From the NCBI GenBank assembly GCA_025358085.1, contig JANYKT010000035.1, positions 1 through 61,656 on the forward strand: a stretch of DNA of 61,656 nucleotides, read 5' to 3'. Of the stretch, positions 1-61,656 are shown one piece after another; position 1 is the stretch's first letter, and every line of letters begins with the position of its first letter. The notes beneath the pieces were generated by a model. That model was not told the origin of the DNA and did not search any database. It saw nothing but the letters and a program-made list of their open reading frames with translations. This stretch comes from Deltaproteobacteria bacterium. Its GTDB lineage: Bacteria > Myxococcota > Myxococcia > Myxococcales > 40CM-4-68-19. Made by a program: the position numbers and the translations under genes.

Positions 1-1
1 G

Positions 2-1765
2 CTGCTCATCGAGGATCTCGGTTCGTACAACGGCGTCCGCGTCAATGGCGACCGCATCGCGGGTCCGACCAAGATCAAGGAAGGCGATCTGATCGAGATC
101 GGCGACTACGATCTCGGCATCCAGGGCAAGCTCGACATGCCCTCGGCGCAGCCGCCGCAACCGGGCCCCGCGGCGACCCCCGCGGCGGTGAAAGCTGCTC
201 CGGCGGCTGTCGTCAAGCCAGCACCGGCGCCAGCGCTTTCGACAAAGCCTCCTACCGCCCCCTCTTCTGCGCCGCCCGCGGCAGCCGGGTCAGCCGACAC
301 GACGGCTCCCATGCCTCCGGTTTCGACGGATCCTTTGCCGTCGTTCGAGCAGGGCCTTTCCTCGGCCTCGGCGGGCGGCGCGACCGCCATCATCCGCATC
401 AGCGACATCATGAAGAACATGCCCCAGGTCGAGGCGCGCGATCTGGCGAAGAACGAGATGCCCCGCCTGGTCGGCTTGTCTGGCGCGGTGCGCGGCAAAG
501 AGTTTTACTTGATGCGGACCGAGGTGAAGTTCGGCCGCACCGAGGATAACGACATCGGCATCGAGCACCAGTCCGTCAGCCGCCAGCACTGCAAATTCGT
601 GCTGGACCAGGGTCAGTGGAAGGTGATCGACAACAAGAGCGCCAACGGCGTGCGCGTGAACGGCGAAGAGTACGCCGTCTCGGCTGTCAAGCCGGGCGAC
701 ACCCTGGAAATCGGCCACCTCAAGTTCCGCTTTTGCGCGCCGGGCGAAAAGTTCACGGCTCCTGCTGAAAAAGCGGAGGGCGCATCCGAGATGTCGTCGG
801 GCCCGAAGCCCACCACCGCCGAGCTGATGGCAGGCCTCAGCAAGACGCCAAGCGGCAACTTTGGCAAAGTCAAGCCTGCGGCAGCGGCCGCGGGGATGTC
901 CACCGGTATGAAGGCCGGCATCGGCGGCGGCCTCGTGCTGCTGCTCGCGATCGTGGCGTTCGTGGCTACGCGTGGCAAGAAGGACGCGGGCGAGGAGAGC
1001 GGGTCGGGTGGCGATAGCAATCTGAGCGCGGATGCGGCCACCAGGCAGGGCGATGCTCACTTCAAGAAGCACGAGTATCTCAAGGCCACCGAGCTCTATG
1101 ACGCAGCCGCGGCCAAGGGTGCCAATCCCGGAAACCGCAAGCGCGCTGCCGCCGAGGGCAAGGGCGAAGAGACGTACGGGGAGATCGAGTCGGCCATCGC
1201 GAGCGGCAACTTCGATAAAGCAAAGACGCTGGTGGAAAAGTGCTCTGCCGAGACGTCGCATTGGTGCGGCAAGGCTTCGGAAAAAACCGACGCGGTGAAG
1301 GCCGGCTATGGCAAGGCCCATCTCGCCAAGGCCACCGCGGCGAAGGGTGCGAACAAGCTCGACGACTGCTCGACCGAGGCGAACCTGGTGCTCGCTTTCG
1401 ACCCGGGCAACGCCGACGCGCAGGCGCTGGCCACGCAATGCCAGCCGGCCGAGGTCGTGAAGGCGGCGCCGGCAGAGCCCAAGGGACCGTCGCAGTCCGA
1501 GCGCAACGGCAAGGCCGCGGGCCTGGCGGCCGAGGGCAACACCAAGCTCCTCGCACGCGATTTTGCCGGAGCCGTCGCGAAGTGCAGCGCTGCGCTCGCG
1601 CTGCACCCGTCGGACCGCACGACCCTGGGCAGCTGCTATCACTCGCTCGGCTTCGGTTACGCGTACCTGAGCGACAATGGCAACGCGAAAAAGTACCTCA
1701 AGCAGTATCTGCCCTTCGCCACCACCGACAAGGCGCAGATCCAGAACTTCATCGACACGCACTGA
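2..1765 (+). CDS. FHA-domain membrane protein with TPR-like C-terminus (5' partial)
   Basis: The gene enters the window already open, so its N-terminus is missing; 587 residues are visible. The first 41 residues are the end of a first FHA domain. A proline/alanine-rich linker follows, then a short TAIIRISDI motif at bases 383-409. A full FHA domain (about bases 510-750) keeps the GR, SVSRQHC and NGVRVNG signatures of phosphothreonine binding. A single membrane span lies at about 908-985, and the remainder is helical and TPR-like. FHA domains bind phosphothreonine peptides, so a cytoplasmic signalling role with an extracytoplasmic TPR part is inferred. The next gene has the same architecture, which implies tandem duplication. 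The ligand and partner kinase are not known from this window. Confidence 0.9.
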   Translation: MLIEDLGSYNGVRVNGDRIAGPTKIKEGDLIEIGDYDLGIQGKLDMPSAQPPQPGPAATPAAVKAAPAAVVKPAPAPALSTKPPTAPSSAPPAAAGSADTTAPMPPVSTDPLPSFEQGLSSASAGGATAIIRISDIMKNMPQVEARDLAKNEMPRLVGLSGAVRGKEFYLMRTEVKFGRTEDNDIGIEHQSVSRQHCKFVLDQGQWKVIDNKSANGVRVNGEEYAVSAVKPGDTLEIGHLKFRFCAPGEKFTAPAEKAEGASEMSSGPKPTTAELMAGLSKTPSGNFGKVKPAAAAAGMSTGMKAGIGGGLVLLLAIVAFVATRGKKDAGEESGSGGDSNLSADAATRQGDAHFKKHEYLKATELYDAAAAKGANPGNRKRAAAEGKGEETYGEIESAIASGNFDKAKTLVEKCSAETSHWCGKASEKTDAVKAGYGKAHLAKATAAKGANKLDDCSTEANLVLAFDPGNADAQALATQCQPAEVVKAAPAEPKGPSQSERNGKAAGLAAEGNTKLLARDFAGAVAKCSAALALHPSDRTTLGSCYHSLGFGYAYLSDNGNAKKYLKQYLPFATTDKAQIQNFIDTH

Positions 1766-1854
1766 TTCGCAGATTCTATTTTTGGGCGATTGACGGCTTA
1801 GCGGTGCGCCCCGTCGTGCGGTAAGGTCCCCGGTCTGTATCGACGAGGACTTTC

Positions 1855-3714
1855 ATGAAGCTGATCATCGAAGACGACGAAGGCCATCGCACCGTCATCC
1901 CCTTCGTGAGCGACGAGCTGACCATTGGCCGCCACGAGGGGAACGTGGTCCGGCTGGAGGAGAAGAACGTCTCACGCAAGCACGGCCGGCTGTTGCGCGA
2001 GGCGGGCCGCTTCTTCATCGAGGACCTGGACAGCTTCACCGGCATCCGCGTCAACGGTGAGAAGATTGCCGGCAAGCGGCTGGTGCGCGAAGGCGACCTC
2101 ATCCAGATCAGCGAGTACGATCTGTCTCTGCAGGCGGGGCCCGAGGAGAAGGCCGCGCCGCCGGAACCAGAAGACGACGAGCCGACAGTGACGCAGCCTG
2201 CGCAGTCCAGGCCGCCTGCTCCGTCGGCCGCAGGGGTCGCGCCGGCTCCCCTGGCCTCGCTGGCCCGCCAGCACGACGAGCCGTCCGAGGCAGAGGCAGA
2301 AGCCGACGCGCGCAAGAAGGCCGACACTGCCATCATCCGCCTCTCGGATCTTGGCATGAGCGCTCCGGCCGACGAGGAGCTGCGCGAGGTGCCGCCGGCG
2401 AGGCGACCCAAGCTGGTAGGCATCGCCGGCTCGTGGCGCGGCAAGGAGCTGATCCTCGACCGCACTCCCATCCGCATCGGGCGCAGCGGCGAAAACGACG
2501 TGGAGATCGACCATCCGTCCATCAGCCGCAAGCATTGCCGGCTCCACCTCGAGGGCGAGAGCTGGAAGGTGATGGACGCCGAGAGCAAGAACGGCGTTCG
2601 CGTCAATGACGAGCCGTACGCGGCCATCGCCTTGCGCAATGGCGACGTGCTCGAGATCGGCCACCTCAAGTTCATCTTCGCCTCGCCCGGGCAAATGGTG
2701 GTGTTGCCAGCGGAGAGCGCTTTGAGGGCGAAGGCGCTCGCGGCCGCGCAGCCCGGCGGAAGCGGCGGCAAGGCGCTCATCTACGGGCTGGGCGGGGCAC
2801 TCATCCTGGCGATCGGCGCGGCAGCCTTCTTCGCCACGCGCCACCACAAGGCGCGCGGTGCGGCAGGCCAGGACGACGACGGCGAAGAGGTCGTGCAGGA
2901 TTCGAAAGGCGAGCGCAAGTTCGCGCTCCGGGCTGCTGAAGAGGGCGTCACCGCACATCGCTATACCGAAGCGGTCCGCCACCTGGATGCCGCCCGCCGC
3001 GCCGGAGCCACCGCCGCTGAGCTGCGTGACTACAACCAGATCCAATCCGAGTCGCGCAGCGAAGAGCTCTACCGCGAGATGGAAGGCGCGATGGCCACCC
3101 AGGACTTCGAGCGCGCGCGCAAGCTGCTCTCGGTGCTGGGCGGCTCGCAGACGTATTACGGCAATAAGGCCGCTGAGAAGGCAGACGCCGTGACCTCCGG
3201 CTATGTGACGCTGCATCTGGCGGCCGCGGGATTGATGAAGGACAAGGACAACGCGGGCTGCGTCGCCGAGGCAAAGCTCGCGCTGCAGGCGAACCCGCAG
3301 AGCGCTGACGCGCAGTCGCTGCTGGAGACTTGCAAGCTCGCTCCGGTGCCGGCTCCAGTCGTCCGCACGAGCTCGCCGGTGACGCGGCCCTCGAGTGCGG
3401 CCGCGCTGGCGGCTGCCGCGCGCCCGGCGGGCGCGGACGGCGAAGCGCGCAGGCTCGTCAATGAAGGAAACCAGAAACTGATCGGGCAGGATGTCCCTTC
3501 AGCCATCGCTGCGTATCAGAAGGCGCTGGCCATGAAGCCGGGAGATACCGTGCTGGGCGGTATTTATCGCAGCATGGGGATCGCCTACACGCGGCAGGGC
3601 AACATCGAAGAAGGCGCGCACTACTACAAGCTCTATCTCCCGCTCTGCACGAACCCGAACGAGAGAGTGCAGCTGCAGAAGGTGCTCGACGACTACGAGG
3701 CGCGCCGGCGCTGA
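1855..3714 (+). CDS. Tandem-FHA membrane protein with TPR-like C-terminus
   Basis: This 619-residue protein is a paralogue of the gene just upstream and lies 89 bases after it. FHA domain 1 is residues 1-90 and FHA domain 2 about 182-275; both keep the GR, S-x-SRKH and NG signatures. A TAIIRLSDL motif (bases 2326-2352) sits in the linker immediately before FHA 2, as in the upstream paralogue. One membrane span is at about residues 307-332, followed by roughly 285 residues of TPR-like helices that would lie outside the cytoplasm if the FHA domains are inside. The ATG start begins directly with the first FHA strand and has a GAGGAC element upstream. A role as a phosphothreonine-reading scaffold is inferred; no kinase is encoded nearby. 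Confidence 0.92.
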   Translation: MKLIIEDDEGHRTVIPFVSDELTIGRHEGNVVRLEEKNVSRKHGRLLREAGRFFIEDLDSFTGIRVNGEKIAGKRLVREGDLIQISEYDLSLQAGPEEKAAPPEPEDDEPTVTQPAQSRPPAPSAAGVAPAPLASLARQHDEPSEAEAEADARKKADTAIIRLSDLGMSAPADEELREVPPARRPKLVGIAGSWRGKELILDRTPIRIGRSGENDVEIDHPSISRKHCRLHLEGESWKVMDAESKNGVRVNDEPYAAIALRNGDVLEIGHLKFIFASPGQMVVLPAESALRAKALAAAQPGGSGGKALIYGLGGALILAIGAAAFFATRHHKARGAAGQDDDGEEVVQDSKGERKFALRAAEEGVTAHRYTEAVRHLDAARRAGATAAELRDYNQIQSESRSEELYREMEGAMATQDFERARKLLSVLGGSQTYYGNKAAEKADAVTSGYVTLHLAAAGLMKDKDNAGCVAEAKLALQANPQSADAQSLLETCKLAPVPAPVVRTSSPVTRPSSAAALAAAARPAGADGEARRLVNEGNQKLIGQDVPSAIAAYQKALAMKPGDTVLGGIYRSMGIAYTRQGNIEEGAHYYKLYLPLCTNPNERVQLQKVLDDYEARRR

Positions 3715-3783
3715 GGATGCGAGTGTGGGTGCGCCAAGGCCGGACTCACGTCTACCCGTAGACGCGTCCCTCCTGATTCTGTA

Positions 3784-3803
3784 TGTACCGCGCTCAACGT
3801 ACA
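3784..3803. promoter_or_regulatory. Inverted repeat TGTAC-N10-GTACA before the receiver-XRE gene
   Basis: A perfect 5-bp inverted repeat with a 10-base spacer ends 17 bases before the GTG start of the regulator gene and just upstream of its Shine-Dalgarno sequence. Its size suits a dimeric helix-turn-helix protein, so autoregulation by the XRE domain encoded next is a reasonable guess. This is inference from position and symmetry only. Confidence 0.35.
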
Positions 3804-3820
3804 CAGGGGAGGGGACCTCG

Positions 3821-4414
3821 GTGGATATCAGAACGCTCGTTGTCGATGACGATCAGGATTCGTGTGACCTGATCGAGAGAATCCTGAAGAAGGATGGATA
3901 CCGGGTCACGACGCTCACCGACGGCCGCAAGGTCGAGGACGAGCTGCGCAAGTCTGACGTCCACCTTGCTTTAGTGGATCTCAAGATGCCTGAGATCTCC
4001 GGGCTCGACGTCGCCCAGATCATTCGCCGTCACGACAACGACTGCGCGGTCATTCTCATGACCGGCTATGCCACGCTCGACTCAGCGGTATCGGCTCTTC
4101 GCGGCGGTGTGGTCGATTACCTGCGCAAGCCAGTCCGCGAAGACGAGTTGCTTGGCGCGGTCCGGCGCGCGCTCTCGGCCAAAGGCCTCGCGCTCATGCC
4201 CGAGGAGGAGCTGCACCGCAACATCGGCTCAGCCATTCGCGACCTGCGCAAGAAGCGGACACTCACGCTCAAGCAGCTGGCGAAGCGCACCGGGCTGTCG
4301 GTCTCGCTGCTCTCGCAGATCGAGCGGGCGGAGTCGAGCGCGAGCGTGACCTCGCTCTACAAGATTGCGCACGCGCTGAAGATCAAGATGACCGAGCTCT
4401 TCGCGCGCGTGTAG
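3821..4414 (+). CDS. Response regulator: receiver domain fused to XRE helix-turn-helix
   Basis: The 197-residue protein has an N-terminal CheY-like receiver. It has the acidic pocket DDD at residues 9-11, the phosphoacceptor Asp53 in LVDLKMP, the conserved Thr in MTGYAT and a Lys in LRKPV. An XRE-type helix-turn-helix follows at about residues 137-192 (LKQLAKRTGLS, LLSQIERAES). The receiver-XRE pairing is less common than OmpR, NarL or NtrC outputs. I chose the GTG start at 3821 because a GGGGAGGGG Shine-Dalgarno lies just upstream and the receiver begins immediately; a longer frame from 3725 has no homology-like N-terminus. No histidine kinase lies beside it, so its input is unknown. Confidence 0.88.
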   Translation: MDIRTLVVDDDQDSCDLIERILKKDGYRVTTLTDGRKVEDELRKSDVHLALVDLKMPEISGLDVAQIIRRHDNDCAVILMTGYATLDSAVSALRGGVVDYLRKPVREDELLGAVRRALSAKGLALMPEEELHRNIGSAIRDLRKKRTLTLKQLAKRTGLSVSLLSQIERAESSASVTSLYKIAHALKIKMTELFARV

Positions 4415-4419
4415 CACCG

Positions 4420-4452
4420 GGTGCTCGCGGCGCAGCCTAGGTCTCGAGCACC
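4420..4452. terminator. Candidate bidirectional terminator
   Basis: An 8-bp perfect inverted repeat (GGTGCTCG / CGAGCACC) with a 17-base loop lies between two convergent genes, overlapping the end of the biotin-carrier gene. There is no clear T-run, so only the position and stem support it. Confidence 0.3.
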
Positions 4453-4649
4453 ACCAACACGTCGCCCTCGTTGACGGCCTGGGTTTCCTTGCAACAGATC
4501 TCCTTGACCTTGCCGTCTTCGGGGGCTTCGATCGGCATCTCCATCTTCATGCTTTCGAGAATGACCAGCACGTCGCCGGCCACCACCGCGTCGCCGACCT
4601 TCTTCTCGATTTTCCAGACAGTGCCAGTGATATGCGCGGGGACGTCCAT
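4437..4649 (-). CDS. Biotin carboxyl carrier protein (stand-alone biotinyl domain)
   Basis: At 70 residues this is a bare biotinyl/lipoyl-attachment domain. The biotin-accepting lysine is in the canonical ESMKMEMPI motif, and the flanking beta-hairpin sequence resembles the carrier domain of acyl-CoA and pyruvate carboxylases. It lacks the N-terminal linker of classical AccB. An AGGAG Shine-Dalgarno precedes the ATG. It lies 14 bases downstream of a biotin carboxylase gene, so the two probably form one carboxylase. No carboxyltransferase gene is in the window, so the acceptor (acetyl-CoA, propionyl-CoA or another) cannot be named. Confidence 0.9.
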   Translation of the reverse strand: MDVPAHITGTVWKIEKKVGDAVVAGDVLVILESMKMEMPIEAPEDGKVKEICCKETQAVNEGDVLVVLET

Positions 4650-4663
4650 GCTTTTAAGCTCCT

Positions 4664-6013
4664 TTAGAGGCGTTCGAGGAAATGAGTGTCCAACTCGCCG
4701 CGCGTGAAGGCTTCGCTCGCGAGGATGCGCTGGTGCAGCGGAAGGTTGGTCTTGACGCCTTCAATGCGGAAGCCCGCGAGTGCTTTTGCCATTAACGCAA
4801 TGGCCTGCGCTCGCGTCTCTGCATGGACAATCAATTTCGCCAGCAGTGAGTCGTAATGAGGCGTGACGATGGTGCCGGCGCGCACGCCCGCATCGATGCG
4901 GACGCCGTCGTGGAAGAGCCCGTCAGCCGGAACCGGCGTGTCGAAGACCTTGACCGGTCCGGGCGAGGGAAAGAACTTCACCGGATCTTCCGCATTGATG
5001 CGGCACTCGATAGCAGCGCCATTGACCTTGATATCGCCCTGCCCGATTTGCAGCTTCTCGCCCGCGGCGATGCGCAGCTGTAATTGAACCAGGTCCAGGC
5101 CGGTGGTGGCCTCGGTGACCGGGTGCTCGACCTGGAGGCGCGCATTCAATTCAATAAAGAAGAACTCGTCGCCGGCCAGCAGGAACTCGGCGGTGCCGGC
5201 GTTGGCATAGCCGACCGCGCGCGCGGCCAGCACGCCTGCGGCGAGCAGCTTCTGCAGCAGCTCGGGTCTCCCGGAGAACGCGACCGCGGGCGCCTCTTCG
5301 AGGACCTTCTGGTGGCGCCGCTGGATGGAGCACTCGCGCGCCCCCAGCGCCAGCGTGAGCCGCCCGTCGCCGAACAGCTGCACCTCTACATGCCGCGGTT
5401 TCTCGAGATAGCGCTCGAGATAGAGCGCGTCCTTGCCGAACGAGGCCCGCGCCCGATCGCCGCAGCTGCGCAGCGCCTTGACCAGCTCGGCGTCGTCGCG
5501 CGCGACCTGCATGCCAATACCGCCGCCGCCCGCCGCTGCCTTGACCAGCAGCGGATAGCCCACCGACGCCGCCGCCGCCCGCGCAGCCGCCTCGTCTCCG
5601 ACATGCCCGGTTGAGCCCGGAACCACCGGCACTCCCGCGTCGCGCATCACCGCGCGTGCCTGCGCCTTGTCCTTGAGCGCGCGCATCGCCTCGGGCGGCG
5701 GGCCGACGAAGACCACGCCCGCCCCGGCGCACGCCTGCGCAAAGTCCGCCTGCTCCGAGAGGAATCCGTATCCCGGGTGAATGGCCTCGGCGCCGGTGGA
5801 TCGGGCTGCCTCGAGCACGCGGGCCGCGTCGAGATAGCTCTCGCGTGGCGGCGCCGGGCCCAGCCGGACTACCTCGTCGCAGGCCTCGACATGCAACGCG
5901 TTCACGTCCGCGTCGGAATAGACGGCTACCGTCTTCACACCCAGCGCCCGCGCCGCGCGCGCCACCCGGCAGGCGATCTCTCCGCGGTTCGCGATCAGTA
6001 TCTTGCTGAACAA
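4664..6013 (-). CDS. accC: Biotin carboxylase subunit of an acyl-CoA carboxylase
   Basis: The enzyme performs ATP-dependent carboxylation of carrier-bound biotin. The sequence starts FSKILIANRGEIACRV and has the IHPGYGFLSE segment, a glycine-rich ATP-grasp loop (KAAAGGGGIGM) and the catalytic region FIELNARLQVEHPVTE. Length is 449 residues, the usual size for AccC. The start is a TTG at 6011-6013, seven bases after a perfect AGGAGGT. This removes 40 residues of an upstream in-frame extension that look like nothing known. It forms a two-gene unit with the downstream biotin carrier. I use accC for the function; a role in propionyl-CoA carboxylation is equally possible. Confidence 0.93.
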   Translation of the reverse strand: MFSKILIANRGEIACRVARAARALGVKTVAVYSDADVNALHVEACDEVVRLGPAPPRESYLDAARVLEAARSTGAEAIHPGYGFLSEQADFAQACAGAGVVFVGPPPEAMRALKDKAQARAVMRDAGVPVVPGSTGHVGDEAAARAAAASVGYPLLVKAAAGGGGIGMQVARDDAELVKALRSCGDRARASFGKDALYLERYLEKPRHVEVQLFGDGRLTLALGARECSIQRRHQKVLEEAPAVAFSGRPELLQKLLAAGVLAARAVGYANAGTAEFLLAGDEFFFIELNARLQVEHPVTEATTGLDLVQLQLRIAAGEKLQIGQGDIKVNGAAIECRINAEDPVKFFPSPGPVKVFDTPVPADGLFHDGVRIDAGVRAGTIVTPHYDSLLAKLIVHAETRAQAIALMAKALAGFRIEGVKTNLPLHQRILASEAFTRGELDTHFLERL

Positions 6014-6189
6014 GCTTTTACCTCCTGAAACGAGGGCGCGGAGTCTACTCCAGGAATCATGACGAGGGGCGCGTTGACCGTTCTCCGGGGGCAGCGCTAC
6101 TCTCCGGCGGGTTTCAGGCAGGCAATTTGGCAAGTCACAAAACAGAAGCTTTGTGCCTGGCGGCGGACTCGCAGGGCCGAAGGTGATCG

Positions 6190-6588
6190 ATGGCGAAGGC
6201 GAATGCGCAGCAACGGATCAGGCCCCGCAAGACCGCGGCGGTGGTCGATCTATCCCTGGTGCGCGACAGCCGGCGCCGCGAGCTCGCCGACAAGCGCGTG
6301 CGCGAGGCCATGGACGACAACCGCGCCGCCCTCACCCGGCTCTTTGCCAGCGGTCTCATCTTTACCCAGAAGGGCGCCCGCGCCGGCCGCGACCTCTTGC
6401 TCGCTCACCAGGGGCTGCTCAAGGTGATCGATATCTTCGCCCGACTCGGCGAGGATCACGGCGGTCTCGACCTCGGCCTCAAGGTCCGCGGCGAGGAAGT
6501 GTTTGCCCGGCTGGACGCGCAGCTGACGCGCACGGCCCAGCTCACGGCGCGTACCGGCGAGTTCCTCAGCAACCGCGTCCGCGAATAG
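6190..6588 (+). CDS. Hypothetical protein, 132 residues
   Basis: The product is small and charged, probably mostly helical, with no recognised motif, signal peptide or membrane segment. The ATG is preceded by a GAAGGTGATCG stretch that may act as a weak ribosome-binding site. It is divergent from the biotin carboxylase (about 175 bases between starts) and convergent with ftsZ. Codon use is GC-rich like its neighbours and the reading is compact, which argues that it is real. I cannot assign a function. Confidence 0.6.
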   Translation: MAKANAQQRIRPRKTAAVVDLSLVRDSRRRELADKRVREAMDDNRAALTRLFASGLIFTQKGARAGRDLLLAHQGLLKVIDIFARLGEDHGGLDLGLKVRGEEVFARLDAQLTRTAQLTARTGEFLSNRVRE

Positions 6589-6672
6589 ACCAGAGCCTGG
6601 ACGCCTTCAGCTCCCTCCCGGTGCTGCAGTATCGGCGCGCTCGTCGCGCAGCTGGCTGAAGCAGCTTTCAGC

Positions 6673-6702
6673 GGCGGCGCAGCAGCAACAAGCGGCGCCG
6701 CC
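6673..6702. terminator. Candidate terminator at the end of the dcw cluster
   Basis: A perfect 8-bp GC stem (GGCGGCGC / GCGCCGCC, 14-base loop) lies between the convergent hypothetical gene and ftsZ. A second weaker stem (GCTGAA / TTCAGC) sits just before it at 6655-6672. No T-run follows, as is common in GC-rich genomes. Confidence 0.4.
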
Positions 6703-6710
6703 TCGAAGTC

Positions 6711-7949
<1,239 letters not shown>

Positions 7950-7982
7950 GAGAGTGTCTCCTGATTCAAAAGTGGAAGGGGC

Positions 7983-9203
7983 CTAGAACAGCTCTTTGAA
8001 GAAGCCCACGAACTTGTCCCGCAAAGACGCATTGTCGCCCGAGCGCAGAAAGGCTTTCCCGCCCTGTCGCGCGCCGTAGAGCAAGAGGCCGACGGCGGTG
8101 GCGTGCTGCGGGCTGCCGACCACGTCGGTGAGCCCGCCAATCCCCCGCGGAAGGCCGCGCCGCACCGGCAGCCCGAGCACCTCTTCGGCAAGCTCCGGCA
8201 TGCCGTGCAGCAGCGTCGATCCGCCGGTCAGCACCAGGCCCGAGGCGAGCAGGTCCTCCTGCCCGGCCTTCTGGATCTCGCGGTGCACCAATTGAAAGAG
8301 TTCTTCGACCCGCGGCTCGACGATCTCGCAGAGGATGCGCCGCGAGAGCACGCGCGGCGGACGGCCACCCACGCTCGGCACCTCGACGGTCTCGTCCTTG
8401 TCCAGCATGGCCGCCTGGGCGCTGCCGAAGCGAACCTTGATTCTCTCGGCCTCGTGCATCGGCGTGCGCAGGCCGACCGCGATGTCATTGGTCAAATGAT
8501 TGCCGCCCAGCGGAATCACACTCGTATGCTGGATGGCGCCATTGCTGAAGATCACCAGGTCGGTCGTGCCTCCGCCGATATCAACCAGCGCCACGCCCAA
8601 TTCCTTCTCTTCTTCTGCCAGCACCGCTTCGGCCGAGGCGAGCGGCTCCAGCACGACATCGAGGACCGTGAGTCCAGTCCGGGCGCAGCACTTGATGATG
8701 TTCTGCGCCGACGAGACCGCGGCCGTGACGATGTGGACCTTGGCCTCCAGCCGCACGCCATTCATGCCCAGCGGCTCGCGGATGCCGTCCTGCTCATCAA
8801 TGATGTACTCCTGCGGCAGCACGTGCAGGATCTCGCGGTCCTGCGGAATGTTGATGGCGCGCGCGGCGTCCAGCACGCGCGCGATGTCGCCGGCGCGAAC
8901 CTCCTTGTCCTTGATCGCGACCACGCCGTGCGAATTGAAGCCGCGGATATGTCCGCCCGCGATACCGGCATACACCGCGCTTATTTCCACGCCGGCCATC
9001 AACTCAGCCTCTTCGACGGCCCGGCGTATCGAGGCGACGGTGGCCTCGATATTGATGACGACACCTTTCCGCAGCCCGCGCGACGGGTGCGTTCCGATGC
9101 CGATCACGTCGATGCCGTCAGGAGTGACCTCGCCGACGATGCAGCAAATCTTCGTGGTGCCGATGTCCAGGCCGACGACGATTTCACCCTTCTTTTGCGC
9201 CAT
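7983..9203 (-). CDS. ftsA: Cell division protein FtsA
   Basis: FtsA is the actin-like ATPase that anchors FtsZ to the membrane. The 406-residue protein has the phosphate-1 motif (VVGLDIGTTKICCIVG), the phosphate-2 motif (VDIGGGTTDLVIF) and the adenosine motif (VLTGGSTLLHGM). It ends in an amphipathic helix (LRDKFVGFFKELF), the membrane-targeting sequence of the family. The ATG lies three bases after the ftsQ stop with an AGAGG element upstream. Length and order (ftsQ-ftsA-ftsZ) are typical. Confidence 0.98.
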   Translation of the reverse strand: MAQKKGEIVVGLDIGTTKICCIVGEVTPDGIDVIGIGTHPSRGLRKGVVINIEATVASIRRAVEEAELMAGVEISAVYAGIAGGHIRGFNSHGVVAIKDKEVRAGDIARVLDAARAINIPQDREILHVLPQEYIIDEQDGIREPLGMNGVRLEAKVHIVTAAVSSAQNIIKCCARTGLTVLDVVLEPLASAEAVLAEEEKELGVALVDIGGGTTDLVIFSNGAIQHTSVIPLGGNHLTNDIAVGLRTPMHEAERIKVRFGSAQAAMLDKDETVEVPSVGGRPPRVLSRRILCEIVEPRVEELFQLVHREIQKAGQEDLLASGLVLTGGSTLLHGMPELAEEVLGLPVRRGLPRGIGGLTDVVGSPQHATAVGLLLYGARQGGKAFLRSGDNASLRDKFVGFFKELF

Positions 9204-9206
9204 TGA

Positions 9207-10061
9207 TTACCTCTGGGAGGTCAGTTGTGCAGAGACCCACTCGGGGCGGCTCTGGTTGTCCAAATCGATGCGTGCGGCGCGCTCGCCGCGGCGTGCAAGG
9301 GCGGCGCGCACCTGCGAAAGTTTGTGCAGCTTCAAAGGAAAGTCGGCGCTGCCGAGGCGGATCTCCTGCACCGCTTCATCGAGGCGCGCGAAGAGCGTGG
9401 CTCCGCCGCCGTCCAGACGCAGCTCGGAGAGCGAAGCAATCGAGTAGCCTTCGGCTTTCCAGGCATCGAGAAGCTGAAGCGAGAGTGCCAGTCGTAGAGT
9501 GGTCTCGGGCTTGCCCAGGTCCTCGCGCGCAAGGCCGGTGACGACGGGCAGGTCGACGCCGTCGGCCGGCGCCTTGCGCTTGAAGAGCTGTCCCTGATCG
9601 TCGAGCAGATACAGACCGCCGAGTTGGACCAGCAACACCGCGCGGTGCTCGACCACGCTCGCGATCACCCGGGACGGCAGGCGCCGCTCGAGTCGTGCCG
9701 AGGCGACCCAGGGCTGCGCTTCAATGGCCTTGCTGGCGCGCGCGAGATCGGCGTGGAAGAGGTTCTCGCCGATGCTGAGCCCGCTGCGCCGCAACAGCTC
9801 GGCCTCGGTCGAGTGCTCGAGGCCGACAAAGCGGATCTCGGTGATGGCGAAGAGCGGCGCGCTGGTGGCCCACCGCCAGGCCTGCCAGGCGCCGGCGCTC
9901 ACCCCGGCACTGAGGGCCACCGCGAGGCCAGTGCGCGCGAAGGCTTGCAGGAGCGCGCCCGGTTTGCGCTCGCTGCGCCGCAGCGCCGCCTTGGATTCGG
10001 CGCGAAAAGGCACGCGCTCTGCTTTCGCAGCCCGGACGTCCTGCACGGAATCGACGCTCAT
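9207..10061 (-). CDS. ftsQ: Cell division protein FtsQ
   Basis: The 284-residue bitopic protein has a basic cytoplasmic N-terminus of about 45 residues and one membrane segment. A POTRA domain follows (FAITEIRFVGLEHSTEAELLRR) and then the FtsQ/DivIB beta domain. FtsQ links the FtsB-FtsL pair to the septal synthase in the periplasm. Its ATG overlaps the murB stop as ATGA, indicating translational coupling. No ddl gene is inserted between murB and ftsQ, unlike the enterobacterial order. Confidence 0.93.
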   Translation of the reverse strand: MSVDSVQDVRAAKAERVPFRAESKAALRRSERKPGALLQAFARTGLAVALSAGVSAGAWQAWRWATSAPLFAITEIRFVGLEHSTEAELLRRSGLSIGENLFHADLARASKAIEAQPWVASARLERRLPSRVIASVVEHRAVLLVQLGGLYLLDDQGQLFKRKAPADGVDLPVVTGLAREDLGKPETTLRLALSLQLLDAWKAEGYSIASLSELRLDGGGATLFARLDEAVQEIRLGSADFPLKLHKLSQVRAALARRGERAARIDLDNQSRPEWVSAQLTSQR

Positions 10062-11077
10062 GGCCGCACCTCGGCGCTGAGAAGAACGGGCAGCAGGTGG
10101 TGCGGCGCAAGGTCGGGCGGCAGCGCCGGCGTGAAGGTGCCGACCAGCCGGACTTCGGGCACGAGTTCGATGCCGGTCGCGGCGCGCACCGTCTTGCGCG
10201 CGAGCGAGATCAGATCGATCACGTCGCTTGCCCGCGCCTCGCCCAGGTTGACGATGAAGTTGGCGTGCTTGTCGCTGATCTGCGCCCCGCCCCGGCGCGC
10301 GCCCTTGAGGCCCGCCTGCTCGACCAAGCGGCCGGCGAAGTCTCCCCGCGGGTTGACGAAGACGGAGCCGGAGTTGGGCAGCGTGAGCGGCTGCGCAACG
10401 CGGCGGCGCTCGACGTCCACCTTGGCCAGGCGCACCTGCTCGAGCAGTTCGGAGTCGGTCCCACGGCGCACCTTGCAGCGGGCGCGGGTCAGCACCGTGC
10501 CACGGGGCAGCTCGCAGTGGCGATAGGCCAGATGCAACTCTGTTGCATCTACCCAGCGCAGGCCGGACGGCGTCGCGACTTCGATGGCCATTACATGATC
10601 GGCCATGCAGCCCGACGGGGTGCCCGCGTTCATCGCCACCATGCCGCCGACGGTGCCGGGGATGCCGGCCATCCAGGCGACGCCGACCCCGCGCTGCTCC
10701 CGGGCCAGCGCAAGAAACCGCGCATTGAGCAGGCCGGCGCCGAGCGTGAGCACGACGTGGTCCGGGTGACCTTCAAGCTCCTCGGGACAAAAGTCGCGGC
10801 CGAGCAAAAGTGCCGCGCCCTCGAGCCCGCCGTCGCCCACGATGGTGTTGGCGCCGCCGCCGAGCACGTGCCAGCCGATGCCCGCGTCGCTGAGCACGCC
10901 CAGCACCGCGACCAGCGCGGCCGGGTCTTTCGGCTTGATCAGGAAGCTCGCCGGCCCGCCCACGCGCATGCTGGTGCGGCCTGCGAGCGGCGCGCCTTCC
11001 AGCACCTCGCCGCGCGCAGCCTCGCGCAGCAGGTCGAGCACGCCGCGAGCGTTGCCGTCTGGCGCGAGCGCGGTCAT
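10058..11077 (-). CDS. murB: UDP-N-acetylenolpyruvoylglucosamine reductase
   Basis: MurB reduces the enolpyruvyl group of UDP-GlcNAc-enolpyruvate to give UDP-MurNAc, using FAD and NADPH. The 339-residue protein has the FAD-binding stretches [10 protein letters not shown] and [10 protein letters not shown], then GIPGTVGG and the C-terminal NSGSVF and HANFIVN motifs. The ATG at 11075-11077 overlaps the murC stop as ATGA. A longer frame reading back through murC in another register was rejected. It lies between murC and ftsQ in the dcw cluster. Confidence 0.96.
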
Positions 11078-12450
11078 GGCAAAAGCTCCAGCAATTCGTC
11101 GGCCGCGTGGGTGATGTCCCCGGCTCCGAGCGTGAGCACCAGGTCGCCCTCGCGCACGCGCTCGCGCAGGCGGGCCGCGAGCTCGGCGCGCTCGGGCACG
11201 AAGCTCGCGTCGCGATGGCCGCAGGCGCGCACCGCCTCGTGCAGGCGCGCGCCCGAGACGCCGGCAATCGGCTCCTCGCCCGCCGGATAGATCTCGGTGA
11301 GCAGCAGCACGTCGGCGTCGTTGAAGGCAGTGGCGAAGTCGCCCAGCAGATCGCGCGTGCGCGTGTAGCGGTGCGCCTGGAACGCGCAGACGATGCGGCG
11401 GAGCGGGAACGACGCGCGCGCGCCCGCAAGCGTGGCTTTGATCTCCGCGGGGTGGTGCCCGTAGTCGTCGACCACGGTGATGCCGCCCTTCTCGCCCCGG
11501 ACGGTGAAGCGGCGCTGGACGCCGGCGAACTCGCGCAGCGCCTCGACCGTCTTCTCGAAGGGGATCTCCAGCTCGTGCGCCACCGCGCAGGTCGCGAGTG
11601 CATTGAGCACGTTGTGCGCGCCCACCATCTTGAGCGTGACCTCGCCCTTGACGATGCTGCGGTGCGTGACGTCGAAGGTCGAGGTGAAAGCGGAGAGGCG
11701 GACATGCTCGGCCCGCCAGTCGGCCTGGGGCGAGAATCCGTAGGTCACATGGCGCTTGGTCAGCCGCGGGATCAGGTGCTGCACCACCGGATGATCGAGG
11801 CACAGCACCGCAAGGCCGTAGAAGGGCACGCGGTCGGCGAAGTCGACGAAGGCCTGCTGCAGCGCCTCGAGGGTGCCGTAATGGTCGAGGTGCTCGGCGT
11901 CGATGTTGGTGATCACCGCGATGGTCGGTGACAGGCGCAGGAACGATCCGTCGGACTCGTCAGCTTCGACCACCATCAGCTGGCCCTTGCCGAGCTTCGC
12001 GTTCGAGCCGAGCGCGTTGAGCTTGCCTCCCACCACCACGGTCGGGTCGAGCCCGGCGTGCGCGACGACTGTGGCGATGAGCGAGGTGGTGGTGGTCTTC
12101 CCGTGCGAGCCGCCGATAGCGACGCCCTCTTTCAGGCGCATCAGCTCAGCCAGCATTTCGGCGCGCGGGATCACCGGGATGGCCCGGTCGCGCGCGGCGG
12201 TCACTTCCGGATTGCTGCGCTTGACCGCGCTGGAGGTGACCACCACGTCCACGTCCGGCGCGACATTTTCGGCCTGGTGCCCGATGGCGATGGCACCGCC
12301 CAGGCTTTGCAGCCGGCGGGTGGTGTCGGTGGCCTTGAGGTCGGATCCGGTCACGCCATAGCCGAGGTTCAGGAGGAGCTCGGCAATGCCGCTCATCCCG
12401 ATTCCGCCGATGCCGACGAAGTGGACTTTGACCTTCTTGTTCCTGAACAC
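11074..12450 (-). CDS. murC: UDP-N-acetylmuramate--L-alanine ligase
   Basis: MurC adds the first amino acid, L-alanine, to UDP-MurNAc using ATP. The 458-residue product starts with the UDP-binding loop [15 protein letters not shown] and has the Mur-ligase P-loop GSHGKTTTT and [12 protein letters not shown]. The start is GTG at 12448-12450, eight bases after GGAGGG. The 102-base gap before it, after murG, is the widest inside the cluster apart from the region behind mraZ. The end overlaps murB. Confidence 0.97.
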
Positions 12451-12552
12451 CGCTGTCGCCCTCCGGTACCGCTCGGCTGCTTGCTATCGCGGGAATGTAC
12501 GCGATTCGATCTACGATAATCAATAGCCTCCAGTGAAGAGACTCTATTTGTA

Positions 12553-13680
12553 CTATTTCGTGGGCAGGTGCCTCCCCTCGCGGATGAGCCTCGGTCCGCA
12601 GAGCGAAACGCAGACGTCGGCGATCTCGCGCGCGGCCTCGGGACGGCCCAGGAGCCCGCTTTTCCGGGACATCTTCTGGAGCCGAGCGCGGTCGGAGACG
12701 AGCGCACGGATCTCGTCGGCGAGCCTTTGCGCGGTCAGATCGGTCTCGGTCAGCAGCACCGCCGCGCCCGACTGGACGAGCGTGCGCGCGTTCACCGTCT
12801 GGTGATCGTCGGCCGCGAAGGGGAACGGCACCAGGATCGCGGGCTTCTTGCAGACGGTGAGCTCGGCGATGGTGGTGGCCCCGGCGCGGCAGACCAGCAG
12901 ATCCGCGCCAGCGTACGCGAGCGCCATGTCGTCGATGAAGGCGGAGGCCTCCGCTTGCAGGCCGGTGGGCGCGAGCTTTGCGTAGCGCGCGGCGATCTCG
13001 TCCAGATCCCTGGTCCCGGTCTGGTGGCGCACGCGCAGCGTCGAACCCAGCTCGGGCGCCAGCAATTCCAGCGCTTCGATCACGCGCAGGTTCAGCACGT
13101 GCGCGCCCTGCGAGCCCCCGGTGACCAGCAGGCCGAAGCGTTCCTCCGGCGTCCTCGGGTGCAGATAGTTGTCGAGGAAAGCGCGGCGGATGGGGTTGCC
13201 GATCAGGTGCGTGCGCGCAGGAGGGAAGAAGGGCCGCGCCTCGTCGAAGGCGATGAAGATGGCCTGCGCGAAACGACCCAGCGTCTTGTTGGTGAAGCCG
13301 GGGAGCGCGTTCTGCTCCTGAATGGCGCGCGGGATGCCGAGGAGAAACGCGGCCATCACCACCGGACCGCTCGCATAGCCGCCGACGCCGAAGACGACGT
13401 CGGGGTCGAAGCGGCGCAGGATCCGCAGGCTCTGCCACAGCGATCGCGGGAGACCGAACAGGCCTTTAAAGGTGGCGGTAAAGCCCTGCCGCTTGAGCGG
13501 CCCGACGTTGATGAGCTCCAGTGGGAAGCCCGCCTTGGGCACCGCGCGCACCTCGATGCCCCGCGGCGAGCCGACGAAGAGGACTTCGTTGCGCGGGTGG
13601 CGCGTCTTCACTTCTTCCGCGAGCGCAAGGCCCGGAAAGAGGTGGCCGCCGGTGCCGCCGCCAGCGATGAGGAGCCTCAT
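12553..13680 (-). CDS. murG: UDP-GlcNAc:lipid I N-acetylglucosamine transferase
   Basis: MurG converts lipid I to lipid II at the inner face of the cytoplasmic membrane. The 375-residue protein begins MRLLIAGGGTGGHLFPG, the acceptor-binding glycine loop. It contains GGSQGAHVLN and the donor-binding region with ADLLVCRAGATTIAEL. The ATG at 13678-13680 starts exactly at this conserved beta strand, so the 19 residues possible upstream are excluded. It follows ftsW with a 10-base gap. Confidence 0.97.
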   Translation of the reverse strand: MRLLIAGGGTGGHLFPGLALAEEVKTRHPRNEVLFVGSPRGIEVRAVPKAGFPLELINVGPLKRQGFTATFKGLFGLPRSLWQSLRILRRFDPDVVFGVGGYASGPVVMAAFLLGIPRAIQEQNALPGFTNKTLGRFAQAIFIAFDEARPFFPPARTHLIGNPIRRAFLDNYLHPRTPEERFGLLVTGGSQGAHVLNLRVIEALELLAPELGSTLRVRHQTGTRDLDEIAARYAKLAPTGLQAEASAFIDDMALAYAGADLLVCRAGATTIAELTVCKKPAILVPFPFAADDHQTVNARTLVQSGAAVLLTETDLTAQRLADEIRALVSDRARLQKMSRKSGLLGRPEAAREIADVCVSLCGPRLIREGRHLPTK

Positions 13681-13690
13681 TGCCGGAGCC

Positions 13691-14866
13691 TCATTGGCGG
13701 GCTCCCGTGGCCCGCTTGAGGAAGCCGCCCGAGCCACCGCTGATACTGAGGACGATGCCGATCGCGAGGCACGAGGTGACCACGCTGGTCATTCCGTAGG
13801 AGAGAAACGGCAACGCCATTCCCTTGGTGGGCAAGAGCGACAGCGCCATGCCGGCGTTGACCAGCGCTTCCAGGCTGACCAGGAGCGTGAGGCCGATGGC
13901 GAGGTAGCAGCCGAAGGCATCGGGCGAGGCATGCGCGGCTTTCAGGCCTCGCCACACCAGCACCGCGAAGAGCGCCAGAACGACGGCGACACCGACGAAG
14001 CCCAGCTCCTCGCCGACGATGCTGAGGATGAAGTCGGTGTGCGCGGCCGGGAGGAAAAAGAGCTTCTGGTGGCTGTCGCCGAGGCCGACGCCGGTGGCGC
14101 CGCCCGCGCCGAAGCCGAGCAGCGATTCGACGGTCTGGTAACCGTGGCCCTGCGGGTCCTTCCACGGGTCGAGGAAGGTCATCACCCGCTGCAGCCGGTA
14201 GCGCGAGTGCCAGACGAGGAAGCCCACCACCGGAACCGCGCCACCGATGACCGCGGCCAGATAGGTGAGCCGCGCGCCCGCGACGAAGAGCAGGCCGAAG
14301 GTGACCGCGGCCAGCACGACCGTCGTGCCGAAGTCGGGCTCGAGCAGCAACAGCACGGCGAAGACGCCGAGCATGATCAGGTGAGGAAGGAAGCCGACCG
14401 AGAAGATGGCGATGCGGTCCTGCTTCCTGGCCAGCGAGCGCGACAGCCAGAGCACCAGCGCAATCTTCGCGATCTCGCTGGGCTGGAAGGTGAGGCTGCC
14501 GAGACGCAGCCAGCGCTTGGCGCCGCCGGCTGCGTGGCCGATGCCAGGGAACTGCACCGCGACCAGGAGCGCGAGACTCAAGAAGACGAGTGGCACGACC
14601 AGGCGCTCGAGTCGCTGGTAGCCGAACTTCATCACCGCCAGCAGGCCGATGAGGCCGAGGCCCGCCCCGGCGAGCTGGCGCTTGAAGAACCAGAGGCCGT
14701 CGCCCAGGCGGGCCGAGGCGTAGACCGCCGACGCGCTGTAGACCATCACCACGCCGGACATGGTGAGAAGCAGCACCGCGCCGAGCAGGACCGGGTCGTA
14801 GCGGAGCGCGGGCTTGAGCGACCGCTCGCGCGCGACGCGGGAGCCGGCGGCGGCGCTTTTGATCAT
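13691..14866 (-). CDS. ftsW: SEDS-family lipid II polymerase FtsW
   Basis: FtsW is the septal peptidoglycan glycosyltransferase that partners FtsI. The 391-residue protein has about ten hydrophobic segments and SEDS-family signatures: WKDPQGHGYQ, GLGDSHQKLFFLPAAHTDFI, GEELGFVG and a C-terminal LPTKGMALPFLSYG. The ATG at 14864-14866 overlaps the murD stop as ATGA, which decides the start. Its position between murD and murG is the standard dcw order. Confidence 0.96.
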   Translation of the reverse strand: MIKSAAAGSRVARERSLKPALRYDPVLLGAVLLLTMSGVVMVYSASAVYASARLGDGLWFFKRQLAGAGLGLIGLLAVMKFGYQRLERLVVPLVFLSLALLVAVQFPGIGHAAGGAKRWLRLGSLTFQPSEIAKIALVLWLSRSLARKQDRIAIFSVGFLPHLIMLGVFAVLLLLEPDFGTTVVLAAVTFGLLFVAGARLTYLAAVIGGAVPVVGFLVWHSRYRLQRVMTFLDPWKDPQGHGYQTVESLLGFGAGGATGVGLGDSHQKLFFLPAAHTDFILSIVGEELGFVGVAVVLALFAVLVWRGLKAAHASPDAFGCYLAIGLTLLVSLEALVNAGMALSLLPTKGMALPFLSYGMTSVVTSCLAIGIVLSISGGSGGFLKRATGARQ

Positions 14867-16170
14867 GAGAGCTCCCGGACCAGCCGCTTGAACTGCTCGC
14901 CGCGGTCCTCGAAGTTCTTGAATTGATCGTAGGAAGCACATGCTGGCGAGAGCAGAACGGTGTCGCCGGACCTGGCTTTCTCGTGCGCCAGATCGACGGC
15001 ATCGGCGAGCGTGCCGCAGTCGGCGACCGGCGCTGCGTCGCCCAGCTCGTCGCGAATTTTTTCCGCTTCTTCGCCGATGGTGAGGATAAGCTTGACGCGG
15101 TCCTGCAGCAGCGCCCGCAGCGGGGCGTAGGGCGCGCCCTTGCCGCGGCCGCCCAGGATGAGGATGACACCCTGCTCGAAGGCGCTCAAGGACTTCTCGA
15201 CGCTGTCGACGTTGGTCGCCTTGCTGTCGTTGATGTACTCGACGCCGCCCAGCACGCGGACCGGCTCGAGGCGGTGCGGCAGGCCCGGATAGGTGTCCAG
15301 GCCGCGCTGCAGCGCCTCGGCGTCAGTGACCAGCGTGCCCGCGAGCAAGAGCGCGGCGAGCGCATTCTCGGCGTTGTGGCTGCCGCGCAGCGTTGCGGCG
15401 TTGAGCTGAAAGCCGTGCCGGCCCACGCGCAGCGTGCGCTTGCCTTCCACGCTGGCCGCGGCCAAAGGATTGGCCGACCGCGGGTCAAAGCCCTTGCGTT
15501 GGACGCCCGGGTTGGTGGGCATCGCGGCGACGCGCGCGTCGGCGAGATTGAGCGCCGCCAGATCGCCTGCGCGCTGGTTTTCGAAGATGCGCGCTTTGAC
15601 CGTCGCGTACCCGCCCAGATCGGAATAGCGATCGAGGTGGTCGGGCGTGACGTTCAGCACCGTCGCCGCGGCGCAGCGCAGACTCGAGATGCCTTCTAGT
15701 TGGTAGCTCGATAGCTCGCAGACGGTGGCGTCGAGCCGGCCCCCGGTCAGGACGCGCTGGCTGAGCGGGGTCCCGAGGTTACCCCCAGTGAAGGCGCATT
15801 GACCTGCAATGACGAGCAAGTGACCCGTCAATGCGGTGGTAGTGGATTTTCCATTGGTGCCCGTGATCCCGAGGATGGGCTCGGTGATGAAGCGGCTGGC
15901 GAGCTCGACCTCGCCGAAGATCTCGAGGGTTCCGGCCAGGGGACGTACGGTCGCAAGCGGCACGCCGGGACTGACGATGACCAGGTCGCGATCGCGAAAT
16001 GCCGCCGCGTCGAGCGGCCGCAGCGCTACCCCTGCGAGCGGGGTCACGGATGGGTTCGCGTCAGCAGCGGCGACGTCGGCGCCCTTCGCCAGCAGCAGGC
16101 GCGCCGCGGCGAGCCCGCTCTTGCCGAGCCCCACCACCAGCGCTCTGCGGCCCTTGAGGTCCATGGTCAT
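14863..16170 (-). CDS. murD: UDP-N-acetylmuramoyl-L-alanine--D-glutamate ligase
   Basis: MurD adds D-glutamate to UDP-MurNAc-L-Ala. The 435-residue protein has an N-terminal nucleotide-binding loop (VVGLGKSGLAAARLL), the ATP loop GITGTNGKSTTT, ELSSYQLEG and INDSKATNVD with the family's conserved lysine region. The ATG at 16168-16170 overlaps the mraY stop as ATGA. A second in-frame ATG two codons later is possible. The frame continues openly upstream through mraY, but that extension is antiparallel-frame noise and not a fusion. Confidence 0.96.
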   Translation of the reverse strand: MTMDLKGRRALVVGLGKSGLAAARLLLAKGADVAAADANPSVTPLAGVALRPLDAAAFRDRDLVIVSPGVPLATVRPLAGTLEIFGEVELASRFITEPILGITGTNGKSTTTALTGHLLVIAGQCAFTGGNLGTPLSQRVLTGGRLDATVCELSSYQLEGISSLRCAAATVLNVTPDHLDRYSDLGGYATVKARIFENQRAGDLAALNLADARVAAMPTNPGVQRKGFDPRSANPLAAASVEGKRTLRVGRHGFQLNAATLRGSHNAENALAALLLAGTLVTDAEALQRGLDTYPGLPHRLEPVRVLGGVEYINDSKATNVDSVEKSLSAFEQGVILILGGRGKGAPYAPLRALLQDRVKLILTIGEEAEKIRDELGDAAPVADCGTLADAVDLAHEKARSGDTVLLSPACASYDQFKNFEDRGEQFKRLVRELS

Positions 16171-17279
16171 CGGAGCTTGAGCGAGGCGAGCGCGATCAGC
16201 GCCAGCATGATGGAGACGATCCAGAAGCGAACGATGATCTTCGGCTCGGCCCAGCCCTTGAGCTCGAAGTGATGGTGGATGGGCGCCATGCGGAAGAGGC
16301 GGCGGCCGGTGCGCTTGAACCAGAAGACCTGCAGAATCACCGAGAGGATCTCGGCGAAGAAGACGCCGTGGATGAGCGCGCTGTCCACTTCGTTCTTGGT
16401 GAGCACCGCCAGCGCGCCCAGGCCGCCGCCGAGCGCCAGCGAGCCGACGTCGCCCATGAACACGGTGGCTGGATAGGTGTTGTACCAAAGGAAGCTGATG
16501 CAAGCCCCGGCCATGGCGGCGCAGAACACCGAGAGCTCGGCGGCCCCGGTAATGTGCGGGATCAAGAGATAGTCGGCGATGTTCAGGCCCTTGATGACCG
16601 CGCCCGCCAGATAGGCCAGCACCATGAAGGTGAGCGAGCTGACGATGGTCGGGCCGGTGGCGAGGCCGTCGAGGCCGTCGGTCAGGTTCACCGCGTTCGA
16701 GGTGCCGACAATGACGATGAACGCGAACGGCAGATAGAACCAGCCAAGCTGCGGATTGAAGAGCTTCACCTTCACGAAGGGGATGGTCAGGCGGGTATCG
16801 AGGATGAGCGTGCCGGTCTTCCAGTCGACGAAAAACGCTGCGATCACGACCAGGAAAATCATCGTCTGCCAGAAGAGCTTTTTCTTTCCGGCGAGGCCCT
16901 TGCTGTTCTTCCTGGAAAACTTCAGCCAGTCGTCGGCGAAGCCGATGACGCCAAAGCCCATGGTGAAGATCAGCGCCGCCCAGACGAGCTTGCTGGTCAG
17001 GTCGGCGAACAGCAGCGTGGCGATCAGCATGGCCCAGAGGATGAGTCCCCCGCCCATCGACGGCGTGCCCTTCTTCTTCTGGTGGGCCGCGGGCGTGTCT
17101 TCGCGGACGTTGCTCTGGCCGTGCTGCCGGTTCTGCAGGTCCTGGATGTAGCTCGGCCCGAGCAACAGGCCGATCAAGAGCGATACCAGGCCGGCCATCA
17201 GCATGCGGAAGGTCGGGTAGCGCAGCACGTTGAAGGCCGCGATCCGGTCGGAGAAGGGGTAGAGCAGCATGTAAAGCAT
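16167..17279 (-). CDS. mraY: Phospho-N-acetylmuramoyl-pentapeptide transferase
   Basis: MraY transfers phospho-MurNAc-pentapeptide to undecaprenyl phosphate to form lipid I in the cytoplasmic membrane. The 370-residue protein has about ten membrane segments and the family signatures GTPSMGG, GFADDWLK, NAVNLTDGLDGLA, the aspartate loop FMGDVGSLALGG and MAPIHHHFELKGW. The ATG directly abuts the murF stop, with GGAGGG inside the murF 3' end as its ribosome-binding site. Confidence 0.97.
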   Translation of the reverse strand: MLYMLLYPFSDRIAAFNVLRYPTFRMLMAGLVSLLIGLLLGPSYIQDLQNRQHGQSNVREDTPAAHQKKKGTPSMGGGLILWAMLIATLLFADLTSKLVWAALIFTMGFGVIGFADDWLKFSRKNSKGLAGKKKLFWQTMIFLVVIAAFFVDWKTGTLILDTRLTIPFVKVKLFNPQLGWFYLPFAFIVIVGTSNAVNLTDGLDGLATGPTIVSSLTFMVLAYLAGAVIKGLNIADYLLIPHITGAAELSVFCAAMAGACISFLWYNTYPATVFMGDVGSLALGGGLGALAVLTKNEVDSALIHGVFFAEILSVILQVFWFKRTGRRLFRMAPIHHHFELKGWAEPKIIVRFWIVSIMLALIALASLKLR

Positions 17280-18743
17280 TCAGTGCCCTCCCGGGGCCTG
17301 CACGACGCCGGAGAGCGGGTCGCTGATGCGCTCCATCTTCATCCCGCGCGAGCCCTTGACCAGGATGACGTCTTCGGGCCGTGCATCCTTCCGGACCTGC
17401 GCGATGGCTTCGGCCGGCGTCTCCGCCCACTGCACCGAGTCCGGCTTGAGCCCGGACTCGATGGCGCCTTCGCCGATGGCCCGCGCGCGCTTGCCGAAGC
17501 AGACCAGAAGCGCGAGGCCCGCACCCGCGGCGAAACGGCCGACGTCGCGGTGCAGGTCCAGCTCGGTGGGCCCCAATTCCAGCATGTCGCCGAGCACGGC
17601 GATGGCGCGGCCCGTTCCGCGCACGAGATGAGTGAGCGTCAAGAGCGCGGCCTTCATGCTCGAGGGGTTGGCATTGTAGCAGTCGTCGATCAGCAGACCG
17701 CCGCCCGGCCTCGGCACCGGGCGCATGCGGCGGCCCGTCGTGCGCGCGTTCGCGAGGCCGCGCAGGATGGTATCCTGATCGAGGCCGAGCGCGACTCCGA
17801 CCGCCGCCGCCGCTGCCGCGTTGTGGCCGTTGTGCGTGCCGATGAGCTGGAGTTCCACTGAGCGCACGACGGTCTTGCTGGCGGACTTTACCGCGGCAAT
17901 TCCCGCGGCCATTCCAGCCTGATTGAACTCGAGCTCGACGTAGAGGCCCGGACCGCCGTGGTGGACCGAGACCAGCCGCACGTTCGAACCCAGCGTCGCG
18001 CCGAACGTGATCAGCTTGCGCAGCGAAAGGCGCGCCTGCTGCAGCACGCGCGGATCATCAGCGTTCGCGACCGCGATGCCGCCTCGCCGCAGCGCGTGGA
18101 AGAGCTCGCCCTTGGCGTAGGCGACGCCATCGATGGAGCCGGTCCCCTCCAGGTGCACCGGCCCGACGTTGGTGACCACGCCGATGTCGGGGTCCACGTA
18201 GGCCGCGAGGCGCGCGATCTCGCCGGGATGGTTCATGCCGCACTCGATGGCGGCGTAGCGGTGGCGCGGCTCGAGCGCCAAAAGCGTGAGTGGGACGCCG
18301 ATCTCGTTGTTGAGATTTCCCTCCGTCTTCAGGGTCGGGCCTTGCGCGGCGAGGACCTCGGCGATCAGCTCCTTGGTCGAGGTCTTTCCGGTCGAGCCGG
18401 TGATGCAGACGACCTGCAGATTCGTTTGCTGGCCGCGCCATGCGTGCGCGAGGCCGGCGAGCGCGCGCGTCGTGTCGGCAGCGGCGAGAACGGCGATCCC
18501 TGGTGGCAGGGCTTCGATGCGGGCGTTCGCGGGCACGAGCACACCTGCCGCGCCGCCCTCGACGGCTTTGGCGAGGAAGGCGGTGGCGTCGAAGTTTTCT
18601 CCCTGAAGCGCGACGAAGAGCGCGCCGGGCCTGGGCGCGCGCGTGTCGGTGAAGACGCCATCGAAGGCCTGCGCGGTGCCGGGCTGCACCACCCGCGCCG
18701 ACGCAGCCCAGGCAGCTTGATCCAGCGTAAAGAAAGCGCTCAT
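17280..18743 (-). CDS. murF: UDP-MurNAc-tripeptide--D-alanyl-D-alanine ligase
   Basis: MurF completes the cytoplasmic pentapeptide precursor by adding D-Ala-D-Ala. The 487-residue product has the N-terminal FTDTRAPRPGALFVAL block, the ATP loop ITGSTGKTSTKEL, ECGMNHPGEI and IDDCYNANPSSM. The ATG overlaps the murE stop as ATGA. D-Ala-D-Ala must come from a ligase encoded outside the window, since no ddl is present here. Confidence 0.96.
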   Translation of the reverse strand: MSAFFTLDQAAWAASARVVQPGTAQAFDGVFTDTRAPRPGALFVALQGENFDATAFLAKAVEGGAAGVLVPANARIEALPPGIAVLAAADTTRALAGLAHAWRGQQTNLQVVCITGSTGKTSTKELIAEVLAAQGPTLKTEGNLNNEIGVPLTLLALEPRHRYAAIECGMNHPGEIARLAAYVDPDIGVVTNVGPVHLEGTGSIDGVAYAKGELFHALRRGGIAVANADDPRVLQQARLSLRKLITFGATLGSNVRLVSVHHGGPGLYVELEFNQAGMAAGIAAVKSASKTVVRSVELQLIGTHNGHNAAAAAAVGVALGLDQDTILRGLANARTTGRRMRPVPRPGGGLLIDDCYNANPSSMKAALLTLTHLVRGTGRAIAVLGDMLELGPTELDLHRDVGRFAAGAGLALLVCFGKRARAIGEGAIESGLKPDSVQWAETPAEAIAQVRKDARPEDVILVKGSRGMKMERISDPLSGVVQAPGGH

Positions 18744-20248
18744 CGAAGCGTCTCCAGCGCTCGCCGCGCCTCGACCCGATCGTCGAAAGGCAGCTTCTGC
18801 TTGCCGACGATTTGATAATTTTCATGACCCTTGCCGGCGATCAGCACCACGTCTCCCCGGCGCGCGCTGGCGAGGGCCAGGCGAATGGCCGCGCGCCGAT
18901 CGGGCACGATGCAGTAGCCGCTTTCGCCCGCACTCGACAGCTTCCCGAGGCCGCTCCGCGCGAGGCCCATTTCGACATCGCGGAGGATCTCCGCCGGATC
19001 TTCGGTGCGCGGGTTGTCGGAGGTGGCGACCACCAGATCGGCCCTTTGGCCAGCGGCCTCGCCCATCAGCGGGCGCTTGCCGCGATCGCGATCGCCGCCG
19101 CAGCCGAAGACGCAGATCAGGCGCGGGCCGCGGCCGGCGGCGACGCGGACGGCGTCGAGGACACGCGCGAGCGCATCGTCTGTGTGCGCGTAATCGACCA
19201 GCACGATGCGGCCCAGCGGATCGGGTACGCGCTCGAGGCGGCCGGGAGCGCCCAGGGCCTCGGGGACCAGCCGCGCCAGCTCGCGCGCGCCGATGCCGGT
19301 GCCGAGCAGGAGCCCCAGCGCGGCGAGCAGGTTCTCCACATTGTGCATGCCGATGAGCGGGCTCTGGATCTCGACCAGCCCCTCTTCAAGCGGCGCCTTG
19401 ATGCGCAGGCGGAATCGCAGGCCAGCGAGTGAGCTCACCACGTCTTCGGCAGCCAGCGCCGCGCCCGGTGCGTCCCGCGTGGTGAAGCCGATGACATGCG
19501 CCAAAGGCAGCTGGCCGGCGAGCTGCGCGCAGCGGGAATCGTCGAGGTTGAGCACGGCCGGCGCGCCGCGCGGGAGCAGCTGCCTGAAGAGCTTTGCCTT
19601 GGCCTCGAAGTACCGCTCCATGGTGCCGTGGTAGTCGAGATGGTCGCGCGTCAGGTTGGTGAAAGCAGCCCCGGCGAAGACGCAGCCGGCAGCGCGCTCT
19701 TGCGAGAGCGCGTGGCTCGAGACCTCCATCGCCACCACCTGCGCGCCTTTGTCGAGCATCTTCCTGAGCAGCGCCTGCAGTTCATGCGACTCGGGCGTGG
19801 TGTGCGTCGCGGGCTGGCTCCCGCCCGGCCAGCGACTCTCGACGGTGCCGAGCAGGCCGGTGCGCAGGCCGCGCTTATCGCAGAGCTGTTGGACCAGGTA
19901 CGCGGTGGTGGTTTTGCCGTTGGTGCCGGTGACGGCAAAGAGACTCAGGCGCCGGCTGGGCTCGCCGTGAAAGCGCGCGGCGGCGAGCGAGAAGGCGAGG
20001 CGCGCGTCCGGTGCGACCACGTTTGCACAATTCGTTTCAAGTGGGCGCTCGGAGAGGACGGCAACCGCGCCGCGCTCGACGGCCTGCGCGGCGAAGTCCT
20101 TGCCGTCGCGGACGGCTCCGGGCAAGGCGGCGAAGAGCGCGCCAGCGGGGACAGCGCGCGAGTCGACCGTGAGCGCGCGCACGTCCACCGTCGCCGCGGC
20201 GGGCGGCAGAACGGCGGCGGTGTCCTGGAAGAGGTCGGTCAGTCGCAC
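18740..20248 (-). CDS. murE: UDP-MurNAc-tripeptide synthetase, meso-diaminopimelate-adding
   Basis: MurE adds the third residue of the stem peptide. The 502-residue protein has the ATP loop VTGTNGKTTTAYLV, the THTTPES block and, near residue 410, SDNPRTEDP. DNPR is the motif of meso-diaminopimelate-adding enzymes rather than the lysine-specific form. The start is a GTG at 20246-20248 with a TAGGAA element upstream. It lies 21 bases after ftsI and is coupled to murF. Confidence 0.96.
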   Translation of the reverse strand: MRLTDLFQDTAAVLPPAAATVDVRALTVDSRAVPAGALFAALPGAVRDGKDFAAQAVERGAVAVLSERPLETNCANVVAPDARLAFSLAAARFHGEPSRRLSLFAVTGTNGKTTTAYLVQQLCDKRGLRTGLLGTVESRWPGGSQPATHTTPESHELQALLRKMLDKGAQVVAMEVSSHALSQERAAGCVFAGAAFTNLTRDHLDYHGTMERYFEAKAKLFRQLLPRGAPAVLNLDDSRCAQLAGQLPLAHVIGFTTRDAPGAALAAEDVVSSLAGLRFRLRIKAPLEEGLVEIQSPLIGMHNVENLLAALGLLLGTGIGARELARLVPEALGAPGRLERVPDPLGRIVLVDYAHTDDALARVLDAVRVAAGRGPRLICVFGCGGDRDRGKRPLMGEAAGQRADLVVATSDNPRTEDPAEILRDVEMGLARSGLGKLSSAGESGYCIVPDRRAAIRLALASARRGDVVLIAGKGHENYQIVGKQKLPFDDRVEARRALETLR

Positions 20249-20269
20249 GATTCGTTCCTACGCCCGCAC

Positions 20270-22312
20270 TTAAGGCGGCGCCAGCGTGACGCGCACGCGA
20301 GCGCCGCGTTTGACAATGGAACCTGCGCGCGGCGACTGGGCGACCGCCCGGCCACTGCCCTTGAACTCCGGCTCGAGCGAGCGCTCGGCGAGCTTGCGGA
20401 TGGCGGAGCGGGCGGCGAGGCCGGCGAGGTCCGGCACCAGCGCGCGCCCGGTGGGAAGCTTCGTAGCTTGAAGGTCAAGCCCTTGACCAATTTTCTCAGA
20501 GGCAGAAAATTGCTTAAGGTCTTGATGGGTAAGGTCCATAGGAATTCTCGCTCCGTCCAGCGAGGCCACCAGAAGCGGCACCTGCTCCCGCACGCTCGCC
20601 GGCATCACCCCCAGCTGCCGCAGCGTCTCGTTCGCAATCGCCCCCCAGGCCGGCGCCGCCACCGTCCCTCCCGTCACCGCCACGCCCTTTCCTTCTGGCT
20701 CGTCGATCACCACCAGGATGGCCACCCGCGGCGCCTCTGCCGGCACGAAGCCAAGGAAGCTCGCCAGCCGCTTTTCGCTGTACCCGCCGCGCACCGGGTC
20801 GACCTTTTGCGCCGTCCCCGTCTTGCCGGCCACGCGATAGTCGCTCAGCGCCGCCTTGGTTCCCGTGCCGCCCTTGTGCACGACCTCCTCCAGCATGGCG
20901 GTCACCAGGCGCGCCGTCTCCGGCCGCAGCACCCGCCGCACTTCGGTGCGCTGGTTCGACAGCAGCACCGTGCCGTCGGGCGCGACAATCTTTTCCACCA
21001 GGTACGGCCGCAGCAGCACTCCGCCGTTCGCGATGGCGGCCATCGCGGCCACCGTCTGTATCCCGGTCGCGCTCATTCCCTGTCCGAACGCCGTCGTGTC
21101 CACCGCGATCTCCGGCATCCGCGCCGGGTCGCGCAGCGATCCGCGTCCCTCACCCGGCAGCCCCACGCCCGTCTTCTCGCCGAAGCCAAAGGCCCGCAGC
21201 CCCGCGATCAGCTTGTCCTTTCCCAGCCGCTCACCGATCTTTGCCGCGCAGATATTCGACGACTCGCGCAGCACCGTCGCAGGCGTCGCCCAATCCACCG
21301 GATGCGTATCGTGCAGCGTGCGGCGCAAGTGCTTCCAGGCGCCGTGCTCGCAATAGATCTGCTCGTCCACCTTGAGCACGTCCTCCTCCAGCGCGCGCGA
21401 GATCAGGAAGCTCTTGATGGTGGACCCCGGCTCCAGCTGGTCCTGCACTGCGCGGTTGCGCCAGACGCCGGGGTCGCGCCCGGGCTTGTTGGCATCGAAG
21501 AGCGGATTCGACGCCAGCGCCAGCACCGCCCCGCTGTTCACGTCGAGCACGATGGCAAAGCCTGCCGCCGCGTGCGCCGCCGTCACCGCGCGGGTGAGTT
21601 CGCGCTCGGCCACCACCTGGATGGCGCTGTCGAGCGTCAGCGTCACCGTCGCGCCGGTCAGCTCGGAGACATCAGGCGCGCCGTGCTCCAGCACCATTGC
21701 CCCGCGCGCATCGCGAGTGGCCGGCACGCTCACGCCCTTGCCGTGCAGGTAACTCTCGAGCTCGCGCTCCAGCCCTTCCTGCCCCGCGTCCTCGCCGACG
21801 AAGCCCAGTACGTGCCCCGCCAGCTCGCGCTGCGGATAGAAACGCTTGGGCTCCTTCACCAACTCGACGCCGTCGAGCGCGAGCGCCCGCACCCGCAGCG
21901 CAGTCGGCTCGTCCACGCGTCGCTTGATCCAGACGAAGCGCTTCTGCTGATCCGACACCAGCTTCGAAAGCACCTTCTTGCGGTCGGTCCGCAGCGCCTT
22001 GGCCAAGAGCTCCGCCGCGACCTCGCGCGCCGGCGCCGATTCGAAGGCAGTCGGGTCGGCGAAGATCGAGTCCACGTCCTGCGTGATGGCGAGCGGATCT
22101 CCGTGCCGGTCGGCGATGAGCCCGCGGCGCGGCTGCCACTCCAGCTCCCGCTTGGTCTGGTCGCGCTGCAGCCGCGACAGCCGCGAGCGGTCCAACAGCT
22201 GCACCTTGGCCGCGCGGCCAAGGACGGTTGCAAAGAGCGCCAGCAAGAGCGCGCCGACGATGAACGCTCGCAGCCGCATCCATCGGCCGGCGTCGTCTCC
22301 CCGCTTCTTCAC
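20270..22312 (-). CDS. ftsI: Septal penicillin-binding protein (FtsI/PBP3) with C-terminal PASTA domain
   Basis: This is the class B transpeptidase that crosslinks septal peptidoglycan. The 680-residue protein has a short cytoplasmic tail, one membrane segment (about 14-34), a dimerisation domain starting RRGLIADRHGDPLA, and the transpeptidase. Catalytic Ser297 is in STIK, SSN follows, and K497 is in KTGT. The last 60 residues form one PASTA domain, a lipid II or muropeptide-binding module absent from E. coli FtsI but seen in SpoVD-type enzymes. The start is GTG with AAGGAG upstream, nine bases after ftsL. Confidence 0.95.
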   Translation of the reverse strand: MKKRGDDAGRWMRLRAFIVGALLLALFATVLGRAAKVQLLDRSRLSRLQRDQTKRELEWQPRRGLIADRHGDPLAITQDVDSIFADPTAFESAPAREVAAELLAKALRTDRKKVLSKLVSDQQKRFVWIKRRVDEPTALRVRALALDGVELVKEPKRFYPQRELAGHVLGFVGEDAGQEGLERELESYLHGKGVSVPATRDARGAMVLEHGAPDVSELTGATVTLTLDSAIQVVAERELTRAVTAAHAAAGFAIVLDVNSGAVLALASNPLFDANKPGRDPGVWRNRAVQDQLEPGSTIKSFLISRALEEDVLKVDEQIYCEHGAWKHLRRTLHDTHPVDWATPATVLRESSNICAAKIGERLGKDKLIAGLRAFGFGEKTGVGLPGEGRGSLRDPARMPEIAVDTTAFGQGMSATGIQTVAAMAAIANGGVLLRPYLVEKIVAPDGTVLLSNQRTEVRRVLRPETARLVTAMLEEVVHKGGTGTKAALSDYRVAGKTGTAQKVDPVRGGYSEKRLASFLGFVPAEAPRVAILVVIDEPEGKGVAVTGGTVAAPAWGAIANETLRQLGVMPASVREQVPLLVASLDGARIPMDLTHQDLKQFSASEKIGQGLDLQATKLPTGRALVPDLAGLAARSAIRKLAERSLEPEFKGSGRAVAQSPRAGSIVKRGARVRVTLAPP

Positions 22313-22321
22313 AACGCTCCT

Positions 22322-22684
22322 TCAACGCGCGGAGACCATCGAGGTCCCCGCCCGCAGCGCTCCGCCGACCAACACCACCACCCGGTCCACCGACGGCGGA
22401 CCCATCCCGAGCCTCGTCCGCGCCAGCTCCTCGATGCGCTGCGGGCTCTTGAGCTGCGCCGCGTGGAACTGCAGCCGCTCGTGCTCGCGCGACAGCTCGC
22501 GGTGCTCGTCCGACGAGCGCGAGAGCTCGTACCCCTGTTCCGTGACGCGGGTCCGCACCCAGGCGTGGAAAAGTGCCGCGAGCGCGATGAGCGCGCAGGC
22601 GAGGGTCCCGGACGCGAAGGTGGCGAGGCCGCGGCGATCGATTCTGCGGCGGATGATCGTGCTGGGCGTTCCGGTCCGGGTCAT
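22322..22684 (-). CDS. ftsL: Cell division protein FtsL
   Basis: The 120-residue bitopic protein has a basic N-terminus, one membrane span (about 22-44) and a periplasmic heptad-rich helix. It ends in [14 protein letters not shown], a segment typical of FtsL/FtsB-like proteins. It belongs to the FtsQLB complex that activates FtsWI. Identification rests on size, topology and position between rsmH and ftsI, because FtsL sequences diverge quickly. The ATG overlaps the rsmH stop as ATGA. Confidence 0.85.
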
Positions 22685-23631
22685 GACAGCCTCTCGACCG
22701 CGCGGAGCCTGGCGCTGCGGGCGCGCGGATTGACCAAAAGCTCGGCCTCGCCGGCCTTGACCGCGCCCTTGGTCAGCACCTTCCAGGCGGCGCTGCGGCC
22801 ACAGGCGCAGACGGGCAGCCTCGGCGGGCAGATACAGCCGGTGGCGAGCTTCGCGAATGACTGCTTGACCATGCGGTCTTCGAGCGAATGGAAGCTGATG
22901 GCCAGAGCCCGCCCGCCGCGCGCCACCAGCCGCGGCAGCGAGGCAAGCCAGTCCGAAAGCGCCCCCAGCTCGTCATTGACGGCGATGCGCAGGCCCTGGA
23001 AGCTGCGCGTGGCCGGGTGGAGGTTCTTCGGCCAGGCCTTCCTCGGAATCGAATGCGAGACGACCTCCGCCAGCTGCGCCGTATTCGAAAGCGCGCCGGA
23101 GGCCCAGGCTGCGTGAATGGCACGCGCGATGGGGCGCGCGAAGCGCTCCTCGCCGAGCGTGTGCAGGATGCTCCACAGGGCGTTCGCGTCCCACTCATCG
23201 AGCCGTTCACTCAGCGGCTTGCCGCGGGTCGGATCCATCCGCATGTCGAGCGGCCCGGCCGCGCGGAAAGTGAAACCGCGCGCAGGCTCGTCGAGCTGCG
23301 GGCTCGAGACGCCAAGGTCGACCAGCGCGCCATCCACCTCGCCGATGCCGAGCCCATCGAGCACCGCGCGCGCATCGCGGAAATTGGCGTGCGCCAGGAT
23401 CAAGTCGCCCGAGTTGCCTGAGTCGCCTGACCCGCGCCCGGCGAAACGCGCCTTTGCGGCAGCGAGCGCCAGCGGATCCTGGTCCAGACCCACCACCCGC
23501 GCGCCCGCCTCCAGCAGCGCTTCGGCGTGACCACCACCGCCCAGCGTGCCGTCGAGAATGAGCTTGCCGGGCGCCGCCGCGAGCAGTTCAACTGCCTCGC
23601 GTCGCAGCACGGTGTGGTGGACGAAGGTCAT
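22681..23631 (-). CDS. rsmH: 16S rRNA (cytosine(1402)-N(4))-methyltransferase
   Basis: RsmH (MraW) methylates N4 of C1402 in 16S rRNA with S-adenosylmethionine. The 316-residue protein has [10 protein letters not shown] at the N-terminus, the SAM loop [37 protein letters not shown] and the C-terminal [13 protein letters not shown] with [13 protein letters not shown]. It follows the STAS-domain gene with a four-base gap and overlaps ftsL. Confidence 0.97.
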
Positions 23632-23635
23632 GCCG

Positions 23636-24079
23636 CTACAATCCCCGGCGCTGCGCGCGTGCGGAGGCCACCGCGACCGCGGCTCCGGTTGCCTCTTCGA
23701 CCGAGCGGAAGAGCAGGAGTTCGGCGCCCGCGGCGGCTTTGAGGATGTTGATCAGGTACGGATTGCGAACCGCGATCACCAGCTCGCCGCCGCGCGCCAG
23801 CAGCTCCTTGCGGCGCGCCACCAGCTCGCCAACCCCGTTGTATTCGAGGTGCGTCACCTCGCGCAGGTCGAGCACGATCCGTCCCGCATCGGCGGCGGCC
23901 CGGCCGATCGTGTAGTCGATGGCCCAAAGCGCCTCGAGGTCGAGATCGCCGCGCACCGCGATGGTTGCGACGTTGTCCTCCCAGCGCACGTTGGCGGGAC
24001 GCGGCCCGGGCGCGGGCTTGAGCGCCAGCACGGCCGCGAGCGGCTCACGGTGACTGCTCTTGGTAGACTTGTCGGCCAT
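23636..24079 (-). CDS. STAS-domain protein (anti-sigma-factor-antagonist type) inside the dcw cluster
   Basis: The 147-residue protein has an N-terminal low-complexity stretch of about 28 residues and then a STAS fold (about 30-130). The pattern [39 protein letters not shown] and [16 protein letters not shown] matches SpoIIAA/RsbV-like antagonists. The serine usually phosphorylated before the G in D-x-S-G/T-x-x-G-L is not obvious; the equivalent segment reads [11 protein letters not shown]. It therefore may not be a classical phospho-switch. It has a GAGG ribosome-binding site and sits between mraZ and rsmH, where most bacteria have nothing. Partner unknown. Confidence 0.85.
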
Positions 24080-24116
24080 CTTGATTGCCTCGTGAGACGG
24101 AGAAAGTTTGAGCCTG

Positions 24117-24572
24117 CTAAATCATCAGCGAAGCGAGCTTCTGGACGACCTTCGCCTTGGTCTCGGGTTTCTGCGCGACGCGGTTCATCTCGGCCCAGCG
24201 CGGCGGCGACCAGATCTCGATGCGCGCCACCACCCCGGCCCAGGTGACTTCCTCGACCAGGCCCGCGTACTCGCGTAGCGTGGGCGGAATGAGCACGCGG
24301 CCAAGCTTGTCCACCGGGACCTCCTGCGCAGGCGCGATGAACGTGCGCGTGAGGTGCATGGTGGTTTCGTCGAACATCGGCAACCTGGCGACGGCGGCGG
24401 TGAGCGCCTCCCAGCCGGCGGGAGTGAAAGCAACCAGGCAGTCGCTGAGGATGTGCGTCGTGACGATGAGCTTGTCGCCGCCTTGCGCGGAGAGGAGTTC
24501 GCGAAAGCGCGCGGGAAGGCTCGTGCGGCCCTTGGCGTCGATCGAGTGCTGGTGAACGCCCGTGAACGACAC
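24117..24572 (-). CDS. mraZ: Transcriptional regulator MraZ
   Basis: MraZ is a double SpoVT-AbrB DNA-binding protein that represses the dcw promoter in the bacteria where it has been studied. The 151-residue product has the first repeat HSIDAKGRTSLPARFR and the second VDKLGRVLIPPTLREYAG. The GTG start at 24570-24572 is chosen because GGAGGG lies six bases upstream. An alternative GTG ten codons earlier would begin inside the repeated GTGG boxes that are probably its own operator. It is the first gene of the cluster and is followed by the STAS gene after a 37-base gap. Confidence 0.95.
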   Translation of the reverse strand: MSFTGVHQHSIDAKGRTSLPARFRELLSAQGGDKLIVTTHILSDCLVAFTPAGWEALTAAVARLPMFDETTMHLTRTFIAPAQEVPVDKLGRVLIPPTLREYAGLVEEVTWAGVVARIEIWSPPRWAEMNRVAQKPETKAKVVQKLASLMI

Positions 24573-24598
24573 TTCGATCCCTCCGACGGTCTCGCGAT

Positions 24599-24622
24599 CC
24601 ACTTCTTACCACTTCGATCCAC
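24599..24622 (-). promoter_or_regulatory. MraZ-box array: three GTGG repeats in 10-bp phase
   Basis: On the minus strand GTGG recurs exactly every 10 bases (24622, 24612 and 24602 are the first bases) with A/T-richer spacers. Known MraZ operators are direct repeats of a TGGG/GTGG core on one helical turn just upstream of mraZ, so this is very likely the autoregulatory site of the dcw cluster. Confidence 0.7.
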
Positions 24623-24631
24623 CGAGAACGC

Positions 24632-24660
24632 AGAGTGAGGCACGCCTCCGATGCTGTCAA
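24632..24660 (-). promoter_or_regulatory. Candidate dcw promoter upstream of mraZ
   Basis: A perfect TTGACA at 24655-24660 is followed at 17-base spacing by a weak -10 (CACTCT, 24632-24637). A start site near 24625 would place the GTGG boxes immediately at and after transcription initiation. The -35 is convincing; the -10 is poor. Confidence 0.45.
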
Positions 24661-24878
24661 GCAAGCGCGTGGCTGAACGGAAGGGCAGTTCCAGCCCTTG
24701 GGGCGGATCTCTGTTGGGCTACTCCCCGTGGTGGGCCCCGGCGCTGAGCGGGTAGGTAAAGCTGGGCACTTCGGTTGGTGGCGCGGCGGCGCGCAACCTG
24801 GGGGCAGCCGGGAGCGCGGACCCACGAGAGGTCGATCGTGGGGGCAACCTGGGGGTGCGCGAGGAGATTGCGGCGCGT

Positions 24879-24893
24879 CGTACGAAACGTACG
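24879..24893. promoter_or_regulatory. Palindrome CGTACG-AAA-CGTACG
   Basis: Two self-complementary CGTACG hexamers are separated by three bases. A near-identical copy lies 62 bases away. The symmetry and duplication look like paired operator sites. The binding protein is unknown. Confidence 0.45.
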
Positions 24894-24940
24894 GTCCGGT
24901 GAATTTGAGCGCCCCAAAACGACTCTCCCGGAGTGCGAAA

Positions 24941-24955
24941 CGTACGAACCGTACG
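24941..24955. promoter_or_regulatory. Palindrome CGTACG-AAC-CGTACG
   Basis: This is the second copy of the CGTACG-N3-CGTACG element, with starts 62 bases apart, close to six helical turns. It lies about 380 bases upstream of the mraZ start codon in sequence without genes. Confidence 0.45.
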
Positions 24956-25183
24956 ACTCGCTGCCAGACCCCTGCCGCCCCCTTCCTGCAGCGCGCAGGC
25001 GAGCGCGCGTGGATGGGCTGGCACTGGCTGAAGAGAAAGGGATGCACTCCGCCCGCCGTCTGCGCAGCCGCGCGCCGAGCACCGGCTCGGGCCTTTGCAA
25101 TTCATATCGAATCGGCGTTTCGACAAGATCGGTGATCGATTCGATCAGCAGCCCGCGTCGGGTGTCCCAAGTGGCTCAAGTGG

Positions 25184-26002
25184 TCAGGCCGATCGGCGGC
25201 GGGCATCGGCGAGCCAGTGGATCAAGCGGATGACCTCGCCGCAGTCGGCGACCTGGAACTTCGCCGCGGTGCCGGTGCGCGGGGAGGGGCCGACGTGAAC
25301 GGTGATGCCGCCGCGGCGATTCATCATGGCGAAAGCTTCCTCGTCGGATTCGCCCGCGCCAACGTAAACAGGCAGAGCCTCGCGCATGCCCACCAGCAGG
25401 CCCAGCGCAGCTCGGCCGATGCCGGTGCCTTGCGGTAGCGCCTCCAGGCTCTCTTCTCCGCGGCGCAGCTGCAAACCTTCACCTGCCGCCAGCATGCCGA
25501 ACGCTTCAGCCGCCGCGATCTGATCGGCCGCAAGCGCATTGCGCAAGTTCAGCACCAGGCAGAAGGTCCGGTCCTCGAGGACGATGCCCGGGAGCGAGAA
25601 AGCCTTCGATCGCGCGCAGGCGCGGCGCAGCTTCTGGATGGCCGTCTCGGCGTGCTCGAGATCCGGCTCGGTGACCAGCCGCAATCCGAACGCGTGGACG
25701 TCCGCGCCGTGCACGCCGACGTAAGCGAGCCGCTGCAGCCGGAGCCGCTTTTGCAACAACTCGGCCTTGCGGCTGGAGAGCACCGCGGCGCGTGTGTCGG
25801 GGGCCGCGCAGAGCCGGATGAGCGCTGCCCGAGCCGCCGGATTGGTGCGCGAGTGGCCGTTGGATGCGCGCTGTGCAAGCGCCGCATCAAACGAGAAGAA
25901 GGCATAAACGGAGGTCGCGTTCGCCACGCGTTCCCGCAGGCTGTCTGCCTCGGCCCACAGCGGCCGCAAAGTCTTTTCTCGACCCTGCTCTAATTTTCCC
26001 AC
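25184..26002 (-). CDS. Degenerate trehalose-6-phosphate-phosphatase-like HAD protein
   Basis: The 272-residue protein aligns along its length with OtsB-type phosphatases: VLSSRKAEL for the usual VSGR block, YVGVHGADV for GLHGA, LEDRTFCLVLNLR, QGTGIGRAALGLL and YVGAGESDEEAF. The catalytic DxDGT motif reads Ser37-Phe-Asp39-Ala-Ala, so the nucleophilic aspartate is replaced by serine. The GDDxTDE magnesium motif reads GAGESDE. It is therefore probably not a phosphatase. The start is GTG at 26000-26002 after a G-rich stretch. It follows an acyl-CoA dehydrogenase by 65 bases, with no trehalose synthase nearby. Confidence 0.75.
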   Translation of the reverse strand: MGKLEQGREKTLRPLWAEADSLRERVANATSVYAFFSFDAALAQRASNGHSRTNPAARAALIRLCAAPDTRAAVLSSRKAELLQKRLRLQRLAYVGVHGADVHAFGLRLVTEPDLEHAETAIQKLRRACARSKAFSLPGIVLEDRTFCLVLNLRNALAADQIAAAEAFGMLAAGEGLQLRRGEESLEALPQGTGIGRAALGLLVGMREALPVYVGAGESDEEAFAMMNRRGGITVHVGPSPRTGTAAKFQVADCGEVIRLIHWLADARRRSA

Positions 26003-26067
26003 ACACCCCCCTCACCATTCCCGTGGGAAACTTGCGCACAGGAGGGAAACAAGGGGAGTGCCGCTTC

Positions 26068-27906
26068 TCACCAAGCGAGCGGATAGCCTGTCGACTCGAG
26101 AACAGCGGGAACGATTTGCTCGCGTACCTCTGCGCTGTTGACCGGCGTGTACCTGTGGAGCCGCGTCAGCTGTTCGAGTTCGGCCTCGAGTTGGCCCGCG
26201 GGAACGGTGGCGCAGAGCGCGGTGCGGGCGCGGTCGAAAGCGCGCTCGCGGCTCTCCATGCAGAAGAAGCGGCAGAGCGCGTCGCGCAGCTCGGGCTTGT
26301 TCTCGCTTGCAAGCGTCCGCCCGAGGATGCTGTCCATGGCGTAGATCTCGATGGCGACGTCGGCGAGCGCCGCGAGAACTTCCTGGCGCTGTTCCAGCTC
26401 GGGTCCAAGCATGGCCGCCCGCTTGGCCACGAAGATGAATTGGCGCTTGGCGAGTTCGGTACCGCGCCGCTCCGCCGCAAGCCGGCCCTCGGAAATCCGG
26501 GCAACTCCCGTTCCCGAACCGGCGCTTGCAAAGGACTGGCGCGGATCGGCCAGCTCCTCATCGAGCTGGGCCACTGCCTGGAGCAGCGGGATTTCGCCGT
26601 TCATCGCGCGCTTGAAGACCATGCCCGGAATCAGCAGCCGGTTGATCTCGTTCGTGCCCTCGAAGATGCGGTTGACGCGGTTGTCCCGGAAGGCGCGCTC
26701 GATCGCGTAATCCTCGACGAAACCGTTGCCGCCGTGGACTTGCAGCATTTCGTCGATGGTCTGGAACATCCACTCCGACCCGGCAACCTTCATGATCGAA
26801 GCCTCGATGGCGTACTCCTCGATCGAAGCCATGACGTGCGCTTCATTCAAGGCTGCGTCCCGCGGACTCCGCCTGTCGCCGGCGATGGCGTCGTCAATGG
26901 CGCCCGAGGCGCGGTAGGTCATCGATTCGATGGCGTAGGTCTGTGCAGCCGAGCGGGCGAACTTTTCGCGGATCAGGCCGAATTCGCTGATGGCCTTGCC
27001 GAACTGCTTGCGCTGCACCGCGTACTCAACCCCGGTGCGCAGGGCCCACTTCATCCCGCCGATGGAGAAAGCGCCCAGCTTGAGCCGCCCGACATTGAGG
27101 ATGTTGAAGGCGATCTTGTGTCCCTTGCCGATCTCGCCGAGCACGTTGCCGGCCGGCACCTTGCAGTCCTCGAAGATGAGCGGAGTGGTGCTGCTGCCCC
27201 GGATGCCCAGCTTGTGCTCCTCGCGGCCCTGGCTGAAGCCGGGCGTACCGCGCTCGACGATCATGGCGGTGAACTTGTTGCCGTCGATTTTGAGGAAGAC
27301 GATGTAGATGTCGGCGAAGCCGCCATTGGTGATCCACATCTTGCTGCCGTTGACCAGGTAGTGCTGGCCGTCCTCCGAGAGCCTCGCGACGGTGCGCGCG
27401 CCCAGCGCATCGGAGCCGCTGCCCGCCTCGCTCAGCGCGTACGCCGCTACCCGTTTGCCGCTGGCGATGTCGGGCAAGTATTTCGCTTTCTGCTCCGGCG
27501 TTCCGAAGAAGACGATGGGCAGCGAGCCGATGCCGGTGTGCGCGCCGAAGGTGGTGGCCCACGAGCCGTTGGCCGCCTGCGACTCGGCGACCAGCATGGA
27601 GGTCACCTTGTCGAGCTCGAGTCCGCCATGCTCGGCGGCAATGTCGACACCGAGCAGACCGATCTCGCCTGCCTTGGCGATCAGTTCGCGCAGGAAGGCG
27701 TTGTCCTTCTTTTCGATGCGGTCGCTGAACGGCATGAGCTCGGTCTTCACGAACTCGTCGCCGGTCTGGAAGAATTGTTTCTGTTCGTCGGTGAACTTCT
27801 CCGGCGTCATGAACGGACGGGCGCCGACTGGCTCGAAGAGGAAGGAACCTCCGCGCTGCGCAGTGGGCTGTGTCTCCCTTTCGGGAGCGAGTTCTTGCTC
27901 TGCCAT
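26068..27906 (-). CDS. Acyl-CoA dehydrogenase, VLCAD-like long form
   Basis: This FAD enzyme introduces the alpha-beta double bond of acyl-CoA in fatty-acid oxidation. The 612-residue protein has the ACAD N-terminal helical domain, the mid-domain YALSEAGSGSDA and KMWITNGGFADIY blocks, and GRLKLGAFSIGGM. The C-terminal RIFEGTNEINRLLI contains the glutamate that acts as catalytic base in the VLCAD/IVD-type arrangement. An additional C-terminal region of about 150 residues resembles the extension of very-long-chain enzymes. The ATG has GAGGAG upstream. It is divergent from carD across 236 bases. Substrate length is inferred only. Confidence 0.92.
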   Translation of the reverse strand: MAEQELAPERETQPTAQRGGSFLFEPVGARPFMTPEKFTDEQKQFFQTGDEFVKTELMPFSDRIEKKDNAFLRELIAKAGEIGLLGVDIAAEHGGLELDKVTSMLVAESQAANGSWATTFGAHTGIGSLPIVFFGTPEQKAKYLPDIASGKRVAAYALSEAGSGSDALGARTVARLSEDGQHYLVNGSKMWITNGGFADIYIVFLKIDGNKFTAMIVERGTPGFSQGREEHKLGIRGSSTTPLIFEDCKVPAGNVLGEIGKGHKIAFNILNVGRLKLGAFSIGGMKWALRTGVEYAVQRKQFGKAISEFGLIREKFARSAAQTYAIESMTYRASGAIDDAIAGDRRSPRDAALNEAHVMASIEEYAIEASIMKVAGSEWMFQTIDEMLQVHGGNGFVEDYAIERAFRDNRVNRIFEGTNEINRLLIPGMVFKRAMNGEIPLLQAVAQLDEELADPRQSFASAGSGTGVARISEGRLAAERRGTELAKRQFIFVAKRAAMLGPELEQRQEVLAALADVAIEIYAMDSILGRTLASENKPELRDALCRFFCMESRERAFDRARTALCATVPAGQLEAELEQLTRLHRYTPVNSAEVREQIVPAVLESTGYPLAW

Positions 27907-28142
27907 AGGTCTCTCCTCGAGTGGCGCGCTGCTTTCACCCCGACTTTTCGCGGGTTGACGCTGTGCGCCATAGTTCTATCCAGCAGGCGCCGCGGCGGCA
28001 AGCAGGCGAAGAGCGGCTGTCGGCCGCACGTAAACGGCCCTCGAATTTTACCGCCGCGCAGCCTCGCATCGCCAGGCGTTCGGCCAACTTCGATCCTCGC
28101 CTTCTTGCAGAGCGCCCTGCGGTCGTGTAGCGAAGGTCCTGA

Positions 28143-29456
28143 ATGGTCACTAAATCGGCGCAAGAGGTCTCGATCGGAGACGGCAGCCTGCACGTCGGCG
28201 ATCGAGTCGTGTATCCGAACCAGGGTATCTGCCGCATCACCGGTGTCGAGACCAAGCAGATCGCCGGGCACGACTGGGAGATGGTCACCCTCTCGCGCGA
28301 GGAGGACAGCGCCACTGTGATGGTGCCACGCGCGAAGGTTGCCGGCATCGGCCTGCGCAAGGTCGCGGACGTCGCGGCCGTCGAGGAGGTCTTCGACCAG
28401 CTCGCGGCCGATGGCGAGCAGGCCCAACTCGACTGGAAGGTGCGGCACCGCGAGAACGCGGACCGCATGCACGGCGGCGGACTTTTCGGCACGGTCGAGG
28501 TGCTGAAGGGACTGCACGCGCTCTCGCGCATCCGGCCGCTGCCACAGAAAGAGCGCGAGCTGTACGACAACGCGCGGCATCTGCTGGTGGGCGAAATCGC
28601 AGCTGCTACCAGCATTCCGCTCCATGTTGCCGAGGACAATCTCGATTACGCGCTCTGGCCGCCGGTGGGCATGAAGCGCAAGGGGCGAACGCTGACGCCG
28701 GCAAGTCTGGGTCCGCCGCCGGCAACTGCCGTCATCAAAGTTTCTCGCGGCGACGACGACGACGCGGCCGAGGATCTCGGGTTCGACGATGAGCAGGCCG
28801 CTCCGGCCGCGAAAGCGCAAGGCGCGGAAGCGGGCGACGCTGACGACACGGACGACATCGAGAATTTGCCTCCCCCGCCTCCGGCGAAGAAGCCTGCCGG
28901 GGCCTTCCGGACCGCGTTGAGAGGCGCCCCCGCCGCCTTGACGCACGCGGCACATCTCGAGGCGTCGAAACCAGCGATGGGGGTAGCCAGACCGCCCGCG
29001 GCTGCGCCCAGCACGACCGCGACGGCCCCAGCGCCGGTGAAGCCCAGCCATGCAGCGACGCCGGCGGCGCACGCGAAGCCTGCCGCAGCTGCAACCCCTG
29101 CGGCGCACCCAAAGGCCGCTGCAGCTCCCGCGGCGCACGGGAAGCCTGGTGCGGCTGCGACACCGGTGGCGCACGCAAAGCATCCTGCTGCCGCCACACC
29201 GGTGGCCCACGGAAAGCCCGGTGCCGCGCACTCCGCAAAGGCGGTCGCGCCCGCGAAGCCTGCGAGCGCGGCCAAGCCAAAAGCCCTGGCGAAGAGCGTG
29301 GCCAAGCCTGCCCCGACGTCGGCGGCGAAGGGTAAGTCCGCCCCCGCGACCAAGCCGAAGCCCGCCGCGAAGAGGGAGAGCGCTCCAGTGAAAAAGGCGG
29401 CGGCTGCCGCGGCGAAGAAGCCGGCTGCGAAGGCGAAGTCCAAGGGGAAGAAATGA
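28143..29456 (+). CDS. carD: CarD-type transcription regulator with acidic region and histone-H1-like tail
   Basis: CarD binds RNA polymerase through an N-terminal CdnL/CarD domain and in myxobacteria controls light-induced carotenogenesis and development. The 437-residue product has the CarD domain at about residues 14-180 (VGDRVVYPNQGICRITGVE). An acidic segment follows (about 200-240) and then a long Ala/Lys/Pro-rich tail ending AKKPAAKAKSKGKK. The tail lacks the RGRP AT-hooks of Myxococcus CarD and resembles histone H1. Such H1-like tails are known in CarD of Anaeromyxobacter relatives. The tail contains about five imperfect 12-residue repeats with a regular histidine. The downstream carG gene overlaps by four bases. 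Confidence 0.9.
   Translation: MVTKSAQEVSIGDGSLHVGDRVVYPNQGICRITGVETKQIAGHDWEMVTLSREEDSATVMVPRAKVAGIGLRKVADVAAVEEVFDQLAADGEQAQLDWKVRHRENADRMHGGGLFGTVEVLKGLHALSRIRPLPQKERELYDNARHLLVGEIAAATSIPLHVAEDNLDYALWPPVGMKRKGRTLTPASLGPPPATAVIKVSRGDDDDAAEDLGFDDEQAAPAAKAQGAEAGDADDTDDIENLPPPPPAKKPAGAFRTALRGAPAALTHAAHLEASKPAMGVARPPAAAPSTTATAPAPVKPSHAATPAAHAKPAAAATPAAHPKAAAAPAAHGKPGAAATPVAHAKHPAAATPVAHGKPGAAHSAKAVAPAKPASAAKPKALAKSVAKPAPTSAAKGKSAPATKPKPAAKRESAPVKKAAAAAAKKPAAKAKSKGKK
29049..29230 (+). repeat. Imperfect tandem repeats encoding A-A-T-P-x-A-H-x-K-P in the CarD tail
   Basis: About five imperfect units of 33-39 bases encode variants of AATPAAHAKPA. Histidine and lysine positions are kept while flanking alanine and proline codons vary. 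This is a protein-coding repeat, not a CRISPR array. Confidence 0.75.
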
Positions 29457-29989
29457 TTCGCATCGTCACCCTCAACGAGTTCCCGCCCGAGGTGGTCGAG
29501 CACGTCGCGCGCCGGCTGCACGCGGCGTACGGCATGGGCGCCGAGATCGAAGGCGAGGCTGACCTGCCCCGGTCCGCGCTCGATGATTCGCAGGAGTCGT
29601 ACGACGCGCCGAAGCTCGTCGCCAACATCGACGACGACACGCAGCTCTTTGCCGACGACAAGATCATTTATCTGACCAGCGAGCCGCTCACCGCGCCCGC
29701 GGGTCCGATGGGTCACGGCCCGGTGGACGGGTTCGCGCAATATGGCGGCGGCAAGGCCCTCGCCACCTCGCACGGCCTCGGCCAGAAAGGCCAGCCGTCC
29801 ATCGAAGCGGGGCTGGCCAAGCGGGCAGCGCACCACATCGGCCACCTCTGGGATCTGCACCACTGCTTCGACGTTCGCTGCGCGATGCACCCAGGCTGGT
29901 CGCCGGGATTTGCGCAATATCCGGAGGTCGTGCTGTGCCTCTTCTGCCGCGAGAAGAGCGAACGCAAGATCAAGCTCGGCCAAGGTTAG
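29453..29989 (+). CDS. carG: CarG-like zinc-binding partner of CarD
   Basis: The 178-residue protein has a C-terminal archaemetzincin-like metal site: His127-His128-x2-His131 then His137-Cys138, four residues, Cys143-x-Met145, and Cys162-x2-Cys165. In active metzincins the residue after the first histidine is the catalytic glutamate; here it is His128. Zinc binding is likely and proteolysis unlikely. This matches CarG, which binds CarD and zinc and lacks protease activity. The ATG overlaps the carD stop as ATGA, so the pair is made together. Confidence 0.85.
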   Translation: MIRIVTLNEFPPEVVEHVARRLHAAYGMGAEIEGEADLPRSALDDSQESYDAPKLVANIDDDTQLFADDKIIYLTSEPLTAPAGPMGHGPVDGFAQYGGGKALATSHGLGQKGQPSIEAGLAKRAAHHIGHLWDLHHCFDVRCAMHPGWSPGFAQYPEVVLCLFCREKSERKIKLGQG

Positions 29990-29999
29990 CCAAGGTCAC

Positions 30000-30752
30000 G
30001 TGAAGCGCGCCCTTCCGCTCGCGCTACTCGTGCTGCTGGGCGCGGGTTCGCTCGCGTTCGACTTGACGCTGCCGTTGCGGCTGCCGTCGGATCAAGACTG
30101 GGCGGAAGCAGCCGGAGCGGTCCGCGCGGGTGCAGGGCCCGGCGCGCCGGCCGCGGTCGTCCAGATCTGGCCGCCCTGGGCCGAGCGGGCGCGGCTCTTC
30201 GTCGACGCTGTGCCCGTGGTAGCCGAGGAGGACCTCGCGGCCGCCGACTACCTGGGAGCGCAGCGGCTCTGGCTGCTGGCACTGCCGCGAGTGCCATTCG
30301 GTGGGCTGGTGGCGGCGCGCGCGGCACTCTTGCGGCGCGGTGCCGTCCCGCTCGGAGCAGCGCGAAACTTTGGCGCGCTGTCGCTCGAACCCTGGGACTT
30401 GCGCGCACCGCCGGTCGCGACGGAGCTGACCTCGAGGCGCGAGGCGCATGAGGTGGACTACGTCGCCCGCGAATGCGAGCAGGTGCCGATCGGCGCGCGC
30501 CTCGAGCGGCGCGGCGCGGGCTCCGTGCTGCACCTGCGGGCCGGCATCATCGGAGAGCGCGCCTACGACGACGGGCGCGCGCCGCTCCAGGTGCGCGCCG
30601 GCTTCGGCACGCTCATCGTGCGCGGGGCCGGCTGGCAGCGCCTGGATGTTTCCTTGCCGGCGGGAGCGAGCGCAGAGCGCAATTTCGCTTTTACGATCGC
30701 ATCGGCCGACGCGTCGCCGCCCTTCTGCCTGCAGGCCTGGACGACGCGATGA
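30000..30752 (+). CDS. Hypothetical membrane-anchored or secreted protein
   Basis: The 250-residue protein starts with a basic and hydrophobic segment (KRALPLALLVLLGAGSLA) that may be a signal anchor. The rest is a mixed alpha/beta sequence with no motif I recognise. The GTG at 30000 is chosen because it begins directly at this segment. The frame is open further upstream only as a shadow of carG. It is followed by a glycosyltransferase, so it may act with it in the envelope, but this is only context. Confidence 0.65.
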   Translation: MKRALPLALLVLLGAGSLAFDLTLPLRLPSDQDWAEAAGAVRAGAGPGAPAAVVQIWPPWAERARLFVDAVPVVAEEDLAAADYLGAQRLWLLALPRVPFGGLVAARAALLRRGAVPLGAARNFGALSLEPWDLRAPPVATELTSRREAHEVDYVARECEQVPIGARLERRGAGSVLHLRAGIIGERAYDDGRAPLQVRAGFGTLIVRGAGWQRLDVSLPAGASAERNFAFTIASADASPPFCLQAWTTR

Positions 30753-30777
30753 AGCGGCTGACGAAGAAGCAGTGACG

Positions 30778-32316
30778 ATGAAGCGGCTTCCGCTGATGAT
30801 GGGCTTCCTCACCGCGGTCGCGCTTTCGCTGACCCAGGCCGACGTCGGCTTCGTGCGCGACGAAGGCTACTATTTCAGCGCCGCGCAGAGCTACGAGACC
30901 TGGCTGAGGGGCCTGCCGCAGTCCCTCGCCGAAACCGAGCGTTACTGGAGCGTCAACTTCGAGCACCCGCCGCTCGCGAAGCTGTCGTTCGCGGTCTCGC
31001 ACCTCGTGTTCTCGACTTGGTCGAGGCTGCTTCCCGATGCGCTGGCGTGGCGGCTGCCGGCGTTCGTCTTCGCGGGACTGCTCAGCTACTGGCTGTCGCT
31101 CCTGGCGCTTCGACGGTCGCGGGCCGCGGCAGTGCTGGCGCCGCTGCTCTTCTGGTGCGCGGAGCGGACCTTCTTCCACGGGCACCTGGCTGCGTTCGAC
31201 GTGCCCATCTGCGCGGTGACCGCCGGCGTCGCGGTGGCCTGGCTGAGAATCGCTTCACCACTTGAAGGTCAAGGCCTTAAGCATTCTCTCTGGCTGGCGT
31301 TCCTCTACGGCTGCGCCCTCGCTACCAAGCACAACGCCTGGTTCCTCCCACCCGTCCTGCTGGTGCACGCGCTCCTCCTTCCCGGCCCCGCCCGTGCCCG
31401 CTCGCTGCGCGCGCTCCTTTTCCTGCTGCTCAGTCCGCTGGTGCTCTTCGCCACCTGGCCCCTCCTCTGGCACGACCCGGTCCGCCACCTGCGCGACTGG
31501 ATCTCCTTCCACCTCCACCACGTCCACTACGCCTGGGAGTACCTGGGCCGCGAGCTGCGCGCCCCGCCCTTCCCCATCGAATACCCGCTGGTCGTCGACG
31601 CGCTCGCGCTGCCGCTCCCCGCCGTCGTCCTCTACGCGCTGGCGCTGGCTTCGCTGCTGACGGACTTCGCACGCCGCCGGCTCGGCCCGGACCGGCTTCT
31701 CGAGCTCGGCCTCGCTGGCGCCGCGGTGCTGCCGTTCATGCTTCGCACCACGCCCATCTTCGGCGGCCTCAAGCACTGGCTCGTCTTCCTTGCCCTGCTC
31801 GCGCCCGAGGCCGCATCGCTCATCACCCAGATCGCCGAGCGCTCCGGCCTTCGGCGCGCCCTGCCCCTCGCCGCCGCTGCCGCGCTGCTGCCTGGCATCT
31901 GGCAGATCGTCCACCTCCACCCTTACGGCACCAGCGCCTACGGGGAGCTCGCCGGCGACCTCCCGGGCGCCGCTTCGCTGGGGATGCAGCGTCAATACTG
32001 GTCGAGCAACGTGATGGGCGTCCTGCCCTGGCTCAACGCGAACTGTCCTCCCGGCGCACGCGTCTACTTCCACGAGGTCAATATCGAGAGCTACCGCGCC
32101 TATCTGCAATCCGGCCAGCTCCGCCAGGACATCCGCTACGCGAGCGGCCCCGGCGACGCGCAGTACGCCGCGCTCCAGTGGCACCGGGAGTTCCGCGACC
32201 GGGAGCCCGAGACCTGGAACGCCTTCGGCACCCGGCGCCCCGCCTTCGGTCTCTATCTCGACGAGACGCCGCAAGTCGTGGTCTACGCTCGCCCCGGATC
32301 GCCGGGAGCACCCTAG
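30778..32316 (+). CDS. Integral-membrane glycosyltransferase, GT39/ArnT-like
   Basis: The 512-residue protein has about ten to twelve hydrophobic segments. The first extracytoplasmic loop carries an acidic pair (VRDEGYYFSAA, residues 26-36), the site expected for the metal-binding catalytic acid of PMT/ArnT enzymes. A second loop has FEHPPLAKLS, also typical of the family. A soluble C-terminal region of about 120 residues follows. Members transfer sugars from polyprenyl-phosphate donors to lipid or protein. The acceptor is not apparent here. The start ATG is preceded by a tiny open frame that repeats the first codons. Confidence 0.82.
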   Translation: MKRLPLMMGFLTAVALSLTQADVGFVRDEGYYFSAAQSYETWLRGLPQSLAETERYWSVNFEHPPLAKLSFAVSHLVFSTWSRLLPDALAWRLPAFVFAGLLSYWLSLLALRRSRAAAVLAPLLFWCAERTFFHGHLAAFDVPICAVTAGVAVAWLRIASPLEGQGLKHSLWLAFLYGCALATKHNAWFLPPVLLVHALLLPGPARARSLRALLFLLLSPLVLFATWPLLWHDPVRHLRDWISFHLHHVHYAWEYLGRELRAPPFPIEYPLVVDALALPLPAVVLYALALASLLTDFARRRLGPDRLLELGLAGAAVLPFMLRTTPIFGGLKHWLVFLALLAPEAASLITQIAERSGLRRALPLAAAAALLPGIWQIVHLHPYGTSAYGELAGDLPGAASLGMQRQYWSSNVMGVLPWLNANCPPGARVYFHEVNIESYRAYLQSGQLRQDIRYASGPGDAQYAALQWHREFRDREPETWNAFGTRRPAFGLYLDETPQVVVYARPGSPGAP

Positions 32317-32772
32317 ATGGCACGCTTTGACCACATCCTCGATGGCAAGCCGCGCGCGCTGAAGGAGTATGTCCTCGATCAGGTCGCCGAGGAGCTGGCC
32401 AAAGACCTGCGCAGCTTCCCGCCGCCGATTGAAGAATGGCTCGACGAATCGTTGCACGAGCGCTACCGGCCGGTCCTTGCCCGCGTCAGCCCGCCCGAAC
32501 ACGAGACCGTCCGCGTCGCCTGCGAGCTCGCCCGCCGCGAGCTGCTGCGCGACTACGAACTCATCGATCGCTTCTGCCGCAGCCCCGAGTTCCCCCGCCT
32601 CGCTCCGAACGAGCTCGAGCAGCAGACGGTGCACTTCATCACCCGCTACCTGGTGGACTCGGCGCTGGCGTTCCAGGAGTTCGCCAAGGGCAAGTTCAAC
32701 CGCGCGGAGCTGGTCACGCTCGTGGAGAAGGTAGAGGAGCGCTTGTTGCGCGGCCACCGCCTGCGCCTGTAG
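32317..32772 (+). CDS. Hypothetical helical protein, 151 residues
   Basis: The ATG begins on the base after the glycosyltransferase stop, so it is co-transcribed. The sequence is charged and mostly helical, without cysteine clusters, signal peptide or membrane segment. Recognisable blocks are KEYVLDQVAEELAKDLR and FAKGKFNRAELVTLVEKVEERL. No function can be assigned. A ferredoxin-like gene starts 14 bases downstream. Confidence 0.7.
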   Translation: MARFDHILDGKPRALKEYVLDQVAEELAKDLRSFPPPIEEWLDESLHERYRPVLARVSPPEHETVRVACELARRELLRDYELIDRFCRSPEFPRLAPNELEQQTVHFITRYLVDSALAFQEFAKGKFNRAELVTLVEKVEERLLRGHRLRL

Positions 32773-32786
32773 AAGCTTGCCCACCA

Positions 32787-33095
32787 ATGCCAAAAGTTTC
32801 GTTCGAGATGGAATCAGTAACGGTCGAGATCCCCGCGGGCGGAACCATCTGGGACGCAGCACAGAAAGCCGGCATTTCCCTCCACCGCGGCTTTGGCGAG
32901 GCGCACCACTGCGACGGCAACGGCTGGTGCACGGGCTCCGCTTGCGCGGTCGATCTGCGCGGCCGCGACCCCGCCGCCGTGAGCGCGCCCACCTGGAAGG
33001 AGCGCTGGCTGCACGGGCAGCTGCTGCGCAATCACAAGCGTCTCGCCTGCCAATGCGCTCCCCAGCGGGACCTCACCGTGGTGACCATTCCCTAG
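32787..33095 (+). CDS. 2Fe-2S ferredoxin-like protein with atypical cysteine spacing
   Basis: The 102-residue protein follows the beta-grasp pattern of plant-type ferredoxins: VTVEIPAGGTIWDAAQKAGI, a cysteine loop, and a C-terminal LACQC. The cysteines are 42, 48, 53, 88 and 90. The usual third ligand would fall at position 51, where a serine stands, and Cys53 is two residues later. The fourth ligand is probably Cys88, with an extra Cys90. Cluster binding is therefore plausible but non-canonical. An electron-transfer role is inferred from the fold. Confidence 0.75.
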   Translation: MPKVSFEMESVTVEIPAGGTIWDAAQKAGISLHRGFGEAHHCDGNGWCTGSACAVDLRGRDPAAVSAPTWKERWLHGQLLRNHKRLACQCAPQRDLTVVTIP

Positions 33096-33152
33096 TCTCC
33101 GTGGACTCCCAGGCTGTACGAAGGCCGGACAGGAATGAGGCGCGTGCGAAGG

Positions 33153-33168
33153 CGCCTGCATTCAGGCG
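33153..33168. terminator. Small hairpin between convergent genes
   Basis: A perfect 6-bp stem (CGCCTG / CAGGCG) with a CATT loop lies in the 106-base gap between the convergent ferredoxin and cysteine-rich lipoprotein genes. No T-run follows. Confidence 0.3.
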
Positions 33169-33201
33169 GCGGGCAGACGGCGTGCAACCCGCCCGCGCGG
33201 C

Positions 33202-34635
33202 TCAGGGATGTCCGAGCGCGCAGGCGACTTGCGCTGACTGCTCGTACGGCACGCACACCGAGTCGGGATCGGCGCCGCAGCCGAGCGAGGTCGCCTTGCT
33301 CACGCAGCGGAATCCCTTGGCGCTGCAGTCCGCGCTGGAGCTGCACGGCTGCAGGTGCGCCAGGACCTGGCAATGCTTCTGATCGGTGCAGATCACGTCG
33401 CTCGGGTAGCCTTGGGCGAGGCAATCGTTATTGGAACCGCACACGCCGAGCGTGAGGATGAAACAATTCTGACTGCACGACTGCGAGCAGCCCGCCGCGG
33501 TGCAGACGGAGCAGATGCTTCCGGTATTGCCCCCGGGTTCGCACGAGGTCGCGAGATTCAGCTCGACGCAGCACCTGTTGGTGCAAGTGGCGCCGATCGG
33601 ACACGCGGCGGTGTTCTGACAAGTCTGCGCGCAGCTGCTGGCGGTCGACGTGCACGAGCCGCTCGCGCAGATGGTGTTGATCGGGCAGTCGGCATCTTGC
33701 GTGCAGCCCGTTGAGCAGCGCGGGTGGTTCGGGTCGTTGGTGGTGCAGCCCTGCCCCAGCGGACAGTCGTTGGCCGTCACGCAACCCTTCTGGCAGCTCT
33801 TCGAGCCATCGGGGTTGACCGAGCAGATCTGGGTGTTGTTGCAGTCGCCGTCGCCATTGCAGAGCGCGCGCCGGAAGCAGGCATTGGCGCGGCACTGAAA
33901 GCCCGCGCTGGCTTCGATTTGCGCGCAGTCCGCGTCGCTGCCGCAGGCGTGCACGCACAACTTGCTCTGCGGATCGCACGCGTCACCCGCAGGGCAGGTC
34001 CGCTTGCGCAGAACGCACTCTTTCAGGGTGGCGTCGCAGGCTTGCGACGCGCCCGCGCATTCGACGTCGGTCCCGTTGGGGCAGGGCTGCAAAGAATCCG
34101 GCACGCACGCGTTCGACTGGCCGCACGCGCCCGTCGCCGGGAAGCAGAGCTGCCCGCTCGACCTGGACGCGATGCAGACCAGCCCGTTCGCGCAGCCTGC
34201 CACGCTGCCGCCCGAGGGCGCGGTGCACGCCGGTACGCAGAAAGTGCCCGCGCCCGGGTAGTCGGGATGCGGCGCGCACCTGCTGCCGGCCCCGCACTGC
34301 GCGTCGCTCGAGCAGGAGGTGCAGAACGCCGCCACCGGCTTGCAAGTGCGCAGCGCAGCGTCGCAGTAGTTGCCGGCGCCGCACCCGGTGTCGCTGGTGC
34401 AGCCGCCCACGCTGGCCACGCATTGGCCGGTAAACGCGTTGCAGAACTGGCCGGGGCAGGCGGCGTCGCCGGTGCAAACGCAGCGTCGCTGCTCGCGGTC
34501 GCACTTGAAGCCGCCCTTGCACTCGGGGTCGGAGAAGCAGTCGTCGGTCAACACCGCTGCGGGCGCGGGAGTGTTGGCCTTGCACGCGAGCACGGAGCCC
34601 AGGAGCGCGAGGGCCAGAAAGCGGTTCTGCAGCAT
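33202..34635 (-). CDS. Cysteine-rich lipoprotein with repeated CxxDxxC modules
   Basis: The 477-residue protein begins MLQNRFLALALLGSVLAC, a lipoprotein signal with the modified cysteine at residue 18. The rest is a chain of cysteine-rich modules such as CTSDTGCGAGNYCD, CNGDGDCNNTQIC and CTQDADCPINTIC, spaced about 15-30 residues apart. These resemble the EGF- or Dickkopf-like repeats common in myxobacterial surface proteins, and disulphide-rich folding outside the cytoplasm is expected. No enzymatic motif is seen. A promoter -10 lies only six bases before this ATG and no Shine-Dalgarno is present, so the mRNA may be leaderless. Confidence 0.85.
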   Translation of the reverse strand: MLQNRFLALALLGSVLACKANTPAPAAVLTDDCFSDPECKGGFKCDREQRRCVCTGDAACPGQFCNAFTGQCVASVGGCTSDTGCGAGNYCDAALRTCKPVAAFCTSCSSDAQCGAGSRCAPHPDYPGAGTFCVPACTAPSGGSVAGCANGLVCIASRSSGQLCFPATGACGQSNACVPDSLQPCPNGTDVECAGASQACDATLKECVLRKRTCPAGDACDPQSKLCVHACGSDADCAQIEASAGFQCRANACFRRALCNGDGDCNNTQICSVNPDGSKSCQKGCVTANDCPLGQGCTTNDPNHPRCSTGCTQDADCPINTICASGSCTSTASSCAQTCQNTAACPIGATCTNRCCVELNLATSCEPGGNTGSICSVCTAAGCSQSCSQNCFILTLGVCGSNNDCLAQGYPSDVICTDQKHCQVLAHLQPCSSSADCSAKGFRCVSKATSLGCGADPDSVCVPYEQSAQVACALGHP

Positions 34636-34641
34636 GCGCAA

Positions 34642-34671
34642 CGGCTACCGTGACTGGCGAAGGACGGTCAA
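34642..34671 (-). promoter_or_regulatory. Promoter of the cysteine-rich lipoprotein gene
   Basis: TTGACC (34666-34671) and TAGCCG (34642-34647) are 18 bases apart on the minus strand, and the ATG at 34635 begins six bases after the -10. This geometry puts the transcription start at or next to the start codon. Confidence 0.4.
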
Positions 34672-34700
34672 TCCGTCGAACTGAGGAGCAAAGCCGCCGG

Positions 34701-35501
34701 CTATCTCTTCGCCTTGCGGCACTCGGCCTGCTTCTCGCGCGCCATCTTCGCGGCTGGCGTGCTCCTGTGCGCGGTCACCACTTCTTCAAAGAAGAGAAGC
34801 GCGTTCTGGCAATTGCCGAGCGCCTGGAAAGACATGCCAATCTTCAGCAGCGCATCGGGCGCCTTTTCCGAACTCTTCCATTCCTTGGTCACCTTGCCGA
34901 ATTCGCGCAGGGCGTCGTCATAGCGCTTGTCGGCGTAATAGGTCTCGCCCAGCCAGTACTGCGCGTTGGGCGCCAGCTCGTCGCCGTGAAAGCTCTTGAG
35001 AAAGTCAGCGAACAGCTCGCGCGCGCGGAGCAGCTGGCCCTCCTCCAGCTTGCGCCGGCCGAGATTGTAGATGGCGAGCTTGTCGGTCGGGTGCTCTGCC
35101 TTGTCGATCTCTTTCTGGTGCGTGGCGACGACCGCCGTTGATTGATCAATATGCTTGTCGCGCTCGATATTTGCCTGATCGATCATATCGAGTCGGTGCG
35201 CGATCACCTCGAGTTGCCCGTGCACGCCATTGAGTTCGTTCTGGGCCTTTTCCAGGTCGACCGCCAGGTCCGCGCCGCTCTTGCGCGCCCCGCGATTGAG
35301 CTGGTCCAGCGCGTCCTGCAGCTGCTGCGCCTTGGCTTTGTTCTCGGCCGAGAGGTTGTCATGCTCCACCTTGGCGAGCGCCTGCTCGTTCTTGAGCTGC
35401 TCCTTGAGAGAGACGATGTCGCGGCGCATCTCCTCGCCCTCTTGCGCAGTGGTCACGCAAGCCACACTCGAGAGCACCAGGAACAGCGCGATCACCTTCA
35501 C
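34701..35501 (-). CDS. CpoB/YbgF-like lipoprotein with coiled coil and TPRs
   Basis: The 266-residue protein has a lipoprotein signal with cysteine at residue 15 (KVIALFLVLSSVAC). A long coiled coil follows (about 25-130), then C-terminal TPRs (LGETYYADKRYDDALREFGKV). This is the architecture of CpoB/YbgF, which works with Pal and TolA during outer-membrane constriction. The GTG start overlaps the stop of the upstream Pal-like gene and has GGAGG in front. The coiled coil is longer than in E. coli CpoB. A lipid anchor instead of a cleaved signal peptide differs from E. coli. Confidence 0.82.
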   Translation of the reverse strand: MKVIALFLVLSSVACVTTAQEGEEMRRDIVSLKEQLKNEQALAKVEHDNLSAENKAKAQQLQDALDQLNRGARKSGADLAVDLEKAQNELNGVHGQLEVIAHRLDMIDQANIERDKHIDQSTAVVATHQKEIDKAEHPTDKLAIYNLGRRKLEEGQLLRARELFADFLKSFHGDELAPNAQYWLGETYYADKRYDDALREFGKVTKEWKSSEKAPDALLKIGMSFQALGNCQNALLFFEEVVTAHRSTPAAKMAREKQAECRKAKR

Positions 35502-36304
35502 GGCGCCTCCGGAATCAGCTCGACGCGCCGGTCGCGCGCCCAGGCCGCGTCGTCGTGTCCGTTGTCGGCGGGTCGTTCTTTGCCATAGCTCAGCGTTCGC
35601 ACTTTCTTCTCCTCGGCACCCAGGCCGGTCAGGTACCTCTTTGCCGCTTCGGCGCGCCGCGCGCCCAGCGCAAGGTTGTATTCGGTGGTGCCGCGCTCGT
35701 CGGTGTGGCCGGTGAGGACGAGCTTGCGGTACGGCGTTTTCTGCAGGCATTGCCAGTCCTGCGACAGCGCCTGCCGCGCATTAGCCGAGAGCGTCGATTC
35801 GTCGAAGCCGAAGTAGACCGCCTTCACTTCGCAGTTGCCATGGAGCCGCTCGCTGCGCGACGCCAGCAGATCTCCCTGAGCCACGCAGCGCTGCTGCACG
35901 CAGGCCCTGCCATCGCCGCAGTCGCCGTCGGCCAGGCACTCCTCCTCGGCGGCGCAGCGGCCCGAGAAGCACTTGCGTCCCGCGCCGCAGTCCTGCTCGG
36001 CCGAAGTCTCGGTGCACTCGGGTACGCATTTGTCTTGCGCGCACTTCTGACCGGCGCTGCACTCCTTGTTGCTCGAGCACTGCTGCTTCGCCGCGCAAGC
36101 ATTGTTTTTGCAAACCTGCGCCTCCAGAGCCTGCGGATTCTGCGGGCACTGCGCATCCTCGCGGCACTGGCGGCAGGTACCCGAGATGCAGACCTGCGTG
36201 TGCTCCTTGCAGTCCTCGTCGACCTTGCACTCCGGATACTTCACATGCCCGGGGCAGCCGAGCAGCGCGGCAGCGAGGGCGAGCAGCAGAGCAGGACGGC
36301 GCAT
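35498..36304 (-). CDS. Pal-like OmpA-domain lipoprotein with cysteine-rich insert
   Basis: The 268-residue protein has a signal ending ALLGC, so it is lipidated at residue 17. A region of about 125 residues then carries four to five cysteine modules (CKVDEDCKEHTQVC, CSSNKECSAGQKC, CLADGDCGDGRAC). The C-terminal OmpA domain (about 155-268) has VYFGFDESTL and LTGHTDERGTTEYNLALGARRA, the peptidoglycan-binding signature. Ordinary Pal has no cysteine-rich part. It is translationally coupled to the CpoB-like gene downstream, which supports a Tol-Pal-like role. No tolA, tolB, tolQ or tolR gene is in the window. Confidence 0.85.
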   Translation of the reverse strand: MRRPALLLALAAALLGCPGHVKYPECKVDEDCKEHTQVCISGTCRQCREDAQCPQNPQALEAQVCKNNACAAKQQCSSNKECSAGQKCAQDKCVPECTETSAEQDCGAGRKCFSGRCAAEEECLADGDCGDGRACVQQRCVAQGDLLASRSERLHGNCEVKAVYFGFDESTLSANARQALSQDWQCLQKTPYRKLVLTGHTDERGTTEYNLALGARRAEAAKRYLTGLGAEEKKVRTLSYGKERPADNGHDDAAWARDRRVELIPEAP

Positions 36305-36336
36305 GGACGCGTCAGGTACCACGCAAGGCGATCGTG

Positions 36337-36573
36337 TCAAGCGCACAGCGCGAGCTTGTCGGCCCGCCGCATGCGCTTGAGCGCGTACTCGCGGCGGAGC
36401 GCGGCGCCCTTGCTGCGGCGCCGCTCCACATGCACCACCTCGAGAGGCCCGCGCCCGCGCGTGTATCTGGCGCCGCGCCCGCTGCGGTGGGCGGCCAGGC
36501 GCGCTTCAAGGTCGTTGGTAATGCCAGCGTAGAGCGTACCGTCGCCGCAGCGGAGCAGATAGACGATCCACAT
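36337..36573 (-). CDS. GIY-YIG nuclease-domain protein (URI type)
   Basis: The 78-residue protein is a single GIY-YIG domain: MWIVYLLRCGDGTLYAGITNDLEAR, then HRSGRGARYTRGRGPLEVV. The GIY position reads TLY and YIG reads YAG, as is usual in the small URI subfamily. Members are structure-specific or unspecific single-strand nucleases, and the cellular role is usually unknown. It is divergent from the penicillin-binding-protein gene with 60 bases between starts. Confidence 0.85.
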   Translation of the reverse strand: MWIVYLLRCGDGTLYAGITNDLEARLAAHRSGRGARYTRGRGPLEVVHVERRRSKGAALRREYALKRMRRADKLALCA

Positions 36574-36615
36574 ATTGCAGAGAGCATCGACGACCGATCG
36601 GCACTGTGCAAGCGG

Positions 36616-36624
36616 TGTTATTCT
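36616..36624 (+). promoter_or_regulatory. Extended -10 element of the penicillin-binding-protein gene
   Basis: TGTTATTCT fits the TG-N-TATAAT extended -10 with a four-of-six hexamer, and ends nine bases before the ATG at 36634. No -35 match and no Shine-Dalgarno are seen, suggesting a nearly leaderless transcript. Confidence 0.3.
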
Positions 36625-36633
36625 CCGCGCCCC

Positions 36634-39600
36634 ATGGCCAAGCGCCCCAGCGCCCCTGACACCTCCGGCAGCACCGTTGTGACGAACGATTCCGAAGTCC
36701 CGGAAGAACTCCTCCAGACGCTGCAGTCGCGGAAAGCGCCACCCCCGTCCTCGCGCGACGACGAGCCCGCCAACGATGGCGCGACTGCCTTCGTGCGCCT
36801 CGACCAGGTGGCCCCGCCCAGCCGTCCGCTTCGCGCCGCACCCATGGCGCCGCCCTCCGCGCAATCTCGCGCGCCGGGCGACGAGCCCGCCAATGACGGC
36901 GCGACCGCGTTTGTGCGCGTCGATCAGGTGCCGGCTGTGCCGGGCGGCCGCAGGAAGCCAGAGGCTGGGCCGCCGCCGCGACGGGCCGTCGATGCAGCAC
37001 CGCCGCCGAGCGCGCCGCGCAAAGGTCTCCAGGTCACGTTGCCCGACGAGGAGCCTGCAGTCCCGCCGCCGCCCAAGCGCGTAATTCCGCAGCCGGTGGC
37101 CGATGCGAAGAAGGGCCGTCGCGGCGCGTGGTGGGACGAACAGGGCAGCAAGATCCCCGATGAGCCCGAGCCTCCTCCCGAGCCTCCGCCGCCTGCGCCC
37201 GAACCTGAGCCTGAGCCGGAAGCGCCGCAGCCTTCGCCGGACGATGCCGCTGGGGCGACGGCGTTCGTGCGAGTGGCGCCGCCGCTCGCGCCGGCTCCAA
37301 GGCCGGTCAGGGCAAGCCCCGAGCCCTACCGTCCGGTCCCGGCAAGCGACTACCAGGGCCATCTCAGCAGCGAGCCTGCTGCCTGGAAGAAGTGGCTTCG
37401 CAGGTCGCTCGTCGCTGCGGCGCTGCTCGCCGTGTTCGGCGCCGCGGCCATCATCGCCGGCTACATTTATATCTCCCGCGAGATCCCGACCTTCGACTCC
37501 ATCCGCGATTACCACCCCATCGTCACCAGCCGGGTGGTCACCGCCGACGGCACCGTGGTGGGCCAATTCTATCGGGAACGCCGCACCGTCGTGAAGATGG
37601 ATCAGATTCCGCGCGTCCTGGTGCAGGCAGTGATCAGCGCCGAGGACAAGGACTTCTACAAGCACGCCGGCTTCAATCCCCTCGCCCTGGTGCGTGCCGT
37701 GGTGGTGGACGCCTTGTCCGGCCGCAAGCGGCTGGGCGCGTCGACCATTACCCAGCAGGTGGTGAAGAATTTCTTTCTCACCAGCGAGAAGAAGTGGAAA
37801 CGCAAGTTGAAAGAGCTGTTGCTGGCGGCGCGCCTGGAGAGGAACCTGTCGAAAGACGATATCCTCTTCCTCTATTTGAATCATATCAACTTCGGCAAAG
37901 CGCACTATGGGGTTGAAGAGGCATCTCTCTATTACTTCAACAAGCATGTACAGGACATCGACCTGGGCGAAGCCGCCATCCTCGCCGGACTGCCGCAGAA
38001 TCCTTCGCGCATCAATCCGCGCCGCCATGCCGATCGTGCGAAGCACCGCCGCGATTACGTGCTTGCGCGCATGCGCGCCAATCACTTCATCAGCGACGAC
38101 GACTACCAGCGCGAGACCGAAAAGCCGATCGTCCTCCCACTTCCGCCGGCTGACCCCCCCGGCGCCTGGTACCTCGCGGAGGTCCGCCGCCAGTTGGTCG
38201 CGCAGTTCGGCGACGCCGCGGTTGATACGGCTGGCCTCACCGTCGAAGTGGCGATGGACGTCAGGCTGCAAGCCGCGGCCGAGGCGGCCGTGCAGGACGG
38301 CCTCCGCGCCGTGGACAAGCGGCAAGGCTTTCGCGGACCCGAGCTGAAGATCGACCCGGACCAGCTCGACGCGACCCGCGCCGCGCTGGGGCGCAAGCTC
38401 GGGCAGGTGCAGCCCTCCCCCGACGTGGCGCAGATCCTCGACCTGGAAGGAATCCGCTCGCGCGTCGTGAAACCGAAGAGCGCGGCTGTCATTGATGATG
38501 AAAAGAACTCCGGCGACAACACCCCGAAGGCCAGGAAGAAGGCAAAAAAGAAGGTCGTCGTCGATGACGCGGATCCGGGCGAAGCCGAGCCCGCGGCCGA
38601 CTCCGCAGCCGATGGCGGCAATCCCGAGCGAATGGCGCCCGAGGCCATCGCGCGCGCCGCCCGCGTGCGCGTGCTGGAGCAGAACGGCATCTATGCCGGC
38701 ATCGTCACCGCCGTTACGCGCGGCGAGGCAACCGTCGAATTAGCGCCCGGCGTGGACGGACCCGTTCCCTTCGCCACCATGACCTGGGCGCGGCCGTTCA
38801 AGCCCGAGCATTCGACTCCGCAGCCACGCAATCCGGCCGACATCCTCGCCATCGGCGACGTCGTCTCCGTGCGCGTCACCCGCTTCGCCACCACGCGCGA
38901 CTCGGCTACGCACGTTCGCGTGCAGCGCCTCGAGCTCGCGCTGGAGCAGGCGCCACTCGTGCAGGGCGCCTTCGTCGGCATCGACCTGCGTACGCGCGGG
39001 GTGCTCGCCATCGTCGGCGGATTCGACGCCGCCACCTCCTCGTTCAATCGCGCCACGCAGGCCAAGCGACAGCCGGGCTCGTCGTTCAAGCCGTTTCTCT
39101 ACGCAGCCGCGCTGGACAGCGGCAAGTACACGCCGGCCACGAAGATGGACGACTCGCCCGAGGTCATCGTCGACCCGTGGACCGGCAAGTCCTGGAAGCC
39201 GCAGAACTTCGAGCGCGACGAGTTCGCCGGGCGCATCACGCTGCGCAAGGCCTTAGCCGAATCCAAGAACACCGTCGCGGTCAAGCTCCTGCTCGAGCTG
39301 GGCCTCGACAAGGTCCGGTCGATGGCGCTGGCCGCCGGCCTCACCTCGGAGATCCCGCAGAGCTACACCGCCGCGCTCGGCACTGGCGAGGTCGGCCTGC
39401 TCGAGGAGACGAACGCCTATGCGACCATCGCCTCGCAGGGTCGCCGCGCCGATCCGGTCTTCATTCGCAAGGTCGTCTCGCGCGATGGCAGCACCATGTT
39501 CGAATCGAAGTCCGAGCCGCAGCAGATGATGAAGGCCGAGACGGCGTATCTCACCGCGGACCTCATGCGCTCGGTGATCGACGACCCGGCCGGCACCGCG

Positions 39601-39978
39601 CACTCGCTCTCGGCGCTGGGCCGGCCCGCCGCCGGAAAGACCGGCACCGCCAGCGAGCACCGCGACGGCTGGTTTGTCGGCTTCACGCCCAGCTTCATCG
39701 CCGGCGCCTGGGTGGGCTTCGACGACCACCGGATGCTGGGCTCGATCGAAACCGGCGGGCACTGCGCGGGGCCTATCTGGCTCTCGTGGATGCGCGCGGC
39801 GACGGCCAACCAGCCGCGCGACGAGTGGCCGGCACCGCCGCCTGGCGTCACCGTGGTCAAGGTCAACCGGACTTCGGGGGCGCTCGCGAGCGACAGCGAC
39901 CCGTACGCGGTGCGCGAGGTCTTCATGACCGGCACTGAACCGGCCGCGGCGGCCGAGCAAGAGGCCGCGCCGTCGTAG
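36634..39978 (+). CDS. Class A penicillin-binding protein (PBP1A type) with long cytoplasmic tail
   Basis: This bifunctional glycosyltransferase/transpeptidase builds peptidoglycan. The 1114-residue protein has an unusual Pro/Glu-rich cytoplasmic tail of about 255 residues with three TAFVR motifs (bases 36784, 36904 and 37258). One membrane span follows at about 256-281. The glycosyltransferase domain has AVISAEDKDFYKHAG and ASTITQQVVKNFFL. A periplasmic linker carries a charged insertion (bases 38461-38646). The transpeptidase has Ser816 in SSFK, SKN near 877 and KTGT near 1002. E. coli PBP1a is about 850 residues with a very short tail. The ATG is the first in frame after the promoter-like TATTCT. 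Confidence 0.95.
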   Translation: MAKRPSAPDTSGSTVVTNDSEVPEELLQTLQSRKAPPPSSRDDEPANDGATAFVRLDQVAPPSRPLRAAPMAPPSAQSRAPGDEPANDGATAFVRVDQVPAVPGGRRKPEAGPPPRRAVDAAPPPSAPRKGLQVTLPDEEPAVPPPPKRVIPQPVADAKKGRRGAWWDEQGSKIPDEPEPPPEPPPPAPEPEPEPEAPQPSPDDAAGATAFVRVAPPLAPAPRPVRASPEPYRPVPASDYQGHLSSEPAAWKKWLRRSLVAAALLAVFGAAAIIAGYIYISREIPTFDSIRDYHPIVTSRVVTADGTVVGQFYRERRTVVKMDQIPRVLVQAVISAEDKDFYKHAGFNPLALVRAVVVDALSGRKRLGASTITQQVVKNFFLTSEKKWKRKLKELLLAARLERNLSKDDILFLYLNHINFGKAHYGVEEASLYYFNKHVQDIDLGEAAILAGLPQNPSRINPRRHADRAKHRRDYVLARMRANHFISDDDYQRETEKPIVLPLPPADPPGAWYLAEVRRQLVAQFGDAAVDTAGLTVEVAMDVRLQAAAEAAVQDGLRAVDKRQGFRGPELKIDPDQLDATRAALGRKLGQVQPSPDVAQILDLEGIRSRVVKPKSAAVIDDEKNSGDNTPKARKKAKKKVVVDDADPGEAEPAADSAADGGNPERMAPEAIARAARVRVLEQNGIYAGIVTAVTRGEATVELAPGVDGPVPFATMTWARPFKPEHSTPQPRNPADILAIGDVVSVRVTRFATTRDSATHVRVQRLELALEQAPLVQGAFVGIDLRTRGVLAIVGGFDAATSSFNRATQAKRQPGSSFKPFLYAAALDSGKYTPATKMDDSPEVIVDPWTGKSWKPQNFERDEFAGRITLRKALAESKNTVAVKLLLELGLDKVRSMALAAGLTSEIPQSYTAALGTGEVGLLEETNAYATIASQGRRADPVFIRKVVSRDGSTMFESKSEPQQMMKAETAYLTADLMRSVIDDPAGTAHSLSALGRPAAGKTGTASEHRDGWFVGFTPSFIAGAWVGFDDHRMLGSIETGGHCAGPIWLSWMRAATANQPRDEWPAPPPGVTVVKVNRTSGALASDSDPYAVREVFMTGTEPAAAAEQEAAPS

Positions 39979-40027
39979 GAGGATTTTTACCAGGCGCCCC
40001 GCTGAGCACCCGATCTCCGGTCCCAGG

Positions 40028-42274
40028 TCAGCGAACAGCGCTGGCCTTGATGGCGGCCTTCCCTTCCTTCTCGTAGACCAGGAAGCGCACGCCGATGCAG
40101 TTGTGCTTCGCCATCAGGTCCGCGCGGTTCTTGCGGAGCTTGGTGGCGAAGCTCTCAAAGGTGATCCGGTCCGCCGGCTCGCCCAGTTCCACCTTCAATT
40201 CGCGAAACTTTTCGAAAGTTTCCTGCCAGTGCAGCTCGTCGGGGTCGGCTTCGGTTGCGAGCGCGAAGTCGCTGAGCGTGATGTCCCTGGCGGCCGTCGG
40301 CGGATCCCCTCCGGGCGCTGGCTCAACGCGGTCACCGACGGCCTCATGCGTGTGCCCGGCCTCATGGTGCGCCCCCGCCGCCGGGTGACCGTCCTCGTCG
40401 AAGAGCGCGGCCGGTCCGGGCACAGCCGTTGCGAAAGGGTCACCAGCCGGCATCGTCTTCTGGTTTGAAGCCGGCCTCATGAACGCGTCGTCCGCGGTCG
40501 GCTCGGCCTGCGCGCCGTTCCGCGGCATCGTGAAGAAATCGGCCGCCGCAGCGGAGCGCCCGCCCGGGGCCGGCATCGCGAATGCATCGGCGGGCGGCAT
40601 CGCGCGGCCGGCAGGCGGCGTCGCCGCGGGGTCGATTGCGCTCTCGGGCAGCGCCTCGGCCTCGCCCGCCGCGGGGTCGTCCTTCTCGCGCAGCTTGTCG
40701 AGCAGCGCAGCGCTGACCGGTTCGATGCGGGTCGGCTCATCGCCCGGAAAATATTCTTGCTGCGCGAGGCCGAGACCGCCGTAATCGGGCTTCGATAGCG
40801 CGATGAGCTCGTCGCTGGGACGACCCGGCGCCGTGGTGTCCGGAGAAATTTCGCGGAGAGCGGACCGGACCACGGGCGAAAGTTCCGCAGGCTGCAAGGA
40901 AGAGTGCGCATCTTCGAGCAAGCCGGCGAAGCTGAAGTCGCTTTTGCCCGCATCGGGCTCGGAAGCGAAGGGCGCGTGGGGCGCCGCGAAGACCGCGGTG
41001 GACTCCGGCTGGTCGTCGTCGAGGAGCTCTTCCGCTGGAGCCGCAAGCACTTCCGCGTGCGCCCGGTCGGCTGCAATTGCGGCGACATCCGCGGCAACAT
41101 CCACCGGAGGAAAAACCTCGAGCGGCTGCCCCGGAAGCGGCTTGGCGTACTCCCCCGAGGGGCCCTCGCCTTCGCGCCACGGCACGTCGCGCGGCGCAGG
41201 TTGCGCGGCGGCCATGATTGGATTGCCGACATCGAGCGATGGCTGCGGAGCTGCATCCTCGAGGGCTGGCGCAGGGTCCGACATCCCCGTGCGCTCCGGC
41301 GTGGGCCGAGGCCGAAGAGCGTGCTGCGGCGCCTGTTCGGCCCCGGCCACGGCCTCAGGCGCGTTCACAGGTCCGCGGATGAGCAGGCCCCAGAGGAACG
41401 ACAGCAGCAGGAAGCCGACCAGCGCGAACAGGTAGAACGCCTGGTAGCGCGCCAGCCAACCGAGGTACGGCGAGGCAGGAACGGTCAGCGCGGCCTGCAC
41501 GCCGGCGCCCAGCGGCACCAGCGCTCCGCGCACGGCATAACGGGTCGCGCCTCGCGGGAGCCGGCCCGACAGCGCGGTGCCGATGACCGGCAGCCTGACC
41601 TGCAGCACGCCATAGCCTGGGGCGGGAGCGGCGGCCCAGCGTGCGAGGCGGACGCGGTCCTCGGCGGGCAGCGACGAGGCCACGGGCTTCCCGCCCTGCA
41701 GCAGCGTCACGTCGGCGTCCAACTGGCTGCGGAGCTGAGCGGCCATGCGGTCGTCCACGAGCATGCCGACAATCACCACGGCGGCGTTGCCCGGGATGCG
41801 CGCGACGGCGACGCGGTAGAGCGCACCTTCAACGCTTGCGAAGCTGGCCGGGGGCGCGCCCTCGAGCCCCGCCTTGACCAGCGGCAAAGCCAAAACGTCG
41901 TCGAGCGACTGCGCCGCTTTCGCGCGCCGCGAGACGATCGCGCCCTGCGCGCTGGCGACGATCAGCAGGTCGGGGTCGGGGGAAAGCGCTGCGGCTGCGG
42001 CGCGAAGCGCGCGCTCGTCGGGCTTGCCGAGCGGCTGGGTCGGATCGACTGGAGGCCGCGTCGCCTCGATGAGATCAGGACTGGCGGCGACCGCGCGAGG
42101 CGCGAGCCGGGCATCGATCAGATCGAGCTGGCCCTTGAGCGCGTTCGCCGCGAGCGCCACCCGCGCCCGCACTGTTTCTTCACCGGTCTGCGCGATGCGC
42201 AGTGATACGAGCCCCAGGTTGATGGCGAGCATCAACGCCACCACCACGGCAAAGATCCACATCCTCATCCGCAT
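40028..42274 (-). CDS. Membrane sensor-like protein of the MXAN_5187 type
   Basis: The 748-residue protein has a membrane span at about 5-27, an extracytoplasmic domain of about 250 residues resembling a Cache-type sensor (ALSPDPDLLIVASAQGAIVSRR), and a second span at about 280-305. About 350 residues of disordered Pro/Ala/Asp-rich sequence follow. The conserved C-terminal domain of about 70 residues (ITFESFATKLRKNRADL, VRFLVYEKEGKAAIKASAVR) resembles, from memory, the myxobacterial MXAN_5187 family. No HAMP, kinase or methyl-accepting domain is present. GGAGG lies 12 bases before the ATG. It is convergent with the penicillin-binding-protein gene. Confidence 0.8.
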   Translation of the reverse strand: MRMRMWIFAVVVALMLAINLGLVSLRIAQTGEETVRARVALAANALKGQLDLIDARLAPRAVAASPDLIEATRPPVDPTQPLGKPDERALRAAAAALSPDPDLLIVASAQGAIVSRRAKAAQSLDDVLALPLVKAGLEGAPPASFASVEGALYRVAVARIPGNAAVVIVGMLVDDRMAAQLRSQLDADVTLLQGGKPVASSLPAEDRVRLARWAAAPAPGYGVLQVRLPVIGTALSGRLPRGATRYAVRGALVPLGAGVQAALTVPASPYLGWLARYQAFYLFALVGFLLLSFLWGLLIRGPVNAPEAVAGAEQAPQHALRPRPTPERTGMSDPAPALEDAAPQPSLDVGNPIMAAAQPAPRDVPWREGEGPSGEYAKPLPGQPLEVFPPVDVAADVAAIAADRAHAEVLAAPAEELLDDDQPESTAVFAAPHAPFASEPDAGKSDFSFAGLLEDAHSSLQPAELSPVVRSALREISPDTTAPGRPSDELIALSKPDYGGLGLAQQEYFPGDEPTRIEPVSAALLDKLREKDDPAAGEAEALPESAIDPAATPPAGRAMPPADAFAMPAPGGRSAAAADFFTMPRNGAQAEPTADDAFMRPASNQKTMPAGDPFATAVPGPAALFDEDGHPAAGAHHEAGHTHEAVGDRVEPAPGGDPPTAARDITLSDFALATEADPDELHWQETFEKFRELKVELGEPADRITFESFATKLRKNRADLMAKHNCIGVRFLVYEKEGKAAIKASAVR

Positions 42275-42368
42275 GCCTACCTGCTACCTCCACTCGGCGG
42301 CGGGGTCAAACAAACGCAGCCGCGGCGCCGTTCGAGCCGAAGCGCGCTGCGATCTCTGCCGAACACGC

Positions 42369-43424
42369 TCATTCGGGGCTGTCTGCGTCCGCCTTCATCA
42401 CCTCGCGCAGCACGGCGATGGCGTAGCTGCCGCGCGGCAGCGAGAAGGTCAGCGTGAGCGTGTCGCCCGAGGCGCTGGCGCCGAGGTCCTCGACCGGCAC
42501 GCGGTAGGATCGGCGCGCTCCCTCCATCTCGCCGCCGCCCGCCGAGAACGAGCGCGGGTCGATGTTGGCCTCGGCGATGACCGCCTCCTCGCGCAGGAGC
42601 GCCGGGCCGCGCGCCGCGAAGAGGGAATGGCCGGGGAGCGGCCCCGCCGGATCGATCTCGGCCGCCTGCACCCGTGTGGTGTCGGCCACCGGGTCCTCGC
42701 AGACAAAGAGCCCGCCGGTGACGCGCTTTTTCAGCACATCGCCCTCGAGTGCCTTGGCCATGAGCCCATCGGTGATGCGCGCCGAGAGACAGCGGTTGAA
42801 CAGCTCCGACTGCAACGCGGAGAGCGCGAGCTTGCGGAGGAAGCGATCGCGCCCGGCGCGGGCCGCCGCGGGGTCGCGCGCGAGCAGGGCCGCGCCCAAT
42901 GCAGCGTTGTCCTGCCGCTGGCCGAAGCGCTGGGGGCCGAAAAGATTCGCGGCACCGTGCTGCCGGAGAAAGTCGCAGACGCGCCCCGAGCGGGCCGGAT
43001 CGCAGCTGCGGATCACGATGGAGAAGCGATTGCCGCGCAGGTGCCCGGTTCGCAGCTTGTTGCCGTGGCGCCGCGCCTCGAGCACCTGCCAGCCCGAGCC
43101 CTTGAGGGCCAGCGGATCGCCCGTTACCGCGCGCGCCGGCAAACTGATTCGCTGCACCGTGACCGCGCGTTTGTCTTTGAGGCCTGCGGTGCCGATCTCG
43201 CGGTCGGGCAGGTGCAGCGCCGCTGCCAACTCGCCGACCACGTCTTGTGTGGTGCGCCCCCGCTTCTCGATGGTCAGGTAGAGGTGCTCGCCTTCGCCGG
43301 ACAGCTCGTACAGCGACAACTCCTCGACGCGGAAATCGTCCTCCGAGACGCGCACCGAGCCGCCCGTGCCGGGCAGATCCGGCGTCAGGAGTGGAATGGA
43401 CCGGGGCGCGAAGTCAGAGCGCAA
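42369..43424 (-). CDS. truD: tRNA pseudouridine synthase D
   Basis: TruD makes pseudouridine 13 in tRNA. The 351-residue protein has EDDFRVEELSLYELSGEGEHLYL, the catalytic-aspartate motif GTAGLKDKRAVTVQ, and RGNRFSIVIR and NLFGPQRFG. The proposed start is TTG at 43422-43424, overlapping the stop of the upstream gene. It gives an N-terminus (RSIPLLTPDLPGTGG) like that of other TruD proteins. No ATG or GTG gives a complete N-terminus without reading far into the previous gene. Confidence 0.93.
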   Translation of the reverse strand: MRSDFAPRSIPLLTPDLPGTGGSVRVSEDDFRVEELSLYELSGEGEHLYLTIEKRGRTTQDVVGELAAALHLPDREIGTAGLKDKRAVTVQRISLPARAVTGDPLALKGSGWQVLEARRHGNKLRTGHLRGNRFSIVIRSCDPARSGRVCDFLRQHGAANLFGPQRFGQRQDNAALGAALLARDPAAARAGRDRFLRKLALSALQSELFNRCLSARITDGLMAKALEGDVLKKRVTGGLFVCEDPVADTTRVQAAEIDPAGPLPGHSLFAARGPALLREEAVIAEANIDPRSFSAGGGEMEGARRSYRVPVEDLGASASGDTLTLTFSLPRGSYAIAVLREVMKADADSPE

Positions 43425-44307
43425 GGTATCCGGCGCCCAGGAGCTTGTAGACTGCCTTGGTCGCCTCAAACTCGCCGAGCGCGCTCTTCGCCGCCAGGTC
43501 CGCCACCGTGCGGGTACCGTCGCTGAGCGCGTGCACCAGCGACATCTCGCTCGTGGTGGTCTCGCCATCCGGCTGTGGGAATGGTTTGCCGGTGGGTCGC
43601 GGCCGCATCTCCGGGGAGAAGACGCGGGTGCGGTAAAGTTCCATTTCGTCCAGCCGGCGCAAGCCGTCGAGCAGCAAGGCCTGGGTGTCCAGCCCGAGCG
43701 AAACCGGCAGCGCCGTGCGATCGACGCCGCGCAGGAAGACGAAGCTGCCCGCTCGCGTGACCAGCAAGCCCAGGAAGATCTCCACCGCCTGGTGGCGCAA
43801 ACCGCCTGTGACGTCCTCTGCCGCCAGGACTTTCTGTTCGACCAGCAATTGTCCGATCCGGCAATGCTGGTCGCGCGCTCCCTGCAGCGCGAGCGCTGCG
43901 TCGACCTTTTCGCGCTCGGCGAGGCCCATGCGGCAAAGCAGCTCTCCCAGCCGCTCGCCGGAACTGGTGGAGCATGCCCAGGCGACGTTTCCGTCGATGA
44001 ACACCAGCGCGCGTTCGACGCCGTCTGCGCGCGTGAGCAGCACGCCCGTGCGCCGTCCCTGGTGGAGAAAGTTGAGCAGGTCCGAGGGCTGCATCTCGGC
44101 GAGGTCACCAGCGAGCACTGCGCCGCTGGGATGCAGCTGGTGTAAGCCGCCCATCAGTCCGTCGGCGCGGTCGCGCAGGGCCAGCAGCAGTTCCGACGGT
44201 GTCTCGAGGAGCCTCCACGCGCCGCTGCTCTGCGCGAGGTGTTTTCTCGCGCCTTCAGTGGGTGCGGAAGGCGAACCCTCGGCGTCGATGAGAAGATCGT
44301 CGTTCAA
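43414..44307 (-). CDS. DUF4388 (PATAN-type) domain protein
   Basis: The 297-residue protein contains AVLAGDLAEMQPSDLLNFLHQGRRTGVLL, the signature of the DUF4388/PATAN domain. That domain is frequent in myxobacterial and cyanobacterial signalling proteins. It is followed by a helical region and a C-terminal winged-helix-like part (LVHALSDGTRTVADLAAKSALGEFEATKAVYKLL). The TTG at 44305-44307 is preferred because GGGAGG lies seven bases upstream. A second TTG eight codons earlier (44331) would also keep the frame. It overlaps truD. A regulatory role is inferred from family context. Confidence 0.78.
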   Translation of the reverse strand: MNDDLLIDAEGSPSAPTEGARKHLAQSSGAWRLLETPSELLLALRDRADGLMGGLHQLHPSGAVLAGDLAEMQPSDLLNFLHQGRRTGVLLTRADGVERALVFIDGNVAWACSTSSGERLGELLCRMGLAEREKVDAALALQGARDQHCRIGQLLVEQKVLAAEDVTGGLRHQAVEIFLGLLVTRAGSFVFLRGVDRTALPVSLGLDTQALLLDGLRRLDEMELYRTRVFSPEMRPRPTGKPFPQPDGETTTSEMSLVHALSDGTRTVADLAAKSALGEFEATKAVYKLLGAGYLAL

Positions 44308-44415
44308 CGCCTGGCCTCCCGGGCCGCACAATGGTTTGAGCCTGCGAGAAATTTCAAGGGGCAGGCGCCTTCGCGGTCTCGGGCGCGCCTGTCCCTGAAT
44401 GCCACCCCAAAAGAT

Positions 44416-45315
44416 CTACTCCTTGTCCCAGCCGCCCTTGCTGCGCTGCCACTCTTCTTCGTCCCGCGCCGAAAGCTCGAGGTATTCCAGCTTGAGCGGC
44501 AGCGTGTACATCCGGCCCTCGAAGTAGAGCGACGGGGTAGCGCGGACGCCGGCGCCGAGACCCTCATTTTTCTCCCGCTCGATCAGCGCATCGAACTTGC
44601 CGGCATAGACTTCTTTCAGCATCTGGTTGCCGTCGAGCCCCAGTTCCTTTGCAAACAACTTCAGATTTGCGTCGTCCAGCTCCTCCTGGTGGGCAAAGAG
44701 GCGGTCCGACATGTCCCAGAACTTGTCCTTGCCCCGGGCGTATTCGGCGCAGGCTGCCGCCACTTGCGCGCGCGGGTGCATGGGTAGCGGAAAATATTTT
44801 GAGCACAAACGAACTTTGCCCGGCATGGCCTGGACAAAGTCGTGCAGCGTCTTGCTCGAAGCTGCGCAATGCGGACATTGGAAATCCGAGTACTCGGTGA
44901 CCGTAACCTTTGCTTTCGGGTCGCCCAGAAGGCCGCAGTCGTTGTCGCGCAGCTTCTGCCGCTTCTCCTTGAAGGAGGCGTAATAGCGCTCGACCATTTC
45001 GATGATCACGCTGGGCGTGTACCCCTCGAGGAGCAACACCTTGACGAGCGCGGTCATGCGCAGCGCGTGCGTGTCCTTGACCGTCCCGGCAAGACAGCGT
45101 GAAAGGGTGTCGTTGCACCCGGCATAGTCGAAGGTGTCGCCGGCGATCTCGAGGAACTGCGCGCGCTGTGCATCGTTCAATCCGGAGAGGTCCGCGCGCG
45201 GCAGGATCTGGCGGGCTCGCTGCTCGCTCAGCTCCTGCGCGGAGTCGGCGGCGACGGCGGTTCGCGACCCGGCAAGCAGGACAAGAGCACAGAGGAAAAG
45301 TGTGGGGAATCTCAT
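44416..45315 (-). CDS. Secreted DsbA-like thioredoxin-fold protein (CPHC)
   Basis: The 299-residue protein has a signal peptide (cleavage near residue 23, after AVAA). A helical N-terminal region of about 100 residues contains a Cys67/Cys74 pair. A DsbA/DsbG-type domain starts near 130, with the redox motif Cys147-Pro-His-Cys150 in YSDFQCPHC and the cis-proline segment VRATPSLYFEGR. CPHC is the motif of strong disulphide oxidants. It probably oxidises or isomerises disulphides in the periplasm, fitting a genome with many cysteine-rich lipoproteins. The extra N-terminal region is not part of classical DsbA. Confidence 0.88.
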   Translation of the reverse strand: MRFPTLFLCALVLLAGSRTAVAADSAQELSEQRARQILPRADLSGLNDAQRAQFLEIAGDTFDYAGCNDTLSRCLAGTVKDTHALRMTALVKVLLLEGYTPSVIIEMVERYYASFKEKRQKLRDNDCGLLGDPKAKVTVTEYSDFQCPHCAASSKTLHDFVQAMPGKVRLCSKYFPLPMHPRAQVAAACAEYARGKDKFWDMSDRLFAHQEELDDANLKLFAKELGLDGNQMLKEVYAGKFDALIEREKNEGLGAGVRATPSLYFEGRMYTLPLKLEYLELSARDEEEWQRSKGGWDKE

Positions 45316-45363
45316 GCGCGGCGGAACCTAGCACAATGGTCTGACATGGCTAACGGTGAGACC

Positions 45364-46386
45364 TCACCGAGCCTTCGCTTCTTCAATGTCGCCGGGAGGA
45401 AGCCGCCGCAGGCCCAGCAGCGCGCGCACGTCGGGCCGGCGGCGCAGCGCTTTCAGGTCGTCGTCATCGCGCCCCAGCACCTGCACGCGAGCTGGATCGA
45501 CCGCGGCGGCCCGACGCAAGTACGCGACGGCTTCCGCGGTGCGACTCGTCAGTGCCGCTGCCGAGGCCGCGTTGTAGAGCGCGTCCACAAACGCTGGGTC
45601 GGCGGCGATGGCGCGATCGAACTCCCGGGCGGCGGCGTCGAGCTCACCTGCTCCGTAGTCGGAGAGGCCGTGCGCGTTGTGCAGCTGGGCCTCTCCGCGC
45701 GCAAGCAACCCGCGCCGCAGGCCAACCGCGCGGTGCAGCGGCGCCGTGGTGCCCACCGAGCCGCAGAGCAGCCATACCGTGCCTGCCGTGACCCACAGCT
45801 CGGGGACGATGGCAAGGCCTTCGAGCGGCATCCGCGCGAGCTCGACCTCGTCACCGCCCGGGAAGCCGCCAGGCCGCTCCGCCAGCAGCAGAACCAGCGC
45901 GCGCGGCGAGTCGTCGCTCTCTCTGACACTCAGAGAGAGTGGCAGCGGCCCGAGCGCAGCCGCGCCAGTGACAGCCCACCGTCGCCGTCCCGGATCGGGC
46001 AGCGACGGGGCCGGCGCGACGAAGCCAAGGTCCGCCACCAGCGCTGCGGACTCCGGCCAGCCGGCCATGAGCGCCCTCGCGAGAACGGGTGCCGGCTTCT
46101 GACCTTCGGCGCGCACGCGCAGAGCGACCGCTCGCGCTGCCTCGGCCGAGGCGCGACGCAAGACCCTGGAAGCGCCGCCCGCGTGGTCGAGCAGGAGAAG
46201 CGTCAACTCCGGCGGCGCGCCCTCCGCGTCCACCAGCGCCGCCACCGCCGCGTCGCCCGTCACCGAGAGCCCGAGCAGCGCCTGCTCCTGAACCACCGGC
46301 TGTCCCGCGGCGTCGAGCGGCATGGTCGCGGGCAGGCGCCACTCGGCGCAGCCACAGAGGAGCAGGCCAGCCGCCAGAGCGCGCAC
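45364..46386 (-). CDS. Lipoprotein with C-terminal TPR motifs
   Basis: The proposed 340-residue protein starts at a GTG (46384-46386) and begins RALAAGLLLCGCAEW, a lipoprotein signal. A middle region of about 180 residues has no recognised domain. TPR-like repeats follow near the end (GELDAAAREFDRAIAADPAFVDALYNAA and TAEAVAYLRRAAAVDP). The start is uncertain because no Shine-Dalgarno is visible and the frame stays open to 46455. It is divergent from the radical SAM gene. A periplasmic scaffold role is inferred only. Confidence 0.7.
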   Translation of the reverse strand: MRALAAGLLLCGCAEWRLPATMPLDAAGQPVVQEQALLGLSVTGDAAVAALVDAEGAPPELTLLLLDHAGGASRVLRRASAEAARAVALRVRAEGQKPAPVLARALMAGWPESAALVADLGFVAPAPSLPDPGRRRWAVTGAAALGPLPLSLSVRESDDSPRALVLLLAERPGGFPGGDEVELARMPLEGLAIVPELWVTAGTVWLLCGSVGTTAPLHRAVGLRRGLLARGEAQLHNAHGLSDYGAGELDAAAREFDRAIAADPAFVDALYNAASAAALTSRTAEAVAYLRRAAAVDPARVQVLGRDDDDLKALRRRPDVRALLGLRRLPPGDIEEAKAR

Positions 46387-46423
46387 GCCGTCGCTTGTAC
46401 TTTCTTTTGCCCGCTCCCGCGAT

Positions 46424-46429
46424 GATAAT
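46424..46429 (+). promoter_or_regulatory. -10 element of the radical SAM gene
   Basis: GATAAT matches the -10 consensus at five of six positions and ends 11 bases before the ATG at 46441. There is no Shine-Dalgarno, which again points to a nearly leaderless message. No good -35 was found. Confidence 0.35.
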
Positions 46430-46440
46430 CCGCGCCCTTC

Positions 46441-47967
46441 ATGCGCTGGGCCCAACTAGAGCCAATCCGGTCCCGCCTCGCCGACGAGCAGGGAACGCTG
46501 TTCAAGCAAGCGGAGCGGTCGATTGCCCTGACCTATCCGAGCCCGTACTCGGTGGGAATGAGTTCGCTTGGCTTCCAGACCATCTATCGCGAGATCCACC
46601 GGCACCCCTCGACCACTGCCGAGCGCGCCTTCCTGCCTGACGACCCGGCTGCCTGGCGTGCGTCGGGCGTACCCATCTGCAGCTATGAGACGCAGCGGCC
46701 GCTGTCGGACTTCGACTGCATCGCGTTTTCGGTGAGCTACGAGCTGGAGCTGACGGGTCTGCTGGAAATGCTCGACCTGGCCGGTCTCCCGCTGCACGCC
46801 TCGGAGCGCGATGAGCGCCATCCGCTCATCGTCTGCGGCGGGCCGCTCACTTTCTCGAATCCGGTCCCGCTTGCGCCCTTCGCCGACGTCATCGTGCTCG
46901 GCGAAGGAGAAGAGCTGATTCACGAGCTGTGCTCAGCGCTCCTGCTGCCGCGGGTGCGGGCGCTCGAGGCGCTGGCGTGGCGGCCTGGCTTCGTGGTCCC
47001 CGCGCTCAGCGGCACTGAAGCGTGGCCTTCGGTCGCCCGCGCCGACGACTCCTTGCTGCCGGCGCGCTCGCAGATCCTGACGCCACACACCGAGCTGCGG
47101 TCGATGTTCCTGATCGAGCCCGAGCGCGGCTGTTCCCGCGGCTGCAATTATTGTGTGATGCGCCGGACCACCAACGGCGGCATGCGCACCGTGCCTCCCG
47201 AGAACGTGCTCGCCCTGATCCCTCCCAATGCCGCCAAGGTGGGCCTGGTCGGCGCCGCCGTCACCGACCATCCGCGCATCGTCGATCTCGTGCGCACGCT
47301 GGTCGCCGATGGGCGCCAGGTGGGCATCTCCTCGCTGCGCGCCGACCGGCTCTGCGCGCGACCCGAGCTGGTCACGCTCTTGGCGCAGTCAGGCGCGAAG
47401 ACGCTGACCACCGCGGCCGATGGCGCCTCCGAGCGGCTCCGCACCGCGCTCGATCGCAAAACCACCGCGGCGCAGCTCATCCGCGTGGCCGAGCTCGCGC
47501 GCGGGGCCGGCTTCCGGCAGCTCAAGCTGTACTTGATGGTGGGGCTTCCCGGCGAGGAGGACCGCGACCTCGAAGAGCTGGTCACCCTCGGCACCGAGAT
47601 CTCGAAGATCGTCCCGCTGGCGTTCGGGCTCGCCCCGTTCGTCGCCAAGCGCAACACGCCCATGGACGGCGCGCCGTTCGCGCCCATGGCGGAGATCGAG
47701 CGGCGCATTGCTTTCATGCGCGCTCGCCTGCGCGGCCGCGCGGAGATCCGGCCGACCTCGGCACGCTGGGCCTGGGTCGAATACATGCTGGCGCAGGGTG
47801 GGCTCGAGGCGGGCTATGCGGCGGAGGACGCCTGGCGCGCCGGCGGGAATTTCGCGGCATGGAAGCGGGCCTTTAAAGAGCGCGGGGTCAAGCCCTTCGC
47901 GGCCCAGCGCCCCATCGACGGCCGCCGCAACCTCCCGCAGCTCGCGGCCTGGCCTTCTGTCGCATAA
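46441..47967 (+). CDS. Radical SAM protein with N-terminal B12-binding-like domain
   Basis: The 508-residue protein has an N-terminal region like the cobalamin-binding fold of radical SAM methylases (LTYPSPYSVGMSSLGFQTIY, FADVIVLGEGEELIHE). The radical SAM core has the CxxxCxxC motif in RGCSRGCNYCVMRR and the LMVGLPGEEDRDLEEL strand. Such proteins use a 4Fe-4S cluster and S-adenosylmethionine. The substrate is not evident. The ATG starts a conserved N-terminal block and lies five bases after the predicted transcription start. A DHH phosphoesterase gene follows after 61 bases. Confidence 0.87.
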   Translation: MRWAQLEPIRSRLADEQGTLFKQAERSIALTYPSPYSVGMSSLGFQTIYREIHRHPSTTAERAFLPDDPAAWRASGVPICSYETQRPLSDFDCIAFSVSYELELTGLLEMLDLAGLPLHASERDERHPLIVCGGPLTFSNPVPLAPFADVIVLGEGEELIHELCSALLLPRVRALEALAWRPGFVVPALSGTEAWPSVARADDSLLPARSQILTPHTELRSMFLIEPERGCSRGCNYCVMRRTTNGGMRTVPPENVLALIPPNAAKVGLVGAAVTDHPRIVDLVRTLVADGRQVGISSLRADRLCARPELVTLLAQSGAKTLTTAADGASERLRTALDRKTTAAQLIRVAELARGAGFRQLKLYLMVGLPGEEDRDLEELVTLGTEISKIVPLAFGLAPFVAKRNTPMDGAPFAPMAEIERRIAFMRARLRGRAEIRPTSARWAWVEYMLAQGGLEAGYAAEDAWRAGGNFAAWKRAFKERGVKPFAAQRPIDGRRNLPQLAAWPSVA

Positions 47968-48028
47968 GGCTGGTCTTGCGCGCTGTGGGTTGGTTCTCTA
48001 GGGTCCGACCCCCCTTTCAGGAGGAAGC

Positions 48029-49000
48029 ATGGCCGGCCCACTGCTGCAGATTTGCTATCACGACCACTGCTTCGACGGCGTCGCGACGTCGGCCACCTTT
48101 CTGCGCTTCTATCGAGACCAGGTGAAAGCGGTGCAGGACGTCGCTTTCCAGGGTCTCGCCCACCGGGCCGGACCGCTCTTCGGGGAGAAGGTTTTCCGCG
48201 GAGAGGAGAACGCGGTGCTCGACTTCCGCTACTCGCGCGACCCGCGGCTGACTTGGTGGTTCGACCACCACCAGAGCGCCTTCGAGACGCCCGAGGATCA
48301 GGCCGTGTTCACCGCGGACCAGAGCGGCCGCAAGTTCTGGGACCCGCGAGCCAAGAGCTGTACGCGCTTCCTCGCCCGCGTCGCCAGCGAGAAGTTTGGC
48401 TGGGATCCCACTCCGCTGGCCGAGCTCATTCACTGGGCGGAGATCATCGACGGCGCGCTCTTCGAGAGCCCGCAGGTCGCGGTCGGCCTCACCGATCCCG
48501 CGATGCAGCTCATGCTGCTGATCGAGGCCAGCAGGGACCCGGAGCTGTGCCCGCGGCTGATCAACGAGCTGTCGGTGCGCCCGCTGTCGCAGGTGCTGCG
48601 CGAGCCGTGGGTGACCGGCCCACTCGAGCCGCTGCTGGCGCGCCACCACGAGCTGGTCCGGCTGGTGACCGCTCGCATCCAGCTGACCGGCTCTGTCGCC
48701 ACCTACGACCTGGTCGATTTGGGCGTGGACAGCATCAACAAGTTCATCGCCTACGCGGCCGACCCGTCCACGGTCTACACGGTCTCGGTCACGCGGGGCG
48801 CCAATCGCAGCAAGATCTCGCTTGGCTCCAATCCGTGGAAGCAAGGGGAGCGGCGGCACAACCTGGCCCAGATTGCCGAGCGCTTTGGCGGGGGCGGGCA
48901 TCCGCCGGTGGCGGCCATCTCGTTCAAGCCCGACGAGATCGAGCGGGCCCGCGAGGTTGCGCGGGGCATCGCTGAGGAGCTCCGCAGCCCGGCCGGCTAG
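48029..49000 (+). CDS. DHH-family phosphoesterase
   Basis: The 323-residue protein has the DHH-superfamily motifs in order: CYHDHCFDGVATS (metal site I), LDFRYSRD, the DHH motif in WWFDHHQS, and the C-terminal DHHA1-type glycine loop RFGGGGHPPVAA. Members hydrolyse phosphodiester bonds, for example in nanoRNA, pAp or cyclic dinucleotides. Which substrate is used here cannot be read from the sequence. A strong AGGAGGAAGC ribosome-binding site precedes the ATG. Confidence 0.85.
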   Translation: MAGPLLQICYHDHCFDGVATSATFLRFYRDQVKAVQDVAFQGLAHRAGPLFGEKVFRGEENAVLDFRYSRDPRLTWWFDHHQSAFETPEDQAVFTADQSGRKFWDPRAKSCTRFLARVASEKFGWDPTPLAELIHWAEIIDGALFESPQVAVGLTDPAMQLMLLIEASRDPELCPRLINELSVRPLSQVLREPWVTGPLEPLLARHHELVRLVTARIQLTGSVATYDLVDLGVDSINKFIAYAADPSTVYTVSVTRGANRSKISLGSNPWKQGERRHNLAQIAERFGGGGHPPVAAISFKPDEIERAREVARGIAEELRSPAG

Positions 49001-49154
49001 AGGGGCGGCTGAAGGCGCCTGACTCGGAGCTCCTGGTGACGCAGCTGCGGCGCTCAGCTCGCCGGGCTCGAGTTGCCGAGTTCCGAATTCAGAAGTCTCC
49101 GACGCAGGCTCCAAACAGGGAATGGAGCCCGCGCTCTGGAAAAATATGTCTCGA

Positions 49155-49754
49155 CTACTGCTTCTTGGCCTTGGCCGAGTCCTTCGCGGACGCCTGGGCG
49201 TCGGAGTACTCGAGGTCGAGGTTCAGCTTGACGTCGTCCGAGACCACGACGCCGCCGCTCTCGACCGCCTTGTTCCAGACCAGGCCGAAGTCCTTGCGCT
49301 TGAGGGTGCCGGTGGCGGAGATGCCGTAGTTCGAGAAAGGACCGAAGGGCGACTTGACCGGGCCGGTCGCCTCGGCGTCGAGGGTAACGGGCTTGGTCAC
49401 GCAGTGCATGGTGAGGTCTCCGGTGACCTTGTACTTGTTGTCGCCTGCCTTCTCGATCTTGTTCGACTTGAAGGTGATCTCCGGGCACCTGGTGGCGTCG
49501 AAGAAGTCGGGTGACTTGAGGTGGCCGTCACGCTTGGCTTCGCGCGTGTCGATCGAGGCGGTGTCCAGCGTTGCCTCGACGCTGCTCTTGGTCAGGTCCT
49601 CTTTGTCCCAGGTCAACGTCGACGAGAGTTTGTTGAACCCGCCGCGCACGGTGCTGACCATCATGTGCTTGACCGAGAAAGAAGCGGAGGAGTGGGCGGG
49701 GTCGGCCTGCAGGGTGACGGGAACGGCGATGAGTGCAGCGACGATGGCGATCAT
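49155..49754 (-). CDS. YceI-family periplasmic protein
   Basis: The 199-residue product has a signal peptide of about 17 residues and a YceI lipocalin-like barrel. The typical blocks are ADPAHSSASFSVKHMMVSTVRGGF, IDTREAKRDGHLKSPDFFD, VTGDLTMHCVTKPVTL and KRKDFGLVWNKAVESGGVVVSDDV. YceI proteins bind isoprenoid-type lipids in the periplasm. The C-terminus has a lysine/alanine tail. GGAGA precedes the ATG. It is the last gene of a minus-strand group that starts with pyrH. Confidence 0.93.
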   Translation of the reverse strand: MIAIVAALIAVPVTLQADPAHSSASFSVKHMMVSTVRGGFNKLSSTLTWDKEDLTKSSVEATLDTASIDTREAKRDGHLKSPDFFDATRCPEITFKSNKIEKAGDNKYKVTGDLTMHCVTKPVTLDAEATGPVKSPFGPFSNYGISATGTLKRKDFGLVWNKAVESGGVVVSDDVKLNLDLEYSDAQASAKDSAKAKKQ

Positions 49755-49778
49755 GGATTCTCCGGTAAATAAGTTGGA

Positions 49779-51143
49779 TCAGGCGACTTGCCAGAAACGG
49801 ACGAGCGCTTGCGGATCTTTGCCGGCCGCGTACCACGCGGCGAGTGCCTGTTCAGCGAGCGTCTTTCCGGACGCTACGATGTCGGCTGCCGCGTCGAGGT
49901 GCGGGCGTTCGTCAATTCCGCTGTCCCTGGCCCAGGCAGCGAGACCGCCGCGAGCGATCTCCACCAGCTCGCGCGCAAGGTCCAGCGCCAGCGCGCCGCT
50001 GCGCGACCGGGCCCCGAGTGCGCTTCGAGCGACGTCGGCCTGAAACGCGAGCAGCTCGTCGAAGGGCCAGCGACGGGTGAGCTCCCATGCGGCTGCGCGC
50101 GCCTGCGCGTCGTAGAGCAGGCCGACCCAGAGCGCCGTGTGCGCCATCATGTGCGGCAGCGGGACCACGTCGGTTCCGCGCACTTCCAGGACGCGCTTGA
50201 CGCGCACCTCGGGAAAGAGCGTGGTGAGGTGGTCGACCCAGTTGGAGAAGAGCGGGTGGCTCTCCTCGCCGCTCGCGAGCCGTCCAGTGGTCAGGTACTG
50301 CCGGAAGGTCTGTCCGGCCGCCGCGGTGTAGCTGGTACCGCGACGCACGAAAAGCATGGGTACATCGAGAGCCCAGTCGACGTACTTTCGATAGCCCCAG
50401 CATGGCTTGAGCATGTCCTCGAGCAGCCCGCACCGATCGGGATCGGTCTCGCGCCACACCTGGTAGCGAAAGTCGAGGTAGCCGCTGTCCCGGCCGTCGA
50501 CGATGGGGCTGTTGGCAAAGATGGCGGTGACGATGGGGCTGATGGCCGTCGCTGCGCGTACTTTTTCGGCGAGGTCCTGCTCGTCGCTCCAGTCGAGGTT
50601 GGCCTGGACGGTCCCGGTCATCAGCATCATGTCGAGCGAGAGCCGGTCGCGCGGGCCGAGCGACGCCTTCATCGCGCCGTAGCGGCCTTTGGGCATCCAG
50701 GGAACATCTTCGCGCGTGCCAAAGGGACGATAGCCGCACGCAAGCCAGCGCGGGCCACGGCTCTTTTCGCGGACGATGGCGAGGTGCCGCTCGATCTCGG
50801 TCTGCACAGCCGCGAGCGAGCGCGACGGCGCGCCCGAGAGTTCCAGCTGGCCGCCCGGCTCCAGCGTGACCGAGGCGTTCTCGCCGATGAGAGCGATCGG
50901 TTGGCCGTTCTCCTTGTGCTTGTGCTGGGTGCCGCCTGCTGCCCGGGCAAGGCCGTCGAGCAACTCACGGATGCCGCCGGCCCCCTGATACTGCACCGCC
51001 TTCAGTGCGGCATCGACGCCAATCTTTTCGTGCTCAACGCCGACCATCCAGCCCGAACGCGGCCGCTCGGCGGAGCGTAGGTACTCGACGAGTTCGTCGA
51101 TGCTTTGGACCGGCTGCCCGGGCCCCTTGAGATCGAGGGACAT
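49779..51143 (-). CDS. gshA: Glutamate--cysteine ligase, plant-type (GCS2)
   Basis: This ATP-dependent enzyme makes gamma-glutamylcysteine, the first step of glutathione synthesis. The 454-residue protein has GVEHEKIGVD at the glutamate site and SVTLEPGGQLELSGAP in the ATP/metal region. MMLMTGTVQANLDWSDE, FANSPIVDGRDSGYLDFRYQVW and VLEVRGTD also match the plant and alphaproteobacterial enzymes. No glutathione synthetase gene is in the window. It lies 36 bases after a small hypothetical gene. Confidence 0.93.
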   Translation of the reverse strand: MSLDLKGPGQPVQSIDELVEYLRSAERPRSGWMVGVEHEKIGVDAALKAVQYQGAGGIRELLDGLARAAGGTQHKHKENGQPIALIGENASVTLEPGGQLELSGAPSRSLAAVQTEIERHLAIVREKSRGPRWLACGYRPFGTREDVPWMPKGRYGAMKASLGPRDRLSLDMMLMTGTVQANLDWSDEQDLAEKVRAATAISPIVTAIFANSPIVDGRDSGYLDFRYQVWRETDPDRCGLLEDMLKPCWGYRKYVDWALDVPMLFVRRGTSYTAAAGQTFRQYLTTGRLASGEESHPLFSNWVDHLTTLFPEVRVKRVLEVRGTDVVPLPHMMAHTALWVGLLYDAQARAAAWELTRRWPFDELLAFQADVARSALGARSRSGALALDLARELVEIARGGLAAWARDSGIDERPHLDAAADIVASGKTLAEQALAAWYAAGKDPQALVRFWQVA

Positions 51144-51179
51144 AGCTGAACAAGATGCCGGGACGCGCTCAGCGATGCT

Positions 51180-51725
51180 CTAATGAGACTCGAACTGCGA
51201 AAGCTCGGGCTTGCCTTCAAACGCCCGCCGCGCACCCGCGAGGATTTGCTCCTCGAGCTGCTTCGAGTCCACGGCCGGATCGCCCCCGCCCAGTTCCTTC
51301 TCCAGCTGCGTGCACAAGCTGCGGATATGGTTCAACGTCGCCGCGTTGATGGCGTGTTTGATTAGATTTTGTGAATAGTCCGGCGCCTCTTTCAGCACCA
51401 GCCGGCCAAGCGCCAGGACCGCGCGCGGCTCGGACGGCACGGGCTCCCCGGCCTGAAAAACCGAATGGAAGGAGGCGTTGCCGGGAAACTCCTTGCGGAT
51501 TGCTGCCTGGATCTCGCCAGCTTCGCGCCGCAGATCCTTGATCAGCGTCTGCGCCGCCGGGTTGGGACCTTTGCTCTCGAGACCCTTCAGCGAGGTCTCG
51601 TAGCGGTCGAGCACAGTCGAAGAGAGCCCTTTCGCCTGCAACGCGTCCTGGTGCGTGCGGGCGGCGTCGAGGAGCTTTTTGCCGGTGACAGGCTTTGCTG
51701 GGGCAGCCTTCTCTTTTTTTGCCAT
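51180..51725 (-). CDS. Hypothetical protein, 181 residues
   Basis: The protein has a lysine/alanine/proline-rich N-terminus (MAKKEKAAPAKPVTGKK) and is otherwise predicted helical. No cysteine cluster, signal peptide or catalytic motif is visible. It lies 11 bases downstream of frr in the pyrH-frr unit. The lysine-rich tail could bind nucleic acid or membranes, but nothing proves it. I do not recognise a family. Confidence 0.7.
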   Translation of the reverse strand: MAKKEKAAPAKPVTGKKLLDAARTHQDALQAKGLSSTVLDRYETSLKGLESKGPNPAAQTLIKDLRREAGEIQAAIRKEFPGNASFHSVFQAGEPVPSEPRAVLALGRLVLKEAPDYSQNLIKHAINAATLNHIRSLCTQLEKELGGGDPAVDSKQLEEQILAGARRAFEGKPELSQFESH

Positions 51726-51736
51726 GTCGACTTTCT

Positions 51737-52294
51737 TCAGACCTGCATCAGGTCTTTTTCCTTGTTGGCGATGATCTCGTCGACCTTCTTGATGCCGAGG
51801 TCCACCTCTGCCTGCACCTTCTCGAGCGCCTTCGTGCCCGCGTCCTGCGCCAGATCCCCGCCGTCGGTCAGCCCTTCGATCATTTCCTTGGCGTCACGGC
51901 GCTCGTTGCGGATGGCGATTTTGTGCTCCTCGCCCTTCTGCTTGGTGAGCTTGACGAATTCCCTGCGGCGCTCCTCGGTGAGAGGCGGGATGGGCACGCG
52001 GACGATCTCCGCGTCGGGCTGGGCATTTACGCCAAGCCCCGCCGCATTGATGGCCTTCTCAATCACCGGAATCATCGCCTTCTCCCAGGGCTTGATGACG
52101 ATCAGCCGCGGATCGGTAACTGAGATGTTGGCGATCTGGTTCAGAGGGGAAAGGGTTCCGTAATAATCGACGCGGACGCCTTCGAGCAGCGCCGGATTCG
52201 CGCGCCCGGTGCGCACCTTGGCGAGCGCGACGCGCAGGTCGCCAAGCGTCTTATCGATGCGCCCGCGCAGGTCGTCGATGACGTCTTCGGCCAT
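51737..52294 (-). CDS. frr: Ribosome recycling factor
   Basis: RRF splits post-termination ribosomes together with EF-G. The 185-residue protein has AKVRTGRANPALLEGVRVDYYG and ERRREFVKLTKQKGEEHKIAIRNERRDA, the family hallmarks. The ATG at 52292-52294 is chosen because it makes the distance to RTGRA identical to the E. coli protein. Two upstream starts (52300 and the TTG at 52303) overlap the pyrH stop and are possible. AGGAGG lies at the end of pyrH. Confidence 0.97.
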   Translation of the reverse strand: MAEDVIDDLRGRIDKTLGDLRVALAKVRTGRANPALLEGVRVDYYGTLSPLNQIANISVTDPRLIVIKPWEKAMIPVIEKAINAAGLGVNAQPDAEIVRVPIPPLTEERRREFVKLTKQKGEEHKIAIRNERRDAKEMIEGLTDGGDLAQDAGTKALEKVQAEVDLGIKKVDEIIANKEKDLMQV

Positions 52295-52299
52295 CCCCA

Positions 52300-53058
52300 T
52301 CAAGCCTCCTGCGGTTTGGGCTTCAGCGTACCAACGGTCGTGCCGATCTCTTCGCCCATGACCGCACGCCTGATGTTTCCGTGCGGGCCCAGGTCGAACA
52401 CGATGATGGGCAGGTCGTTGTCCATGCAGAGCGAGATGGCGGTGGAGTCCATCACTTTGAGATTCCCCTTGAGCACGTCAATGTAGCTCAGCTGCGTGTA
52501 GCGCGTTGCGGTCGGATCCTTCTTGGGGTCGGCGCTGTAGATACCGTCGACTCTGGTTGCCTTGAGGATCACCTCAGCGTGAATCTCCATGGCGCGCAGC
52601 GAGGCCGCGGTGTCAGTAGTAAAGTACGGGTTGCCGGTGCCCGCCGCGAAGATGACCACCCTGCCCTTTTCGAGGTGCCGCACGGCGCGCCGGCGGATGT
52701 AGGGCTCGGCAAGCTGCGACATCTCGATAGCCGACTGCACGCGGGTGAAGACGCCCAGCTTCTCCAAAGCGTCCTGCAGCGCCAGACCGTTGATGACCGT
52801 GGCGAGCATGCCCATGTAATCGGCGCTGGCCCGGTCCATACCTTCGGTCGAGGCCGAGACGCCTCGGAAGATGTTGCCGCCGCCGATGACGATGCCGACT
52901 TCGACGCCGAGTTCGATGACGTCTTTGACCTCCCCCGCAATCTGCTGGAGCGTCTTGGGGGAGATGCCGTACTTGCCATCTCCCATCAGCGCTTCCCCGC
53001 TGAGCTTGAGCAGGATGCGCTTGAACCTTGGCGACTTGTCGGGGGCGGGAACGGTCAC
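52300..53058 (-). CDS. pyrH: UMP kinase
   Basis: PyrH phosphorylates UMP to UDP with ATP. The 252-residue protein of the amino-acid-kinase fold has [13 protein letters not shown], the glycine loop [42 protein letters not shown] and [17 protein letters not shown]. The start is GTG with AGGAGT upstream. frr follows as in most bacteria. The genes usually upstream, rpsB and tsf, are not here; an rmuC gene precedes instead. Confidence 0.97.
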
Positions 53059-53169
53059 GGGCCGGGACTCCTATCTTGCGGGTGGAGGTCGGTCAAGACG
53101 ATGGAACGCCGGACAGTTCGGGCGCAGCTCAGCGAGTTCAGGCTGCCCGACCAGCCTGCTTCGGCTTTG

Positions 53170-54582
53170 TCAATTCGCATCGTCGGGCAGAGCGCCCGCC
53201 GTCAGCTCGCCGGCCGCAAGCAGGCGCGGGGCGCTCTCGATGGGCGAGAGCGACTCGAGCTCGAGATTTTCCGGCGTTGCCTCCAGGTCGCGGAACTTGC
53301 GCGCGCTCACCAGCACCCGCCGCTCGAGCGACCCCACCGCCGCGTTGTAAGCCTCGACCGAGCTGCCCAGCGACTTGCCCACGCGCGCCAGGTGACCCGC
53401 CATGTCGGCCAGGCGCTTGTAAAGCTCGCGACCCAGCGCGCTGATGGCCTGGGCGTTGCGCGCGAGCGACTCCTGCCGCCAGCCATACGCGACAGCGCGC
53501 AGCAGCGCGATCAACGTGGTGGGCGTCGCGAGCATGACCCGCTCCTGCACGCCCGCTTCGATGAGCGCGGGGTCATGCTCGAGAGCGGCGGTGAGCATCG
53601 CCTCGTTGGGGAGAAAGAGAATGACGAACTCGGGCGCGGGCTCGAACTGCTCCCAATACGCTTTGCGCGAGAGCGCGGCCATGTGCTGCCTGATCTGCCG
53701 CGCGTGGTCCACCAGCCGGTCGCGGCGCGCGTCTTCGTCAGGAGCATCAATGGCACTCAGGTATGCCTGCAGCGGAGCCTTGGCATCCACCACGACGTTC
53801 TTTCCTCCGGGCAGCTTCACGACCAGGTCCGGCCGCAGCGAGCCGTCCTCGGTGCGCGCGGTGGGCTGCTCCTGAAAGTCGCAGTGCTCGAGCATGCCCG
53901 CCATCTCGCAGACCCGCTTGAGCTGGATCTCTCCCCAGCGGCCGCGCACCGAGGGCGCGCGCAACGCCTGCGACAACTTGCCGGTCTCGGACAGGAGCGA
54001 GCCGATCTGCTGGCTGAGCGAGGCATACGCTCCCGTGCGCGCCGTCTCAAGGTCTCGAAGCTTGCCGTCCACCTTGTCGAGCGAGTCGCGCACCGGCCGC
54101 ACCAGCTCGATGATGGCCTGCTGGCGCTTTTCGAGATCGCCGCGGGCCCCCTCCTGGAAACGCGCCAACGACTCGCTGGCGAGCTGGAGGAACTGGTCGT
54201 TGTTGCTCTGCAGCGCCTTTTTAGAGAGGGCGTCGAAGGCGTCGCACAACTTCTTTTGCGAGCCTTCAATCAGCGCCAGTTTTTCCGTCGCGGATCTGCG
54301 CTCGTGCTCCAGCTGCGCCGCCGCTGCGCTGCGCTCGTGCTCCAGTTGCACCGTCGCAGCGTGGCGTTCGTGCTCCACCTGCGCCTGCAACGCGGCCCGT
54401 ACCGCGCGCGCATCGATGAGTTCTCGCTGGTCGAGCCGCAAAGGCACGAGTTCGCGTTCTCGCTCGTCGAGACGCAAGGCGAGGAGCGCCGAACGACCGC
54501 GCGCGACGGCCAGCGCGTAGAGCGCGCTGAACAGACCCGCGGCCAAGGCGATGAACAACGATGCGGCGATGAACGTGGTCAA
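53170..54582 (-). CDS. rmuC: RmuC-family protein (DNA recombination limiting)
   Basis: The 470-residue protein has one N-terminal membrane segment, a long coiled coil (about 40-200), and the RmuC core with VRGRWGEIQLKRVCEMAGM, DLVVKLPGGKNVVVDAKAPLQAYL and EFVILFLPNEAMLTAALE. That core is related to restriction-type nuclease folds. E. coli RmuC limits inversions at short inverted repeats. The start is a TTG at 54580-54582, overlapping the methyltransferase stop, with GGGGGAA upstream. The coiled coil contains three exact-length 11-residue repeats around EHERxAA. Confidence 0.92.
   Translation of the reverse strand: MTTFIAASLFIALAAGLFSALYALAVARGRSALLALRLDERERELVPLRLDQRELIDARAVRAALQAQVEHERHAATVQLEHERSAAAAQLEHERRSATEKLALIEGSQKKLCDAFDALSKKALQSNNDQFLQLASESLARFQEGARGDLEKRQQAIIELVRPVRDSLDKVDGKLRDLETARTGAYASLSQQIGSLLSETGKLSQALRAPSVRGRWGEIQLKRVCEMAGMLEHCDFQEQPTARTEDGSLRPDLVVKLPGGKNVVVDAKAPLQAYLSAIDAPDEDARRDRLVDHARQIRQHMAALSRKAYWEQFEPAPEFVILFLPNEAMLTAALEHDPALIEAGVQERVMLATPTTLIALLRAVAYGWRQESLARNAQAISALGRELYKRLADMAGHLARVGKSLGSSVEAYNAAVGSLERRVLVSARKFRDLEATPENLELESLSPIESAPRLLAAGELTAGALPDDAN
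54298..54396 (-). repeat. 33-bp tandem repeat in the rmuC coiled coil
   Basis: Three consecutive units of exactly 33 bases (starting at 54298, 54331 and 54364) encode the pattern QLEHERSAAAA. The unit keeps the coiled-coil register of 11 residues (three turns). Confidence 0.75.
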
Positions 54583-56459
54583 TGCGGTTCCCCCAGGTTT
54601 CCAGCGACGCCCACGACCCTCGCACGGGGGTCTGACATGGCAGGGTGAAGCCGCTGACGTTCCTCGAGAAACCTCGTTCCCCAGAAGCCGCGCTCGGCCT
54701 CGTCCACCAGCTCCTCCGGAAGTTCGAAAGCGCGATACACGAGCGTGTCGATGGCCCGCTCCAGCGCTGCATCGCCCGATGCGGCGCGCTTTTGCGTCAG
54801 CCGCGCCAGGGGCCGCGCGTCCTCGAGTAGCGAGCGCGGCACCGGCAAATCGCGCAGGAGGGCCGGCTTCACGTTCACGTCGGTGGTTCGCAGCCGATGG
54901 TAGCGGTTTAAAGCCACTGAGCTGACCAGACCCAAGAGCGCCCAGAGCCGATCTACGTCGGTGCAGAAGAGCGTCGAGATCGAGTCGAGGCAGACCAGTT
55001 CGCGCGGCACCATGGCCGCCTCGAGCCATCGCGCCCAGGGCGCTTGCGCATTGGTCCGGATGCGCTGGATTGCGACGCGCTCGCGCCCGAGCTGCCGCTC
55101 GATCAACCTCGACAGCGGCCCTTCGTCGCACAGCGTCTTCGGCTTCCATCGCAGAGCAAACGGCAGGATGTCTTCGCCGCCCACGAGGCCGATTTCGCCG
55201 CGCTCCGGGGGCCGGCGCTCGACGTGGCGGGGGTTGTTGCCGGTCCGCATCCCGTAGCCGACCTCGCACAGGTCGCCGAGCGGGACCGAGGCCGCTTCCA
55301 TGGCCATCATCAGGGTACGCTCCGCGTTGCTGCGGTAGACCTGCCAGCCGCGGCGAGCAGTCTGCTGGAGTTCGTCCCGGCTGACCGTTGCCAGCACCTC
55401 GCGATGGCGTCCTACGAAGGTGGCGCGCGCCCGGCCCGCCGGTCTTCGCACCAGCACCAGTGCCTGCACGCGAGTATCTTTCGCAGCCGCGAACGGCTTT
55501 CCCAGATCGACGATCGCAGCCACCTCGGCCGCCTCCAGAACGGCCGCGCGGATGGACCCCGAGCGCGCGTTGCTCATCCAGGTGTCGGGGACCAGCAGGG
55601 CCGCGGTGCCACCCGGCCGGACCAGCGCGGTCGCGCGCAGCACGCAAGCGGTGTAGCGATCGATCTCGCCGCCGCGCAGCGAGGGGAAGAGTAATGCCAG
55701 AGCGACGCGCTCCTGCGGGTCGTCGAGATGTCCGTACGGCGGATTGGAGACGAGCAGGTCGGCGAGCGGCGGCGAGTCACGCAGCGAATCGCCACGGGAA
55801 AAGCTGGCGTCGAGGACTCCTTCGAGTGCGAGGGCGGCACGGGCGACGCGGAGCGCGTCGGCATCGAGATCCATGGCGGCAGAGCGGCGAAGTCCGGCGC
55901 GCGCTGCCGCCACCAGGAAGGCCCCCGCGCCCGCGCATGGGTCGAGCACGAGCGGAATGTCAGACCGCTTTGCTAAGCCTTTTTCCAGCGAAGGCGGGTC
56001 GCTTTCGCCAAGGGGACGGTCACGATGGATGCGTTCGCTCTCGCCTTTGATTCGTTCGCGCGCAAGCGCAGCGCGGATCTGTTTGCCGCTGATGCTGCCG
56101 TGTTGAAGCGACAGCGCCACCACCCGGTCGGCGATTTCGCGCGGTGTGTAATAGACGCCCGCGCGCCGCCGCCCCTGCGCACCCAGACGTTGCCCGACGA
56201 GGATCTCGGCCGCTTCGGTGAGCGAGTCATCGTCGACCGTGCATTCCGCGAGGGGCTGTCTTTGCGGCAAGGGCCAGGGCGGCAGCGCGCCCGATGTGCA
56301 AAGGTTTAGCGTGCGCGCGGCGGCGAGGACGTCGCTCCAGTTCCGCAGGCGCCCCGTCAGCCCGCGCCGCTCGGCGACGCGCAGCGCGATGAGGGAGAGC
56401 GCGCCGTGCGCTCCGCATTCTTGCGCCAGCGCGAGCAGGGGCTCGCGTGCGGTGGTCAT
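54579..56459 (-). CDS. Orphan N6-adenine DNA methyltransferase
   Basis: The 626-residue protein has GVYYTPREIADRVV, the SAM-binding motif I (LDPCAGAGAFLVAA) and motif IV Asn239-Pro-Pro-Tyr242, typical of gamma-class adenine methylases. The C-terminal half (about 380-580) resembles the target-recognition region of TaqI-like enzymes (GYGMRTGNN, RLIERQLGRERVAIQRI). No endonuclease motif or separate restriction gene is visible, so it may be a solitary regulatory methylase or a decayed restriction system. It is coupled to rmuC by a TTGA overlap. Confidence 0.87.
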   Translation of the reverse strand: MTTAREPLLALAQECGAHGALSLIALRVAERRGLTGRLRNWSDVLAAARTLNLCTSGALPPWPLPQRQPLAECTVDDDSLTEAAEILVGQRLGAQGRRRAGVYYTPREIADRVVALSLQHGSISGKQIRAALARERIKGESERIHRDRPLGESDPPSLEKGLAKRSDIPLVLDPCAGAGAFLVAAARAGLRRSAAMDLDADALRVARAALALEGVLDASFSRGDSLRDSPPLADLLVSNPPYGHLDDPQERVALALLFPSLRGGEIDRYTACVLRATALVRPGGTAALLVPDTWMSNARSGSIRAAVLEAAEVAAIVDLGKPFAAAKDTRVQALVLVRRPAGRARATFVGRHREVLATVSRDELQQTARRGWQVYRSNAERTLMMAMEAASVPLGDLCEVGYGMRTGNNPRHVERRPPERGEIGLVGGEDILPFALRWKPKTLCDEGPLSRLIERQLGRERVAIQRIRTNAQAPWARWLEAAMVPRELVCLDSISTLFCTDVDRLWALLGLVSSVALNRYHRLRTTDVNVKPALLRDLPVPRSLLEDARPLARLTQKRAASGDAALERAIDTLVYRAFELPEELVDEAERGFWGTRFLEERQRLHPAMSDPRARVVGVAGNLGEPH

Positions 56460-56569
56460 CTGCGCTGGGCCGCTGTCAGCATCGGCGCCACCAGATCACA
56501 GAGGAGCGCTTCGTGTCGATCCCCCTGGGTGAAAGGCTGCCCCCAGGCCTCGGCGCAGGGCGTCAGCGC

Positions 56570-57214
56570 TTAAGGGCGCGGGAACGCCTTGCGGTTCTGC
56601 TCCAGCAGCTTCGCCAGCTCGTCAGCAGGGAGCTCGCGCGCCCCACCGAGTGCGCGGGCGTGATGGAGAATCTTGGCAAGATGTTCCACCAGTTCCATGC
56701 GCAGGTACGCGAGCGCGAGCTCCGGGGCGATGGTGAGGACGCCGTTTCCCGGCAGCAACATCGAGTCCCAGTCCGACGCGCAGCGGGCCACGGCCTCGGT
56801 CGCGAGTGGCGTCTTCGGCAGCGCAAACGGCGCTGTCGGGACACGGCCGAGCGAGACCACCGCCTCAGGCAGGCAGACTGGCTCGAGCGGCACGCCCGCC
56901 GCGCCGAACGCGGTCGCATAGGGCGGGTGCGCATGAATGACGGCGTGCACGTCCGGCCGCACGCGGTACGCGGCGAGGTGCAGCTCCATCTCTCCAGGCG
57001 GCTTGCGCGTTCCTTCAAGGACTTTGCCGGCGCCGTCGACGACGACCAGCATACTTTCTTGCACCTCGAGCTTGGAGGTCGCGGTCGGCGTGATCAAGAA
57101 CCGGTCGCGCCCGAGCCGCACCGAGACGTTCCCGTCGTGGTTCGCGACCCAGCCGGCCGCATGCAGGCGTCGCGAGATCTGCGCGACGTTCGCGCGCGCC
57201 ATCGGGGAAATCAT
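56570..57214 (-). CDS. Class II aldolase (fuculose-phosphate-aldolase type)
   Basis: The enzyme class performs zinc-dependent retro-aldol cleavage of sugar phosphates to dihydroxyacetone phosphate and an aldehyde. The 214-residue protein has GNVSVRL (substrate loop), ITPTATSK and [11 protein letters not shown] with the catalytic glutamate. His94 and His96 in HAHPP are zinc ligands, with a third probably at His178. The ATG overlaps the stop of the upstream EutN/CcmL-type gene, so it is made with the two shell-vertex proteins. Aldolases of this class are cargo of known fucose/rhamnose microcompartments. The substrate here is unproven. Confidence 0.87.
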
Positions 57215-57492
57215 CCCGTTGCCACCTGATCGACAACACCGACGATGCAGGAGCGGATGGGCAGCTTCGCGGTCGCCGGCATGCCGAAGAGCTGGCGGAT
57301 GCCGGTGCCCTCTCGCAGCACCAACACCGTGTCCCCGGTGCCCGCCTGCGCGACTCGGTCAACGGCGAGGAAGCTCCTGCCGGTGTGCGCGCCCTGCTCG
57401 TCCACCGGCTGCACCACCAGCAGTTTGAGACCAGCAAACGCGGGGTGCTTTTCGGTCGAGACGACCGGCCCCAGGACCTTGCACAGAATCAA
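57211..57492 (-). CDS. EutN/CcmL-type microcompartment vertex protein (BMC-P), second copy
   Basis: The 93-residue protein follows the pentameric vertex family along its full length: [49 protein letters not shown] and a C-terminal IVGVVDQV. The TTG start at 57490-57492 overlaps the stop of the first copy. It also overlaps the aldolase start by four bases, so three genes are translationally linked. It differs from its neighbour enough to suggest a heteromeric or two-type vertex set. No BMC-H or BMC-T shell gene is in the window. Confidence 0.87.
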
Positions 57493-57752
57493 GCGTGCAC
57501 CGAATCGACGATGCCCACCACGGCCGCGTCCACCGGCACGAAGCTTGGTTCCAGAGCCAGCGCGGCCTCGCGCGAGCCGACCAGGAACACCAGATCGCCG
57601 CTGCCGGCGCGGACCGTGTCCACCGCGACCTCCACGGGCCCGACTGGCACCTGCGCGTGATCGAGCGGCTGCACCAGCAGCAGCCTCTTGCCCACGAGAC
57701 CTTCGCATTTCTGCTCGGCCACCACCGTGCCCACCACCCTGCCAAGATACAT
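57489..57752 (-). CDS. EutN/CcmL-type microcompartment vertex protein (BMC-P), first copy
   Basis: The 87-residue protein has the vertex-family pattern [53 protein letters not shown] and [13 protein letters not shown]. Such proteins form pentamers that cap the twelve corners of bacterial microcompartments. GGAGAG precedes the ATG and the start lies three bases after the stop of the GltJ-like gene, so all may share one transcript. Confidence 0.9.
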
Positions 57753-57755
57753 TCG

Positions 57756-59957
57756 CTACTCTCCTGCCGTGACGACGATGGGGATGTCCACCTCGAACGC
57801 CGCACCCTGGAACGAAGGAAAGACGATGCGGCGCGTGGCGCGCTTGAGGCAGGTGCCCAGCAGACTCTGGTCGACCGTCTGCTTGTCGATCTTTGCGGCC
57901 GTCACGCTGCCCGACGGCGCGATGGTGGTGGCGATGTGGATCTTGCCAACCCGCAAATTTGGCTCGCGACGCAGCGCTTCGTCGATGCAGCCCTGTAGCG
58001 CGCCCTTGCTCTGACCGAGCTTCTTGCGGACGTCGGCGGCGGTGAGTCCAACCTCTAACTTCTCGACGTTCGGCGTACCGGCGGCCGGTGCGGCACTGGG
58101 ACCATCGGTCCCCCTGCCGCGCTCGTTCGCAAGGTTCTTTGGATCCGCCTGCTGATCGGAAGTGAGCGCGTCAGGCTTCTTCGTTGCTGGCCGGTTGCCT
58201 CCCTTGTCGTCCGAGGCCAGCGTTCCCCCAGCTTTCGCCGCCAGCGCGGCGACGGCCGGGTCGCCTGCTCCGGCGGACGGCGCCTGCGGTGTGCCGGCGT
58301 CGACGGGCTTCCCTGACTCGCTCGCAACTCTCGCACGTGACGTCAGGTCGCTCGAAAGAGCCCAGAGAAGCACTCCACCGACCAGCAGCGCGCCAATGAT
58401 GAGAGCGATCAAGAGGGGAGTCCGGCTTCGCTGCACTCCGGCGAAGACAAGCACCTCACCGGTGCGATCGATCTTCGGCTTCTCCGGCGGGAGAGCCGCG
58501 GAATCGGCCGCGTGCCAGGAGGGGTCAGCTCGGGAACCGAACTTGGCCGGCGCGGGGCTTGACGGCCGCTGTTTGCCGATCTCGGAGCTTACCCAGCGAG
58601 CCAACTCGAGCGCGCTCTGGCCCGGGTTCTCGCCCGAACTGAACAGCTCCGCGGCGACTCGCTCCTGGTGGACCCTCTCGCCTTGCGGCAACTGGTCGAC
58701 ATCGGTGGTGTGGTCGTCCTGACTGGCCAGCGGAACGGAGCGAAGCGGCTGGTCGCCGCCGGGTGCGGGCGTGAGCGTCTGGCCGGCCTGGGGCCTCGCC
58801 GCGGAGTTCCAGAAAGGCCCCGCGGGCAGGCCCGGGGCAGCCTGCGCCGCGCTGCCCGGGGCCGATGACCCGGTGCCTGCCGGCGCGGGCCCGCCAAGCG
58901 CTGGCCCGAATTGTTCATGCCCCGCTGGCGCCGCAGCGGACGGTGCGAGAGCAGCCGGTGGAGTCCTCGAAGGTCGACCTGCGGAAGAGGGATCACCGTA
59001 TGGGGAGGGTCGAAGCGCCGCGGTCCCCGCTGCTGCCGCGGCCGGTTTCGTCGCGCCAGGAACTGGTCCGGCGGCAACCGGCCCGCCCGGTTCAGCAGCG
59101 CCGGCCGGACGCCCTGCCGCGGGCGCCGAGCTTTTGCCAGCACCCGACGCGCTCCCGGCGCGCTCGGAGGCGACCCGGGCTTCCCGCTCGCTGGAAGGGT
59201 CGATGAATCCGAAGGTCTGCACGGGGAATCCACGATTGGCTGGAGCCGGGCCCGCCGCGGGAACCGGCGGGTCCGGTTGGGGCGCGCCCTGCGCCACGAC
59301 CTCCGCAGCGACCTCCGCCACATCCTTGGCGCGCGTCCACGCTGCCATTCCGTCTTTCCAGAGATAAGTTCGCGGGCCCACGGCGCCCTGCGCGATCTTG
59401 AGAGCAATCTCGGCGCGGGTCGCCGGCCCGGTCTGCTTCCCACCCAGCATCGCGAACCAGACTGGCAAGTCGCGCTGCGGCGCCGGGTCGCGCGACGGTG
59501 CCGCGGGTCGCAACGAATCTTTTCCCGGAGCGCGCGGGGCCTGCGCCGCTGCCCCGCCCGGAGAAGTCGGTGCCGGCGCTTCCTCGCGTTTTGAGGCTTG
59601 CAGCGCCTTCTCGAGCATATCGCTGTCCATGGCGCGCGTGCTCTCGGTGTCGCTGTCCCTCTCGCTCTCATCCTCGGCAGCCGATCGCGTTGCGACGAGC
59701 GGCTGCAGCGCAGCCCTGTCCGGCGCGCGCGGCGCCCCCGGCTCTGCCTTCGTAGCGAGCCTCGCCACCGGCTCCAGCTTCAACTCCACCGCCGGCTCCG
59801 ACCTCGGCGACGCCCGTACCGCATGCGCGCCGAGACCCGGGTCGGAGATGGTGATCTTCGCTCCGCACTTCTTGCAGCGCACGATCAGCCGCTTACCGCG
59901 GACCTTTTCGTCGGCGATCTGCAGCATGGCCTTGCAGCTGTCGCAAACGAATTGCAT
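57756..59957 (-). CDS. GltJ/AgmX-like protein: zinc ribbon, GYF, membrane segment, AgmX C-domain
   Basis: The 733-residue protein begins with an MJ0042-type zinc ribbon ([18 protein letters not shown], then CKKCG). A GYF-2-like domain is at about 160-220 ([38 protein letters not shown]). A disordered Pro/Ala-rich region of about 250 residues, one membrane span near 525-547 and a C-terminal AgmX/TonB-like domain follow ([31 protein letters not shown]). This order matches GltJ (AgmX) of the Myxococcus gliding machine, where the ribbon and GYF domains meet cytoplasmic polarity proteins. No other glt gene is nearby, so it may be a paralogue. Confidence 0.85.
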
Positions 59958-60009
59958 GGGGCGCGGACTCTACCTCAAAAAGTTCTGCTGGGGACGCGCC
60001 TCGAACCGG

Positions 60010-60381
60010 TCACGCAGGCGTCGAACCGCCCGCAGCCGCGCCGGCTTTATCACTGCGCCGGCCTCGCCGGACCGGCGCCGCCCGGCGGGTCCCACTCTTC
60101 CGCGATTGGTATCGCGCCCGGTAATAGTGTGAGCGGCAGAGCCCCTTCGCCAGCGCCAGGTGACCGCAGCCCGGCTCGCTGCAAGAGGCCTGCTCCGACG
60201 ACGGGCGGCCGCGGCGCGCAGGGCGGGTGCTCATGCCCCGTGCCACCGCGCCAAGGTCGACCGACTTCTCCAGGGTGCGCTGCAGGTGCTCGGCGATCAC
60301 TTTTCCGAGGTGGATCCCGATCTGCTGGCCGAGCGTCTCTACCCAATGATCGATCGAAGTCTCGCTGCGTCCGCGCGCCAT
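60010..60381 (-). CDS. Small protein with a CxxxxC...CxxH zinc-finger-like motif
   Basis: The 123-residue protein has a helical N-terminus (SIDHWVETLGQQIGIHLGKVIAEHLQ) and the motif CSEPGCGHLALAKGLCRSHYYRARY. Four potential metal ligands (Cys, Cys, Cys, His) have a spacing seen in many small myxobacterial proteins. A basic tail follows. AGGAGTGACC precedes the ATG. A longer frame would begin inside the promoter -35 and is rejected. A nucleic-acid-related role is a guess. Confidence 0.78.
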   Translation of the reverse strand: MARGRSETSIDHWVETLGQQIGIHLGKVIAEHLQRTLEKSVDLGAVARGMSTRPARRGRPSSEQASCSEPGCGHLALAKGLCRSHYYRARYQSRKSGTRRAAPVRRGRRSDKAGAAAGGSTPA

Positions 60382-60425
60382 GGTCACTCCTGCCGGCAAT
60401 TCGATAAAGAATTGGTAATGCGCGC

Positions 60426-60453
60426 ACCCTAGCGGGCGATGCTTCGTTGTCAA
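60426..60453 (-). promoter_or_regulatory. Promoter of the small zinc-finger-like gene
   Basis: A perfect TTGACA (60448-60453) and a TAGGGT -10 (60426-60431) are separated by 16 bases on the minus strand, about 38 bases before the ribosome-binding site and ATG. This is one of the best vegetative promoter matches in the window. Confidence 0.55.
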
Positions 60454-60498
60454 GGCGCGGCAAAGACATCGGCCCGATTGATCACAGAGTCTTTGAAT

Positions 60499-61008
60499 TC
60501 AGACTTTCAAGCCACGCTCCTCCAGCTTCTTGAGCAGCCCCTCCAGCGTCCGCTCCTCGCGGCCAACGTCGAAGCCCGCCACCCGCGCGCCATCGAGCAG
60601 CGCAATCGATAGAAGGATTGCCGCCAGCGCCTCCTTCTCGCGGCCCTCCTCCTCCAGCAGCGACTGCACTCCGCTGGTCAGGTGTCGATAGTCGCGGAAG
60701 CAGAAAGTCGCCGGCAGGTCCGGCAGCGGGCCGGTGCTGGCGATGGACGGCGCGAAGGCGAAGCCGACGTCAGCAAGCGCGATCTGCCGTCCGTCGCGAT
60801 CGATGAGCACCAGGTACGGCAGCGGCCGCAGCGGGGTCTCGCGCTCGACCACGTCCTGCAGGTTTTCCCAGCGCACAGAAAGCGACTTGCCGGTCCCCGG
60901 TTCGAGCAACTGCGCACCGCGGCCATCGTCGTCCTCGATGACAAAGAATAGCGCCATCCGCGCCTGCAGAAACTTCAGCACGCGCTCCTTCGCCTCGGTC
61001 GGGGTCAT
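60499..61008 (-). CDS. Hypothetical protein, 169 residues
   Basis: The product has two blocks: an alpha/beta N-terminal part (LPYLVLIDRDGRQIALADVGFAFAPSI) and a helical C-terminal part (SLLEEEGREKEALAAILLSIALLDGARVAGFDVG). GAGGAGG precedes the ATG with short spacing. It lies 76 bases downstream of the crotonyl-CoA-reductase-like gene. I recognise no family and see no cysteine cluster, signal peptide or membrane segment. Confidence 0.7.
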   Translation of the reverse strand: MTPTEAKERVLKFLQARMALFFVIEDDDGRGAQLLEPGTGKSLSVRWENLQDVVERETPLRPLPYLVLIDRDGRQIALADVGFAFAPSIASTGPLPDLPATFCFRDYRHLTSGVQSLLEEEGREKEALAAILLSIALLDGARVAGFDVGREERTLEGLLKKLEERGLKV

Positions 61009-61084
61009 GGCCTCCTCGTCGGTCTCGCGGGCGTCGCCTTCGCGCTGCAGCAGCCGCCGCGGGACCAGCCGCCTCGCGCCCGCG

Positions 61085-61656
61085 TCAGGCCGCCTCTTCG
61101 GTGTGGATCGGCTCGGTCAGAGCCTTGGCCTGGACGGCGATACCAATCTTTCCTTTGTGCTTGTTCGCCGCCATCAAAGCGTGCGCCGCGGGGATATCGT
61201 TGAATTGAAAGACCTGGTCGAGCACCGGCTTGATCTTCCCCTCGTGCACCAGTTGATTGGCGCGCTCAGCCTGGTAGGCATTGGCAAAGTGCGAGCCGAG
61301 GATCTGCTTCTGCCGCATCCAGAGAAGCCGCACGTCAAACTCGAGGTTGAATCCGGTGGTGGCGCCACAAATAACGATCTTCCCGAAGCGCTTGGCGAGG
61401 AAGACGCTGGCCGGGAAGGTCTGTTGTCCGACGTGCTCGAAGACCACGTCTACGTCCTTGCCGCCGGTGAATTCGCGGATGCGCTTTCCGAAGCGCTTGG
61501 TATCCTCCATCCGCGCCTTGTTCCGCTCGGGCGTCTCGGGCGGAATGTAATTGAGATCGGCGAAATCGTTTCTATCGATGATGGCGCTGGCCCCCAGCGA
61601 CTTCACCAGGTCTACCTTGGCCTTGCCGCCCACCACGGCGATGGGATTGGCGCCCA
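61085..61656 (-). CDS. Crotonyl-CoA reductase/carboxylase-type medium-chain dehydrogenase (5' part outside window)
   Basis: Only the C-terminal 190 residues or so are visible; the gene runs off the right edge. They match crotonyl-CoA carboxylase/reductases: NPIAVVGGKAKVDLVKSLGA, a following insert with RNDFADLNY, VDVVFEHVGQQTFPASVFL, ATTGFNLEFDVRLLWMRQKQILGSHFAN and IPAAHALMAANKHKGKIGIA. The carboxylating enzyme converts crotonyl-CoA to ethylmalonyl-CoA with NADPH and CO2. Whether this one carboxylates or only reduces cannot be told from the fragment. Confidence 0.82.
   Translation of the reverse strand, partial: GANPIAVVGGKAKVDLVKSLGASAIIDRNDFADLNYIPPETPERNKARMEDTKRFGKRIREFTGGKDVDVVFEHVGQQTFPASVFLAKRFGKIVICGATTGFNLEFDVRLLWMRQKQILGSHFANAYQAERANQLVHEGKIKPVLDQVFQFNDIPAAHALMAANKHKGKIGIAVQAKALTEPIHTEEAA

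What the first reader, a model, noticed from the sequence alone, without database searches (positions are those of the whole stretch)
56570..57752. Two coupled microcompartment vertex proteins plus a class II aldolase, without hexameric shell genes
Seen: two different EutN/CcmL-family genes overlap each other and the aldolase by four bases (TTGA and ATGA junctions). Known: vertex pentamers normally close shells made mostly of BMC-H and BMC-T proteins, and class II aldolases are cargo in fucose/rhamnose-type microcompartments. Inference: this could be a satellite of a shell locus elsewhere in the genome, a remnant, or a shell-less assembly of vertex proteins with an aldolase. The last would be new.
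Basis: partly seen in the sequence, partly recalled or inferred. Interest (0 to 1): 0.75.

Follow-up and report, generated by a model that had tools for sequence, protein, structure and literature searches.

The report
Satellite of a Haliangium-type microcompartment locus
These three genes are the detached, already catalogued satellite piece of an ordinary bacterial protein-shell organelle whose main shell genes lie elsewhere in the same genome; the only unexpected detail is that the accompanying aldolase has an asparagine where such enzymes normally hold their metal with a third histidine.

Summary
Two different EutN/CcmL (BMC-P) genes and a class II aldolase overlap head to tail by four bases at 56570-57752, minus strand. 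But the genome does have hexamer genes: contig C66 carries BMC-T, BMC-H, BMC-P, a CoA-acylating aldehyde dehydrogenase with an encapsulation-peptide-like N-terminus, and a second BMC-T; its BMC-H, first BMC-T and BMC-P match the Haliangium ochraceum shell best. Of 127 genomes of the order, all 33 with BMC-P also have BMC-H/T domains, and the BMC-type aldolase occurs in 30 of these 33 and in none of the other 94. Three BMC-less genomes of the same family keep the satellite's flanking genes with nothing between them. The three BMC-P genes correspond one to one to the triplet of loci that hold everything together. Sutter et al. [quoted passage not shown] Not found described: the aldolase's third metal-binding His is Asn in all sampled sequences of the window's clade and in other lineages, with companion changes G156, G104 and P116, usually without a C-terminal encapsulation peptide. 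Ordinary finding, one testable enzyme oddity.

The parts
57489..57752 (-). BMC-P vertex protein A (EutN/CcmL family, 87 aa); ortholog of the second BMC-P of type II HO loci
   Evidence: Pfam PF03319 E=4.7e-26; PDB 4i7a E=7e-16; Foldseek EutN/CcmL; tree
57211..57492 (-). BMC-P vertex protein B (EutN/CcmL family, 93 aa, TTG start overlapping the stop of A); ortholog of the third BMC-P of type II HO loci
   Evidence: Pfam PF03319 E=1.5e-20; PDB 2hd3 E=9e-11; Foldseek CcmL/EutN; tree
56570..57214 (-). Class II (FucA-like) aldolase, 214 aa, with E75, H94, H96 kept and Asn157 in place of the third metal His; no C-terminal encapsulation peptide
   Evidence: Pfam PF00596 E=5.9e-41; residue-level alignment to solved FucA; family alignments
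57756..59957 (-). Upstream neighbour in the same direction, ending 3 bases before BMC-P A: MJ0042 zinc ribbon, GYF domain, AgmX/PglI C-terminal domain (GltJ-like)
   Evidence: Pfam, NCBIfam; adjacency conserved in most relatives and kept in genomes without the BMC, so a neighbour rather than part of the module
54579..56459 (-). Downstream neighbour: N6-adenine DNA methyltransferase-like gene; marks the other edge of the module
   Evidence: Pfam PF02384; adjacent to the GltJ-like gene in BMC-less relatives

Best explanation
The three genes are the satellite locus of a type I HO (Haliangium ochraceum-type) bacterial microcompartment. Shown: the main locus (BMC-T, BMC-H, BMC-P, aldehyde dehydrogenase, BMC-T) is on another contig of the same genome, and main locus and satellite are present or absent together across the order. 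Inferred from the family: the main-locus BMC-H and BMC-T proteins build the facets, the three different BMC-P proteins (one from the main locus, two from here) cap the vertices of one shell, and the aldolase splits a sugar or sugar-phosphate-like substrate into an aldehyde that the encapsulated CoA-acylating aldehyde dehydrogenase oxidises. The true substrate of the HO BMC is unknown. Because this aldolase has Asn instead of the third metal His and has no encapsulation peptide, whether it still does a FucA-type cleavage, and whether it sits inside the shell, is open. The confidence given is for the satellite identity; for the aldolase-to-dehydrogenase step I would say about 0.6.
For: PF00936 x4 and a third PF03319 on contig C66. 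BMC-H best native match is H. ochraceum HO-5815 (5djb, 158 bits), first BMC-T best match is HO-5816 (260 bits), main BMC-P best match is the H. ochraceum 5v74 pentamer chain (114 bits). In sampled relatives the order T1-H-P-AldDH-T2 (main) and P-P-aldolase (satellite) is conserved on separate contigs. 33 of 33 order genomes with PF03319 also have PF00936; BMC-type aldolase in 30 of the 33 and in none of the other 94. Seven loci carry a BMC-P triplet, BMC-H/T, AldDH and aldolase together; the main BMC-P and the satellite pair group with the first, second and third triplet members. Three BMC-less genomes of the same family show flank next to flank without the module. The published description is the same in content.
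Against: No physical linkage: the genome is a 217-contig assembly (completeness 98%, contamination 3%), so main locus and satellite are joined only by binning and by co-occurrence in relatives. The catalytic step is inferred; the third metal ligand is replaced and an encapsulation peptide is absent in this aldolase, and three BMC-bearing relatives (G001, G007, G011; the last 61% complete) gave no BMC-type aldolase.
Confidence: 0.93

Rival explanations
1. A shell-less assembly: the two vertex proteins form pentamers on their own and scaffold or cap the aldolase, without BMC-H/T proteins.
For: The three genes overlap and stand alone in the window; in the order they appear apart from the main locus wherever both were seen.
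Against: A full shell locus is in the same genome. Among 127 genomes of the order none has PF03319 without PF00936. The pair's orthologs are part of complete loci elsewhere.
Confidence: 0.02
2. A decaying remnant of a lost microcompartment.
For: Loss of the third metal ligand and of the C-terminal encapsulation peptide in the aldolase; aldolase missing beside the pair in G001.
Against: Frames intact and conserved across families (BMC-P A 64-82%, B 57-82%, aldolase 54-76% identical); E75, H94, H96 kept; the main locus is intact; the Asn comes with a set of companion residues rather than scattered damage.
Confidence: 0.03
3. Part of a second, separate microcompartment rather than of the C66 locus.
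For: Physically separate; no direct linkage in this assembly.
Against: All PF00936 matches of the genome, with a single BMC-H gene, are on C66; a single BMC-P triplet is split between the two loci, and its members correspond to those of type II loci.
Confidence: 0.02

Closest known systems
Type I HO BMC satellite locus (Sutter et al. 2021, PMC8217296)
   Same: Two BMC-P genes with an aldolase, distant from a main locus; BMC-P triplet; reported from Myxobacteria among others.
   Different: Nothing in architecture. The passages of the main text that I read do not mention the His-to-Asn change or the lack of an encapsulation peptide in these aldolases (supplementary data could not be read).
Haliangium ochraceum BMC shell (PDB 5v74, 5djb, 6mzx)
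   Same: Main-locus BMC-H, first BMC-T and BMC-P best match these chains.
   Different: Satellite BMC-P A and B are other paralogs: they match the solved H. ochraceum pentamer chain no better than other EutN/CcmL pentamers.
[quoted passage not shown]
   Same: Same family by sequence; the Glu (E75) and two metal His (H94, H96) are kept.
   Different: Third metal His (FucA H155) is Asn157; the residues aligned with FucA's phosphate-binding loops differ (ANHDGN for GTAGN, PPGE for PSSE).
ACI-type BMC of Acidobacteria
   Same: Class II aldolase with a BMC-P triplet (PMC8217296).
   Different: There the aldolase is in the main locus with a C-terminal encapsulation peptide and the AldDH is on the satellite.

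Membership tests
EutN/CcmL (BMC-P) vertex proteins | PF03319 domain over the whole protein | tested here: met
   Both over the cut-off, positions 1-83 and 3-83 of 83; matches to solved pentamers
EutN/CcmL (BMC-P) vertex proteins | Assembles as pentamer | not testable with these tools
   Needs purified protein
HO-type BMC, type I | Main locus with BMC-H, BMC-T, BMC-P and AldDH | tested here: met
   Contig C66; best PDB matches to H. ochraceum shell chains
HO-type BMC, type I | BMC-P triplet, members from different clades | tested here: met
   Three separate ortholog groups shared with the triplets of loci that hold everything
HO-type BMC, type I | Satellite with two BMC-P and an aldolase, apart from the main locus | tested here: met
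   41 of 81 aldolase loci examined have a vertex pair and no other BMC gene within reach
HO-type BMC, type I | Same shell-protein subclades as in the 2021 catalogue | not tested
   The catalogue's own HMMs and supplementary trees were not available
Class II aldolase (FucA-like, PF00596) | Aldolase_II domain | tested here: met
   140.8 bits, cut-off 22.2
Class II aldolase (FucA-like, PF00596) | His triad binding the metal | tested here: not met
   H94 and H96 kept, third His replaced by Asn157
BMC cargo enzyme (aldolase) | Encapsulation peptide on the aldolase | tested here: not met
   The window protein has only 10 residues from position 205 on; the relative in G018 and most His-type aldolases have a linker plus amphipathic helix. 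Cargo can also enter without one, so this does not exclude encapsulation.
BMC cargo enzyme (AldDH) | Encapsulation peptide on the AldDH | tested here: met
   N-terminal amphipathic helix IDQLVDKVVDRLR followed by a linker, conserved in relatives

The most novel reading that the evidence does not exclude
In the HO-type microcompartments of this order the class II aldolase has switched to a different active site: Asn157 replaces the third metal-binding His together with G156, G104 and P116, a set that arose more than once in the family, and the enzyme has mostly lost its encapsulation peptide. It may therefore use another metal or reaction, or act outside the shell or as a structural partner of the co-translated vertex proteins.
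Probability: 0.35. Interest if true: 0.45.

Novelty: new member of a known kind. Interest (0 to 1): 0.18.

Why it matters
The HO BMC shell is a main structural model of microcompartments, yet its function is unknown. Showing that this pair plus aldolase is present or absent with the shell ties the aldolase to that function in about 30 genomes, and the recurrent change at its metal site gives a concrete handle on which reaction the organelle carries out. It does not change the picture of how shells are built.

Tried and rejected
Shell-less assembly: rejected by PF00936 on contig C66 and the 33-of-33 co-occurrence. Remnant: rejected by conservation and intact frames. Functional tie to the GltJ-like upstream gene: considered because of the 3-base gap and conserved adjacency, but the gene stays in place in relatives without the BMC, so it looks like a neighbour. 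Haliangium ochraceum's own satellite could not be read: the accession I tried is not in the annotated collections, a locus-tag search found only one paper, naming Hoch_5814, and the species was not among the 80 loci returned by the genome scan. A search for a paper on the FucA metal ligands found none directly on FucA, but one on a related enzyme that describes the His triad. The His-to-Asn change as simple decay: not favoured, because companion residues change with it in separate lineages. Caveat: the changed column was itself one of the 203 columns of the tree on which I counted changes.

Full report
Observation. BMC-P A runs 57489-57752; BMC-P B runs 57211-57492 from a TTG start that overlaps A's TGA (TTGA); the aldolase runs 56570-57214 and its ATG overlaps B's TGA (ATGA). 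Pfam names them EutN_CcmL (E=4.7e-26, 1.5e-20) and Aldolase_II (E=5.9e-41). Both vertex proteins resemble solved pentamers by sequence and by predicted fold (model A is of moderate confidence, so for A the sequence match is the stronger evidence).

The rest of the genome. The window is contig C105 of a 5.42 Mb, 217-contig assembly. PF00936 gives four matches, all on contig C66, and PF03319 gives a third vertex gene there. Reading that contig in the direction of transcription: a BMC-T (L008:12609-13295), BMC-H (within 11490-11936), BMC-P (within 11027-11629), a CoA-acylating-type aldehyde dehydrogenase (9548-11023) and a second BMC-T (8963-9544). The BMC-H best native match is H. ochraceum HO-5815 (5djb; only an engineered tandem BMC-H fusion, 6ner, scores higher), the first BMC-T best match is HO-5816 (5v74), and the BMC-P best match is the pentamer chain of the same H. 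ochraceum shell. The second BMC-T is PduT-like, with H. ochraceum shell chain 5dih among its hits. The dehydrogenase scores far above the cut-off of the BMC-type aldehyde dehydrogenase subfamily PRK15398 and starts with an amphipathic helix and linker like an encapsulation peptide, conserved in relatives.

Relatives. I fetched satellite and main loci of relatives with BMC genes. In most, the pair plus aldolase sits next to a GltJ-like gene, often with an N6-methyltransferase gene on the other side, and T1-H-P-AldDH-T2 sits on another contig. G001 has the pair without the aldolase; G012 and G109 have the aldolase about 6 and 22 kb away.

Co-inheritance. Over 127 genomes of the order, 33 have PF03319 and all 33 have PF00936 (one, G126, only BMC-T-type matches); two more genomes have only a weak PF00936 match. 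A strong match to the BMC-type aldolase (at least 264 bits; the best lesser match is 199 bits) occurs in 30 of the 33 and in none of the other 94. In G002, G004 and G008, same family but without any BMC gene found, the GltJ-like gene and the methyltransferase gene are direct neighbours with no vertex or aldolase gene between them. Satellite and main locus are therefore present or absent together.

Type I versus type II. A scan of genome contigs with the aldolase alignment gave 80 loci (more existed than were kept). Of these plus one own-genome paralog, 41 have a vertex pair only, and seven have three vertex genes with BMC-H/T and aldehyde dehydrogenase. In a tree of 76 vertex proteins the main-locus vertex goes with the first, satellite A with the second, and B with the third member of these triplets (few columns, but the three-way split is well supported).

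What is less expected: the aldolase. In E. coli FucA three His bind the metal, and the triad is kept even in the Fe(II) dioxygenase POD of the same fold (PMC11841055). Aligned to solved FucA chains, the window protein keeps Glu75, His94 and His96 but has Asn157 where FucA has H155. Among 82 aligned sequences 50 have His and 32 Asn. All 21 sequences of the window's clade in the tree have Asn. The tree needs four changes between the states, at least two of them forced by well-supported branches, so the state changed repeatedly (the column itself was in the alignment, one of 203). Within the clade of 61 sequences around the Myxococcota, Asn157 comes with Gly156 (32 of 32, against 1 of 29), Gly104 (30 of 32, against 0 of 29) and Pro116 (30 of 32, against 6 of 29). 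These companions suggest a tuned change rather than decay. The C-terminal extension found in most His-type aldolases (24 of 29) is absent in the window and in 22 of 32 Asn-type ones, but present in G018 of the same order. I could not inspect coordinates, so whether Asn157 or the invariant His26 completes the metal site is unknown.

Mechanism. Shown: gene content, overlapping frames, co-inheritance, orthology, conserved residues. Inferred from the family: that the three vertex proteins cap one shell, that the dehydrogenase is inside, and that the aldolase feeds it an aldehyde. Sutter et al. suggest catabolism of nucleic acid-derived compounds for HO BMCs; nothing here tests that.

Verdict. A well-preserved satellite of an HO-type microcompartment: ordinary in kind, with one small, testable enzyme oddity.

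Noticed in passing
window 57756-59957: A GltJ-like protein (MJ0042 zinc ribbon, GYF domain, AgmX/PglI C-terminal domain) ends 3 bases before the vertex pair; the adjacency is conserved in much of the order, and the gene stays in place in relatives without the BMC.
   Followed up: partly
L143, L144, L145: Empty sites: three relatives without any BMC gene have the flanking GltJ-like and N6-methyltransferase genes side by side, so the 1.2 kb module was gained or lost cleanly.
   Followed up: yes
window 56570-57214, residue 157 of the aldolase: Recurrent replacement of the third metal His by Asn with co-varying Gly156, Gly104 and Pro116 in HO-type BMC aldolases.
   Followed up: partly
L037:2027-2899: The aldolase of G018 carries a long C-terminal linker with helices resembling an encapsulation peptide, unlike its close relatives, while keeping Asn at the metal site.
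   Followed up: partly
G003:C41, G013:C121, G123:C12 and others: Several relatives have an additional PF00936 gene on a further contig, in some with two domains, possibly a second satellite BMC-T; none was found in the window's genome.
   Followed up: no
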